This document shows positions 1 through 48,996 of a stretch of DNA of 48,996 nucleotides, one piece after another. The translations under genes and the position numbers were made by a program. The notes under the pieces are model-generated. The model worked only from the letters and a program-made list of their open reading frames with translations, made no database searches and was not told the DNA's origin. Source of the stretch: an uncultured archaeon (GTDB lineage Archaea > Halobacteriota > Methanosarcinia > Methanosarcinales > Methanoperedenaceae); contig CABMIH010000020.1 of the NCBI GenBank assembly GCA_902386205.1, forward strand, positions 1-48,996, read 5' to 3'. Every line of letters begins with the position of its first letter. Within the stretch, counting starts at the first letter, position 1.

Positions 1-54
1 AGTTTTCAGATTATTCTCCCTAAGCCATGTCCTTATTTGCTGTTTTGTTAATAG

Positions 55-1500
55 TTGTGCCATTTTTGCGAAACTCCTATAGTGTCTCTTGTATTTGAAG
101 TTTCAGCAAAAACGGTTACACTCCCCGTATCGGACCAGAAAATCCTGTATCTTCAATCTTTCTTGGGTTTTGTAGAGGATTTTAGACCCTTGGATATTAT
201 TTCACTAAATTATGATACTTGCATTGAACAATTCTGTAATACTCATAAATTATCGTATCAAGATGGTTTTTATGTCTACTGGAATCCAAAAACTTTTACT
301 GCCGAGCACACTGATGTTCGGCATTACAAACTGCATGGATCAGTGATGTGGTATCAAAGCAGTCGAGGTGGTTATATTAAACTTCCCGTTATGACAGAAA
401 CAAGTAGAGTTAAACTCATTACAGGTGATACAGCCGAGAATCTAATGCTTTACCCGATGCAAAAATGGGACTTTGCAGAGCCACTTTTAGAATTGTTAGT
501 AGAAATAAAACATTTTCTTGAATCTGAGGCATGTAAATTTTTAATTGTTGTTGGTTATTCTTTTAGAGATGAACATATTAGAAGAATTTTATGGGATGCA
601 GCAAGGAAAAATAAAGAACTTCATCTAATATTGATAGATCCAAAAGCGCATCAGATTTATTTTGAAAAACTTAAATATTATGACGTTGCTAATAAAATCC
701 CATCCTCTCTTTACGGAAAAGTCGTCTGTCTGCCCTATAATTTTGAGGGGGTATTTTCTTATCTTAAAAACTATTATTTAATAAATCTAAAAGTAGGTCT
801 AAAAAGCGAGACAGTTCAACATAAAGCTGAGCTACAAGGAGGAAAAGCAAATTGGAGTTCTATCATTAGACATTTTATTTGGGCAGAATATACTGAAAAA
901 GCAGAAACTCTATGGGAGAGAATTGATAGCAATGAATTAATCGAAGGAGATTGGCAACTACTACTTGAATATCATTTGAAAATGGCAGTAAATCATTTGC
1001 TAAATAACCAAGAAAGGAAAGCAAATAAGCATATAAGAAATTTTAATAAATTTTTGTATATACTGATGGTTGATAGAATTAACGTAGGTGTTAATATAGG
1101 TGAGCGACCGATTATAGAAGTCAATTTCAATTATCGAATTCAAGACAATAATCCCCGCTCTGACGGAGTGTATAATTATATAAATTTCATTATAACCCTA
1201 TATGATTTTTGTGAAAGTCGGCAGAGATTTGTAAATTCTATTGATAGTGATAAATTAGAAGAAATCGCTAAAGTTTTAAAAAAACTTAAACTTTATTTAA
1301 ATTCTTTAAACGTAGATGGACATGGAAAAATTGGTGTTGAGGATTATATCAAACTTAGAAGAGATAAAATACCCGACATTAAGAAATTCAAAAATAAGTT
1401 CAAATTTAAAGATCCTTCATCACATCGAACTGAAAAATTAGCATCAATGGTCATTGAAATAGAGAGAAAAATTTTAAAAGAGATTATCAAAGTTGAGTAA
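55..1500 (+). CDS. SIR2-like domain protein, N-terminus missing
   Basis: A SIR2_2-type protein, a family common in anti-phage defence where the domain usually degrades or binds NAD. Visible are a SLNYDTCIE segment (about residue 50), KLHGS (about 93) and VVGYSFRDEHI (about 163), the usual second half of the fold. The N-terminal GAGxS nucleotide loop that should precede LNYD by about 100 residues is absent. Two stop codons (TAA TAG at 49-54) sit directly upstream in frame, and the reading frame begins at a weak TTG. The gene is therefore either frameshifted or truncated at its 5' end, or the missing part lies outside the window in another frame. The C-terminal 240 residues are an AT-rich, Lys-rich region without a recognised domain, possibly the partner or sensor domain. 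Base composition is more AT-rich than in the core genes, fitting horizontal acquisition. Confidence 0.6.
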   Translation: MCHFCETPIVSLVFEVSAKTVTLPVSDQKILYLQSFLGFVEDFRPLDIISLNYDTCIEQFCNTHKLSYQDGFYVYWNPKTFTAEHTDVRHYKLHGSVMWYQSSRGGYIKLPVMTETSRVKLITGDTAENLMLYPMQKWDFAEPLLELLVEIKHFLESEACKFLIVVGYSFRDEHIRRILWDAARKNKELHLILIDPKAHQIYFEKLKYYDVANKIPSSLYGKVVCLPYNFEGVFSYLKNYYLINLKVGLKSETVQHKAELQGGKANWSSIIRHFIWAEYTEKAETLWERIDSNELIEGDWQLLLEYHLKMAVNHLLNNQERKANKHIRNFNKFLYILMVDRINVGVNIGERPIIEVNFNYRIQDNNPRSDGVYNYINFIITLYDFCESRQRFVNSIDSDKLEEIAKVLKKLKLYLNSLNVDGHGKIGVEDYIKLRRDKIPDIKKFKNKFKFKDPSSHRTEKLASMVIEIERKILKEIIKVE

Positions 1501-1667
1501 AAAGATCCTCGATAATGGAGTAATAACAGTATTTGACCTGTAAAAAATTAGTTGGCATTGAACTAATAATTGTGCCTGAAAACAAAACTCAACAACTCTT
1601 CTAGAAATTCAAAAGCCCTGGCGCGAATACTCGCCTTAGCGCTGACCCTTGGGATAAATTAATATAC

Positions 1668-1692
1668 TATCAGTATCTAAGTAATACTGATA
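1668..1692. repeat. Inverted repeat upstream of AbrB gene
   Basis: A 9-bp perfect inverted repeat (TATCAGTAT ... ATACTGATA, 7-nt spacer) lies in the 267-bp gap between the SIR2-like gene and the AbrB-type gene. It could be an operator for the downstream regulator or a transcription end signal for the upstream gene. The rest of the gap shows nothing I can assign. Confidence 0.4.
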
Positions 1693-1848
1693 ATCATTGA
1701 TCGATTTTCATAAGGCTCCCATAAAATACAAGATACATGCCCCAATCGATTAAAAGAACGTTTCCAGATGAAAACTGATGAAGTGCGGCATTACCTGAAA
1801 ACAGGTAAACAGATAAAAAAGACAAACAAAGATGGAGAGATCGGGATT

Positions 1849-2139
1849 ATGACAAAATGCCTCCTGTGCGAGACAAAGATGAGAAAAGAACGTAAGGAGA
1901 TAGAAAAAGGCGTATGGGCTGTTGTTGAGGTCTGTCCTCATTGCAAAGATGAATGGATAGATGAAAAAGAACACGACAGGCTTGTAGACCTGTTCAGGCG
2001 CAAGACCTTCAACCTTGGAGGCAGTATTGCAGTCAGAATTCCCAAGGAAATTGCCGATGCCCTTTCCATACGTGAAGGAACCGAAGTAAACTTCTCTGTA
2101 CAGGATAAAAAGATAATAATTTCCAAAGCAACTGCATAA
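1849..2139 (+). CDS. AbrB/MazE-type protein with zinc finger
   Basis: The 96-residue product has an N-terminal zinc-finger-like part (CLLC near residue 4 and CPHC near residue 29, the YgiT/MqsA arrangement). A C-terminal SpoVT/AbrB swapped-hairpin domain follows (NLGGSIAVRIPKEIADALSIREGTEV). Such proteins are DNA-binding antitoxins or orphan regulators. I chose the ATG at 1849 because GGAGAG stands about 10 nt before it. The frame is open back to 1768, which would add 27 residues without a clear ribosome site. No toxin gene is adjacent; downstream lies a degenerate repeat. It may be a solo regulator or a survivor of a broken toxin-antitoxin pair. Confidence 0.75.
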   Translation: MTKCLLCETKMRKERKEIEKGVWAVVEVCPHCKDEWIDEKEHDRLVDLFRRKTFNLGGSIAVRIPKEIADALSIREGTEVNFSVQDKKIIISKATA

Positions 2140-2335
2140 GCTTACACTGCACTTTATTTTATCGGCAACATTGCATAGCGAAATCTGCGCCTGAATTGAT
2201 AATCTAAAATCTGGTTATCCGAACTGATTTCCAAAAACCTGAGCATCCTTATTGTGCTTTCGGATAATTTGGGGTCGAGGATAAAATCTATAGCCAGCCA
2301 GCGATTGAATTAAAATAAACAATACCTGTAACTCG

Positions 2336-2490
2336 ATCGAAAATTACAGGGATTCCATGCCTGTACTGACCGCATACAACGAAGAAGAACCATAAAACCT
2401 ACTCCATGCGCGGTAATCCAGGGCGCCCGGGGCAGGAACTCACGGCGGGCTTCGGGGAAAATTTAAGAAAATACTGAAGAGGTGCTGGAA
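2336..2490 (+). pseudogene. Relic 1 of an AAA_14/DUF4143-type ATPase
   Basis: This degenerate sequence is about 150 bp and clearly related to 3166-3385 and in part to 4184-4250. Shared blocks include GAAAATTACAG, CCTGTRCTGAC and a stretch reading GQEL-(P)TGF-(R)G-x-LRKY when translated. In AAA_14-type archaeal ATPases an ELPTGFRGRTLKY-like segment follows the sensor strand, so I read this as a decayed piece of such a gene. It has stops and no start. It runs up to the 3' end of the adjacent vapC, which it may have helped to position. The remaining gap 2140-2335 shows nothing recognisable. Confidence 0.45.
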
Positions 2491-2491
2491 G

Positions 2492-2884
2492 TTATTTAAT
2501 TTTATAAGGATTCAAAAATTTAAGCCCTTTAACTTTGATAAAATCCTTCTCATTTCTGGAAACCAGTATAGTATCATGCATTATGGATGTTGCGCAAATA
2601 AGCGCATCCCCCAATTTCAATCTGTACTTTTTCCTTATTCGTATGGTTTCCTCCGCGATCAGATCATCAACATTAAGAGTTACAAAATTCAATAAGAATT
2701 GATTAATACCTTTTTCTTCTTCTTTCGAAAGATCTGGAAAAGATAAAACTTCGATCTTATTGATCAAAGAAATACAAAGTTCATCCTCAATTATTTTTTT
2801 AAAAAAGGATACAGCTACCCTCTCTCCCTGCAGGAAATATATCAGGATATTCGTATCAATTAAATACCTGTCTTTCCCATTCAT
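2492..2884 (-). CDS. PIN-domain toxin, VapC family
   Basis: A PIN-fold ribonuclease of 130 residues. It has the N-terminal YLIDTNILIYF motif with the first acidic residue, a second acid in NKIEV, a third in KLGDALICATS, and the C-terminal SRNEKDF. VapC toxins cut tRNA or rRNA when the partner antitoxin is lost. The ATG at 2884 puts the Asp at residue 10, as is usual; the frame extends six codons further up to 2902. Its start overlaps the end of the antitoxin gene by about 29 bp, so the pair is translationally coupled. All expected acidic residues are present, so it is probably active. Confidence 0.85.
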   Translation of the reverse strand: MNGKDRYLIDTNILIYFLQGERVAVSFFKKIIEDELCISLINKIEVLSFPDLSKEEEKGINQFLLNFVTLNVDDLIAEETIRIRKKYRLKLGDALICATSIMHDTILVSRNEKDFIKVKGLKFLNPYKIK

Positions 2885-3077
2885 TTCTAATATCTCTTTC
2901 AAATTTCAAAGCATCCGGTTTCCCTTTTAATATTCCGCTGTATCCGAGAATATCTTTTTTCCGCAGTTTCAAACTTTCTTTTTCTATAGATTTTGCCAAC
3001 CACCCGATTATTTCGGTCTTTTCTCTTAAAGATAATCGCATAATCTCATTCATTATGCTTTTCGCATTTTCATTCAT
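2856..3077 (-). CDS. Antitoxin partner of VapC
   Basis: A 73-residue, charged, mostly helical protein directly upstream of and overlapping the PIN toxin gene, so it is the antitoxin of the pair. The N-terminal half (AKSIMNEIMRLSLREKTEII) looks like the helix-rich dimerisation part of small addiction antitoxins that carry no AbrB or RHH signature. The C-terminal half (DALKFERDIRNEWERQ) is the likely toxin-wrapping tail. I do not recognise a named family with certainty. The start is an ATG at 3077 after GACGAG. Confidence 0.75.
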   Translation of the reverse strand: MNENAKSIMNEIMRLSLREKTEIIGWLAKSIEKESLKLRKKDILGYSGILKGKPDALKFERDIRNEWERQVFN

Positions 3078-3165
3078 CTCGTCACCACTTTTATTATATG
3101 ATCCTGATTATTTATAAATGTTTTATCACAGGCTGTCAGTTAATCATCAATAGCTATGACCCGCT

Positions 3166-3385
3166 TGAAAATTACAGAGGTTCCAAAATACCTGTGCTGA
3201 CACCAAATATCGAAAAGATCTGGAAACCAGCCTGTGCGCGACGGGAATTCCGGACGCCTGGACAGGAACTCCCGACGGGCTTCAGGGGAACCTTAAAAAG
3301 ATACTGGAGCTGTGCCTGGGAGTTATTCATGAAGGCACTTGGAAAAAGAGCCGAAATCTCTGCGGTGGAGATAAGTACGCAATAA
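3166..3385 (+). pseudogene. Relic 2 of an AAA_14/DUF4143-type ATPase
   Basis: The second and best preserved copy of the relic sequence. Translated in one frame it gives RREFRTPGQELPTGFRG, then TLKRYW and a tail AEISAVEIST. This resembles the GSS-(x)-LLSxELPTGFRGRTLKY segment and the following strand of archaeal AAA_14 ATPases. An open frame runs over it from 3098, but it has no credible start, no ribosome site and no intact Walker motifs, so I do not call it a gene. It separates two toxin-antitoxin modules. The assignment to the ATPase family is from memory of the motif and needs a profile search. Confidence 0.5.
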
Positions 3386-3414
3386 TTAAGTATCAATGGA
3401 ACCAATAATATATT

Positions 3415-3672
3415 ATGATACATAAACAGGTTGCTTTCTCTCTTCCTTCAGATGTATTGCAGGCGTTTAAAGAGCCGGTTGGAGCCCTTGAAAAGAAATT
3501 CAGGCTTTATCTTGCGATAATGCTGTATCGCGAGGCTGAGCTATCACTTGAGAGGGCTGCAAAGATGGCAGGTCTTTGCATAGAAGATTTTATTTACGAA
3601 CTTGGTAAGCATAATGTAAGTGTTTTCAATTATCCTGCTGAGGAACTTAAAAAAGAACTGGAAAGCATATAG
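3415..3672 (+). CDS. UPF0175-family antitoxin
   Basis: An 85-residue protein of the UPF0175 family, paired with DUF3368 toxins across archaea and cyanobacteria. Typical features are the long helix FRLYLAIMLYREAELSLERAAKMAGL, which forms a helix-turn-helix, followed by the YELGKHNVSVFNYPAEEL block. The stop codon TAG (3670-3672) is followed at once by the toxin ATG, so the two are one operon. It should neutralise the toxin and probably represses the operon. Confidence 0.9.
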   Translation: MIHKQVAFSLPSDVLQAFKEPVGALEKKFRLYLAIMLYREAELSLERAAKMAGLCIEDFIYELGKHNVSVFNYPAEELKKELESI

Positions 3673-4140
3673 ATGATAGTATCCAATTCCAGCCCCTTAA
3701 TCGTATTTTCGAAGATTAACAGGCTTTCGCTGTTACAGGAGATATTTGGTGAGGTCTATATTCCAAAAGCCGTATTTGAAGAAGTAACAAGAGGCAAAAA
3801 AGGAGAGGAGATTGTTAAAAATGACTGGATTAAAATTAAAGAAATCAAGGATAAAGATTTTGCGGAATACCTTTCAAAAATTATTGGAAAGGGAGAAGCA
3901 GAGGCTATAATCCTTGCAAAGGAATGTAGAAGCAGGCTGCTTATTGATGATGCACAGGGAAGGAAGCATGCTGAGCTGCTAAACCTGAAATTTATCGGCT
4001 GTCTGGGTTTGGTCAAAATGGCAAAAAAACAAGGATTGATAGAATCTGCTGGAGATGTTTTAAAGGAAATGAAAAATGTGTCATTCTACATTGAAGAGGG
4101 GCTGATAACAGCACTGCTGGAGAGCGTTGGAGAAAAATGA
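3673..4140 (+). CDS. DUF3368 PIN-like toxin
   Basis: A 155-residue PIN-like nuclease of the DUF3368 family. It begins with the conserved NSSPLIVFSKI strand. The middle acid-rich motif is GKGEAEAIILAKE (about residues 76-88), and the third motif is LLIDDAQGRKHAELL (about 93-107), which supplies the catalytic acids. GCLGLVKMAKKQGLI is the family's usual C-terminal helix. It is predicted to be an RNase toxin held in check by the UPF0175 protein just upstream with zero spacing. It appears intact. Confidence 0.9.
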   Translation: MIVSNSSPLIVFSKINRLSLLQEIFGEVYIPKAVFEEVTRGKKGEEIVKNDWIKIKEIKDKDFAEYLSKIIGKGEAEAIILAKECRSRLLIDDAQGRKHAELLNLKFIGCLGLVKMAKKQGLIESAGDVLKEMKNVSFYIEEGLITALLESVGEK

Positions 4141-4183
4141 GTAAATTCTTGATAACAATGACAAGGATTGGGAAACGGAAAAA

Positions 4184-4510
4184 AGTTGCCTGCATGCGGC
4201 GGGATTTCCGGGTGGCCGGGCGGGAACTCCCTACGGACTTCAGGAATTAGGGCTTTTTCAGCATCAAAATGCCTAGACTTTTTTAAGGGGTTGGGTCACA
4301 AGATCGGAAAAGAAAGTCCGCTTGATCTTGAAAACCACTCGCAGGAAGGGTATCATTTCTTTTTTGCCAGCCATGCAATAAAAGACCGCACGCAGAAAAG
4401 CATATCCGGGCGGGTACTCCATGAGCGGCAGGAGAGACTCTGTCAGGAGAACGCGGTCAAAGAAAAATTGGACAGCGAGAAAACAAAAGACAGTGAAATT
4501 CGCGGGCATG
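4184..4510 (+). pseudogene. Relic 3 of an AAA_14/DUF4143-type ATPase
   Basis: This mosaic relic links the others. Positions 4184-4250 repeat the RREF-x-GRELPT-DFR segment of relics 1 and 2. Positions 4254-4370 match 7941-8060 at roughly 100 of 115 bases and translate to SKCLDFFKGLGHKIGK and LDLENHSQEGY-HFFF. Positions 4396-4510 match 5903-6122 (ERQERL-QENAV and LDSEKTKD). The middle of the DUF4143 domain is deleted between ENAV and SEKTKD. A 198-codon frame (4168-4764) runs through it but is chimeric and enters the antisense of the MNT gene, so I treat the segment as a pseudogene. Confidence 0.5.
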
Positions 4511-4620
4511 TGGCATGTGCCGGGGAATCAGGTTTGGATCACGGCCTGATAATTACAAAGGATTTTGGGAAAGTCGAAATCGTTGGTGGAATAAAGATAA
4601 ATTTCATGCTTTCCACACAA

Positions 4621-4953
4621 TTATGCAGCATGCATTACTTTCCCCTTTCTTGCATATTCAACAACGAGGGATGTTCCTTTCTCAAACTCTTCCGAGGTCA
4701 GGGTAACAATATCAAGAGGCATCATGAATTTTTTAAGAGTCATTATTTCAGCGTCTTTAGTTAACCTCGCCCGTTCAAAAATGTTTTTGCCACGAAAATC
4801 TTCTGAAATAATTAGAATATCAACATCGCTCTCCTCAGTGATTTTTCCTTTGACCTGTGATCCAAATAAAATTATTTTTGAAACTTTCAATCCTTTTTCT
4901 TTCAAACATTTTTCAAAGAATCTGATTGCCTTAGTTACTTTTTCTTTAACCAT
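4621..4953 (-). CDS. MNT-type nucleotidyltransferase antitoxin
   Basis: A minimal nucleotidyltransferase of 110 residues. It carries the polymerase-beta signature ILFGSQVKGK followed by ESDVDILII, the GS motif plus DxD pair that binds Mg and nucleotide (about residues 29-50). A third acid is in MPLDIVTLT. In HEPN/MNT modules this protein is the antitoxin and can AMPylate the HEPN toxin. Its ATG at 4953 lies inside the 3' end of the HEPN gene (19-bp overlap), so the two are translated as a coupled pair. Confidence 0.9.
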   Translation of the reverse strand: MVKEKVTKAIRFFEKCLKEKGLKVSKIILFGSQVKGKITEESDVDILIISEDFRGKNIFERARLTKDAEIMTLKKFMMPLDIVTLTSEEFEKGTSLVVEYARKGKVMHAA

Positions 4954-5306
4954 CTCAATAACTCCTTACTTTTGTCAAGTATTTCTTTTGTTTTTTCTCT
5001 GTCATAGTCTTCCAACATTTTCTGCAGGTCAGCGGGGTATCGGGTTAGAACACTTACCCTGTTTAGGGTGAAAACGAAATCATACATATCTTCCGGAATT
5101 TCCATTTCAATAATTTCAAGCAGATATAACAGAATGTGGGTTTTTGGTGGAGCATCCCCGAATTTCTCGATATATAGTCCTTTGAGAGCCTTTTCGATGG
5201 ATAAATGGCACATGAATACAGAATAAAAATATCTCTCTCCACTGAACATGAATTCTGCCGTATCCACGTCATAATCAGCTTGCCTATACCACTCTTCTTT
5301 ATCCAT
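4935..5306 (-). CDS. HEPN-domain toxin
   Basis: A HEPN (higher eukaryote and prokaryote nucleotide-binding) protein of about 123 residues, the toxin of the HEPN/MNT module. The start is typical (KEEWYRQADYDVDTAEFM). The central helix RYFYSVFMCHLSIEKALKGLY and the late TRYPAD segment are both usual in this family. I choose the ATG at 5306, preceded by AAGGA, which begins at the conserved WxxxAxxDxxxA segment. The frame is open to 5429 but the extra 41 residues are low-complexity and unlike the family. It overlaps the MNT gene downstream. Confidence 0.85.
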   Translation of the reverse strand: MDKEEWYRQADYDVDTAEFMFSGERYFYSVFMCHLSIEKALKGLYIEKFGDAPPKTHILLYLLEIIEMEIPEDMYDFVFTLNRVSVLTRYPADLQKMLEDYDREKTKEILDKSKELLRWLKKK

Positions 5307-5455
5307 GTATTTTTTCCTTGTTGATTTATTGTTTTGTTCGTTTATCTGCTTTTCCTGATGTCTCTTTCCTTTTTCACAGGTAAAGTATAATATTATATCC
5401 TTTATGCGTGGTTTCAGTGTATCTTTCATTACAAGGTCAACCTTAACGCCAAGTC

Positions 5456-5497
5456 TGATGAATCCGTTTTAATGAACAAAAAACTTTGGATTCATCA
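5456..5497. repeat. 10-bp inverted repeat between RHH and HEPN genes
   Basis: TGATGAATCC and its perfect complement GGATTCATCA are separated by 22 nt rich in A/T. The element lies 3' of the RHH gene and 5' of the HEPN/MNT operon, both on the minus strand. It may be a terminator for the first or an operator for the second. Confidence 0.4.
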
Positions 5498-5546
5498 AAG
5501 CCTGAAACAACAGGAGAAAGGTCATATACCGAAATCTTCAAAGGTA

Positions 5547-5813
5547 TCAAAATACGCGCTGGGCGTACCCTTCCCATAGCCTTTTTCGTATATCCTTTAT
5601 TTCAGTTAAAAGTTTATCAACATCTTTTTCAGCCATTGGCGGCGCTGCACGGCTTTTTTCTTCCAATTCCCTTAGAATAACATCGTTTATGGTTTTCTTT
5701 ACGGCATAAGTGATGAATTCACTTTTGTTTTTGAACTCGCCTGCTTTTATAAAGTGGTCTATCAGGGAGGAATCCTTTGCTGGGAGCCTGACAATATTAA
5801 CATCTGCATTCAT
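5547..5813 (-). CDS. Ribbon-helix-helix protein, orphan antitoxin-like
   Basis: An 88-residue protein that opens with a beta strand (NADVNIVRLPAK) followed by two helices (SSLIDHFIKAG and KSEFITYAVKKTINDVIL). This is the ribbon-helix-helix plan of CopG/ParD-like DNA-binding proteins. The C-terminal third is a charged helix (DVDKLLTEIKDIRKRLWEGYA) of the kind that contacts a toxin. No toxin gene is adjacent: HEPN/MNT lies downstream and a relic upstream. It is probably an orphan antitoxin or a solo regulator. Start ATG at 5813. Confidence 0.7.
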   Translation of the reverse strand: MNADVNIVRLPAKDSSLIDHFIKAGEFKNKSEFITYAVKKTINDVILRELEEKSRAAPPMAEKDVDKLLTEIKDIRKRLWEGYAQRVF

Positions 5814-5902
5814 ATAAAAATATTATTAGAACTCATAGTATATTAGTCTTCTTTTTTGAATGAGAAACCTGAAGCAGGGGCTCACAGGTCGAAATGCCTT
5901 AT

Positions 5903-6122
5903 AAAAGCATATCCGGGCGATATGGGTACTCCATGAGCGGCAGGAGAGACTCTGGCAAGAGAACGCGGTCTTCCTGGAACTGGAACGAACGCAGCAGCAC
6001 GATATCCAATACTGGAAAAGCAGGGATGGTCTTGAATTGAATTTCGTCATACGTGAGCGCGATCAAAGAAATAATTCGGGTCGCATATGAATTGGGCAGC
6101 GAAAAAACAAAAGACTGTGAAG
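5903..6122 (+). pseudogene. Relic 4: C-terminal DUF4143 fragment
   Basis: The start repeats 4396-4460 almost exactly (ATATCCGGGCG ... ACTCCATGAGCGGCAGGAGAG). The piece translates, with frame breaks, to QENAVFLELER, then IQYWKSRDGLELNFVI, then IRVAYELGSEKTKD. These three blocks, in this order, are what I remember as the signature of the C-terminal DUF4143 domain of AAA_14 ATPases (LENxVFLEL ... IYYWR-x-EVDFVI ... IQVxYEL). There is no start codon or Walker motif and the frame shifts twice, so it is a decayed remnant. Confidence 0.6.
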
Positions 6123-6153
6123 GGCTTCCTATCCAAAGGATTATTATTCCAAA

Positions 6154-6168
6154 ATACCATAATGGTAT
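6154..6168. promoter_or_regulatory. Palindromic operator candidate before vapB
   Basis: ATACCAT-A-ATGGTAT is a perfect 15-bp palindrome ending 3 bp before the ATG of the AbrB-type antitoxin gene at 6172. Antitoxins of this family bind palindromes at their own promoter, so this is the likely autoregulatory site. It overlaps the expected promoter/initiator region. Confidence 0.6.
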
Positions 6169-6171
6169 AAT

Positions 6172-6435
6172 ATGGAAATCGTGAACATTGATAAAGCCGG
6201 CAGAATTGTTATTCCTGGCGCCCTGCGCAAGAAGCTGAAGCTGAACGAAAGCTCCAAGCTGCTAATTGCAGATGTCAAAAACGACCTTTTGATCATCAAA
6301 AAAATAAACATCGAAGAACTGGCGGAACAGCTTGAGAAAGACTTTAAAAACATCGATATCGATAGCATAGTTGGCAAGGTGCGAAGTGACGTTAAAGAAA
6401 AAATCAGGAAAAAGCATCCGTCGGTTCCTGGTTAA
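6172..6435 (+). CDS. AbrB-type antitoxin, VapB family
   Basis: An 87-residue SpoVT/AbrB protein. The swapped-hairpin DNA-binding domain fills the first 45 residues (VNIDKAGRIVIPGALRKKLKL and SSKLLIADVKNDLLIIKK). An acidic helix follows (ELAEQLEKDFKNIDIDSIV) that would bind a PIN toxin. A perfect palindrome lies immediately upstream. The expected toxin frame begins within the last codons but is broken (see next entry), so the antitoxin now stands without a functional partner. Confidence 0.85.
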   Translation: MEIVNIDKAGRIVIPGALRKKLKLNESSKLLIADVKNDLLIIKKINIEELAEQLEKDFKNIDIDSIVGKVRSDVKEKIRKKHPSVPG

Positions 6436-6619
6436 TGAAAATCTGTTCATCGCTGCCATTAAGAATCCGAAAAAGGAAACTGCGTCACTGCGACTACTTC
6501 TCAAACTAATCGATAATACTGCTTTTGTGCTCATTGGTAATGAATTCTTGGTCATGGAAATGGAAAAGTACGCGCAGGTGTTTGAATCAAAACGCAGAAA
6601 AGAGATTCTCATTTTTTAA
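6419..6619 (+). pseudogene. Truncated VapC (PIN) remnant
   Basis: In the frame overlapping the 3' end of vapB one reads RRFLVNENLFIAAIKNPKKE, then SLRLLLKLI and IGNEFLVMEMEKYA. This is the N-terminal half of an archaeal PIN toxin. Position 5 has Asn (VNEN) where the first catalytic Asp would be expected. There is no ATG, GTG or TTG just before RRFL; the nearest in-frame start is a TTG at 6371, inside vapB. The frame ends after about 65 residues, so the second half with the other acids is gone. It overlaps the convergent HEAT gene by 11 bp, suggesting a rearrangement replaced the 3' half. Confidence 0.7.
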
Positions 6620-7493
6620 CGTTGTCTCTATTAACAATCAGATGTCTAAAGCCCATTTCATCAAGTACATTCTTTAAATCTTCTTCGTTCGGTGCCATGA
6701 GGTCAGCTAGTTCAGAAAAGAATCCATCAGAAATTCCTGGTTCATCCTTAATAAGAGGGACAAGCCCCGATTTTTGCGTTGCCTTTACGGGTTGTGCTTT
6801 TGTTTCCGAAAGTCTCTGTCTGACAGTTTCTTTTAGATTATCCATCGCATATGCAGCCTCTGAACGCAAATTACTATCAGGATGGTTGAGGCGTAAATCC
6901 TCCAAAACATCGTATATATCTGCTACGATTGTCCGGTCTTTCTCTGCAATTTTCATTATTAACCTGCATGTATAAGTCCTCTCATCCAAGTTAAGACCAT
7001 TTAACATTCGAGTCATCTTTTTTGAGTGAACTCTGAAAAACTCATAATGTGTTATTGCGAGGAGAGCGAGCATGAAATAAGCCTTCTCTCTGACTTTTTT
7101 GCTTGTATTTTCGAGACTCGTTAGTAGTTCAGGCACAGCAACGCCCATTCGCTCTGGATATTTTTGAGTTATTTTGAACAGAATTTCAAGAATCTTTAGC
7201 ATATCATCTTCACGAAGGTCTTCTTTTCTTTTCTGCATGAAGCCTACGATAGCATCTACAGAGTAATCTGCCAAGCCGATGTAATCTTCAGCCAGTTTAT
7301 TTAAACCAAAAATAGCTGAATTTTGGGCTTTTATATCGCTTTTCTGTAATATGCCATTGAGCGTCCCTATAACTTTTGATACTATAGAGGGTTGCTTATC
7401 GAGTAGTTCTACAAGAGAGATGATATTAGCTTCATTTGCCCTTCCAGCCTCAATATTTTTGAGGATACTCCGTGCTTTTTTTTCTGGATTCAT
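6609..7493 (-). CDS. HEAT/ARM-like repeat protein
   Basis: A 294-residue all-helical protein built of paired helices of about 38-42 residues. Examples are VSKVIGTLNGILQKSDIKAQNSAIFGLNKLAEDY, VAVPELLTSLENTSKKVREKA, and a late RSEAAYAMDNL. This pattern is typical of HEAT or ARM solenoids used as protein-binding scaffolds. The last 70 residues are a linker and a small C-terminal helix pair. I choose the ATG at 7493, two codons after a possible TTG. No enzyme motif is visible. Whether it belongs to the island or to the core is unclear; it ends within the broken vapC. Confidence 0.65.
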   Translation of the reverse strand: MNPEKKARSILKNIEAGRANEANIISLVELLDKQPSIVSKVIGTLNGILQKSDIKAQNSAIFGLNKLAEDYIGLADYSVDAIVGFMQKRKEDLREDDMLKILEILFKITQKYPERMGVAVPELLTSLENTSKKVREKAYFMLALLAITHYEFFRVHSKKMTRMLNGLNLDERTYTCRLIMKIAEKDRTIVADIYDVLEDLRLNHPDSNLRSEAAYAMDNLKETVRQRLSETKAQPVKATQKSGLVPLIKDEPGISDGFFSELADLMAPNEEDLKNVLDEMGFRHLIVNRDNVKK

Positions 7494-7699
7494 ATACAAA
7501 TCTTTTTTTTTACTTTAAATATAAATATTCTTTCTCTATGAATATAAGGTTTAGTATTTACCCAAAAAATCAACTAATGATATATTGTAAGTGCAGGTTA
7601 TAATATTTGAATATACATTGTCTATAATATGTGTTGACTATTATAAATGTTATAGTATTTTCCAGATGGCTGGCTATGAATTTTAGTCATAGATGCAAC

Positions 7700-7730
7700 A
7701 TGAAAAAGCAGTGGTAGCAGACTTTTTCAT
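7700..7730. repeat. Small hairpin in the 7.5-8.1 kb gap
   Basis: ATGAAAAAG and CTTTTTCAT form a 9-bp perfect stem around a 13-nt loop. It stands in the AT-rich gap 7494-8125, which otherwise contains only relic 5. It might be part of a regulatory leader, but no gene follows on the plus strand. Confidence 0.3.
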
Positions 7731-7940
7731 ACTAGGCTCTTAGTACCACTAAATTCATAAATATATAAATAATGTGTTTTTCAATTTATGATTTTATTGC
7801 TAAAAGAATCTTTGAATTATCGTCTTTAACATATAATTACAGTATTACTACTTAAAACTCACGAAAGAAAAGTGGAATACTTAACGAATAGAGTGACATT
7901 CTGGGGTTCAATTCGGGAAATACATAATCGAAACACCCTA

Positions 7941-8060
7941 TTTTTCAGTATCAAAATGCCTGAACTTCTTTAAGGGGTTAGGTCACAAGATCGAAAAAGT
8001 TAGTCTGCTTGATCTTGAAAAATACTCGCAGGAAGGGTATTTTTTCTTTTTTGCCAAAGG
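7941..8060 (+). pseudogene. Relic 5 of an AAA_14/DUF4143-type ATPase
   Basis: This is nearly identical to 4254-4370 (about 100 of 115 bases by eye). In one frame it reads SKCLNFFKGLGHKIEK, then LLDLEKYSQEGYFFFF. The pattern KxSxxxLExYxEEGYxFFF fits the helix pair that ends the lid region of AAA_14/DUF4143 ATPases. It has no start or continuation and stops resembling the family where it approaches the 3' end of mch. This copy is less eroded than the one at 4.3 kb because it has no indels across the shared block. Confidence 0.5.
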
Positions 8061-8125
8061 GATTATTTTTAGTAACCCCTTGTTCAACTATATCCCTGCT
8101 GCCAATCGACCGCCCAAACCTTTTC

Positions 8126-9085
8126 CTACACCCTCGATATCCCGAAAGATTTCATAAGTACATCCGGGTTTATCCTGCCGCTTGTAAAGCTCTTGGCGCT
8201 TTTCAACTCATTAATCGTTACCTCTGCAGGAGCAAAAACACCGGCATCAACCTTGAAGAAATCAAAACCAGCCTCCTTGAAAGTGGTGTAGAAGGGCTTG
8301 CCATATGAGGAGGAAGTCCCGGAAGGCACCTTTGTTATCAGTTCCTTTACCTTCTCCGCATCGTACTTCACGTTGTAATACGTTTTTCCGCAATATATGA
8401 TGCAATCGTTGGTCGAGCCCATGCATTTTGTGCTGTCTCCTACGATTGGGGAAATAGGAGCGATACCGTATCCGCTTTTTATGGTGTTGATGTCAAAACC
8501 TATGGATTCCATTTTATGGATGCCTGTCTCAACGATCCTGGCCGATATCTGCACAGAACCGGCAATGGAAGCAGTGGGGGCCACCACGATTCGAAGATTT
8601 CCCGGCTCTACGCTGCAGTCCTTTGCGATCTTATCCGTCACCTCTTCAGGAGGAAGTTTGTCGGATTCCAGGACGAGCACTGCATGGTCGCATGAGTCCT
8701 TGTAGTTGATCTCTGCATACAGCTTCTTTGGATTAAGGGAAATGGCGCGGGCAGGACCTGAACCCATTGCAAAGTATTTCCCCACACTGATACGCCATCC
8801 TGCGTATTGCGAAGCCATGCATGCAATCACCGGATGATCGGTATTAACCCTGATCGCAGGGACCATATTCCCATCCAGTTCGAAAGAGACATACTTGATA
8901 TCCGCAAGGTCTGCAAGGCATATCCTTGACAGGTACATACCTGCATCGTATCCGCCCTCGACGTTCACTCCAGCATCCACAACCGTGGCCCCGTTTTTAT
9001 ATTCATGTATCTCAACATTTATCTTATCTGCTCTGTCAAGCATCTCATTGAATGCACAGAGCCCGGTTTCGTTTACGCTTACCAT
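8126..9085 (-). CDS. mch: Methenyltetrahydromethanopterin cyclohydrolase
   Basis: Mch interconverts methenyl- and formyl-tetrahydromethanopterin in the cytoplasm, a central step of methanogenesis, or of methane oxidation in reverse. The 319 residues match the family's usual length. Recognisable blocks are [14 protein letters not shown] at the start, [22 protein letters not shown], the C-terminal-half segments [13 protein letters not shown] and [16 protein letters not shown], and [15 protein letters not shown] at the end. I prefer the ATG at 9085 over a TTG two codons earlier. It lies 93 bp downstream of a small ORF that itself follows mcrD, so the three may form one transcription unit. No defects are seen. 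Confidence 0.96.
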
Positions 9086-9178
9086 ATTCAAATCGCCGGA
9101 AGCAGGTTTGATATTCCTGATACATAAATCTGGTTATTTTGATCGGTCATTCAAAATAACAGACACTAATTATAAATG

Positions 9179-9337
9179 TTACCTGGCTATCGCCGCGCGG
9201 TCTCCTATCGTCACTATTATGTTGTTAATTTCCTGACCAGTCGGTTCCCTGTTGTTTTCCATCTCAAAGATATCTATTATCGCACTAAAGGTGCAATGCA
9301 GTTTGTCGGTTGTTTTTCTTCTGGCGCATCGTGTCAT
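9179..9337 (-). CDS. Small ORF between mcrD and mch
   Basis: A 52-codon frame starts with ATG 3 bp after the mcrD stop and ends 93 bp before mch. The product begins MTRCARRKTTDKLHC and ends TIGDRAAIAR. It has two early Cys, a basic N-terminus and a compact mixed alpha/beta-looking remainder. The tight spacing to mcrD suggests coupled translation. I know no family for it. It could be a real methanogenesis-associated small protein or merely an open frame; comparing other genomes with mcrD-mch adjacency would decide. Confidence 0.4.
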   Translation of the reverse strand: MTRCARRKTTDKLHCTFSAIIDIFEMENNREPTGQEINNIIVTIGDRAAIAR

Positions 9338-9340
9338 GTA

Positions 9341-9862
9341 TTATTCCTTTCCATCATCTTTTCTAAAGACACAGATATTTTTTTCTGCTTTCGAATGGGG
9401 ATCGACCAGGCCGAGTATCCGCTCGTCTTCAAGATTTATCCTTTCATCATCCTTGCCTTTGAACCCGTACTTACCGTAATCCGTCAGTGTGGGTTTTCTC
9501 TTTATGAAGTGGCCGCGCTTTAATTCAAAGGAAAAGGGAAGTGCCCGCTCACATGCGTTCCTCACTTCCTCCATGACATTTTCATCCTCAACTTCGACAA
9601 TTATTTCTCCCACTATGACGTGCAATTCGAATGCGCAATCCCCGACATTGATAACTCTCATGCCGGGATGGTTTACATCCGTGCCTGTTCCTGGTCCGCA
9701 TGTCACCTTTCTTGGCAGGTTTTTCCCGCTTATCAGCATTCTTATTACACCATCTACCCTGTCGATCTCGTTTAGGATTTTTTCAGCGGTCTCAGGTTGT
9801 AACAACCGCTGGGGAGATACTCTTATCTGGATGGGTTTGTCTATTGATGCAGCGTTTTCCAT
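9341..9862 (-). CDS. mcrD: Methyl-coenzyme M reductase operon protein D
   Basis: McrD is a small accessory protein linked to maturation of methyl-coenzyme M reductase; it is normally encoded between mcrB and mcrC. The 173-residue product shows the family blocks in order: VSPQRLLQPETAEKILNEI, then RMLISGKNLP, then CGPGTGTDVNHPG, then GEIIVEVED, then CERALPFSF and KPTLTDYGKYG. The last 35 residues (after KYGFKG) are a charged tail beyond the conserved core. Here it is not next to mcrBCGA; its neighbours are a 52-residue ORF and mch. This is unlike the classical mcrBDCGA operon. Start ATG at 9862. Confidence 0.93.
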   Translation of the reverse strand: MENAASIDKPIQIRVSPQRLLQPETAEKILNEIDRVDGVIRMLISGKNLPRKVTCGPGTGTDVNHPGMRVINVGDCAFELHVIVGEIIVEVEDENVMEEVRNACERALPFSFELKRGHFIKRKPTLTDYGKYGFKGKDDERINLEDERILGLVDPHSKAEKNICVFRKDDGKE

Positions 9863-10021
9863 TCAATTCTCCTTCTTTTATACAATTTGATGATGTATAA
9901 CATATTAAAGGTTTTGGTTCGTATATCTGCGAATGAAATAATTAATCATATTTAAATTTGCTCTGTCCTGGATAAAGTCGCAGACCCACCGCGGAATCTT
10001 TATATCTATCTACCTTGTAAT

Positions 10022-11470
10022 TTGTACCAGAATTATTCGGAGGATGGTACTATTCGCGGATACGATGACGATAGGAAAATAAGGAACTTCATTTTGATTG
10101 CACTGATCGGAGGAATAATAGGCGGAGTCGCACTTGACAATGTGGTAAAAGGCGCTATCTGGCCTGAATCTTCGAGTTTATATGTCATGAACATACCCAA
10201 TAATATTGGTGTCGGCAAAATTACAAATGTAACCTTCGTTACATACAATAACAGCGGGACAGTAGGTGATGTGAATATAACGCTTGACGGCGCGGCTTCT
10301 ACACGTGGGAAGACCGACAGGAATGGGATGCTCGTGCTCTCAGCCAATGTCACATCAAATGGGAGCATAAATGTAGTAGGGGAAAAATCAGGCTACAGGA
10401 ACGCAACTTCAGTGATCAGGACCACACCCGGCCTTGATATCAGCGTCTCGCCTTCATCCATAACTTCAGGAACAGCGACATTTGTTACATTGTCGGCATA
10501 CAGCGTTGGCGCACCTGTTGATGTCGCATCAGTGAATCTTTCAGGCGCCGGCGTAGCTATCGATGGCGTCACCACATCAAATGGCCAGATTGTAATATCT
10601 GTAAACGCCTCTAATACAGGCCCGATTACGGCAAGTGTCAGGAAGGCAGGATATGCCGATGGTTCTGCAACAATTGTCTCAACAGCCCAGCAAATATTGA
10701 GTATTTCATCAAGTCATTCGACACTGACCGTTAATGTTCCGGTCTATGTTACGTTCCTTGTGACGGCCGGCGGCTCAGGCGTTAACAACGCCAGGATAAC
10801 TTTGAGCGGTGCAGTGACTGGCAGCGGCATTACCAACCAGGACGGCAAGGCCATCATACTGGTGACACCCCAGGCCACAGGTACGATAACGGCTACAGCA
10901 AATGCTACAGGTTATGCAGGCAGTTCTACCACCATAACTTCGTCAAATACACAATCATTATCCCTTGCTGTAAATCCCACAACAGTTACTGCAGGAGTAC
11001 CGGCTTATGTGGAATTCACATCAATGAGCGGCAATAACGCCATAGGTGAAGTAAATATCACACTTTCCGGTGCTGCGGGCGGGAATGGGATAACAAACCA
11101 GAATGGCCGTGTGATACTGCAGGTCAATGCAACAGGTACGGGTACAATAACCGCATCTGCAAGCAAGCCGGGTTATTCAAGCTCAAGCCTCACATTCGCC
11201 GCCGTCGGGCAGCCTACCCTTGGAGTGAGTGCAAGCCCACCCAATGTAACTAATGGGGTACCTACTTATGTGGTATTCACAGTAACAAGCGGCGGCTCTG
11301 CCATCAGCGGCGCGACCGTGAGCGTGTCGGGCGGAGGCGTAAGCGCAGACGGGATGACAAATTCGGCAGGCCAGGCAACGATGCTGCTAAATGCGGCAGG
11401 TAGCGGAACTATAAATGTAGTGGTACAGAAAGCAGGATATATCAATGGGCTGATGACGTTGGCCCATTGA
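10022..11470 (+). CDS. Membrane-anchored protein with five Ig-like repeats
   Basis: The 482-residue product has a charged 22-residue N-terminus, one hydrophobic segment (NFILIALIGGIIGGVAL, about residues 24-40), and then five repeats of about 86 residues. Each repeat follows the plan SxxxxTVxxGVPxYVxFT, then VNITLSGA, then GITNQxGxxxLxVNAxGTGTITAxxxKxGY. Such bacterial Ig-like (invasin/PEGA-style) repeats form extracellular stalks. Many NxS/T sites and Thr/Ser richness suggest S-layer-type glycosylation. The start is a TTG at 10022 with no ribosome site. A TATA-like TTTATATC about 20 nt upstream makes a nearly leaderless mRNA likely. It converges on the next gene with a 5-bp gap. Confidence 0.65.
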   Translation: MYQNYSEDGTIRGYDDDRKIRNFILIALIGGIIGGVALDNVVKGAIWPESSSLYVMNIPNNIGVGKITNVTFVTYNNSGTVGDVNITLDGAASTRGKTDRNGMLVLSANVTSNGSINVVGEKSGYRNATSVIRTTPGLDISVSPSSITSGTATFVTLSAYSVGAPVDVASVNLSGAGVAIDGVTTSNGQIVISVNASNTGPITASVRKAGYADGSATIVSTAQQILSISSSHSTLTVNVPVYVTFLVTAGGSGVNNARITLSGAVTGSGITNQDGKAIILVTPQATGTITATANATGYAGSSTTITSSNTQSLSLAVNPTTVTAGVPAYVEFTSMSGNNAIGEVNITLSGAAGGNGITNQNGRVILQVNATGTGTITASASKPGYSSSSLTFAAVGQPTLGVSASPPNVTNGVPTYVVFTVTSGGSAISGATVSVSGGGVSADGMTNSAGQATMLLNAAGSGTINVVVQKAGYINGLMTLAH

Positions 11471-11475
11471 TTTTT

Positions 11476-11733
11476 TTATCCTATCATCAATATTAATATT
11501 CTAATAATTATCAACACCCAACCCACGGCCACAACTATCCATATCGCTTTTTTTGCGACTTCTGCTATTGCAAGGAAGATTGTCAGTATAACAAGCATCC
11601 CGATGGCATCGACTATGGTCTGCGGGATTAAAACCCCTGAAATCGATTGGACCAACCCGACTATCTTTTCACTTATCCAGTGCCCTATCGTATAGATAAA
11701 GGCCATAACGGTAGTTAGTAAATCTTCTGCCAT
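11476..11733 (-). CDS. Small membrane protein, two helices
   Basis: An 85-residue protein with an amphipathic N-terminal third and two strongly hydrophobic stretches. These are TIVDAIGMLVILTIFLAIAEVA (about residues 39-60) and AIWIVVAVGWVLIIIRILILM (about 63-83). No family is recognised. It ends 5 bp from the Ig-repeat gene on the other strand and is a single-gene unit. A role in the envelope is the only thing the sequence suggests. The start is ATG at 11733 following GGTGATATAA. Confidence 0.65.
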   Translation of the reverse strand: MAEDLLTTVMAFIYTIGHWISEKIVGLVQSISGVLIPQTIVDAIGMLVILTIFLAIAEVAKKAIWIVVAVGWVLIIIRILILMIG

Positions 11734-11845
11734 TTATATCACCTTCAGTCCTTTTTGATACCTCTTATTTCTATTAGGTATTGGGGATTTAAACTTACCT
11801 GCATCCCGGCAGGTTAATATAAGTACAAAGACTTATAAATTAGTA

Positions 11846-11867
11846 ATATAACGTTATATCGTTATAT
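11846..11867. promoter_or_regulatory. Three-half-site operator candidate before satD-like gene
   Basis: ATATAAC-GTTATAT forms a perfect 14-bp palindrome, and after one C the half-site GTTATAT is repeated a third time. The array ends about 22 bp before the ATG of a protein that carries its own C-terminal helix-turn-helix, so autoregulation is plausible. It overlaps the AT-rich promoter region. Confidence 0.5.
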
Positions 11868-11888
11868 TATGCTCAATCGGTGTCCGGT

Positions 11889-12554
11889 ATGAAAAATAAG
11901 AAAATCTATGCAGTTATTACAGGAGATCTGGTTGGTTCATCCAGATTCAAGATAGGAAGACAGCGGGAGGAAGTTTTATTAACCCTTAAAGATTCGTTCA
12001 AAAAGATCGGATCACCCGATATTATCGCATCGCCATTTGTGATTTACAGGGGAGACAGCTTCCAGGGAGTAATATCAAAACCTGAAGAGGCGCTTCGAAC
12101 CGCAATAATTCTCCGGGCAAATCTATTATCCATGTTCAAGGGGAAAGGGGTCCGCCTGGATGCAAGGATCGCCATTGGTCTGGGAACTATTGATTATTTA
12201 CCCAAAAAACAGGTAGGAGAGGGGGATGGTGAAGCTTTCAGGAACTCAGGCATGGAACTTGACAGGATGAAAAAAGAAGAACAGAAATTGATCGTAAAGA
12301 CGCCGTGGCAGGATATAAATGATGAATTACGGACAGAATGTGCACTATTTGATGCGCTGATCCAGAGATGGACAAAAGAACAGGCTGAAGCGATCGTATA
12401 TCATATCCTGGGATCAAAACAAGAGGAAATAGCCGGAATTCTTGGTATCAGCCAGCCGGCAGTATTCCAGCGCCTGAAATCCGGAAGTTACCGGGCGGTC
12501 CAGATATTTTTAGAGCGTTTTAAAACCATCATACAGTATAAGGCTATTGAATAA
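11889..12554 (+). CDS. SatD-like protein with C-terminal HTH
   Basis: A 221-residue SatD-family protein. The N-terminal KIYAVITGDLVGSSRF is the family signature, and the middle part (VIYRGDSFQG, LDARIAIGLG) completes a globular domain distantly like nucleotide-cyclase folds. The C-terminus is a sigma-type helix-turn-helix (GSKQEEIAGILGISQPAVFQRLKSG). SatD proteins are often encoded beside DUF3307 membrane proteins, as here (31 bp apart). The exact function is not established. A GTG three codons upstream (11880) is an alternative start. A palindromic site lies just upstream. Confidence 0.8.
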   Translation: MKNKKIYAVITGDLVGSSRFKIGRQREEVLLTLKDSFKKIGSPDIIASPFVIYRGDSFQGVISKPEEALRTAIILRANLLSMFKGKGVRLDARIAIGLGTIDYLPKKQVGEGDGEAFRNSGMELDRMKKEEQKLIVKTPWQDINDELRTECALFDALIQRWTKEQAEAIVYHILGSKQEEIAGILGISQPAVFQRLKSGSYRAVQIFLERFKTIIQYKAIE

Positions 12555-12585
12555 TATTAATGCAAAATAAGGTGAAGGGCTTATA

Positions 12586-13308
12586 ATGATTACACAAATG
12601 GAAACATCATTGCTTATCAGGTTAATAATATCACACCTGGTTACTGATTTCTTATTTCAAAGCGATTCGTGGGTGAAGCAGCGGTTCAATAACGGCTGGT
12701 TTTCAAAACATCTTTATGTGCATGGAATAATCGGAGGAGTGCTGGCATATTTTTTCTCAGGATTGTGGAGCTATACCTGGATCCCTGTTGCAGTTGGCTT
12801 CACCCATATCATAATCGATGGTATAAAAATAAAACATGAAGATAATCTCCAGTCTTTCCTGGCAGACCAGTTCGCGCATTTTATAATCCTTCTGGGTGTA
12901 TGGCTATTGATAATCAATCCAAAAACCGAAGATCTGGAAGTTTTAAAGCAGTTCTTCCTGCCCGGAATAAAAATATGGGTGATAATCGGCGCATACTTTG
13001 TAATAATCTGGCCAGGTAGTGTGCTTATCAGCAAAATAACAGACAAATGGAGGGAGGATATATTTGAAAAAGAAGACAGCAGCAGAAGTTTAGAGAAAGC
13101 AGGAAGATGGATAGGCATACTGGAACGTTTCCTGATTCTCACATTTGTTCTTTTACAGCAATATGCAGCGATAGGTTTTTTGGTGGCTGCGAAATCGATT
13201 TTCAGATTCAGTGAATCCCGCAAAGCTGGAGAGTATGTTTTAATCGGGACCTTGCTCAGTTTTACTATTGCTATTATTGTTGGTTTAATTGTAAACCTGT
13301 TTTCGTAA
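12586..13308 (+). CDS. DUF3307 membrane protein
   Basis: A 240-residue polytopic membrane protein of the DUF3307 family. It has the early LLIRLIISHLVTDFLFQSDSWV helix with a conserved His-Asp pair, then KHLYVHGIIGG. The third conserved block is FTHIIIDGIKI followed by FLADQFAHFIILL. These conserved His and Asp residues within helices suggest metal-dependent chemistry, but no reaction is known to me. It forms an operon with the SatD-like gene upstream. The start ATG is preceded by GGTGAAGGG. Confidence 0.8.
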   Translation: MITQMETSLLIRLIISHLVTDFLFQSDSWVKQRFNNGWFSKHLYVHGIIGGVLAYFFSGLWSYTWIPVAVGFTHIIIDGIKIKHEDNLQSFLADQFAHFIILLGVWLLIINPKTEDLEVLKQFFLPGIKIWVIIGAYFVIIWPGSVLISKITDKWREDIFEKEDSSRSLEKAGRWIGILERFLILTFVLLQQYAAIGFLVAAKSIFRFSESRKAGEYVLIGTLLSFTIAIIVGLIVNLFS

Positions 13309-13357
13309 GGACATTTACTGAGAATTAAAGGATGGACAACAGGTAACCTTAAATGTC

Positions 13358-13396
13358 CTCCTGTCATTCTTTGTATGTCTCTAAAAAAAGAGATAC
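13358..13396 (+). repeat. Duplicate 3' end of the zinc-ribbon gene
   Basis: CCTCCTGTCATTCTTTGTAT-GTCTCTAAAAAA here repeats the end of the following small gene (13536-13571, CTGTCATTCTTCGAATATATCTAAAAAA). Translated, the copies read CHSLYVSKK and CHSSNISKK. I take this as the surviving 3' tail of a second tandem copy of the gene, the rest being deleted. Confidence 0.5.
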
Positions 13397-13415
13397 GAAA
13401 CGAGTGAATATAAAT

Positions 13416-13571
13416 ATGTGTAGTGCCAGGGATGAATTTAAAATAAATCTTTTGAGAGACGTAGGACTATTCGAATGTGTATGTAGAGATTGTGGAAATA
13501 AGTTCAAAGGGCTGCCAGTAGATAAAATTGAGTGCCCTGCCTGTCATTCTTCGAATATATCTAAAAAATAG
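13416..13571 (+). CDS. Small zinc-ribbon protein
   Basis: A 51-residue protein with a rubredoxin-like or zinc-ribbon pattern CRDCGNKFKGLPVDKIECPACHSSNI. The two CxxC knuckles are 17 residues apart and the C-terminus is basic. Such proteins bind Zn and often nucleic acids or other proteins. The frame is open upstream to 13353, but those codons belong to a duplicated gene tail, so I start at the ATG at 13416. It stands alone between DUF3307 and cdc48. Confidence 0.65.
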   Translation: MCSARDEFKINLLRDVGLFECVCRDCGNKFKGLPVDKIECPACHSSNISKK

Positions 13572-13702
13572 AATTCCAAAATACATAGATGGACACGTTT
13601 TGATTGTTGTCTGATTCAAACCGTTAATCTTTTCTTCATAGAGGAATTTATTAATCATCAGTATCATCAAAATAAGATAGAACTCTAACTAAAGGAAGAA
13701 TT

Positions 13703-15964
13703 ATGGAAAAAAGCGTTAGACTGAAAGTGGCCGAAGCGGACCAGAGAGATGTCGGGAAAGGAATAGTCCGGATAGATGAGAAATACAGGAATGCTATCGG
13801 AGTCAACATATTTGATATTGTTGAAATAACAGGTGAACGTTCAGCTTCTGCCATGGTGGGAAGATCATATCCCCAGGATGAAGGATTTGATGTCATAAGA
13901 ATGGACGGCCTCCTCCGAATGAATGCAAAAACAAGCATCGGGGAATCAGTGGAAGTCAAAAAGGCAGAGTGGAAAGAAGCAAAAAAGGTCACCCTTGCAC
14001 CGGTGATAGCCAACATCCATATCTATGCGCCCAGCGAAAGCCTGCGTGCGATTTTTCATAACAGGACTGTCACGAAGGGGGATATAATCTCAACCACGAG
14101 CGTCCGCAAACCAAGGGAATCAATGGGTTCCGATGTTATGTTCGAGCATGTTTTCGAAGGAATGTTCCCGTCATTCGGTCTTGGAGAGATAAAGCTCCAG
14201 GTCGTCTCCACTTCACCGGCAGGAATAGTCAAGATAACTGACATAACTGAAATGGAACTCCTGCCTGAAGCTGTAGCTATGGAACAGGAAATACCGGAGG
14301 TCATGTATGAGGATCTCGGCGGTATAAAACCCGCTATAACCAAGATCAGGGAGATAATAGAGCTGCCTTTAAAACATCCTGAACTCTTCAACCGCCTTGG
14401 TATCGATGCGCCAAAAGGAGTGCTCCTTCACGGGGCCCCGGGTACAGGGAAAACGATGCTCGCAAAGGCTGTGGCTAATGAAAGCGATGCATATTTCATT
14501 ACTATAAACGGCCCTGAGATCATGTCAAAATATTACGGGGAGAGCGAACACAAGCTGCGGGAGGCCTTCGATGAGGCCGAGAAAAATACCCCGGCCATAA
14601 TATTCATCGATGAGATAGATAGCATTGCCCCGAAAAGGGCCGAGGTCACAGGTGAAGTGGAGCGGAGAGTGGTAGCACAGCTTCTCTCCCTCATGGACGG
14701 ATTAAAATCCAGGAAGAATGTGATAGTGATAGGGGCGACGAACCGGCCTGAGGCCCTGGACATGGCGCTTCGCCGGCCCGGCAGGTTTGACCGCGAGATA
14801 GAACTCAGGGTACCTGACCGCGACGGCAGGCGGGAGATATTCCAGATACATACCCGCGGGATGCCGCTTGCCGAAGATGTGAGCCTGGATGCGCTGGCAG
14901 ACCGCACATACGGATTCGTGGGCGCAGATATAGCAGCCATGTGCCGCGAGGCTGCAATGACATCGCTCCGCCGGGTTCTCCCTGAGATAGATCTTGAACA
15001 AAAGGTGATACCGAAAGAGACGCTGGATAAACTCGTTATCAAAGGTTCAGACTTTGAAGAGGTCATGAAAGAAGTGCAGCCATCGGCTCTTCGGGAAATA
15101 TTGTTTGAAGTCCCGAACGTGACATGGGAAGATATCGGAGGGCTTGATGATGTAAAATCCCTTCTATCCGAGGCCGTGGAATGGCCGTTAAGATACGGTG
15201 AATCTTTCAAGCGGATAGGTGTTGAAGCCCCCAAAGGCGTACTCCTGTACGGCCCCCCAGGCACTGGCAAGACCCTTCTTGCAAAAGCCATTGCCAATGA
15301 AAGCGAGGCCAATTTCATAACTGTTAAGGGCAGCGACGTTTTATCAAAATGGTATGGCGAATCTGAAAAGCATATAGCAGAAGTCTTCAAAAAGGCGCGC
15401 CAGGTGGCACCTACCATCATTTTCCTTGATGAGCTTGATGCGCTTGCTCCTGTCAGGGGATCTGCCGAGGGTGAGCCCCATGTGACAGAGCGTATCGTCA
15501 ATCAACTGCTTTCCGAGCTTGATGGTCTGGAGGAACTGCGCGGGGTCATTGTAGTAGCAGCCACCAACAGGCCCGACATTATCGATCCTGCACTGCTGCG
15601 CCCTGGCAGGTTTGATGAAATGATACTTGTGCCGGTCCCTGATGAAAAGACAAGACTTGAGGTATTCAAGGTACATACAAAGAAAATGGCGGTTGGCAGC
15701 GACGTTGATATTAAGAAACTTGTTGAGATCACTGAAGATTTCACGGGGGCTGATATCGCGGCAGTTTGCAAGAAAGCGGGACGCTTCGCCATGAGGGAGA
15801 ACATTAATGCGGAAAAGGTCAGGCATGCGCATTTCCTGGCCGCTGTGGAAGAGACCGGCCCCTCGGTCACGTCAGATATTATGGGGTATTACGAAAAAAT
15901 AAAAGATGAGTTGCGAAAGAAACGCTCAAAACAGATAGAGACAAGACCCGGAATATATGTATGA
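13703..15964 (+). CDS. Cdc48/p97-type AAA+ ATPase
   Basis: A hexameric unfoldase of the Cdc48/VAT family, 753 residues, full length. The N-domain (residues 1-200) begins with [18 protein letters not shown]. The D1 ring has Walker A GAPGTGKT (about 244) and Walker [15 protein letters not shown]. The D2 ring has Walker A GPPGTGKT (about 517) and Walker [16 protein letters not shown], with arginine-finger RPGRFD motifs in each. It extracts and unfolds proteins for the archaeal proteasome. The start ATG follows AAGGAAG at good distance. Its last codons overlap the next gene (ATGA), so it leads an operon with amrS and taw1. A 322-codon antisense frame is a codon-bias shadow. Confidence 0.97.
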
Positions 15965-16968
15965 TCAAAGAAGGTGTTCTTTTTGAACCGCTCACCGACA
16001 GGAAAGCCAGGTGCCATGTGTGTTCCCACAGGTGCACCATAAAGGAAAGCAAGATCGGGATATGCGGTACCAGGAAGAACATTGGCGGGAAAATTTATAC
16101 CCTCATATACAATACAGTATCAAGCGAAGCAGTTGACCCTATCGAGAAAAAACCGCTTTATCATTTCCTTCCAGGCACCCTTTCTTATTCACTCGGCACT
16201 ATCGGATGCAATTTCAGGTGCATGCACTGCCAGAACTGGAATATTTCACAGGTCGCTCTTGAGGAGGCATATACAAGGGAGATCACCCCGCAGGTGGCAG
16301 TCGATCGCGCCCTTGAAGCAGGATGCAGATCAATCTCATGGACTTATAACGAACCTGCCATCTGGCATGAATATACCTACGACAGCGCCGTGCTTGCAAA
16401 AAAGGCGGGACTTAAGACCATATATGTGACCAATGGCTACATTACACCTGAGGCGCTGCGGCGCATCGCGCCGTACCTTGATGCTTTCCGCGTGGATATA
16501 AAATCCTTTTCAGATGATTTCTATAAAAAAATATGCGGGGCAAGGCTTGCACCGGTACTTGAATCCACAAGGCTTGCAAAAGAACTGGGCATGCATGTTG
16601 AGACGATAACGCTCATAATTCCCACAAAGAACGACTCGAAAGAGGAGATCACGCAGATCGCGGGATGGGTGCGTGACAACCTCGGTGTGGACACGCCTAT
16701 GCATTTCACGGCATTCCATCCCATGTATAAGATGAGCGACATCAGTGCGACACCAACAGGAACACTTGAGATGGCGCATGATATTGCAAAGGAGGAAGGG
16801 ATGAGGTTCGTTTATACAGGCAATGTCCCGGGTCACAGGTATGAAAATACCTATTGCCCGAAATGCAATGCTTTATTGATTGACCGCATGGGGTTCAGGG
16901 TGGGCACTATCAGTATAAAGGATGGGAAGTGCCCTGGTTGTGGTGAAGAGATACATGTGGTGAACTAA
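15961..16968 (+). CDS. amrS: AmmeMemoRadiSam system radical SAM enzyme
   Basis: A 335-residue radical SAM protein of the AmrS type, relatives of pyruvate-formate-lyase activators. The 4Fe-4S/SAM motif is in GCNFRCMHCQNWNISQ (about residues 81-96). An N-terminal CHVCSHRC ... GICGTRKN block supplies additional Cys, and a C-terminal zinc knuckle is present (CPKC ... CPGCGEE). Family members occur with Memo and AMMECR1 homologues, which are not in this window; the exact reaction is unknown. The ATG overlaps the cdc48 stop and the stop is followed at once by taw1, so the three are co-transcribed. Confidence 0.9.
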   Translation: MIKEGVLFEPLTDRKARCHVCSHRCTIKESKIGICGTRKNIGGKIYTLIYNTVSSEAVDPIEKKPLYHFLPGTLSYSLGTIGCNFRCMHCQNWNISQVALEEAYTREITPQVAVDRALEAGCRSISWTYNEPAIWHEYTYDSAVLAKKAGLKTIYVTNGYITPEALRRIAPYLDAFRVDIKSFSDDFYKKICGARLAPVLESTRLAKELGMHVETITLIIPTKNDSKEEITQIAGWVRDNLGVDTPMHFTAFHPMYKMSDISATPTGTLEMAHDIAKEEGMRFVYTGNVPGHRYENTYCPKCNALLIDRMGFRVGTISIKDGKCPGCGEEIHVVN

Positions 16969-17895
16969 ATGAAGGCTTCAATCACGGAATCCACAAAAGA
17001 AATACTGAATAAGCACGGATATCACCTTGCAGGTACTCATGGCGCAGTAAAAACGTGCCTCTGGCTTAATAAAAGCATGCGAAATGATGGTGCCTGCTAC
17101 AAATCACTGTTCTATGGTATGTCCTCGCACCGCTGTATCCAGATGACGCCTACCCTTGCATGCAACCACAGGTGTCTTCACTGCTGGCGCGCGGTTGAGC
17201 TGGAAACAGGTATCCCACAGGTATGGGACCCTCCAGGAACAATAGTTGACAGTTGCCTTATCGAACACCGCCGCCTGGTTTCAGGTTTCGGCGGCTCGGA
17301 AACCATGGATAAAACAAAGTGGAAAGAAGCTTTCGCGCCCAGGCACGTTGCGATCTCGCTTGCAGGTGAACCCACGCTATACCCTTATTTACCTGAACTT
17401 ATAGATGAATTCCATAAAAAAGGAATGACGACGTTTGTTGTCACGAACGGGACAAACCCGGAGATGATCCCAAAGATCAAGCCGACGCAACTATATATGA
17501 GCCTGAACGCGCCTGATAAGGAAACTTACGAAAAGGCATGCGCCCCAATCGGGGATACCTGGGAAAACATAAGAACGTCTCTTGGATTATTGAAAAATTC
17601 AAAAACCCGGACTGCTGTAAGGATGACCCTCACAAGAGGTGTCAACATGAAGGCTTCCGAGGGTTATTCGGACCTGATAAGGATCGCAGAACCGGATTAT
17701 GTCGAATTAAAAGCCTATATGCACCTTGGTTTTTCAAGAAAACGGCTTTCAAGGGAATGTATGCCTTTATACGGGGAAGTGCTGGATTTTTCCAAAAAAA
17801 TTGCAAAATCCCTGGATTATAGCATAGCGGATACATCAGAAGCAAGCCGTGTGGTTCTACTTTCAAAAGATGGGACAAAAAGTAATATTGTTTAA
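16969..17895 (+). CDS. taw1: 4-demethylwyosine synthase (Taw1/TYW1)
   Basis: Taw1 is a radical SAM enzyme that builds the tricyclic base imG-14 on G37 of tRNA-Phe from N1-methylguanosine and pyruvate. The 308-residue product has the SAM-cluster motif C65-x3-C69-x2-C72. It also has the second cluster's cysteines in the archaeal pattern, C30, C43 and C56. The segment ISLAGEPTLYPYLPELI and the motif TNGTNPEMI are also typical. Length agrees with archaeal Taw1 proteins. The start ATG directly follows the amrS stop. Confidence 0.93.
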   Translation: MKASITESTKEILNKHGYHLAGTHGAVKTCLWLNKSMRNDGACYKSLFYGMSSHRCIQMTPTLACNHRCLHCWRAVELETGIPQVWDPPGTIVDSCLIEHRRLVSGFGGSETMDKTKWKEAFAPRHVAISLAGEPTLYPYLPELIDEFHKKGMTTFVVTNGTNPEMIPKIKPTQLYMSLNAPDKETYEKACAPIGDTWENIRTSLGLLKNSKTRTAVRMTLTRGVNMKASEGYSDLIRIAEPDYVELKAYMHLGFSRKRLSRECMPLYGEVLDFSKKIAKSLDYSIADTSEASRVVLLSKDGTKSNIV

Positions 17896-17936
17896 CAAAA
17901 CCCTTATGTGCTTATATATACTTATATAAATAGAAT

Positions 17937-18635
17937 ATGACCGAAGGTGCTGAAGGAGAGGTAGAGGCGATAACAACTGTACTGGAAGAACCGATAGAGA
18001 TCCTTGTGAACCTTGCAAAGAACGGTGAGATAGACCCGTGGAACATAGATATAGTCGAAGTCACGGACAAGTTCCTGCGCCAGGTGGAAGAGATGGAGAA
18101 GATGGATCTGCGGGTTTCAGGGAGGACGTTATTGTATGCGGCCATACTTCTTCGCATGAAATCCAACGCGCTTGTGGAAGTGGAAGAGCCGGAAGAAATG
18201 ATCGAAGACGATTTTTTGGATTTTGAGATCAGCGATTATCCTGTGCCTGCGCTCCCGCTTCGCCGTTCTTCCAGGCGTCCCGTGACGCTTGAGGAGCTGT
18301 TATCTGAACTGAAGAAGGCGGAATTGGTCGAAAAACGGAGGATCTTGCGTGTTGAGAACAAAATCGATGAGATACGCACAACAGTGGAGGAAGTTCTTTC
18401 TATCGCTCATGATGAAGACATTGAAAGCAGGGTCGGAAAGATGAGAGCTTTATTGAACGACATGTTCGGCAAACAGGAAAACATCAAATTCTCACAGATC
18501 GCTTATCCTCTTGACAGGTCGGGAATTGTAATGGCCTATCTTGCTCTTCTCTATCTTGCTACGAAAAAGGAGATATGGCTTGAGCAGGAAGAACTATTTG
18601 GCGAGCTGTTCATAAGGAGGCAGGAAGCGGAATGA
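17937..18635 (+). CDS. scpA: Segregation and condensation protein A
   Basis: ScpA is the kleisin that bridges the SMC heads in the condensin complex. The 232-residue product has the N-terminal signature (LEEPIEILVNLAKNGEIDPWNIDIVEVTDKFL) that contacts the SMC neck. An acidic linker (residues 80-100) follows, then a C-terminal winged helix (RSGIVMAYLALLYLATKKEIWLEQEELFGELFI) that binds the other SMC head. A TATA-like TTATATATACTTATAT precedes the ATG, so a promoter of its own is likely although taw1 ends only 41 bp upstream. It overlaps the scpB start (ATGA). Confidence 0.93.
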   Translation: MTEGAEGEVEAITTVLEEPIEILVNLAKNGEIDPWNIDIVEVTDKFLRQVEEMEKMDLRVSGRTLLYAAILLRMKSNALVEVEEPEEMIEDDFLDFEISDYPVPALPLRRSSRRPVTLEELLSELKKAELVEKRRILRVENKIDEIRTTVEEVLSIAHDEDIESRVGKMRALLNDMFGKQENIKFSQIAYPLDRSGIVMAYLALLYLATKKEIWLEQEELFGELFIRRQEAE

Positions 18636-19744
18636 GCACTGATAAGGATATCCTGGAAGCAGCCCTTTTCGTATCAGGTGAACCTCTGGATATCGGCCAG
18701 CTTGGCAGTATCCTGAAAGGCAGGGATGTAAGGTGATTGCTCCAGCAGCTTATGGAGGAATATGCCATGCGAAGTTCCGGGCTTGAGATAAAAGAGATAG
18801 AAGGAAGGTATGTCATGCAGGTCAAGACCGAATATGCAGAAAAAGTAAGACGGATGGCACCAAAAGAACTCCGCTCTCCAGTTCTTCGAACCCTGTCCAT
18901 GATAGCTTATCACCAGCCTATTATCCAGTCCGAGCTTGTTGACAGGAGAGGTGCTGCCGCATATGATCATGTCAGGGAACTTGAGGAACGTGACCTTATA
19001 TCAACAGTCCCGCAAGGGAGGACAAGACTTCTTAAGACCACGACCCGTTTTGCCGAGTATTTCAACCTTGATTCTGCGGACCCTGAAGCGATAAAACGTA
19101 AAATAATCGAGCTTGCCAGGGAACAGAATATGGGGCTTGACAAGTGGCTGGGCAAGCAGGGGATAGGTGTGACGCCCATGTATGAATCATTAATGGCGCT
19201 TTGCGGGATCCAGGAATATGCGGTTGTGAACCCTTATAATCCCTCTGATGAGGAGCGCGACCGTGTGCAGGACCTGGGAGTGCTTGTGGTATCCAGGGGA
19301 TATGCGGACAGGGTGGGCGGCTATTTTGACGGCAGGGTAATCGAAGTCACTGCTGTCACGTTTGAGGACCTGGTAAATTCTGTAAATATCCTCACCGAGT
19401 ACGGAAGTAAAAACAGGGTAAAAGAGAGTATTGAAAAAATCCAGGGATTGAAGGATGAATACATCGAGAAAACTTTCCCAATAACGGTAAAAGCTGCGCC
19501 GCAGACAGAAATGGTATCCCGCATGGTCAATGAACTGCGGCTTGGGATATCATCAGACGGCGTGAAGATAGCTCCTGATTACGGCACGTCAGGTGAAGGA
19601 AAAGAGATAGGGAGCGGTGCTGATATCCTGATCCCGACGCACAAGAATGCGGAGCTGGATGTTATCAGGAGGATATGCCAGAGGTATGATGTGCTGATAG
19701 AAGGGTTAAACAGGCGTTCAAGAATTAAGTCCAAAGAAACTTGA
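18632..19744 (+). CDS. scpB: ScpB with in-frame TGA and long C-terminal extension
   Basis: ScpB forms winged-helix dimers that bind ScpA and regulate condensin. From the ATG overlapping scpA one reads STDKDILEAALFVSGEPLDI, then a TGA at 18734-18736, and then, in the same frame, LLQQLMEEYAMRSSGLEI, exactly the next part of ScpB. So a nonsense codon splits the first winged helix. A TTG right after the TGA (18737) could allow reinitiation. The second winged helix (RTLSMIAYHQPIIQSELVDRRG) ends near residue 140 of the second part. About 195 further residues with no family I can name follow (MYESLMALCGIQEYAVVNPY, RVIEVTAVTFEDLVNSVNIL, GADILIPTHKNAELDVIRRI). CGA-to-TGA mutation or a base-call error is the simplest explanation. 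Confidence 0.85.
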
Positions 19745-19761
19745 GATTAACCAGTGTAAAC

Positions 19762-21054
19762 CTACCGCAATGAAAACTCAAGTGCGAGCACAATACTTGA
19801 ACCAAGTATCGCTATTGGGGTAACGAATAACCCGATTTTCAGGAAATCTGTCATTTTTGTGCTCCATCCATATCTTCGTGCGCTCTCAAGCCAGAGAATC
19901 CCGGCAAGAGCCCCGAATGTAGTAAAATTGGCTCCGAGGTTTGAACCGATAACCAGCGAATACGCCATTGCAGTATTCATACCCCCGTCAAGCGATGCAT
20001 GCTGGATTATCGGGAGCATCATTGCGGTCATTGGTATGTTGTTCACGAGATTGCACATCAAAGCAGACAAAAGCGAGACCGAAAGGGTTGCTGCAATAAT
20101 ATTATCCCCGAAGCCTGCGAACAGGGCATTTCCTGCGTGGCCTGCGACATCGCTCACTTCAAGACCCTTTACCACGATAAATAGCCCGACAACGAAAATG
20201 ACGACGTTCCATGATATCCTTTTAAGCCTGTGGATGACGCGGCGCTCGGACAGCATCAGTATCACCGCGCCTCCAAGGGTCACGACTGAAAGAGGGATAT
20301 TAAAATAATTTGCAACACCCCCAAGCATGATTACCGAGAGGAGCACAATGAGCCCCAGGGTCACGAGAAATTTATCTTTGAGCCGGATGACAACGTTTTC
20401 CGGCATATCGACATGATCCGGTATCTGCTTTCGGAAAATGTATTTTATCAGATGATAATTTAAAAAAGCCGCCACAAGGGTCGGAAGGAGCATGTATCCC
20501 GTGAAACCGAAATAATCAAGGCCGAAACTGTCGCCTATAAGGATATTCGTGAGATTACCAATATACAGCGGCATAGAAAATGTATTGGCAGCAAAAAAAG
20601 CCGCATACATATAGGGTTTGGGGTTAATTTTCGCCTTATTGCAGAAAATAAGTATTACGGGAGTGGTCGTCAGGATAACCACGTCGTTCCCTGCAAAAAG
20701 CGATATACCCGATACCACAAGAAAAGTATATAAGAAAAGAAGCTTCCCGCTGTTTTTTGATGCGTAAAGCGCGCGTGATGCGCAGTACTCAAAGAACCCG
20801 TAATCCTCAAGAAGACTTGAGATTATCATCAAAGTCGCAAGGATAATGACGACATTCCATGTAGTCACAAGAGGTACCGGCATTTCAGGCGTCGAAATAC
20901 CGAGAGCCTCTGCTACATGATGCGGTTTGAGCAGGAAAAAGACAGTAAGGAAGGCCCCGATCAAAGCGGCATGGGCTTCATTGATGCCCTTCGGCTTTGC
21001 TACTATGAGTACATAAGTAAATACAAAAACAGTAACAGCCAGAATCAGGGTCAA
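19762..21054 (-). CDS. ArsB/NhaD-type anion or ion permease
   Basis: A 430-residue integral membrane protein of the ion transporter superfamily (ArsB/NhaD/SLC13-like), with about 11-12 hydrophobic helices. Typical are GNDVVILTTTPVILIFCNKA in the first half, and AANTFSMPLYIGNLTNILIG, the half-helix hairpin with an SNxTN-like motif. The second half carries the matching hairpin CNLVNNIPMTAMMLPII and SLVIGSNLGANFTTFGALAGILW. Substrate cannot be read from the sequence; arsenite, Na+/H+ or dicarboxylate are possible. It starts with a TTG 6 bp after the stop of a small Cys protein, so the two form an operon. Confidence 0.85.
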   Translation of the reverse strand: MTLILAVTVFVFTYVLIVAKPKGINEAHAALIGAFLTVFFLLKPHHVAEALGISTPEMPVPLVTTWNVVIILATLMIISSLLEDYGFFEYCASRALYASKNSGKLLFLYTFLVVSGISLFAGNDVVILTTTPVILIFCNKAKINPKPYMYAAFFAANTFSMPLYIGNLTNILIGDSFGLDYFGFTGYMLLPTLVAAFLNYHLIKYIFRKQIPDHVDMPENVVIRLKDKFLVTLGLIVLLSVIMLGGVANYFNIPLSVVTLGGAVILMLSERRVIHRLKRISWNVVIFVVGLFIVVKGLEVSDVAGHAGNALFAGFGDNIIAATLSVSLLSALMCNLVNNIPMTAMMLPIIQHASLDGGMNTAMAYSLVIGSNLGANFTTFGALAGILWLESARRYGWSTKMTDFLKIGLFVTPIAILGSSIVLALEFSLR

Positions 21055-21060
21055 TTCTGC

Positions 21061-21207
21061 CTATAGGCGTTCTTCCCTGAATTCTTTGCATCCACGGTTG
21101 GTTTCATACACATTTTTCTTGATCAATGTGCATGAACCATCGTATTGTTCCCTATTGCTTCCTCTTATTTTTGTTGAGAAGTATCTGCAATCAACACAAT
21201 ACTTCAA
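21061..21207 (-). CDS. Small four-cysteine protein upstream of permease
   Basis: A 48-residue protein (MKYCVDCRYFSTKIRGSN at the start) with CVDC, then GSCTLIK and NRGCKEF, giving a CxxC-x24-C-x15-C arrangement of a metal-binding knuckle. A strong ribosome site GGAGGA (about 21215-21220) stands before its TTG start, which makes translation credible despite the size. Its stop is 6 bp from the permease start. It may be a metal or redox-sensing accessory protein, but no function is established. Confidence 0.65.
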   Translation of the reverse strand: MKYCVDCRYFSTKIRGSNREQYDGSCTLIKKNVYETNRGCKEFREERL

Positions 21208-21355
21208 GTTTTATCCTCCAAAAGTAATTTATTCATTATAAGCCTGAATCCCCTGAAAATGCTTTATTTAAAATGAACAAGTATTTCACTAAAAATCTGA
21301 TATAAACAAACTCATTAATAAAGCTTACTCATAGCATATGACTATTAGAAATACC

Positions 21356-21363
21356 TATATATA
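21356..21363 (+). promoter_or_regulatory. TATA box of fae-hps
   Basis: TATATATA about 35 bp before the TTG start, with the predicted transcription start near 21385 and the ribosome site AGAGGT at 21386-21391. This gives a very short leader. The spacing is right for an archaeal promoter. Confidence 0.55.
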
Positions 21364-21397
21364 CTAAAGTACATATGATAAGCCCAGAGGTATCACA

Positions 21398-22579
21398 TTG
21401 TTTTTAGTAGGCGAAGCACTAATCGGTGAGGAACCGGAACTGGCTCATATTGATTTGATCATCGGAGAAAAAACAGGACCCGTAGGGCAGGCTTTTGCGA
21501 ACGGTTTTACGCAGTTGTCCATGGGGCATACCCCCCTTCTTTCAGTCATAAGGCCAAACCTTCTTGCAAAACCTGCTACGCTCATAGTGCCCAAAGTTAC
21601 TGTAAAAAATATGCCTCAGGCGGCACAAATATTCGGACCAGCCCAGACCGCGGTCGCAAGGGCAGTAGCTGATTCGGTGCAGGAAGGAGTAATTCCTGAA
21701 AACCAACTTGAAGACCTCACGATCATCGTAAGCGTTTTTATTCATCCTGAAGCCAAAGACTACAATAAGATATATCGCTATAATTACGGCGCTACTAAAC
21801 TTGCGATCGAGAGGGCAATGCAGGGATTCCCGGATAACAAGACCCTCATGTACGAGAAAGACCGCACCATGCACCCCATAATGGGATTCAAGGTCGTCAG
21901 GTTATGGAACCCGCCTTACCTCCAGGTTGCCATTGATATGCCGGACATTGATGCTGTCAAGAGTATCTTAAAACAGATACCCCAGAGCGATCACCTTATC
22001 ATCGAAGCAGGAACGCCGCTCATCAAAAGATATGGCGTGAATGTAGTCCAGTCCATAAGAGAAGCGCGCCCGAATGCATTTGTCGTGGCTGACCTGAAGA
22101 CACTGGATACAGGCAATCTTGAAGCGCGCATGGTGGCAGATGCAACTGCCGATGCAGTTGTAATATCCGGACTTGCGCCTGTCTCAACGATCGAGAAAGC
22201 TATAAAAGAGGCAAAGAAAACAGGTATTTACGCAGTCATAGATATGCTGAATGTTGATAAGCCGGTGTCAGTTTTAAAACAACTCTCTATCAAGCCTGAT
22301 GTTGTAGAACTCCACAGAGCGATCGATACTGAAAATAAAGCTGAACATGCATGGGGAGACATCCCGGCCATGAAGAAATTATCAGAGAGATTGCTGGTTG
22401 CAGTAGCAGGAGGCATCAGGGTGGATACGGTCAAAGAGGCTCTCAAATCCGGCGCTGATATAATCGTCGTCGGAAGAGCGATCACAAAGGCCAAGGACGT
22501 GCGATCCATGACTGAACAGTTCCTGGAAGAACTCAAGCAGCCTGAGATAGACCAGTACAGGATAATGACAGACTTTTAA
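21398..22579 (+). CDS. fae-hps: Bifunctional Fae-Hps
   Basis: A fusion of formaldehyde-activating enzyme and 3-hexulose-6-phosphate synthase, 393 residues. The Fae half (1-165) condenses formaldehyde with tetrahydromethanopterin; it has the active-site His17 in [12 protein letters not shown]. The Hps half (about 180-393) makes or splits hexulose-6-phosphate. It has a TIM-barrel phosphate-binding pattern with [15 protein letters not shown], and then [16 protein letters not shown] and [12 protein letters not shown]. In methanogens this enzyme mainly supplies ribulose-5-phosphate and disposes of formaldehyde. The TTG start is fixed by AGAGGT six bases before it. Confidence 0.96.
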
Positions 22580-22626
22580 TATCAAAGCGATAAGCTTCAA
22601 AGAGCGTCAAGGAGGCAACGGATCGA

Positions 22627-23142
22627 ATGAATATAAAGCTCATCGTTGTTGTGATACTTCTTGTCGCCCTTGCAGCCGCTGGTTTCAGCGTCCTGAACTA
22701 TGCCATGCAGGGTTCTGGTGAAAATGACTTCGGCGAAAAACCGTTCAACGACATAGTTTCAGGTACAAAAATCGTTTTGGACGGACCGGTCGGCTCAAAA
22801 CAGATCGTGCCTGTAAAACTCCCGGCGAATTCAAAGATCATTTTATCCAATGATATTAAAAATGGCGCTCCTGCGGGGCGAATTGATATTGAGCTGTCGA
22901 ACGGGAATAAACTGGCGCAAGAACTCAAGCTTCCCGTTAATTTCCTGTCGCGGGATAGAAAAGAGACAGGAAAAATGAGGCTGGAACTGGATAACCAATT
23001 AAGTATAGACACTTCTGTCAGCCCGCAAATGGAAATATTTTTCCCTGAGGGAGAGTACAAGTTCGTACTCATTCACAGGAAGGCTGAATATACAAGCTGG
23101 TCGTCAAAAGGAACAGACTATCTTGAGGTAAACCAGGAATGA
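22627..23142 (+). CDS. Hypothetical exported or anchored protein
   Basis: A 171-residue protein with one N-terminal hydrophobic helix (KLIVVVILLVALAAAGFSVLNYAM, about residues 4-27). A 140-residue outside domain rich in beta strands follows, with no cysteines. I recognise no family. It may be a membrane-anchored extracytoplasmic domain; the helix resembles an uncleaved type IV pilin-like N-terminus but lacks the cleavage motif. It follows fae-hps by 47 bp. The start is ATG at 22627 after AAGGAGGC at 22609-22616. Confidence 0.65.
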   Translation: MNIKLIVVVILLVALAAAGFSVLNYAMQGSGENDFGEKPFNDIVSGTKIVLDGPVGSKQIVPVKLPANSKIILSNDIKNGAPAGRIDIELSNGNKLAQELKLPVNFLSRDRKETGKMRLELDNQLSIDTSVSPQMEIFFPEGEYKFVLIHRKAEYTSWSSKGTDYLEVNQE

Positions 23143-23219
23143 TTCGCGGCCCTGATTTGCCAAAAAATAAAGTTCATTACAACAACCTTTACATATCTTT
23201 GCCATTATTATAAGGCTGG

Positions 23220-23507
23220 ATGAACAAGCCCGCAGTCCTTGAAGAGAAAGTAAAGAGATATGAAAGCCTGCTACGCAAAGCGCTATCAGCTTATGAGGTC
23301 GCACCGCAGGAGAACTCCCACTTAAAAAAAGTTTCGGATGATTTCTCCATAATGGCAAGGTCTTATTATGAGGACGGCCTGAAGTTCATGAAGGGAGGGG
23401 ATCCTGTAAACGCCCTCGCCTGTTTCAGTTACGGGCATGCATGGCTGGATGCGGGAGTGAGACTTGGTGTATTCAAAGCAACTGATGGAAATCTGTTTAC
23501 TATTTAA
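23220..23507 (+). CDS. DUF357 family protein
   Basis: A 95-residue helical protein of the archaeal DUF357 family. The hallmark blocks are [55 protein letters not shown] and the ending [12 protein letters not shown]. It is widespread in euryarchaea, of unknown role, and often next to DUF555, as here. It starts a three-gene cluster with DUF555 and dph6. Confidence 0.88.
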
Positions 23508-23521
23508 AAGAGCAACAACTA

Positions 23522-23887
23522 ATGGCAAACTATCTGGTCACACTTGAAGCCGCCTGGCTTGTGAAAAGTGTAGAAAGCGTTGAAGATGCAATGAATATAG
23601 CGATATCCGAGGTTGGCAAACAGCTCAACCCGGATCTGAATTTCGTTGAGATTGAAGTTGGTGCTACAAGCTGTCCTGCGTGCGGTGAGGCTTTTGATAG
23701 CGTTTTCATGGCTGCTGGCACCGCCCTTGTAGGTATCATGCTCGAAATGAAAGTCTATGACGCAGAAAGCGAAGAACATGCTGCGAGGATCGCGAAATCC
23801 ACCATAGGCAAGGCTTTGAAAAACGTCCCGCTTGATGTCGTTGATATTGAAGAATTCGAAGGCGGGAAAAAGCCAAAAGAAAAATGA
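23522..23887 (+). CDS. UPF0212/DUF555 family protein
   Basis: A 121-residue member of UPF0212. Conserved blocks are the start [11 protein letters not shown], the [16 protein letters not shown] helix, the single cysteine pair CPACGEAF (about 58-65) and [34 protein letters not shown]. The CxxC may bind a metal. No function is known. Its stop codon overlaps the dph6 ATG by four bases, so the genes are translationally coupled. Confidence 0.9.
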
Positions 23888-24552
23888 AGCTGGCAGCTCT
23901 GGTATCGGGCGGGAAGGATTCATCTTTCGCATTATTCCTGGCCTTGAAGGAAGGCCATGAAGTTTCTGACCTTGTTACAATAATCCCGAAAAATGAAAAT
24001 TCCTACATGTTCCATTCTGCAAACATCCATATTACAGGACTTATCTCCGAGGCATGCGGGATTCCGCTGACATCCGTGGTTTCATCGGGGGAAAAAGAAA
24101 TAGAACTCCATGACCTGAAAACTGCCCTGAGACTTGTGAAGGTGGATGGTGTTATTGCCGGGGCCATTGAATCTGAATACCAGGCTTCTCGTGTGCAGCG
24201 CATATGCGATGAACTCAGGCTCATGATGTATGCCCCCCTGTGGCATAAAGAGCCGGAACCGTTGCTCAGGGAGATGATCGATCGCATGGACATCAGGATG
24301 GTCAAGGTGGCAGCAGCCGGACTTGATGAATCATGGCTGGGGCGGCGCTTTGATGGGAAACTGGTAGAAGACCTGAAAGGACTGCACAGGAAGTACAGGA
24401 TCCATATTATGGGTGAGGGCGGAGAGTACGAGACCCTGGTGCTTGATGCGCCTTATTATAAGAAAAGAATTAACCTGCTTGAGACGAAGAACTGCTGGAT
24501 GGGAGACCACGGCATGATGAAGGTAATTAGGGCCGGGCTTGGGGAGAAATAA
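23884..24552 (+). CDS. dph6: Diphthine--ammonia ligase
   Basis: Dph6 catalyses the last step of diphthamide synthesis on translation elongation factor 2, adding ammonia to diphthine with ATP. The 222-residue product has the PP-loop [10 protein letters not shown] (about residues 8-17), the [19 protein letters not shown] segment, and the C-terminal blocks [13 protein letters not shown] and [17 protein letters not shown]. The ATG overlaps the upstream DUF555 stop. The archaeal enzyme is a single domain of this length. Confidence 0.93.
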
Positions 24553-24638
24553 GTCATCAGCCGCATAAGAGATAATAATTTTCAGGTCAAATCTCCCTGA
24601 ACAAAACCTATAAGCTGTTTTTACTCATTCAGGATGAT

Positions 24639-25865
24639 GTGTTGTACAATCTGCCATACGGTAAAACGCAAGTCCCGGTCGATATTCACAGCCGGCATCA
24701 GGTAAAAGTCATAAAACCAATGGATACGGCGGCGGTTCAAGATGAATCAAAAGAGATCGAAAGGGCACTCAAAAATTCCATAAAAAGCAGGCGCCTTTCA
24801 GAGATAGCAGGCAGCGGCAAAAAAGCAGTGATAATCGTCAATGATATTACCAGACCCACTCCCACTGCTAAACTGCTTCCTCCCCTCATTTCCGAATTAA
24901 AATCCGGCGGCCTTAAAGATGTTACGATCATATTCGGTCTCGGGATTCACAGGAAACAGACAGAAGAGGAAAAATGCTCCATACTGGGCGACCTGTATGG
25001 TAAAGTAATAAGCGTCGAGCACAATATCGATGATTGCGTGAATCTTGGCACAACATCAAGAGGCACACCTGTCGAGGTTTTAAAATGCGTTGCAGAAGCC
25101 GATATCGTGGTATGCACGGGGACTGTCGAATTCCATTATTATGCAGGATACTCAGGCGGTGCCAAGTCCATACTTCCCGCTGTGTCATCAAAAAGGAGCA
25201 TATATGCAAACCATGCCTTCATGTTAGACCCTAAATCCGCAGCAGGAAGGCTCGATGGTCCTGTACGGAAGGATATCGAAGAGGCAGGCGCGATACTTGG
25301 CATCGATTTTATCCTGAACGTGGTCTTAAACGAAAGAAAGGAGATAATCTTTGCCGCAGCAGGTGACCACATAGAGGCGCACAGGAAATGCGCGGCTTTT
25401 CTTGATAAGATGTCAAAAATCAAGGTCGAGCCTGCCGATATCATAATAGTTTCACCTGGCGGGTGGCCAAAAGATATCGACATATTCCAGTCGCATAAGG
25501 CGCTTGAACATGCCAGGAACGCGGTGAAGGAAGGAGGATCGATCCTTCTTGTGGCAGAGTGCAAGGAAGGTTACGGCAACCGTGTGTTTGAAGAGTGGCT
25601 AAAATTCGATCGTGATGAAGCTATAAACAGATTTAGATCAGGATTCGTAATGGGGGGCCACAAGGCAGCCCTGATCGCGGCGCTGACAAAAAAAGTTGAC
25701 CTGTACCTTATATCGTCCCTGCCTGATGAAATTTCAAGGAAAGCGTATTTTATCCCGGCATCCCTGGAAAATGCGCTGAACATGGCAGCCGGGAAATGCA
25801 GCGGGCCTGCAAAGATAATCGTGATGCCTTATGGCGGTTCAACCCTGGTTGCCAGCCGTCGATGA
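24639..25865 (+). CDS. LarA-like nickel-dependent racemase family protein
   Basis: A 408-residue LarA homologue. Family members bind a nickel-pincer nucleotide and racemise or epimerise 2-hydroxy acids. The protein has the DDRTRPTP-like NDITRPTPTAKLLP segment near residue 70, the catalytic-His motif GLGIHRKQT (about 101-109), and the second half FHYYAGYSGGAKSILPAV with the second His and the Lys that carries the cofactor. Substrate is unknown. A GTG at 24639 follows AGGATGAT. The LarB/C/E cofactor-synthesis proteins are not in the window. Confidence 0.85.
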   Translation: MLYNLPYGKTQVPVDIHSRHQVKVIKPMDTAAVQDESKEIERALKNSIKSRRLSEIAGSGKKAVIIVNDITRPTPTAKLLPPLISELKSGGLKDVTIIFGLGIHRKQTEEEKCSILGDLYGKVISVEHNIDDCVNLGTTSRGTPVEVLKCVAEADIVVCTGTVEFHYYAGYSGGAKSILPAVSSKRSIYANHAFMLDPKSAAGRLDGPVRKDIEEAGAILGIDFILNVVLNERKEIIFAAAGDHIEAHRKCAAFLDKMSKIKVEPADIIIVSPGGWPKDIDIFQSHKALEHARNAVKEGGSILLVAECKEGYGNRVFEEWLKFDRDEAINRFRSGFVMGGHKAALIAALTKKVDLYLISSLPDEISRKAYFIPASLENALNMAAGKCSGPAKIIVMPYGGSTLVASRR

Positions 25866-25870
25866 GAATA

Positions 25871-26368
25871 TCAAACCTGTCTTGCCTCCAGTTCCCTCCA
25901 CGCAATAAGCCCTCCGGCAGCAGCAGCCGCCCCTCCGAGCACCACTACATAGAGCCCGTATCCTGCGCCTGACTGCATGGTCGCCCCCAGGATTTTCCCC
26001 GATAATGAGCCTATGCCCTGGAGGTTGACCACGCCTCCCCCTACAACCAGGAGCCCGCATGCAAGCATCGCGATGCTCTGTATCCTTTCCTTCAGGATCA
26101 CAGAAACAACGATACCAGCAATACCCAGCGCAAGGACGCCTATTCCCTGGAATTGCCAGTTAATGTCGCCGCTTATCAGTCCCAGGAGCACGCCTTCCCC
26201 GCTTTTCCACCCCAGGCCGTTTACGGATATACCGGATGCGAAACCTATTGATGAGGCGCTCATGCTTGCTGAGTACCAGGGGAGAAAGACGCCGATGATC
26301 GAAATTATTCCACCTGCCATAGCCAGTACCTGGCCTTTTGTGAGACCGTTCTTGGTTTCCATAGGCAT
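25871..26368 (-). CDS. Hypothetical multi-pass membrane protein
   Basis: A 165-residue, glycine-rich protein with four hydrophobic segments: about residues 14-32, 75-92, 97-117 and 137-157. The N-terminal helix ends in FLPWYSAS, a pattern seen in many small archaeal membrane proteins with an extracytoplasmic loop. No functional motif is visible. It converges with the LarA-like gene (5 bp between stops). Confidence 0.65.
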   Translation of the reverse strand: MPMETKNGLTKGQVLAMAGGIISIIGVFLPWYSASMSASSIGFASGISVNGLGWKSGEGVLLGLISGDINWQFQGIGVLALGIAGIVVSVILKERIQSIAMLACGLLVVGGGVVNLQGIGSLSGKILGATMQSGAGYGLYVVVLGGAAAAAGGLIAWRELEARQV

Positions 26369-26633
26369 GGTTTCATGTTTTTATGATATAAATACTTATA
26401 ATTGCATGGTTTTATATTGTTTGTAAAAATGTTTAGCATGCTTGTAAAACTCAAATTCGATAAATCGAATGCGTTTAAACGTGTTAAAATGGTTTTATGG
26501 ATATCATATAACACGATAAACCCAGTGCACATATATTTTTGCTAGCTAAAAACCCGCTACAAAAAACAAGAGATAAAACTATTTTCCGATATTTTTATAT
26601 ATTATTTCGTTAATTAATATGTGGGTCGAAAAT

Positions 26634-27047
26634 ATGGTATCATCAGATATTGATTGGAAAAAGTTAAAGGATGAAGTTGATAATGCAATAGAGAAGAATG
26701 ATGCTGGTAGTATCGATTTCAGTTCTAAAGACATATATCAATGCAAATTTCAACAAAAATGCGCCGAGATTGAAAAATCTGAGTTTTCCCCTATTATGTC
26801 TGCAATAATTTTTGGGCTCGCGGGGGGCATGGGATTAATTTCGAGATTTAAAATGGATGATTTAGTTTCAATATACCAAACGATTATGGGACTTTTTCTG
26901 ATATACGTTGCGTGGTTTTATTTTTATAGGAAATTCTATATTCCTGGACATAAAACCTGTATAGAAATTATAATTGATGCTGAAAAGCGGATTCAAGAAC
27001 TCAGCAGAAAAGAGACTGAAATATCCAAAGAAGGATATCATGCATAA
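26634..27047 (+). CDS. Hypothetical protein with two membrane helices
   Basis: A 137-residue product with a soluble 55-residue N-terminus (DIDWKKLKDEVDNAI) and two hydrophobic helices (SPIMSAIIFGLAGGMGLI, and YQTIMGLFLIYVAWFYFY). A charged C-terminal helix follows (CIEIIIDAEKRIQELSRKE). No family recognised. I start at the ATG at 26634; an in-frame ATG five codons earlier (26619) is possible. It is AT-rich compared with its neighbours and isolated, so it may be an acquired gene. Confidence 0.6.
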   Translation: MVSSDIDWKKLKDEVDNAIEKNDAGSIDFSSKDIYQCKFQQKCAEIEKSEFSPIMSAIIFGLAGGMGLISRFKMDDLVSIYQTIMGLFLIYVAWFYFYRKFYIPGHKTCIEIIIDAEKRIQELSRKETEISKEGYHA

Positions 27048-27139
27048 ACTCAGGGCATTAATTTTCACTACGCTGCGAATCATTGCAATTGGGAATTTTA
27101 AGTCAGATTTGCTGTTTTTTACTGCACCATCAGAAAAAC

Positions 27140-27937
27140 TCAGAGCCTGTTAATCTCACATCTTAATCCCCTTTCTTTACATATCTTCGTAATCCTCCCG
27201 AAAATCTCATTATAGTACGCAACATCCCCACCCAAAAATAGTCTCTCATACGCAGGTAACAATCCCGGATCAAACACCCTGATAAACTCTTTTACACCAT
27301 CCCAGACCCCGTCTTTTATCCTTAGCCTGTCAACAAGAACATATTTCGGCCCCAATGCTGATATGGCATCTACCAGCGCCTGCGCATCTGTAATATAAGG
27401 CATCACAGGCCCCAGGAAAACCCATGTGCTGACACCGTTTTTTGAAAGCTCAGAAAGCGCTCTCAGCCTCTCCTCTGCACTTGATGCCCCGGGCTCGAGT
27501 TTTTCTCTCACTTCTTCATCCAGCGAAGTAAGTGTAAGGCCTACTTCGATATTTGAGAATCTCTTCAATAAATCCATATCTCTCAGCACAAGAGAAGATT
27601 TTGTCTGTATGCATACCGGGAAATCGTGCATCAGCAGGAGTTCAAGGCATCTTCGCGTTATCTCATATTTTTTCTCAACAGGCTGGTAGGGGTCTGTTAC
27701 AGTCCCAAGCCCCACAACTCCTTTTTTCTTTGTCCTTAGCTCCTTTGAAAGGATTCGGGGCAGGTTTACCTTTACTTCCACCACTTCACCCCATTTTCCC
27801 TTATCCCAGTGGACAACGCAGGGGGCATAGCAATAGGCGCAGGCATGCCCGCAGCCCCTGTAAGGATTGAGGGCATAATCCAGTCCCGGCAGTTTTGAGG
27901 GTGAGAGTGCGGATTTGACTTTTATTTCGTTGATCAT
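27140..27937 (-). CDS. Radical SAM protein, SplB-like
   Basis: A 265-residue radical SAM protein of the SPL (spore photoproduct lyase-like) group. It opens with LSPSKLPGLDYALNPYRGC, then the cluster motif CGHACAYCYAP, and TVTDPYQPVEKKYEITRRCLELL, which is diagnostic for the group, as is the later GLTLTSLDEEVREKLEPGA. The function of archaeal members is not settled, and DNA-lesion repair is only a possibility. It is transcribed alone. Start ATG at 27937. Confidence 0.85.
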   Translation of the reverse strand: MINEIKVKSALSPSKLPGLDYALNPYRGCGHACAYCYAPCVVHWDKGKWGEVVEVKVNLPRILSKELRTKKKGVVGLGTVTDPYQPVEKKYEITRRCLELLLMHDFPVCIQTKSSLVLRDMDLLKRFSNIEVGLTLTSLDEEVREKLEPGASSAEERLRALSELSKNGVSTWVFLGPVMPYITDAQALVDAISALGPKYVLVDRLRIKDGVWDGVKEFIRVFDPGLLPAYERLFLGGDVAYYNEIFGRITKICKERGLRCEINRL

Positions 27938-28035
27938 AATACAAATACTTGTTTATGGTGTTCTTAAATATTCACTCATTCTGTCAATGAGTTAACAATA
28001 TATAAAATAAAATACTATCTCTAATCGGGGTTTAA

Positions 28036-29469
28036 ATGAAAGAATATGACCTGATAATTGTAGGCACCGGCTCAGCCATGAACTATATTAATGCAATTAT
28101 AGATATGAATCCTGATTTCAAAATTGCTGTTATCGATAAGGATGAACCCGGTGGAATATGTCTCACGCGCGGATGCATACCTTCCAAGCTCCTTCTTTAT
28201 CCTGCAGAACTTATAAGGACAATTGGGACTGCGGGGAGATTCGGCATAGATGTGGAATTAAAGAACATCGATTTCAAATTTGTAATGGAAAGGATGCGAA
28301 GGTTGATATCGAATGATATCGACATGATACGAAAAGGACTATCAGGCAACCCGAATATAGATTATTATAACGCGACTGCAGAGTTCCTGTCCCCATATAC
28401 GATGACCGCAGGCGGGGAGACTATTAAAGGAAAAATGATATTCCTCTGCACTGGTTCAAAACCCTTGATACCGGATATAAAGGGATTGGATGAAACCGGT
28501 TATCTCACGAGCGACACTGTACTTGAAATGACGCAGCTTCCTGGCATCATCGCCATTATTGGAGGGGGATACATTGCCGCAGAGTACGGTCATTTCTTCT
28601 CTGCGATGGGGTCTGAGATAACAGTCATCGGGAGAAATCCGCAGTTCCTTCCGGACGAAGAGCCTGAGATATCAGCGCTGGCAAAAAGGGATATGTCAAA
28701 ATACATGAATATCATCACCGGTCATGAGGTTACCGGGGTTCAAAAGGGCGGCAATGGGAAGAAAAAAGTTATTGCACAGGATAAAAGCAGCGGGAAAGAA
28801 GTAGCTATAGAGGCCGATGAAATACTCGTAGCTTCAGGAAGGGGACCGAATACCGAACTGCTCCCTGAAAAAGGAGGGATAAAAACCGATAGCACTGGAT
28901 GGATCGATGTGAACGAATATATGGAAACTTCCAGTCCTAAAGTGTGGGCTTTCGGAGACGCTGACGGGAAATACCTCTTCAAGCATGTTGCAAATCATGA
29001 ATCCACAGTTGTTTTTTATAATGCATTCATGAACAAAAAAATAAAGGCGGACTACCATGCAGTACCTCATGCTGTTTTTTCATATCCTGAAATAGCGGGT
29101 GTCGGAATGAAGGAAGGCGAAGCAATAGAGATGTACGGGGAGGAGAACGTGCTAATAGGTTTTGAGAAATACGAGGATACCGCAAAAGGTGAGGCAATGG
29201 ACGTGAAAGATTATTTTGTAAAGGTAATTGTGGAAAAAGGCACAAAAGTAATCCTTGGCGCGCATATAATCGGCCCCTATGCCTCGATACTTATACATGA
29301 GATCATAAATCTCATGTACACCCAGGATGGGAGTGCAACCCCTGTTATCCAGGGAATTCATATTCATCCCGCTCTAAGCGAGGTCGTGCAGAGGGCGTTC
29401 CAGTCGCTGATGCCTCCGGCGCATTATCACCATGTTCTCGGGCACATGCGCCTACAGGAGAATTTTTAA
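28036..29469 (+). CDS. Flavin-dependent disulfide reductase (lpd/mycothione-reductase-like)
   Basis: A 477-residue class I pyridine nucleotide-disulfide oxidoreductase. It carries the FAD-binding start YDLIIVGTGSAMN and the redox-active cysteine pair GGICLTRGCIPSK (about 40-52). The NAD(P)H fold IAIIGGGYIAAEYG lies near residue 173, the second FAD motif VWAFGDAD near 310, and the C-terminal active-site motif HIHPALSE near 447. GTGSxxN rather than GGGPGG recalls mycothione reductase. No lipoyl or 2-oxoacid dehydrogenase genes are nearby, so it probably reduces another disulfide or a metal. It is a single-gene unit. Confidence 0.85.
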   Translation: MKEYDLIIVGTGSAMNYINAIIDMNPDFKIAVIDKDEPGGICLTRGCIPSKLLLYPAELIRTIGTAGRFGIDVELKNIDFKFVMERMRRLISNDIDMIRKGLSGNPNIDYYNATAEFLSPYTMTAGGETIKGKMIFLCTGSKPLIPDIKGLDETGYLTSDTVLEMTQLPGIIAIIGGGYIAAEYGHFFSAMGSEITVIGRNPQFLPDEEPEISALAKRDMSKYMNIITGHEVTGVQKGGNGKKKVIAQDKSSGKEVAIEADEILVASGRGPNTELLPEKGGIKTDSTGWIDVNEYMETSSPKVWAFGDADGKYLFKHVANHESTVVFYNAFMNKKIKADYHAVPHAVFSYPEIAGVGMKEGEAIEMYGEENVLIGFEKYEDTAKGEAMDVKDYFVKVIVEKGTKVILGAHIIGPYASILIHEIINLMYTQDGSATPVIQGIHIHPALSEVVQRAFQSLMPPAHYHHVLGHMRLQENF

Positions 29470-29514
29470 ATTTATATCAGTGATTGAATTTAAACTAACT
29501 CTGCATACTTTACG

Positions 29515-29630
29515 TTCACCGCAAGGGGCGCAAAGTACGCAAAGAACGATTTTCATGAACTTTGCGCTCTGGTATGAAAGACATTTCATCGTCATCTATG
29601 AGCCACAGTTCATAGCCGACTTTGCGGTGA
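29515..29630. repeat. Inverted-repeat element with CGCAAAG motifs
   Basis: TTCACCGCAAGGGGCGCAAAG and TACGCAAAG (29515-29544) face CTTTGCGC (29560-29567) and CTTTGCGGTGA (29620-29630). The outer 9 bp (TCACCGCAA / TTGCGGTGA) are perfect inverted ends of a roughly 116-bp element. Repeats with this ACCGCAAAG-CGCAAAG core are common in intergenic DNA of Methanosarcinales and of many environmental bacteria. It lies in the gap before the next gene. Confidence 0.55.
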
Positions 29631-29673
29631 GCTATTTGGAAATAAATCCGGACTTGACCCTCTTTCTTTTCAT

Positions 29674-30729
29674 ATGGACAGCAGAGGCGATTCGCTGCTT
29701 AAAGAAACAGAAGAGGTTACAGTAGATGCAATGAATATGCTTGTGCCGCCGGAACATAGAAAATACGGGGGAAAGATACTGGCGGATTTCATGTACAATG
29801 ATAATGCAGATTTCAACCCTCTTGGCAAGCCGCGAAGCACTGAAGGCGAAGGTGTTAAGAGAAAAGAAATAACTCTGGATAAGGAAATGGGCTATGTTAA
29901 CAGGCTGCTCGGCTGGGCTGGAGAACATAAAAGAGCGGTTGGTTTGGGCATGATTGGCTTGCTTTTCGGCGGCGTTGCTGCAAACGAATACCGCAATAAT
30001 AAGAAATTCGCAGATGACGTTGATTCAGGCATAGCAAAAGCTAAAGCCATGATTTTCGGCAGCGCACCTGTAGTTGTAATGGATCCGCCAGTGAACCCTC
30101 TGCCTGCAGCGGCCAATGATTCCAAAATCGCGGCGAATGCGAGCGTTACAAAACCCCTGTCTGAGGAAGAAGCATATTACCTTATCTTGAATTCAGATCC
30201 TGAAAAAATTAGGAAGGAACTAAGAAAAAAAGGCTACAACTATACACACCAGTTTACGCCGGATGCAAAAGTTTTCGGAAATACAAGCTTTCATAAAGAA
30301 TTTCGGAAGAATTGGAGTGCATATAATCAGACTTATGAAGAAGAATGGCAAAATGCATTAAACGAACTCAAAAAAACGCCTGACTTCCGTGTTGGCGGAA
30401 TGCCGGTTTATGATTTTGTTACAATGTATTTGGATGAGATGCACGAAGGTCCTGAAGGAAGCGGTCCAGACGGGCTTCATAAACCCGGAATCATATATTT
30501 TCCGAATGTCGAGCCATCTACTCTGATTCATCTTGCAATACATGAAAGCGGTCTTGATACAAAATATGCAGATACGGTTAGCAATAAAAATAAAGATTCT
30601 GCAAGATGGAAGTATAAACGAGAAGAGTTTGCAACACATGTACAAATTGACTGGAGGGCAATAAAGTTTAAATGGACGCCCGAAGTAAAAGAACAAAAGT
30701 TTAAAAATGCAATGACAACATACGGATAA
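29674..30729 (+). CDS. Hypothetical membrane protein with HxxxHE motif
   Basis: A 351-residue protein: a charged cytoplasmic-looking N-terminus, one hydrophobic helix (AVGLGMIGLLFGGVAA, about residues 88-103), a Pro/Ala-rich linker and a 200-residue domain. The domain contains VEPSTLIHLAIHESGLD (H286 and H290 followed by E291) and, later, EEFATHVQIDWRAIK. Helix-borne HxxxHE plus a downstream Glu could form a metal site of protease type, but the order is not the usual HExxH. I do not recognise a family. No partner genes are near. Confidence 0.6.
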   Translation: MDSRGDSLLKETEEVTVDAMNMLVPPEHRKYGGKILADFMYNDNADFNPLGKPRSTEGEGVKRKEITLDKEMGYVNRLLGWAGEHKRAVGLGMIGLLFGGVAANEYRNNKKFADDVDSGIAKAKAMIFGSAPVVVMDPPVNPLPAAANDSKIAANASVTKPLSEEEAYYLILNSDPEKIRKELRKKGYNYTHQFTPDAKVFGNTSFHKEFRKNWSAYNQTYEEEWQNALNELKKTPDFRVGGMPVYDFVTMYLDEMHEGPEGSGPDGLHKPGIIYFPNVEPSTLIHLAIHESGLDTKYADTVSNKNKDSARWKYKREEFATHVQIDWRAIKFKWTPEVKEQKFKNAMTTYG

Positions 30730-30835
30730 CTTAGTAAGGTCCAAGGTTAACTTTCCGTGAAAAAACGAACTTTTTGACTCTTTTGATTAGTCATGTTTAT
30801 ATATTAGACCACCCATAATACTATTGGTAAGGCTG

Positions 30836-31810
30836 ATGAAATTAAAACATCTTCTTTTTGTGTTCTCTATTATCGCGGTTTTTTATTTAAGCTCACAAAA
30901 TGCCACTGCTGAGTGCCTATACGCCTATCCACCCGGTCCCTTACAGGATCAAGTATCCATCTTTGATTGTATTGGAAGTACTGACTCTATTTGTGATAGT
31001 AGTTGCGGTGCCTGGACCGAAGGATGTGAAGGCAGTAAAATCAAAATAAAGGTTATTAGCCAGTGCTATCCCGCCATACCACTTAGTACATGTGTATTAA
31101 TTGATAAAGGCAACCATATTCAGGTAGGTGTTCGTTATACCTACAAAGATTGTCTTACAGATCCTGTCAATAAGATATGTTATAATGGGAACTGCGTTGA
31201 ATGTTTGAGTGATGCAGATTGCTCCCTCAGTAAACCAAAGTGTAATTTAGAGACGAATACTTGCGAAACTCCAATATGCACTGTCTGTACTGAAGACGGC
31301 ACACCCAAAGACGCGTGTTCAACTGTCCCTGCAAATATAGGAAAGAAATGCCTTGATGTGGGTGGTATATGTTCACTTTACACCGATGTATCATGTGCAC
31401 CACCACCATCCGAATGCACTTTCAAAAACGACCCAGTACAGGACGACGCTGCATGCCCTGATGACTGTACCGGAGGCTGCACTCTGAATAAAAACGTCTG
31501 CAACAGCGCAGGAAATTGCGTCAAAGCATCTTCATCGTACTGCGGCGCAGGCAACAGCTGTGCCAGCTCGACATCATGCTACACATCATCAGGGGACTGC
31601 GGCGGGTCTGCAGGCGGCTGTGCGTGGTGGTCGTCAACTTTTAGCGTCTGCTCAAGCGGATGCCCCGGAAGCTATCCCGATAAGCAGTCAGTCTGCTGCG
31701 AATCAATCGGGTATTCCGAATGCAACGGCAGGCCTGCATGCACTTCTTATAATCCGCTAAAAGGCCAAACCCCGTGCTGCACTGCAGACGGGGGAGGAAA
31801 AAAATTTTAG
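30836..31810 (+). CDS. Secreted cysteine-rich protein
   Basis: A 324-residue product with a signal peptide (KLKHLLFVFSIIAVFYLSS then NATAEC). About 40 cysteines are spread evenly over the mature part, often in C-x3-C or CxxC pairs. Blocks such as CVECLSDADCSLSKPKCNLETNTC resemble repeats found in secreted archaeal and bacterial cell-surface proteins. I start at ATG 30836 rather than the weak TTG at 30824. It ends abruptly with GGGKKF after an A-tract (GGAGGAAAAAAATTT), so a frameshift or truncation of a larger surface protein is possible. Confidence 0.65.
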   Translation: MKLKHLLFVFSIIAVFYLSSQNATAECLYAYPPGPLQDQVSIFDCIGSTDSICDSSCGAWTEGCEGSKIKIKVISQCYPAIPLSTCVLIDKGNHIQVGVRYTYKDCLTDPVNKICYNGNCVECLSDADCSLSKPKCNLETNTCETPICTVCTEDGTPKDACSTVPANIGKKCLDVGGICSLYTDVSCAPPPSECTFKNDPVQDDAACPDDCTGGCTLNKNVCNSAGNCVKASSSYCGAGNSCASSTSCYTSSGDCGGSAGGCAWWSSTFSVCSSGCPGSYPDKQSVCCESIGYSECNGRPACTSYNPLKGQTPCCTADGGGKKF

Positions 31811-31843
31811 GATATGATAAATAAAATTAGGCGAAGTTAGGAT

Positions 31844-33100
31844 TTAAATCCTGAAAAAGTCCTCAAGTCCGAGCTGGGATAACGTATCTTTCAAAACCGT
31901 GCTCTCTTTTATCCATCGCGCCTTCGGGATAACAAGCCTCGTGGAAATATATTCAAAAGACTCATCCAGCGAACTGAATTTCCGGGGTGGCATCCGAAGC
32001 GCCGCTCTCACGTTCTCCCTCACGTTCCACACCCCGACAGGCATGATGTAGCCAGGGTGCGCTTCCCGGAGTATCACCACGCGTGCCTGTCTTTTTTCCC
32101 TGACGAGATATTCATTCACAGCAAGCCGCGCAGCATAATAGCAGCCCCCTATTTCCGCATACGTCGTCCTCCCTTCATAACCCTCGGAGGATGCCATTAT
32201 CGCTACGTCCTTGCCGAATGGGTTCCAGACAGTATTGGGATACCATGCCTCTATAAGTTCGTAGCTCCAGGCGCGCGGCATCATGAGGACCAGGAACCTG
32301 TTATCAAGCTGCCACGATTCAAAAACAAGATAATCGTTGATCAAAGGGAAATCCTTCATTTTCTCCATCAGATGGGCACCTATCATGCTATCAACCGCTG
32401 TGATGCTCCACCGCGTAGGAACGAAACGCCGCGCTTTGCCCTCACCGAAAGAACCAACTGAAAATGCTTTCTGGATACTTGATACAAGAGTGTCTTTTTT
32501 ATAAAGATCAAGCACTGCGTCCTTTGCCTTGAGGTCGGTATCATTATACGCTTTTTCCATCCTCTGGTCGAATTTGGTGTTGCCGATGTCAATTTTTTTT
32601 AGAGGCGCAGTCGGCCCGAAAGGCTGTACCTCGTCATCAAGTACAAGTCTTGCACTTGGTTTTTTTAAGAACTCGGCTTCTACATCGATAGGAGATGCAC
32701 ACAGCGCCATCTCTCGTGTGACTTCTATGATGCGGCTGCTTTCAAGGTCCCTTATATGCACAAGGTGCTTTCCCCTGACAAGCTGTGAGCGAAAATCCAC
32801 GATATCATCTATACTTTTCCCGATCCACATTTCAGGGGTGTCAAGGAGGCTTGTATCTCCATGCGATGGCGGGATGAGTGGCCCGACATATACATAGGGG
32901 TAGCCTATCCTGCCTATGAATACTCCGGGCGGGGAAGAGCCGTCTATATTAAGGCTATCGGTGAGCGGCCTGACTTTAACCCTGGAATAGAATTTAACAA
33001 GAACAGGGCACCTCTGTTTCCCGCATAATAACTTTGCCCCCCGGCATAAGATACAAAGGGCGTCGCCTCCGCCGCTGAATAGCGAATCCGGACTTTCCAT
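31844..33100 (-). CDS. nreA: Archaeal DNA repair protein NreA
   Basis: NreA is an archaeal protein genetically tied to repair of mitomycin-type DNA damage. The 418-residue product has the N-terminal zinc finger (CILCRGAKLLCGKQRC, residues 17-32). The conserved body includes SSPPGVFIGRIGYPYVYVGPL, and GSFGEGKARRFVPTRWSITAVD. It ends with QLGLEDFF (Q409-F416), a textbook PCNA-interacting (PIP) motif, as in other Nre proteins. It is divergently transcribed from the queD-like gene with a 101-bp shared promoter region. Confidence 0.93.
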   Translation of the reverse strand: MESPDSLFSGGGDALCILCRGAKLLCGKQRCPVLVKFYSRVKVRPLTDSLNIDGSSPPGVFIGRIGYPYVYVGPLIPPSHGDTSLLDTPEMWIGKSIDDIVDFRSQLVRGKHLVHIRDLESSRIIEVTREMALCASPIDVEAEFLKKPSARLVLDDEVQPFGPTAPLKKIDIGNTKFDQRMEKAYNDTDLKAKDAVLDLYKKDTLVSSIQKAFSVGSFGEGKARRFVPTRWSITAVDSMIGAHLMEKMKDFPLINDYLVFESWQLDNRFLVLMMPRAWSYELIEAWYPNTVWNPFGKDVAIMASSEGYEGRTTYAEIGGCYYAARLAVNEYLVREKRQARVVILREAHPGYIMPVGVWNVRENVRAALRMPPRKFSSLDESFEYISTRLVIPKARWIKESTVLKDTLSQLGLEDFFRI

Positions 33101-33201
33101 GTATGAATAGATGATATAAAGGGATATAAAATAAATGCAAGCGTGGTGAAAGTAAGTCCCGGCAAAAGGATTAAACCCTCCGGAGTTATTAAGCCTCTCT
33201 C

Positions 33202-33687
33202 ATGTTCATTGAAATCGACGGCTGGATGGCAAAACTCAGGTTTTCTGCGTGTCATTTCATACCCAACCACCCGAAATGCGGCTGCCTTCATGGCCATACC
33301 TATGCTATCAGCGTGCGGATAGAAGGGGAACAGAAAGGAGAGTTCATAATCGATTTTGAAACCGTGAAAGGGATCGTGAATGGTATATGCGACAGGCTTG
33401 ACCATAAAGTCATGATCGCAGAAAAAGACCCGCGACTCAGGATAGAAAAAAAAGAGGGTGTGTCCATCGAGATCATTGAAAGCAAAAAAAGATATGTACT
33501 GCCGGCAGAAGATATCGTGTTCCTTCCCACGAAATCCGTAAGCGCCGAAGACCTGTGTAAATATTTTAGCGCCGGGATAGCAAAGGAGCTAAGAGCAAAT
33601 GGCGCAGATAATATCAAGAAAATACATGTCAGGGTGGATGAGGGTATCGGACAGGGTGCAGGCTGCGAGTTGGGGATGTCAGGATAA
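33202..33687 (+). CDS. 6-pyruvoyltetrahydropterin synthase / QueD family
   Basis: A 161-residue T-fold enzyme of the PTPS/QueD family. It has the zinc ligands H18 (FSACHF), H30 and H32 (LHGHTY), a Cys at 26 or 28 in the catalytic-loop position, the catalytic His in DRLDHKVM, and the substrate-anchoring Glu in the final GAGCELG. It could make the queuosine/archaeosine precursor 6-carboxy-tetrahydropterin or act in tetrahydromethanopterin synthesis; the sequence alone does not decide. Divergent from nreA. Confidence 0.9.
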   Translation: MFIEIDGWMAKLRFSACHFIPNHPKCGCLHGHTYAISVRIEGEQKGEFIIDFETVKGIVNGICDRLDHKVMIAEKDPRLRIEKKEGVSIEIIESKKRYVLPAEDIVFLPTKSVSAEDLCKYFSAGIAKELRANGADNIKKIHVRVDEGIGQGAGCELGMSG

Positions 33688-33753
33688 GATTTCGAAGCAA
33701 GCTAAACACAAATTTTTAATACGAAGCGGTAATTCAGATTTGCAGTGATATCG

Positions 33754-33831
33754 ATGGGGAACAAGAAGTATTTCGATAAGATCGTGAACTGCAGCAATTG
33801 CGGAAAAGAATATTATGACAGAATTAACTGA
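33754..33831 (+). CDS. Micro-ORF with CxxC overlapping the SWIM gene
   Basis: A 25-codon frame (MGNKKYFDKIVNCSNCGKEY at the start) overlaps the first 17 bases of the SWIM gene. It looks like half a zinc ribbon. It may be a leader peptide coupling translation of the SWIM gene, or the remnant of a longer zinc-ribbon protein. Coding status is uncertain. Confidence 0.3.
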   Translation: MGNKKYFDKIVNCSNCGKEYYDRIN

Positions 33832-35749
33832 AGGTACAATAAAAGAAACCTTTGGCGACAAAACCTTTTACAAAGGACTTGATTACTATGACGGTAAACG
33901 TGTTCTTGATACGGTCAGGATAGGCAGCGCTCTTTACGCCCAGGTGCTGGGAAGTTCTGCAAAACCATACGAGGTCACAGCATCTATCAACGAGATGCAC
34001 ACAGAATGCTCCTGTCCTGTAGGATCGATGTGCAAGCACGGCGTTGCTCTCCTCCTGAAATGGATACATGAGCCTTCATCTTTTATTGATGCCGATAAAT
34101 TCCTGCTGTCGCTTGAAAAAATGAGCAAAAGTGAAATAATCGGCATTATAGAAAAAATAATAAAGCAGAATCCTTCCCTGATCAATGAATTCTACATAGA
34201 GAAGGAGGAAAAGCCTGAGATAAACATAGATGCAATCTCGGAAAAGATAGGGTGGATAGTGCATGGGGAACTAGACTATTACAGCATCGATGATGCTATC
34301 GGGAGCCTTGAAGAAATAAAAAGCATAGCAGACAGGCTCAAAGAAAAGGGTTCGTGTAAGAATGCAGCTGATATATATTTAGCACTGGTGAAAGGAGGAA
34401 TGACAGCATATGAAGAGGGAGCGGACGATTCTGATGGCGGTCTTGGGGATCTTGTGATCCAGTGCGTGACCGACTTCAATGAGTGCATGGAAAAAATAGA
34501 CGACGTCTCATATAAGAACAGGCTCTTGGAAAGGATACTGGGTATAGTCGAGGAGGAAGATTACGGTCTTGAGACAGAGGAAATGCTTTACGGTATCGTA
34601 ACTGATGAGAATATCCGGCGGATAGAAGAATATCTGCTGGAAAAATTGAAGGAAAAAAGAAAATCCGCTTCTGATTTCAGTTATACATATAAAAAAGAAG
34701 ACACTTTAGAACTGCTGATCGGGTTGTACGGAAAACTGGGAAAGCCTGGAGAGAAGCTGCGCCTTGCCAGATATGAGCTTACGGAAAAAGAGGACTACGC
34801 AAGACTTGCAAATGTGCTGCTTGAGGAAAATAAAATTGAGGAGGCCTTCGATACGGTCAAAAAAGGATTAATGCTTTCAGGAGAAACGTTATCTGAATTA
34901 AATGAGCTGTACTTTACACTTGCAGAGAGATTGATACAGAAGAAACCCGATCTTGTAGATTTTAAGACCTCACTTAGTGTGGCCCTTGAAATGTTCTCAA
35001 GGGAGTTCGATAAAGAGGAATATGAAATAGTAAAAAAGGTCTTTTCAGGCATTGGCGGACTGGAAGAGTACAAATCGGCCATGCGAAAGGACCTGAAGAA
35101 CAGGGATAGCGCCATGCGCGCGCTCCTGCACGACGGAGAGTTGAAGTCTGCGATAGATATGGTACGCACTGAGCCGGGGATTTCTTCACGGCTTATAATC
35201 GATGTCGCCAGGGCTGCCATGGAAAAGAACATGATAGGGGAATCCGCCCTTCTTACAAGGATGGTTCTTGAGCGCGGATGGGCCGACGACAGGCCACCTG
35301 TGAAAGAGCTTCTCAATTCGATGGTAAAGGCTTCGGACACCGGCACTCTTGAGGAATTGTGCAAGCATATTTCGAAAAAAGGAAGCTCTGGAACCGCAAT
35401 CCTGCTTATTCCTCGCTTTATGAAGAAAGCACCCGAACTTTCTGGCATGCTTGCAAGGAACTTCATAAACGCAATGCCAGTGGAGCTTGTTATTAAGGTG
35501 GCGGGTGAGGTAGCCCGGAAAGCCCCTGAAGAAGGTGTTTCCCTGTGCAGACTCAGAATAAACAAGGATATTCTCCGTTCACATGTCCATTACGACAAAG
35601 CGGTCTTGCTGCTTGGAGTGATCAGGGACATATATGAAGCAAAGGGAAATAAGGCAAAATGGACTGAGTTCATAAGGAGGTTTGCTGCTGAAAACAGGGG
35701 AAAAAAGAGGCTGATCGAGATGGTAAGGAAGGAGTTCGGAGTGGTTTGA
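33815..35749 (+). CDS. SWIM zinc-finger protein
   Basis: A 644-residue protein with an N-terminal SWIM finger (CSCPVGSMCKHGVALLLKW, about residues 68-86), which binds zinc and usually DNA or protein. The long remaining part is helical and looks TPR/HEAT-like, with repeated pairs such as GDLVIQCVTDFNECM, YARLANVLLEENKIEEAFDTVKKGL and LIEMVRKEFG. No enzyme motif is seen. The stop overlaps the TTG at which the next frame opens, so the SWIM gene and the nuclease gene downstream are coupled. A DNA-repair scaffold is a reasonable but unproven idea. Confidence 0.8.
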   Translation: MTELTEGTIKETFGDKTFYKGLDYYDGKRVLDTVRIGSALYAQVLGSSAKPYEVTASINEMHTECSCPVGSMCKHGVALLLKWIHEPSSFIDADKFLLSLEKMSKSEIIGIIEKIIKQNPSLINEFYIEKEEKPEINIDAISEKIGWIVHGELDYYSIDDAIGSLEEIKSIADRLKEKGSCKNAADIYLALVKGGMTAYEEGADDSDGGLGDLVIQCVTDFNECMEKIDDVSYKNRLLERILGIVEEEDYGLETEEMLYGIVTDENIRRIEEYLLEKLKEKRKSASDFSYTYKKEDTLELLIGLYGKLGKPGEKLRLARYELTEKEDYARLANVLLEENKIEEAFDTVKKGLMLSGETLSELNELYFTLAERLIQKKPDLVDFKTSLSVALEMFSREFDKEEYEIVKKVFSGIGGLEEYKSAMRKDLKNRDSAMRALLHDGELKSAIDMVRTEPGISSRLIIDVARAAMEKNMIGESALLTRMVLERGWADDRPPVKELLNSMVKASDTGTLEELCKHISKKGSSGTAILLIPRFMKKAPELSGMLARNFINAMPVELVIKVAGEVARKAPEEGVSLCRLRINKDILRSHVHYDKAVLLLGVIRDIYEAKGNKAKWTEFIRRFAAENRGKKRLIEMVRKEFGVV

Positions 35750-35775
35750 ATGCCCTGTCATTTGAGGTACGGGGA

Positions 35776-36420
35776 ATGAGAATAGTCATTGACCGCAGGG
35801 AAATGCGCTCCAGAGTGGCAGAGGCGCTTCGTAAGCTCGGTGCAGATATTGAAATCACCACTCTTGCGGTCGGCGATTATGTTGTAAGCAATCGAGTGGC
35901 ATTCGAAAGAAAGACCGTGAATGATCTCTTTGCAACCATGATCGAGCGCAGGGAATTGTTCTCACAGCTTATGGACCTGGGGAGGTCGTACAAACGGCCC
36001 ATCCTGATAATCGAGGGCGAAGATCCATTCTTCTTTTCAGGCCGCAGGGTGCATCCGGCGGCGGTGCAGGGCTTCCTCAATACGATCGCCCTCATGCACA
36101 TCCCCACACTCTACACGCTCAACGAGGCTGAGACTGCGCAGGTCATCGGCATGATAGCCGAAAAAGAGCAGGATGGAAGGAACGCATTCAATCCGCACGG
36201 GAAGCGAAGCCGCCTCTCACAGGACGGGGCGAAAGAGTACCTTGTGTCATCAATTCCAGGTATCGGGCATGTGGCGGCAAGGAATCTGCTGCAGCACTTT
36301 GGCAGCGTGGAGAAGGTCATGACTGCGCCGCTGGAGGAACTCATGGAAGTGGAGCGCGTCGGGGCGAAGATCGCGGGCAGGATAAGGGAGCTTGCGGGAG
36401 GGCGGTATGGACCAAAATGA
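35776..36420 (+). CDS. XPF/ERCC4-type nuclease with HhH
   Basis: A 214-residue protein. It has an ERCC4 nuclease domain (residues 1-135) with the catalytic GDYVVSNRVAFERKTVNDLF, containing the ERKxxxD motif. A helix-hairpin-helix region follows (SSIPGIGHVAARNLLQHFGSVEKVMTAPLEELMEVERVG). It equals the nuclease half of Hef/XPF without the helicase, like crenarchaeal XPF. It should cut branched or flap DNA, probably as a dimer. I choose the ATG at 35776 (after GAGGTACGGGGA), where the conserved MRIVIDRRE begins; the frame is open back to a TTG at 35746. It lacks an obvious C-terminal PIP motif. Confidence 0.88.
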   Translation: MRIVIDRREMRSRVAEALRKLGADIEITTLAVGDYVVSNRVAFERKTVNDLFATMIERRELFSQLMDLGRSYKRPILIIEGEDPFFFSGRRVHPAAVQGFLNTIALMHIPTLYTLNEAETAQVIGMIAEKEQDGRNAFNPHGKRSRLSQDGAKEYLVSSIPGIGHVAARNLLQHFGSVEKVMTAPLEELMEVERVGAKIAGRIRELAGGRYGPK

Positions 36421-36507
36421 ACGCCATATTATTGCTAAATACGGAACTGCTTGAAGTTCACAAGGAAATGTTAAATTATAAATACACGTATGAATACACT
36501 TAAGTAT

Positions 36508-36729
36508 ATGGCACACAAAACACTCACAATATCGGAAGAAGCATATGAAGCACTTGCCGGGCTTAAAAAAGAAGGGGAAAGTTTCACTGAACTCATAAAT
36601 CGCATCACTGCACCTTTGCGGAAGAAAAAACTCAGCGAGTTTGCGGGGATGATAAAAGATGAAAAATTTGCAAAAGCAGCATTGGAAGTAAGACACCATT
36701 CAAGCAGATTGAAGAGGTCGAAACTGTGA
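36508..36729 (+). CDS. DUF217/VapB-type antitoxin
   Basis: A 73-residue antitoxin of the archaeal DUF217 (VapB) family. It has KTLTISEEAYEALAGLKKEGESFTELINRI, an RHH-like DNA-binding start, then a basic C-terminal arm (RHHSSRLKRSKL). The frame opens six codons earlier at 36490; I take the ATG at 36508 because it begins the conserved part. Its stop overlaps the GTG of the PIN toxin (4 bp). Confidence 0.85.
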   Translation: MAHKTLTISEEAYEALAGLKKEGESFTELINRITAPLRKKKLSEFAGMIKDEKFAKAALEVRHHSSRLKRSKL

Positions 36730-37130
36730 CAGTGTTTGATACGAATTTCTTGGTGGATCTTCTTAATGATGAACCGGGAATATCGCATATAGCTGATTCT
36801 TTTGAACATCCCAAAACAACTGCCATAAATGCCTTTGAACTATATTACGGAGCCTGGAATTCATCAAAACCAAAAGAAAATATTATAGAAATCAACTCCC
36901 TATTGAAGTCATTAGGCATACTTGAGGTTGACGCAGTTACTGCACAGAAAGCTGCTGAGATTCATACGAGACTGAAAAACTCGGGATCCACTTTGGAGCT
37001 CGAAGATGTTCTAATAGCGGGGATTTGCATAGTAAATAACGAAGAGCTTGTGACCAGGAATCTTGATCATTTTAAACGCATACCAGGTCTTAAGTGCAGG
37101 TCTTGGCAGGGAGACTATGGAATGACCTGA
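36726..37130 (+). CDS. PIN-domain toxin, VapC family
   Basis: A 134-residue PIN ribonuclease, the partner of the DUF217 antitoxin just upstream. The four acid positions are FDTNFLVDLL (Asp5), INAFELYYG, LELEDVLIAG and TRNLDHFKRI. It starts with GTG, overlapping the antitoxin stop. It seems intact. It marks the left edge of the AT-rich accessory patch. Confidence 0.88.
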   Translation: MTVFDTNFLVDLLNDEPGISHIADSFEHPKTTAINAFELYYGAWNSSKPKENIIEINSLLKSLGILEVDAVTAQKAAEIHTRLKNSGSTLELEDVLIAGICIVNNEELVTRNLDHFKRIPGLKCRSWQGDYGMT

Positions 37131-37146
37131 GAAAACTCACTAATTC

Positions 37147-37182
37147 CCGTTACGCAATTTTTTCTAATATTTACCGTTACGG
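37147..37182. repeat. Left iteron pair, CCGTTACGS
   Basis: CCGTTACGC at 37147 and CCGTTACGG at 37174, 27 bp apart. They are the reverse complement of the CCGTAACGG motifs found to the right of the recombinase gene. The pair lies in the 298-bp gap between vapC and the HNH gene. Confidence 0.75.
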
Positions 37183-37318
37183 ATATTACTGTATTATTTT
37201 TATTCGAACCTTTTATTTTAATTTATAGCGATACTTCTATGATTGCCTTGATTTAACTATAGGATAGCTTATGAATGAGATTATACGTGGGCGTAACATA
37301 AGAGTATCAAAAGATTGT

Positions 37319-37360
37319 AGGAAAAACTGTATATAACAAATATTATATACAGTTTTTCCT
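37319..37360. repeat. 18-bp perfect inverted repeat
   Basis: AGGAAAAACTGTATATAA and its exact complement TTATATACAGTTTTTCCT surround a 6-nt loop (CAAATA). It is the strongest hairpin I see in the window. It stands about 70 bp before the HNH gene. It may be an operator, a terminator-like RNA stem or a recombination site; no second copy was noticed elsewhere. Confidence 0.75.
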
Positions 37361-37428
37361 TTGGTTTATTTGAATCCGATTGATAAATCGCAATCTCTAT
37401 GTGATGTTAGCGATATTTAAAATAAGAC

Positions 37429-37782
37429 ATGAATAACAAAAAGTACATAAGAAAAAACTATATAATCTGTAGCAGGTGTGGAAGAAAAAGACTCCATCAT
37501 GCACACGGTTTATGCAGTGGATGTTATATGTCGGTAAACCGAATAAATCAAATTAAAAAACATAATGCTGAAACATACCATAATATTTCTTATGATTTAT
37601 ACCAGAAATTAACTGAAAAATGCTGTATATGTGGTTTTGATTCAATAGTTGAACTTCATCATATTGATGAAAAACATGAAAATAACTCTACGAATAACTT
37701 AGTTGGCTTGTGTCCGAACCACCATGCTATGATTCATCATAGAGATTTTAGTGAAGAAATAAAAAAATTGATTCTAAAATAA
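37429..37782 (+). CDS. HNH endonuclease-like protein
   Basis: A 117-residue protein with an N-terminal zinc ribbon (CSRCGRKRLHHAHGLCSGCY, residues 14-33) and a C-terminal HNH domain: CCICGF (about 66-71), VELHHIDEKHENNSTNNLV and LCPNHHAMIHH. The His-Asn-His residues and the structural CxxC pairs are present, so it may cut DNA. Such small HNH proteins travel in mobile elements and homing units. It is AT-rich, Lys-rich, and lies directly before xerA in the same orientation. Confidence 0.75.
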   Translation: MNNKKYIRKNYIICSRCGRKRLHHAHGLCSGCYMSVNRINQIKKHNAETYHNISYDLYQKLTEKCCICGFDSIVELHHIDEKHENNSTNNLVGLCPNHHAMIHHRDFSEEIKKLILK

Positions 37783-37858
37783 TGCAAATGTCATAAATTA
37801 ATCATTTCTTTAAAAGAGATTTTATATACTTTGAACAAAAATAATAGAAAAGTTGTTT

Positions 37859-38689
37859 ATGATATTTGATGAACGTCTTAGGAAGCTTACAATTGAGATG
37901 AAGTTGAGGGGTTTCTCACCACAGACGGCAAAAATGTATTTGTTTTATAACCAGAAGTTACTTGATCATATAAAAAAAGAACCAATAGACATCACAGAAG
38001 ATGACATAAAGGATTTTCTTGCATACAAACTGTCAGACGATTCGCTTTCGACTAGCACGATTGCGCTTATAAAAGCAGCTTTAAAATTTTTTTATACTGA
38101 CATTCTTGGAAAAAATATCTCTCAGATAAAAACTCCAAAAATGTCAAAAAAACTTCCAATAGTCCTCAGCCGGACTGAAATAAAAAACTTGATCGAAAAA
38201 ACAGAAAACATCAAACATAAGCTCATAATTGAACTACTCTACTCTACAGGTTTGCGACTTTCAGAATGTATCAATCTGAAATACTCTGACCTTGATTTAA
38301 ATGATGGTGTAGGCTGGGTTCGAATGGGAAAAGGTTCTAAGGACAGGATTTTTATTATTTCTGATACATTCAAGAAAGATCTTCTCGATTACCATGAAAA
38401 GAATGAATCTGACGGGAAAGGGTACATATTTTTGGTGAATGGTAAAAAAATGACATACCGTGGCATACAGCATGCAATAAAAGTTTCAGCAAAGCGCTCA
38501 GGTATTGAAAAACCCGTCCATGTCCACACTCTCAGGCATTCGTTCGCCACACATCTGCTTGAGAACGGCGTAGACATAAGGAAGATACAGAAACTCCTGG
38601 GACATTCGAATTTACAGACCACGCAGATATACACGCAGGTGTCTAGCGAAGAGATCAAGAAGATAAAGAGCCCGCTGGATATGCTCTGA
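37859..38689 (+). CDS. Tyrosine recombinase, XerA-type
   Basis: A 276-residue integrase-family recombinase with an N-terminal SAM-like core-binding domain (GFSPQTAKMYLFYNQKLLDHI, LSTSTIALIKAALKFFYTDI) and a catalytic domain. The expected residues are Arg in YSTGLRLSEC, Lys in GKGSKDR, His-x-x-Arg in VHTLRHSFATHLLENG, His in LGHSNLQTTQIY, and the nucleophile Tyr in that last motif. Archaeal XerA acts on dif sites to resolve chromosome dimers, while close relatives mobilise elements. Flanking iterons and palindromes may be its targets. I take the ATG at 37859 over the TTG at 37853. Confidence 0.92.
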   Translation: MIFDERLRKLTIEMKLRGFSPQTAKMYLFYNQKLLDHIKKEPIDITEDDIKDFLAYKLSDDSLSTSTIALIKAALKFFYTDILGKNISQIKTPKMSKKLPIVLSRTEIKNLIEKTENIKHKLIIELLYSTGLRLSECINLKYSDLDLNDGVGWVRMGKGSKDRIFIISDTFKKDLLDYHEKNESDGKGYIFLVNGKKMTYRGIQHAIKVSAKRSGIEKPVHVHTLRHSFATHLLENGVDIRKIQKLLGHSNLQTTQIYTQVSSEEIKKIKSPLDML

Positions 38690-38718
38690 AGTAATTTGCG
38701 TATTTTTATAAACAAAAT

Positions 38719-38781
38719 CCGTAACGCAATATTTCTGCATATTTCCCGTAACGGTATTTTCTCAAATAAATGCCGTAACGG
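38719..38781. repeat. Right iterons, first group
   Basis: CCGTAACGC at 38719, CCGTAACGG at 38746 and CCGTAACGG at 38773, spaced exactly 27 bp apart, starting 30 bp after the xerA stop. The orientation is inverted relative to the pair before the HNH gene. The rest of 38690-39146 has an imperfect inverted repeat (39009-39020 with 39049-39060, GATTGATAGGAT / ATCCTATCGAATC) and no gene. Confidence 0.8.
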
Positions 38782-39146
38782 TGTTGAAACAATATGAGCC
38801 TGAAGCAAACTCATTATAATACATTAAAAATCAACAACGAACGATACTAACTCAGATCGGTGTGAGTTCGTATCGAGTTCGCTGTAAGTTTGTTGTCAAA
38901 TCTCATCATATTGCTGGCACACAAAAGTAATACAGCGACGCATTAGGTTTTGCAGCGGCGCCACAAATTAATATGATACGATTTATGATTTTCAAACAGG
39001 ATTTACGAGATTGATAGGATGAGATCAATTATCCCATATATCCTGTTATCCTATCGAATCGGCACCTCAGCCTATAATTTCCATTGAAAATACGTGTTTT
39101 TTTGCTTAAAATTAGAAAAATAAGAATTGGATTTGAATAAGAGTCA

Positions 39147-39336
39147 AGTGGGCAGAGGGGATTATGGTGGTGGTATGAAAAAAGAGGAGTTTTTTCTGCC
39201 CACTATGATTCGTATATATACGAACTATGGTATTTATAGTTTACGTTTCTTGTAAAATTAAATTATTCAGACGATTCAATACTTGAGGACATATCGTAAT
39301 TCCGTAACGGTATTTTCGACCTATAACCCGTAACGG
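39147..39336. repeat. Composite repeat unit 1
   Basis: In order: a 10-bp stem AGTGGGCAGA / TCTGCCCACT (39147-39156 with 39195-39204) whose loop contains GGGGATTATGGTGGT; a perfect 16-bp palindrome TTCGTATATATACGAA (39209-39224); TTTAC-N7-GTAAA about 15 bp later; then two iterons CCGTAACGG at 39302 and 39328, 26 bp apart. The same order is repeated in unit 2. Confidence 0.75.
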
Positions 39337-39357
39337 ATATTCATGGCATAGGAGGGT

Positions 39358-39530
39358 AGTGGGCAGAGGGGATTATGGTGGTATCAAAAAAAGTTTTGTT
39401 CTGCCCACTATAGTTCGTATATAGACGAATGAACATATATAGTTTACGCTTCATGTAAAGTCGAAGAAATTGCGTAACGGGTTTATTACTACATTTTCCG
39501 TAACGGTAATTTATTTATTAACCGTTACGG
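39358..39530. repeat. Composite repeat unit 2
   Basis: A direct repeat of unit 1, 211 bp downstream: stem AGTGGGCAGA / TCTGCCCACT (39358-39367 with 39400-39409), near-palindrome TTCGTATATAGACGAA (39414-39429, one base off), TTTAC-N7-GTAAA near 39443, then iterons at 39472 (GCGTAACGG), 39498 (CCGTAACGG) and 39522 (CCGTTACGG, reversed). The hairpin arms are identical in the two units while the loop sequences differ in length, which suggests selection on the stem. Confidence 0.75.
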
Positions 39531-39648
39531 AATTATGCAGCTATGCTTGAATCATATCGAGCCTTCCGGTTAATCTTAAATATAAAAACGTAACTAATGA
39601 AAGGCCTTGTTGTTCCTCAGAAAAAAAAATTAAAAACTGGTGGTGAAT

Positions 39649-41673
39649 ATGACTTATGCATATTTGTTTTTTGGACTGGTCATCATTTATCTGGCCGGGG
39701 CGGTCACATCGATCATATTAAATAAAAAAGACCGTCCCAGTACCTATGCATCTTTCATCAGCTCGTCCATCGCATCCATTTCAGGGATTATTTTCTCATT
39801 GTCCGTGCTCATGGGTGAAAATTTCACATTTGTCATGCCAGGCTCGTCGATCCTTGCATTTGATATTTTTGTGGACAAATTGTCTGCATTTTTCATTCTC
39901 GTGATATCCATAGCTGCTTTTGCGGTTTCAATCTATTCGATCGGGTACGCGAAAGAATATTTCGGGAAGAAGAATATCGGGTATCTTGGTTTCCTCTACA
40001 ACATTTTTATTCTTTCAATGGTCCTTGTCGTATCTTCAAATAACGTCGTCATGTTCCTGATAGTATGGGAATTGATGTCAATAGCGTCTTATTTCCTTGT
40101 GATATTCGAGCATGAAAAAGCGGAAATCAGGAAAGCAGGCTTCATTTACATTGTGATGACACACATGGGGACTGGTTTCATCATCCTGTCGCTGCTGATC
40201 CTTGCAAGTTCAAGCGGAAGTTTCAGTTTCGCCGCCTTCCACTCGTCAGGTTCCGCAATGCCGCCTCACTTAAAAGACCTGGCATTCCTGTTCGCACTTA
40301 TCGGTTTCGGGGCAAAAGCAGGTATAGTTCCCCTTCATATCTGGCTTCCATACGCTCATCCCGCGGCTCCAAGCAATGTATCGGCCCTCATGTCGGGTGT
40401 TATGATAAAAACAGCAATATATATGCTGATCCGCATATCCTTTGATTTCCTTGGGGCTGATGTCCTGTGGTGGGGGATACTGCTGCTGATAGTAGCGTCC
40501 GCTTCCGCGCTTCTTGGCGTAATGTATGCGTTGATGGAGCACGACATGAAGCGGCTTCTGGCTTATCACAGCGTTGAGAACATAGGTATCATCCTTATAG
40601 GTGTGGGTGTATCCATGATATTCGTTGCTTCCGGGCATCCGGAACTTGCAATATTCGGATTGATTGCCGGGCTCTATCATACGATAAACCACGCAGTATT
40701 CAAATCCCTGCTTTTCATGGGAGCGGGTTCGCTGATATATTCAACGCATACCAGGAACATCGAGGAGATGGGCGGACTTTTAAAAAGGATGCCCTGGACA
40801 GGCCTTTTTTTCCTCATCGGCTCGATATCGATCTCCGCCCTTCCGCCGTTTAACGGTTTTGTAAGCGAATGGCTGACCTTCCAGGCCCAGCTCCTGGGCA
40901 TCAACCTGACGGACAATATCCTTAAGATCGCTGTGCTTTCAAGCAGCGCTGCGCTTGCACTGACAAGCGCCCTTGCAGCGGCATGCTTTGTAAAGGCTTT
41001 CGGGATAAGCTTCCTTGCCATCCCGCGAAGCCCACATGCAGAACATGCCAGGGAAGTACCGGGAACTATGCTCTTCGGGATGGGGATCCTTTCGCTCCTG
41101 TGCATAATCCTCGGGATATTTGCGTTATATTTCATACCTGTTCTTGATACGATCGCAGCCCCGCTTGTCGGGGCAGTCGCCATTAAGCCTATATATAATA
41201 TATCGCCTGCGACAATGTTCCCGCTGGCAGGAAACATTTCAACTATGTGGCTGTTCCTGCTTTTATTCATTATTCTTCCCTTTCCTTTCCTCCTGGCGCT
41301 TGTGATAGGTGGAAGGACATCGGCACGAAAGTATGAGACATGGGGATGCGGACAGCCCTCTGTGACAGGAAGGAATGAGTACACTGCCACAGCATTCTCA
41401 AAACCGATACGTATGTGGTTTGGCAATATCTACAGGTCGCACAGGGAAATACAAACAACTTACGGAGGCTCGCCCTTTTTCAAGGATAGATTTATTTTCG
41501 ACACTCAGATAGAACCCATATTCGAGAAATATCTCTACAGCCCCGTCACATGGCTTGCGCTTACTATCTCAAGATTAATGAGAATCATACAGACAGGAAG
41601 CATACACTTATACCTGCTCTATATACTCGTCACGCTTGTGATCGCATTGATATATGTGGGAAGCGGAGGCTAA
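39649..41673 (+). CDS. HyfB/NuoL-type proton- or ion-translocating subunit
   Basis: A 674-residue polytopic protein of the complex I antiporter family, closest in look to hydrogenase-4 subunit B. The core signature NNVVMFLIVWELMSIASYFLV contains the conserved helix-5 Glu. GFGAKAGIVPLHIWLPYAHPAAPSNVSALMSGVMIKTAIYML has the helix-7/8 Lys and His positions, and MEHDMKRLLAYHSVENIGI is the next conserved block. The C-terminal TWGCGQPSVTGRNEYTATAFSKPI is typical of HyfB/HycC. No other complex I or hydrogenase genes are next to it, so it is an orphan subunit here. The start is ATG at 39649 after GGTGGTG. Confidence 0.9.
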   Translation: MTYAYLFFGLVIIYLAGAVTSIILNKKDRPSTYASFISSSIASISGIIFSLSVLMGENFTFVMPGSSILAFDIFVDKLSAFFILVISIAAFAVSIYSIGYAKEYFGKKNIGYLGFLYNIFILSMVLVVSSNNVVMFLIVWELMSIASYFLVIFEHEKAEIRKAGFIYIVMTHMGTGFIILSLLILASSSGSFSFAAFHSSGSAMPPHLKDLAFLFALIGFGAKAGIVPLHIWLPYAHPAAPSNVSALMSGVMIKTAIYMLIRISFDFLGADVLWWGILLLIVASASALLGVMYALMEHDMKRLLAYHSVENIGIILIGVGVSMIFVASGHPELAIFGLIAGLYHTINHAVFKSLLFMGAGSLIYSTHTRNIEEMGGLLKRMPWTGLFFLIGSISISALPPFNGFVSEWLTFQAQLLGINLTDNILKIAVLSSSAALALTSALAAACFVKAFGISFLAIPRSPHAEHAREVPGTMLFGMGILSLLCIILGIFALYFIPVLDTIAAPLVGAVAIKPIYNISPATMFPLAGNISTMWLFLLLFIILPFPFLLALVIGGRTSARKYETWGCGQPSVTGRNEYTATAFSKPIRMWFGNIYRSHREIQTTYGGSPFFKDRFIFDTQIEPIFEKYLYSPVTWLALTISRLMRIIQTGSIHLYLLYILVTLVIALIYVGSGG

Positions 41674-41688
41674 TATATTATTTTTATT

Positions 41689-42183
41689 CTAAGATAATAC
41701 TTTCTTAATATAAATCTCATACGCTACGGGCTCGACAGATTTCCCTGCCCAGAATCTTATTACTTCTCCCCTGTGTATGATAGCCGTGAGAGGCAGTTTC
41801 TTTTCTTTTTCCTCTTCATGAAAGATTATGTTGTAAAGCGCTCCACCTTCAGGCTTATCTTCTGCTACTTCGATGACTTCGATCCTGTCCCAGTATTTTC
41901 TTGCGATCTCATCGACATTGTCCTGGTTTCCTTCGCAGAGCTTGCACTTATCGTCCCGTGTCCTGTCGCGCCTGATATTAAGAAGCACAGGGTGTTGGGC
42001 GGCATTTATCCTGTCGATAAGTTTTTCAACAGGTTCATATTTGTCAGCAATATATTGTTCGATAGAATCTTTATACTCTATCACGGCCTGCTCTATGGTT
42101 ATCTTATTCGCCTTTGCCAGCGCTGCTATGAACTTCTGCCTGAATTTCTCTTTATGGTTGGACCTGAGTTGGGTCAGTTTCAT
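41689..42183 (-). CDS. Thioredoxin-like protein, predicted
   Basis: A 164-residue protein with a helical N-terminal half (EKFRQKFIAALAKANKITIEQAVIEYKDSIEQYIA). The second half may be a thioredoxin fold: a strand LLNIRRD, a redox-type CKLCEGNQDNVDEIARKY (about 83-100), VIEVAED, then LPLTAIIHRGEVIRFWAGK with the cis-Pro position before the strand. The CxxC and Pro placement support a disulfide-exchange protein, but the match is by eye. A strong ribosome site GAGGAGG precedes the ATG at 42183. Confidence 0.6.
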   Translation of the reverse strand: MKLTQLRSNHKEKFRQKFIAALAKANKITIEQAVIEYKDSIEQYIADKYEPVEKLIDRINAAQHPVLLNIRRDRTRDDKCKLCEGNQDNVDEIARKYWDRIEVIEVAEDKPEGGALYNIIFHEEEKEKKLPLTAIIHRGEVIRFWAGKSVEPVAYEIYIKKVLS

Positions 42184-42304
42184 AAATCCTCCTCAATCGA
42201 GACTGCGATTTGACACGTTAATCTTCCTCCCATATTTATCTTTTTTACGTTTCATCAAAAAGCTTAAATTGCCTTGCTTTAATAATTCACTTAAGGAGGT
42301 TTGA

Positions 42305-42982
42305 TTGTCCCGCCTGATTTATCCGAGGATTACAGCGACGTTTATCGTCCTGTTATTAATGGCGCTTGCAGCCCTTTTTTTTCTTGTGAGCATTGACCTT
42401 ATCGGCCTGGCTTTCAGGAAGCTGGGGTTCCCGCCGGAATATTCCGTACTCCTTCTTTTTTTATCTTTGCTTGGCAGTTACGTGAACATCCCTGTCAGTG
42501 AGATCACATCGCGGGAACCTATAGTTTCAGGCCGTATCATTGAATTTTACAGGTTCAGGTACGTGGTCCCGCCTCTTGAAGTAGAACGGCGGACCATTAT
42601 AGCCGTCAACATTGGAGGTGCAGTTATCCCGGTAACGATATCTGTGTTCCTGGCTACACTCGTAAACGTTAGCGACATACTTATCGGAGTTTCGGCCATG
42701 ACAATTCTTATCCATCTGATAGCCCGGCCGGTGAAAGGTCTTGGGATAGCAGTTCCAGCATTGATCCCTCCTGTTGCTGCTGCTGCATTAGCGCTCCTCA
42801 TATCTCCGGGTGAGGCCCCCATTATAGCTTATATTTCCGGAACCCTGGGCAGCCTCATTGGAGCAGACCTCCTTAACCTGAAAAAAATCCCTGAACTTGG
42901 TACTCCTGTAGCTTCAATCGGCGGGGCGGGTACATTTGACGGCATATTCCTCACAGGGATAATATCAGTGCTCCTGGCATAG
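42305..42982 (+). CDS. DUF1614 membrane protein
   Basis: A 225-residue membrane protein with about seven hydrophobic helices. It has the DUF1614 pattern SLLGSYVNIPVSEI near residue 57, INIGGAVIPVTISVFL and the C-terminal GTPVASIGGAGTFDGIFLTGIISVLLA. The function of the family is unknown. It starts with TTG fixed by AAGGAGG (42293-42299). It is a single-gene unit convergent with ilvD. Confidence 0.85.
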   Translation: MSRLIYPRITATFIVLLLMALAALFFLVSIDLIGLAFRKLGFPPEYSVLLLFLSLLGSYVNIPVSEITSREPIVSGRIIEFYRFRYVVPPLEVERRTIIAVNIGGAVIPVTISVFLATLVNVSDILIGVSAMTILIHLIARPVKGLGIAVPALIPPVAAAALALLISPGEAPIIAYISGTLGSLIGADLLNLKKIPELGTPVASIGGAGTFDGIFLTGIISVLLA

Positions 42983-42996
42983 CCGCCAGATAGGTA

Positions 42997-44664
42997 TTAT
43001 AAGAAGACTGCACCCTTATCAGATGAACTTACCTGTTTCTCGTATCTGGCAAGATAGCCTTTTGTGACCTTTGGAGATGGTGCTTTCCACATTTTTTTCC
43101 TTTTTTCCATCTCTTCCTGTGATACCTTGAGATCCAGAACCCGCCCTGGTATGTCCATCTCAATAATATCCCCATCCCGCACAAGAGCGATAGGCCCGCC
43201 AACAGCTGCTTCAGGTGATACGTGCCCTATGCATGGCCCCCTTGTCCCGCCTGAGAACCGCCCATCGGTAATAAGCGCGACCGAATCTATCAATCCCATT
43301 CCTGCTATTGCGGCAGTGGGAGAAAGCATCTCTCGCATCCCGGGGCCGCCTTTTGGCCCCTCGTAGCGTATTATTATACAGTCGCCCGGATTGATCTTCT
43401 TTTCCATTATGGCTTTCATGGCAAGTTCTTCGCTGTCAAAAACCCGCGCAGGTCCCGAATGTTTCAGCATTTTCCGGTTTACAGCACTCTGTTTTATCAC
43501 GGAGCCAAGGGGGGCCAGGCTTCCCAGCAGTACTGCGATCCCGCCTTCTGCGTGTACGGGGGAATCCAGTGTGGCGATTATCTCCTTATTGGCACGCGGA
43601 TTTATTATTATGAAATCTTCGAGGTTCTCTTTTAAGGTCTTTCCTGAAACGGTACTTACATCAAGATGGAGCCTGTCATGGAGGCGCTGCATGATAGCAG
43701 GAACGCCCCCTGCCCGTTCAAAATCAATAAGGTACCTGTCCCCCCCAGGCCTCAGGTTGATAAGATGCGGCGTTTCCCTGCTTATTTCATCGAATCTGGA
43801 AAGTGGCGGCAGGCCAAGCCCGAATTCCTGTGCTATCGCGGGCAGATGCAGCGCAGTATTCGTGCTGCCGCCGATGGCCATGTCAACACGTATTGCATTA
43901 TCCAGGGATTCGTCTGTTACGATCTGGCGTGCTGTCGTTCCTTTTTTCACAAGTTCAAGTATCTTCATGCCTGAATGCTTTGCGATCCTTATCTTTTTTG
44001 CATCTACCGCATGTGCAGTTGCGCAGCCAGGAAGACTCAAGCCCAGCGCTTCTGTGACACAGGCCATGGTATTTGCCGTGAAGAGGCCTGCGCACGAACC
44101 TGCGCCGCAGCATGCGTAGTCCTCAAGGTTCTTTAAATCCCGGTCTGAAAGTTTACCGCCCTGGCGCTGTCCCACGGCTTCGAAAAGTGATATCAAATCC
44201 CTTGGCTCATCACCCACGATACCTGGCATCATCGGTCCTCCTGTAACTACGATAGCAGGGATGTCAAGCCTCCCCGCAGCCATCAGGTGGCCAGGCACTA
44301 TCTTGTCGCAGGTAGGTATCATGACCATGCCGTCAAACTGGTTCGCCTCGACCATGAGTTCGACGCTGTCGGCTATGATTTCCCTGCTCGGCAGTGAATT
44401 TTTCATTCCAGTATGGCCCATTGCGATGCCGTCGCATATCCCGATTGTGTTAAATTCGAACGGGACGCCTCCTGCCATCCTGATACCCGCTTTTACAGCT
44501 TCTGCAAGCTTATCAAGATGAATATGGCCCGGGATGACCTCGTTCCATGAATTAACCACTCCTATGAACGGCAGGGACATTTCTTCATCTGTCAGCCCGA
44601 CTGATTTTAACAAAGACCTGTGCGGGGCGCGCTCAAGTCCTTTTTTGATGTTATCGCTTCTCAT
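42997..44664 (-). CDS. ilvD: Dihydroxy-acid dehydratase
   Basis: IlvD dehydrates 2,3-dihydroxy-3-methyl acids to the keto acids that precede valine, isoleucine and leucine; it carries an Fe-S cluster. The 555 residues are full length. Motifs are [22 protein letters not shown] (about 116-137), [18 protein letters not shown] (about 185-202), and [11 protein letters not shown] followed by [15 protein letters not shown] and [20 protein letters not shown] in the C-terminal part. ilvE stands 2 kb away on the same strand but the genes are not contiguous. A 242-codon antisense frame is only a shadow. Confidence 0.97.
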
Positions 44665-44792
44665 AGTATGTGGATGTTAGATGATCTCAATTATTTTAAA
44701 CATTATGCTGGAAAAACATGATACACCCAAAAGCTTTATCAATAAACCCATACGTTAAGGATAATCTCAATTAAGATTACTCGGTGGCTTTT

Positions 44793-44945
44793 ATGACCCA
44801 AAAGACAAAAGGAAAGAAGAAACGATTGGCAAAAGCGCATAACCAGAACCAGCGTGTTCCGGCATGGGTTATCGTCAAGACAAAAAGGAAAGTAATGACC
44901 CATCCGCAGAGAAGGCACTGGAGACGCAGCACCCTGGAAGTTTAA
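44793..44945 (+). CDS. rpl39e: Ribosomal protein eL39
   Basis: A 50-residue, very basic protein ([20 protein letters not shown] then [13 protein letters not shown] and [14 protein letters not shown]), the complete archaeal L39e lining the ribosome exit tunnel. It is the first gene of the conserved L39e-L31e-aIF6 cluster. It is easy to miss because of its length. It starts at the ATG at 44793, with GGTGGC a few bases upstream. Confidence 0.96.
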
Positions 44946-44956
44946 GGTGAAATAAT

Positions 44957-45220
44957 ATGGCAGACATTGAAAGAATTTATACAATCCCGCTTTCAGATGC
45001 AAGGAAAGTCCCTCGTTGGAAGAGGGCAGAAAGCGCAGTGAGAAAGGTAAGAGCATTTATTGCGAAACATCTGAAGACAGACCCTGAAGAAGTTAAGATC
45101 GATAAAACCATAAATGAAAAGATATGGGAAAGAGGTTCCATGAAACCGCCGTTAAAAGTCCGGGTCAGGGCGGTCAAGTTCGAGGCTGGCGGCGTGCAGG
45201 CTGAACTTGCCCAGGAATAA
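44957..45220 (+). CDS. rpl31e: Ribosomal protein eL31
   Basis: An 87-residue L31e. It has the start [28 protein letters not shown], then [28 protein letters not shown] and the closing [18 protein letters not shown]. It sits near the exit tunnel of the large subunit. AAGGTGA precedes the ATG, and it follows rpl39e by 11 bp. Confidence 0.97.
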
Positions 45221-45239
45221 TCTTTTTTAAGAGTTTGAT

Positions 45240-45899
45240 TTGAAGCGCAAGATAAACATATCCGGGAGCCCGGTACTGGGCGTTTTTGCGACCTGTACCG
45301 AGGAATTTGTTTTTGTCCCTTACGATGTTTCGGATGAGACCATTCAAGATCTGGAAGAATCACTTGGTGTAAAGGCCGTCCGGTCGTCGGTGGGCGGAAG
45401 TTTTATTATCGGTTCGCTCCTCTGTGGAAATTCAAATGGGGCAATAGTTGCAGGTTTCATTCTTGATAAGGAGATGAGGACCATCAGGAAACACATGAAA
45501 GCTGCAAGATTGTCAGGCGAATTAAATGCCGCAGGGAATTTGATACTTGCCAACGATAGTGCGGCACTGGTTCATCCAGACCTGTCTGACAGATCTATCG
45601 GTGTTATCAAAAGAACCCTTGGCGTTGACGTGAAAAAAGGGACTATCGGGGGTTTAAAAACTGTGGGAATGGCAGGAATCGCAACGAACAAAGGGATACT
45701 TGTTCATCCAAAGGCTACATCAAATGAGATTGCCACACTGGAAGAGGTGTTCAATCTTCCTGTTGATATCGGAACTGTCAATTTCGGATCCCCGCTTGTG
45801 GGTTCAGGTATTCTTGCCAATAGTAAAGGCTACGTAACCGGAGAAGACACTACAGGTCCTGAAATCACCAGGATCGAAGATACTCTCGGTTATGAGTAA
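45240..45899 (+). CDS. Translation initiation factor 6
   Basis: aIF6 is an anti-association factor that keeps the large ribosomal subunit from binding the small one. The 219 residues form the five-fold repeat of the pentein-like fold. Each repeat has blocks like VFATCTEEFVFVP, VRSSVGGSFIIGSLLCGNSNG, GNLILANDSAALVHPDLSD and ATNKGILVHPKATSNE. The length matches archaeal homologues. The start is a TTG at 45240. It follows rpl31e by 19 bp in the same operon; the usual next gene rpl20e (LX) is not here. Confidence 0.96.
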   Translation: MKRKINISGSPVLGVFATCTEEFVFVPYDVSDETIQDLEESLGVKAVRSSVGGSFIIGSLLCGNSNGAIVAGFILDKEMRTIRKHMKAARLSGELNAAGNLILANDSAALVHPDLSDRSIGVIKRTLGVDVKKGTIGGLKTVGMAGIATNKGILVHPKATSNEIATLEEVFNLPVDIGTVNFGSPLVGSGILANSKGYVTGEDTTGPEITRIEDTLGYE

Positions 45900-45945
45900 G
45901 CAATAAAATTGAAATACCATTATCTACAAATCTACATGAGAAACT

Positions 45946-46152
45946 ATGACAGATAGAAAATACATAATCGAGTCCAGAAGATATATCGGTGAAGATGGGA
46001 AAACGACATACGATACCTGGGTCACAAATGCAAATGTGATAGAAGTAAAACACAATGAACAGTATTTAGTATTTTACCCGCTTGAAGGAGAACATGCAGG
46101 AAAGAAACACTATATACCGTTCTCGAATATTCATATAGTAAGGGAAATATAA
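45946..46152 (+). CDS. Small hypothetical protein after aIF6
   Basis: A 68-residue, beta-strand-rich protein (YIIESRRYIGEDGKTTYDTW and YLVFYPLEGEHAGKKHYIPF) with the look of a small barrel. No family recognised. It is 46 bp downstream of aIF6 in the position where rpl20e often lies, but does not resemble it. The start is ATG at 45946. Confidence 0.65.
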   Translation: MTDRKYIIESRRYIGEDGKTTYDTWVTNANVIEVKHNEQYLVFYPLEGEHAGKKHYIPFSNIHIVREI

Positions 46153-46175
46153 TTCAAAGTGAGGAAGAACCGGGT

Positions 46176-46565
46176 TCAAAATTCGGTTTCTTCCAGGAAT
46201 TTCCTGAAAGTTTCGATTTCGTTTTCATTTTTCATAATTTCATCTTTTATTTCAGTCCCGATCTGTGTGATTATCTCTTTGAGATTCCCGGTATCAAATC
46301 CTTTTGGGACCTGGACTTCAAAAAGATAGTCTTTTGAACCTACTTTTATGGTTCCATACATGAAATCCTTGTATTTTAATACTACATTTCGAATTATCTG
46401 CCTGACAGAATCGTTTTTAAATCTATGTTCATTGATTATATATTCCGGGTCTGCATACTTCCATTCGATATTTAAGGGATACACCTGGATAGTATAATTC
46501 AGTTCATCCACATTTGTCATTCTGGCTTTGAGTTTAAGTTCTGTTGTTGCGTTCAACCCATTCAT
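46176..46565 (-). CDS. Hypothetical protein
   Basis: A 129-residue protein starting at the ATG at 46565, which has AGAGGG seven bases upstream and a TATA-like ATATATATT farther up. An in-frame start at 46598 lacks a ribosome site. The product has beta strands (ATTELKLKARMTNVDELNYTIQVYPL) followed by EWKYADPEYIIN and an amphipathic C-terminal helix. No family recognised. It is not obviously linked to ilvE upstream on the same strand. Confidence 0.65.
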   Translation of the reverse strand: MNGLNATTELKLKARMTNVDELNYTIQVYPLNIEWKYADPEYIINEHRFKNDSVRQIIRNVVLKYKDFMYGTIKVGSKDYLFEVQVPKGFDTGNLKEIITQIGTEIKDEIMKNENEIETFRKFLEETEF

Positions 46566-46658
46566 ATTCAATACCCTCTGAAATATAGGTAGTAACAATA
46601 TATATTTCAGAAACTAAAAAGTTATCGGATTGAATAAATATCCGCGAGATTCCATAGC

Positions 46659-47531
46659 TCAGGCGATGAGCGTCCCTTCTTTCCGTGTCAAATCCTTAAA
46701 AGCAGCCATTAACTTTTTAGTTACATTTCCGGGCTTTCCGTCTCCTATTGACCGCCCGTCGATTTTCGTGATCGGGGCTATTTCGGCAGCCGTACCGGTA
46801 ACGAAAACCTCATCTGCCGTGTAAATGTCGAACAGGCCCATATTAGTCTCTGTTACGGCAATTCCTTCCTTTACAGCCAGTTCAATAGCAGCCGCCCTTG
46901 TTATCCCGCGAAGGTTATTAAGGGTCGGGGGCGTGATGATCCTGCCATTTTTTATGACAAAAATATTATCACCAGAACCTTCTGAGATATTCCCATGCAC
47001 ATCGAAAATTATAGCTTCGTCGCCTCCCTTCACATTTGCTTCGATCTTGGCCAGGATGTTGTTAAGATAATTCAATGACTTTATGTTCGGGGGGAGGGAT
47101 TCGGGGGCGTTTCTCCTGATGCCTACCGTAACGGCTGTCAGACCTTTTTCATACAGGTCGCCATACATGGCGCCCCATTCCTGCGTGATGATGAATACAT
47201 TCGGTTTTGGACATTTTCTTGGATCAAGCCCAAGGTCCCCATCCCCGCGTGTAACTATGGGGCGTATATATGCATCGCTCAACTTGTTCTTCTTTAAGGT
47301 CTCTACAATTGCCTTTTTCATATCCTCTTTTGAAAGGGGAATTTGCAGGTCTATCGCTTTTGCAGAATCGTACATCCTGTCCAGGTGCTCATCAAGCCTG
47401 AATACACGCCCGTTATAAGCCCTGATTCCCTCAAAAACGCCGTCCCCATATAAGAAGCCGTGATCGTATATTGAGGTTCTTGCCTCATGTTTTGGCACAA
47501 ATTTTCCGTTGAAATAAACTAATAAATCCAT
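46659..47531 (-). CDS. ilvE: Branched-chain amino acid aminotransferase
   Basis: IlvE transfers amino groups between branched-chain keto acids and glutamate using pyridoxal phosphate. The 290-residue fold-type IV protein has [20 protein letters not shown] near residue 22. The PLP-binding Lys is in [18 protein letters not shown] (about 148-165), and [14 protein letters not shown] and [13 protein letters not shown] are the phosphate-cup motifs. It completes the last step of valine, leucine and isoleucine synthesis after ilvD nearby. Start ATG at 47531. Confidence 0.95.
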
Positions 47532-47739
47532 GAAGATCCCAGTCCCATAAGGAAAACATGGGATATATGCGTTTTGATTGCCAAAAATAGCAACTCAAGC
47601 TCTTCCAGGCAGGAATCAGGGCTCAAATTAAGAATCAGTAGAGGGGTCGGTTTTGATTATATAACTTTTCTTTTTACTATTATATTAAAACGCAAGATTT
47701 ATATTACATGAATACATTTTAGCCCAAGGGTGAAATATT

Positions 47740-48114
47740 ATGAAAAGTCTATCAGTTAATGTTCTCGACAAGGCAGACGAAGAATTCGCTGATACCCTTA
47801 TTGAATTAGGATTAAAGAGAAATGTTGCAAAAGTTCTCACTTACCTGAAGAATGTTAAAGAAGTTACTTCAAGAGACCTTGAAATGGGCTCGGATTTGAG
47901 ACAGCCCGAAGTCAGTATTGCCATGCGTGAACTGGAAGAACTTGGCTGGATAGGGGAAAGGGAAGAGAAAAAACCAGGAAAAGGCCGCCCCTATAAGATA
48001 TACCAACTCCAGACGGGCATAGAAGCTATCATCGAATATCTTGAAAACCAGAAGAAAAAAGAATCGCAGGCTATGATGGCAAGCATCAAGCGCCTTAAAG
48101 AATTAACTAAATAA
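47740..48114 (+). CDS. Winged-helix transcription regulator
   Basis: A 124-residue HTH protein. The helix set is NVAKVLTYLKNVKEVTSRDLEMGSDLRQPEVSIAMRELEELGWI, and the wing is EREEKKPGKGRPYKIYQL. A C-terminal helix (IEAIIEYLENQKKKESQ) suits dimerisation. It resembles the ArsR/TrmB-like family of archaeal predicted regulators. The 208-bp gap before it, shared with divergent ilvE, holds AT-rich promoter-like sequence. Target genes are unknown. The ATG follows GGTGAAAT. Confidence 0.8.
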   Translation: MKSLSVNVLDKADEEFADTLIELGLKRNVAKVLTYLKNVKEVTSRDLEMGSDLRQPEVSIAMRELEELGWIGEREEKKPGKGRPYKIYQLQTGIEAIIEYLENQKKKESQAMMASIKRLKELTK

Positions 48115-48119
48115 ACCTA

Positions 48120-48575
48120 TTAACTGTTTTTTAATTTTTCTTCAGGAATTCCACATACGTCGCATTTATCTTTATCTGAAGGCTTCCGCATTTCAGAATC
48201 CATGGCTCTTGTTCCCTCTGCAAGGACGGCGGCATTGGACAGGGAACCAGCAATCAATATTGCATCGAATATCTCTTCCTTTGTTGCCCCATGCCTTTGA
48301 GCAACCCGGATATGTAGTTTAAGACAGTGCTCGCACTTGAGGGCTGCAGAGACGCCAATCGAGATCAACTCTATTGTTTTCTGGTCAAGGCGCCTGAATT
48401 CACGGATTATCTCATTTTCATAAATAATCTTGGCTGCCAGCAACGAAGGTGAATCCTTCATAAAATTAAGAATATACGGGATTTCACCGTATGCTTTCTC
48501 CACTTCCTTCAATAATTCTTCTGCTGCATCATCAGGCTTTTTTTTCAATATTTTTTCGATTTTCTGTAAGTCCAT
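48120..48575 (-). CDS. Carboxymuconolactone decarboxylase/AhpD-like protein
   Basis: A 151-residue AhpD-like protein with the conserved CEHCLKLHIRVAQRHGATKEEI (about 82-103); its CxxC and His form the redox active site. The preceding helix ISIGVSAALK and the following FDAILIAGSLSNAAVLAEG are also typical. It ends with a second CDVCG pair in a short C-terminal extension, probably metal-binding. AhpD-type proteins act as disulfide reductants for peroxidases. It lies 94 bp after the porB-like gene and may be transcribed with it. Confidence 0.82.
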   Translation of the reverse strand: MDLQKIEKILKKKPDDAAEELLKEVEKAYGEIPYILNFMKDSPSLLAAKIIYENEIIREFRRLDQKTIELISIGVSAALKCEHCLKLHIRVAQRHGATKEEIFDAILIAGSLSNAAVLAEGTRAMDSEMRKPSDKDKCDVCGIPEEKLKNS

Positions 48576-48669
48576 AGTTCCAACAAAACATTTGTATTTC
48601 TATAGTAAATAAACATTTGTATTTAGCAATCTTCCAATCAAACTTGACCAGAAGCTGAAATACCAGGAA

Positions 48670-48996
48670 TTACTCAAGCCCGAAATGTTTTGCATTCCAG
48701 TCAGCAATGGCCTGGATCTTCTTGATCTCCTCTGTCCCCCCTTCCATGGTAAATAGATGCTTGAAGCGTCCCTGGACTTTGAGATACTCCTCAACAGGCT
48801 TCCTCTTCTTGAGTTTGCGCACACCTGTGACCTCACCATTTTCCATCTCATACAGCGGCCACATAGCAGTCTCCACCGCGAGCCTTCCTACTTCTATGGT
48901 CTTTGAACCTTCGAACTTCCAGCCGGTACAGCATGGGGCATGCACATGAACATATGTTGGTCCTTTCGTCTCTGCCGCTTTTTTAACCTTTTTGAT
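48670..48996 (-). CDS. 2-oxoacid:ferredoxin oxidoreductase beta subunit, C-terminal part
   Basis: The frame runs from the window end, so only the last 108 residues are visible; the N-terminal TPP-binding part lies beyond 48996. The tail starts with [20 protein letters not shown], the signature around the conserved Cys of PorB-type pyruvate:ferredoxin oxidoreductase. [36 protein letters not shown] and [13 protein letters not shown] follow, as in PorB. PorB is the likely specific member, since APC-TGW and the YLKxQGRFKHL tail are typical of it. Confidence 0.85.

Follow-up and report, generated by a model that had tools for sequence, protein, structure and literature searches.

What role do regularly spaced palindromes play around a recombinase gene in a key anaerobic methane oxidiser? 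A sequence-only reading of the window (the whole 48,996-nucleotide stretch of DNA analysed here) had suggested that the recombinase, an adjacent HNH gene and the repeats around them form an integrated replicon or transposon-like element, and had raised as another possibility that they are a locus for chromosome-dimer resolution whose dif region is elaborate. The first interpretation did not survive our comparison of related genomes, and the alternative is supported by a dif site found within the locus. We consider it likely that Candidatus Methanoperedens resolves its chromosome dimers at this Xer/dif locus, and that the arrays are accessory sites for a DNA-binding protein.

Results

All ten iterons described by the sequence-only reading are present, at 37147, 37174, 38719, 38746, 38773, 39302, 39328, 39472, 39498 and 39522 (Table 1). 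They are real and highly significant; 1000 Markov shuffles of the 2.5-kb region gave a mean of 0.025 sites and a maximum of 1, and none of these shuffles contained a neighbouring pair 24–28 bp apart, of which the region has six. Over 196 sites the consensus is CCGT-N-ACGG with AT flanks, and the palindrome of the arrays is CCGTNACGG in a register of 26–27 bp. Because the 9-mer is itself this palindrome, left-right orientation is uninformative, and the reported inversion of the left pair relative to the right copies has little meaning, CCGTWACGG being symmetrical apart from its centre. The motif had not been noticed elsewhere in the window; we found one more exact 9-mer at 47126, inside an aminotransferase-like gene. 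The remaining exact copies of CCGTWACGG that we inspected across the genome also lay within coding frames, and none was arrayed. The candidates of an autoregulated iteron-binding gene, as the inspected isolated copies fell in coding sequence, and of an array remnant at C86:12419/12554, where two sites 135 bp apart both lie inside an ORF, were therefore rejected.

Among the 196 sites, 86 neighbour distances were exactly 27 bp and 17 were 26 bp. The spacers between them have a GC content of 18.5%, and within a locus their likeness (0.436) was only slightly higher than that of shuffled spacers (0.370). This argues against tandem duplication as the source of the arrays, and indicates that what is kept is the palindrome and its spacing. 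The AT-richness noted earlier was confirmed, with a GC content of 28.8% for the HNH gene, 37.4% for xerA and 28.2% for the left intergenic region versus 43.3% for the window.

Table 1. Coordinates of features at the xerA/dif locus
Feature	Position	Strand	Remarks
Dif-proximal iteron pair CCGTTACGC, CCGTTACGG	37147..37182	.	27 bp apart
Near-invariant ~34-bp element TATTTTTATTCRAACCTYTTATTTTAATTTATAGCG	37195..37230	+	
dif site	37319..37360	.	28-bp core 37326-37353, arms extended to 18 nt
Small HNH-type protein, 117 aa	37429..37782	+	between dif and xerA promoter, in a subclade
xerA TATA box TTTTATATAC	37820..37829	+	inferred promoter, from sequence comparison
xerA, archaeal Xer tyrosine recombinase	37853..38689	+	TTG start 37853 or ATG 37859
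Iteron array, 3 copies	38719..38781	.	27 bp spacing; directly downstream of xerA; same placement in relatives
Iteron pair	39302..39336	.	26 bp spacing
Iteron triplet	39472..39530	.	26 and 24 bp spacing

The sequence-only reading had missed the perfect 28-bp sequence ACTGTATATAA-CAAATA-TTATATACAGT, which is situated between the left iterons and the HNH gene. All 11 of 11 arm positions are palindromic, the core sits within a longer inverted repeat (18-bp arms, 6-bp gap), and it is the sole perfect 11-6-11 inverted repeat in the window. From 100 Markov shuffles, amounting to 4.9 Mb, we obtained no 11-6-11 repeat with a TATAA core. Archaeal dif sites are defined as two 11-nt repeats with a 6-nt spacer (PMC8371274, PMC5357621), and the architecture found here, together with its TATAA-N6-TTATA core, fits this definition. 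Across relatives these inner arms are fixed, save one changed base in genome G023, while the centre varies and the outer arm bases vary symmetrically (ACTG/AGTA/ATGT). The site is present in 29 of the 31 genus genomes, counting a degenerate copy read by eye in G011, and, in the sister genus, in both of the xerA-bearing genomes that could be judged; the two genus genomes lacking it have a completeness of 63% and 68%. Genome G000 has a single match at ≤3 mismatches, and some relatives have weaker, mostly imperfect extra matches on other contigs. For an archaeal dif, a location in the region of replication termination is expected, with short-sequence polarity inverting at that point. We saw no inversion of GC skew or four-fold-site skew at dif in one contig, nor of oligomer polarity in four; these tests used MAG contigs only, all family genomes searched being multi-contig assemblies.

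The recombinase had been called XerA-type, and this was borne out. Its product scored 265.7 bits against NF040815 (the XerA_Arch equivalog; cut-off 220), its best PDB match was P. abyssi XerA (4a8e, 6e-48), and the catalytic residues R-K-H-R-H-Y, read by eye in the translation, agree with the archaeal family requirement R-K-H-R-[H/W]-Y. It is the genome's only close XerA orthologue, and its relatives at 74–89% identity all belong to Candidatus Methanoperedens or its family. The identification of XerA and its dif site is thus well supported. As a separate observation, genome G022 (contig C6, around 27295-28125; L278) encodes a second XerA-like recombinase of 51% identity. Close to it are a 17–22 bp tandem repeat and the palindrome TCTGGGGATAA-TCCTTG-TTATCCCCAGT, and the whole is possibly a separate Xer-type element.

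The HNH protein had no Pfam or NCBIfam match and matched weakly, in PDB, the HNH regions of IscB-type and group II maturase proteins. Its relatives are restricted to the closest genomes, between dif and xerA, with a 25-aa remnant in G014; it therefore appears to be a recent insert and not a core part of the locus. In relatives without this insert a TATA-like sequence, TTTTTATATA, directly abuts dif. Since dif overlaps the xerA promoter in these genomes, XerA probably represses its own gene; comparison of the sequences suggests that XerA bound at dif would block that promoter. The module is bordered on its right by a hydrogenase-4 subunit B gene, and a VapC-type PIN toxin gene (36726-37130) lies directly to the left of the iterons.

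A conserved element of ~34 bp, TATTTTTATTCAAACCTCTTATTTTAATTTATRG, also missed by the sequence-only reading, is placed between the proximal array and dif. It was found at the dif locus in 25 genomes at ≤3 mismatches and as a weaker copy in G002 (26 of 31 in total), and it is absent or diverged in G012, G016, G023 and the sister genus. There is one copy per genome, in constant orientation relative to dif; G021 has a second copy elsewhere. A different element, a strong hairpin (fold z -3.8) combining GTGGGCAGAGGGGATTATGGTGG...TTTTTTCTGCCCACTAT with the palindrome TTCGTATATATACGAA, occurs in two copies at 39137-39224 and 39348-39429. Most relatives that carry it have one copy; it is at the dif locus in G000, G008 and G023, and those copies inspected away from this locus lie beside an aminotransferase-like gene. 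An Rfam search returned nothing near a gathering score.

Pairs of iterons 26–27 bp apart, like dif, were matched in 29 of the 31 genus genomes, and a control with the reversed pattern gave zero. Among the matches listed, array pairs were essentially always at the xerA/dif locus, so that the motif is not scattered over the genomes in array form. A single exact pair stands apart from the xerA/dif contig in G007 (C158, 2098-2133; L098), where no dif was found. In the sister genus, G031 has a second contig, C217, with two pairs and without xerA (L107/L276); this may be the opposite flank of the xerA locus, separated from it in the assembly. In a set of 393 genomes from the phylum, those of other families matched only as isolated pairs, most of them in G+C-rich sequence, and about 30 other euryarchaeal xerA loci checked had neither dif nor CCGT arrays alongside.

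Most genomes share one arrangement: array, ~34-bp element, dif, xerA and a further array. The first dif-side iteron is about 160–195 bp away from the centre of dif, and the far array starts just after xerA. In G002, dif, the element and at least seven iterons lie on contig C61, and xerA lies on C117 without them. This split indicates that the arrays belong to dif and not to the xerA gene, a separation that rests on this one MAG. The genes flanking the locus differ among genomes, and gene order around dif therefore changes often, the iterons being kept as their neighbours change. Neither of the outcomes that the sequence-only reading had named as refuting it was therefore seen. One neighbourhood recurs, with UbiD, GPN-loop GTPase and UbiA-like genes to one side of the locus and Cdc48-like genes to the other (named from their sequences).

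Discussion

The earlier proposal of an integrated replicon or transposon-like element bounded by iterons could draw on the presence of a recombinase and a nuclease gene, on the AT-richness of the module and on the differing genes around it. However, essentially every genus genome of sufficient completeness has XerA, dif and arrays together at one locus. No empty site and no target duplication was seen, and dif and arrays, present in 29 of the 31 genus genomes, gave no sign of a presence-absence polymorphism of the transposon kind. XerA divergence tracks that of chromosomal Orc1 (r = 0.75 over ten genomes), no Rep or Orc1/Cdc6 initiator gene was seen next to the arrays, and the HNH gene alone looks like an insertion. 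We therefore reject this proposal as very improbable. A replication origin was likewise discarded, as Orc1/Cdc6 is not adjacent; full-length copies are on other contigs in nine of ten genomes, and in G003 one paralogue is 27 kb away. Viral and Borg-like carriers were also dismissed, since none of 81 IMG/VR matches to the pair pattern was a multi-pair AT-rich array. One AT-rich viral contig (3300020171_002226, 1714-1741; L240) contains the exact Methanoperedens dif pattern without iterons, and is either a chance match or a virus that uses dif.

The main rival to an accessory role is an archaeal centromere or partition site, in which the arrays would load a SegB-, ParB- or ParR-like protein that moves or holds sister termini and does not steer XerA. 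Clustered odd-centred palindromes at fixed spacing do resemble partition sites, and the arrays stay with dif, not xerA, in G002. SegB of Sulfolobales, a ribbon-helix-helix protein, likewise recognises a 13-bp odd-centred palindrome, TCTAGA-S-TCTAGA (PMC12284271). However, the iteron sequence is unrelated to this motif, and SegB sites are dispersed along the chromosome, unlike the arrays, which among the matches listed are at one locus. The proteins that we read next to the arrays included none recognisable as a segregation protein; we regard a partition role as unlikely. It is improbable that the iterons are operators of xerA or adjacent genes, with the dif palindrome an autoregulatory operator or terminator and not a recombination site. 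The TATA-like box abutting dif upstream of xerA in HNH-less relatives and the T-run after the hairpin are consistent with such a role, but arrays, element and dif persist far from xerA in G002, arrays also lie downstream of xerA, and RNA pairing alone would not require the conserved inner TATAA/TTATA bases. A reading as replication-fork barriers or terminus-organising sites like Tus/Ter or MatP/matS could draw on the position of the iterons around dif, and matS is a palindromic site with a variable centre, as the iterons are. Yet the iterons lie within a few kb and not across a macrodomain, they are symmetric where Ter sites are polar, and no strand-bias switch was detected, so that we give this explanation a similarly low probability.

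In the accessory-site reading that we prefer, XerA would bind the two 11-bp dif arms and resolve a chromosome dimer to monomers by strand exchange at the 6-bp centre. A putative dimeric DNA-binding protein would most likely occupy the CCGTNACGG arrays, forming a nucleoprotein complex on each dif region of which the ~34-bp element would be a further fixed part. Such a complex may act as a topological filter that confines recombination to dif sites on one dimer, as PepA and ArgR do at cer; alternatively, it may hold two dif regions together for segregation and so replace the role of FtsK. No FtsK equivalent is known in archaea, nor anything that drives Xer toward resolution (PMC8371274), and Cortez et al. 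proposed that the flanks of Thermococcales dif bind a partner controlling directionality (PMC2958812). The position and regularity of the arrays fit an accessory role, and the control element still missing from archaeal Xer recombination may be found in them. Several points count against this: no skew or polarity inversion marked dif as a terminus in the contigs covered, purified P. abyssi XerA needs no partner to recombine dif in vitro (PMC2958812), and some arrays are 1–2 kb from dif across xerA, farther than at cer, where the accessory sequences span ~180 bp and PepA and ArgR set directionality (PMC5357621). More tentatively, we speculate that dif, the ~34-bp element and the 27-bp-spaced arrays form a three-part site whose FtsK-independent synaptic complex gives XerA its directionality, and which possibly also marks the terminus in a centromere-like manner.

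The locus shares with the XerA/dif systems of Pyrococcus abyssi and Thermoplasma acidophilum (PMC2958812, PMC3646895) a single XerA, one 28-bp 11-6-11 dif per genome and conserved AT-rich flanks suspected to bind a partner. In contrast to those flanks of about 23 bp, the Methanoperedens flanks consist of 27-bp-spaced palindromic arrays and the ~34-bp element, and dif is beside xerA, which it is not in Thermococcales. In the Sulfolobales module dif is likewise close to xerA, but conservation next to it is limited to a 13-bp sequence on a single side (PMC2958812), and no arrays are reported. XerS/difSL and XerH/difH also use one recombinase, and difSL is linked to its gene, but these systems are bacterial and lack iteron arrays, and XerS depends on FtsK. 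The plasmid sites cer and psi combine a core Xer site with accessory sequence (~180 bp), on which PepA plus ArgR or ArcA set directionality; the Methanoperedens locus, with its nearest iterons 160–195 bp from dif in most genomes, is likened to them in geometry, and differs in being chromosomal, with palindromic arrays on both sides and some of these 1–2 kb away. With SegAB partition of Sulfolobales, where a small dimeric protein binds the sites, it shares odd-centred palindromes, of a different motif and clustered at one locus instead of scattered over the genome. No paper found in the open-access literature searched joins Methanoperedens with dif or describes these spaced palindromes.

If the accessory-site reading is correct, the locus would provide the first example of an accessory apparatus for Xer/dif in archaea. 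The conserved, sequence-defined region around dif provides concrete DNA baits for the missing partner, and the dif locus is flagged as a place of frequent change in neighbouring gene order. Methanoperedens also gains a defined dif site and a resolution cassette for vector design.
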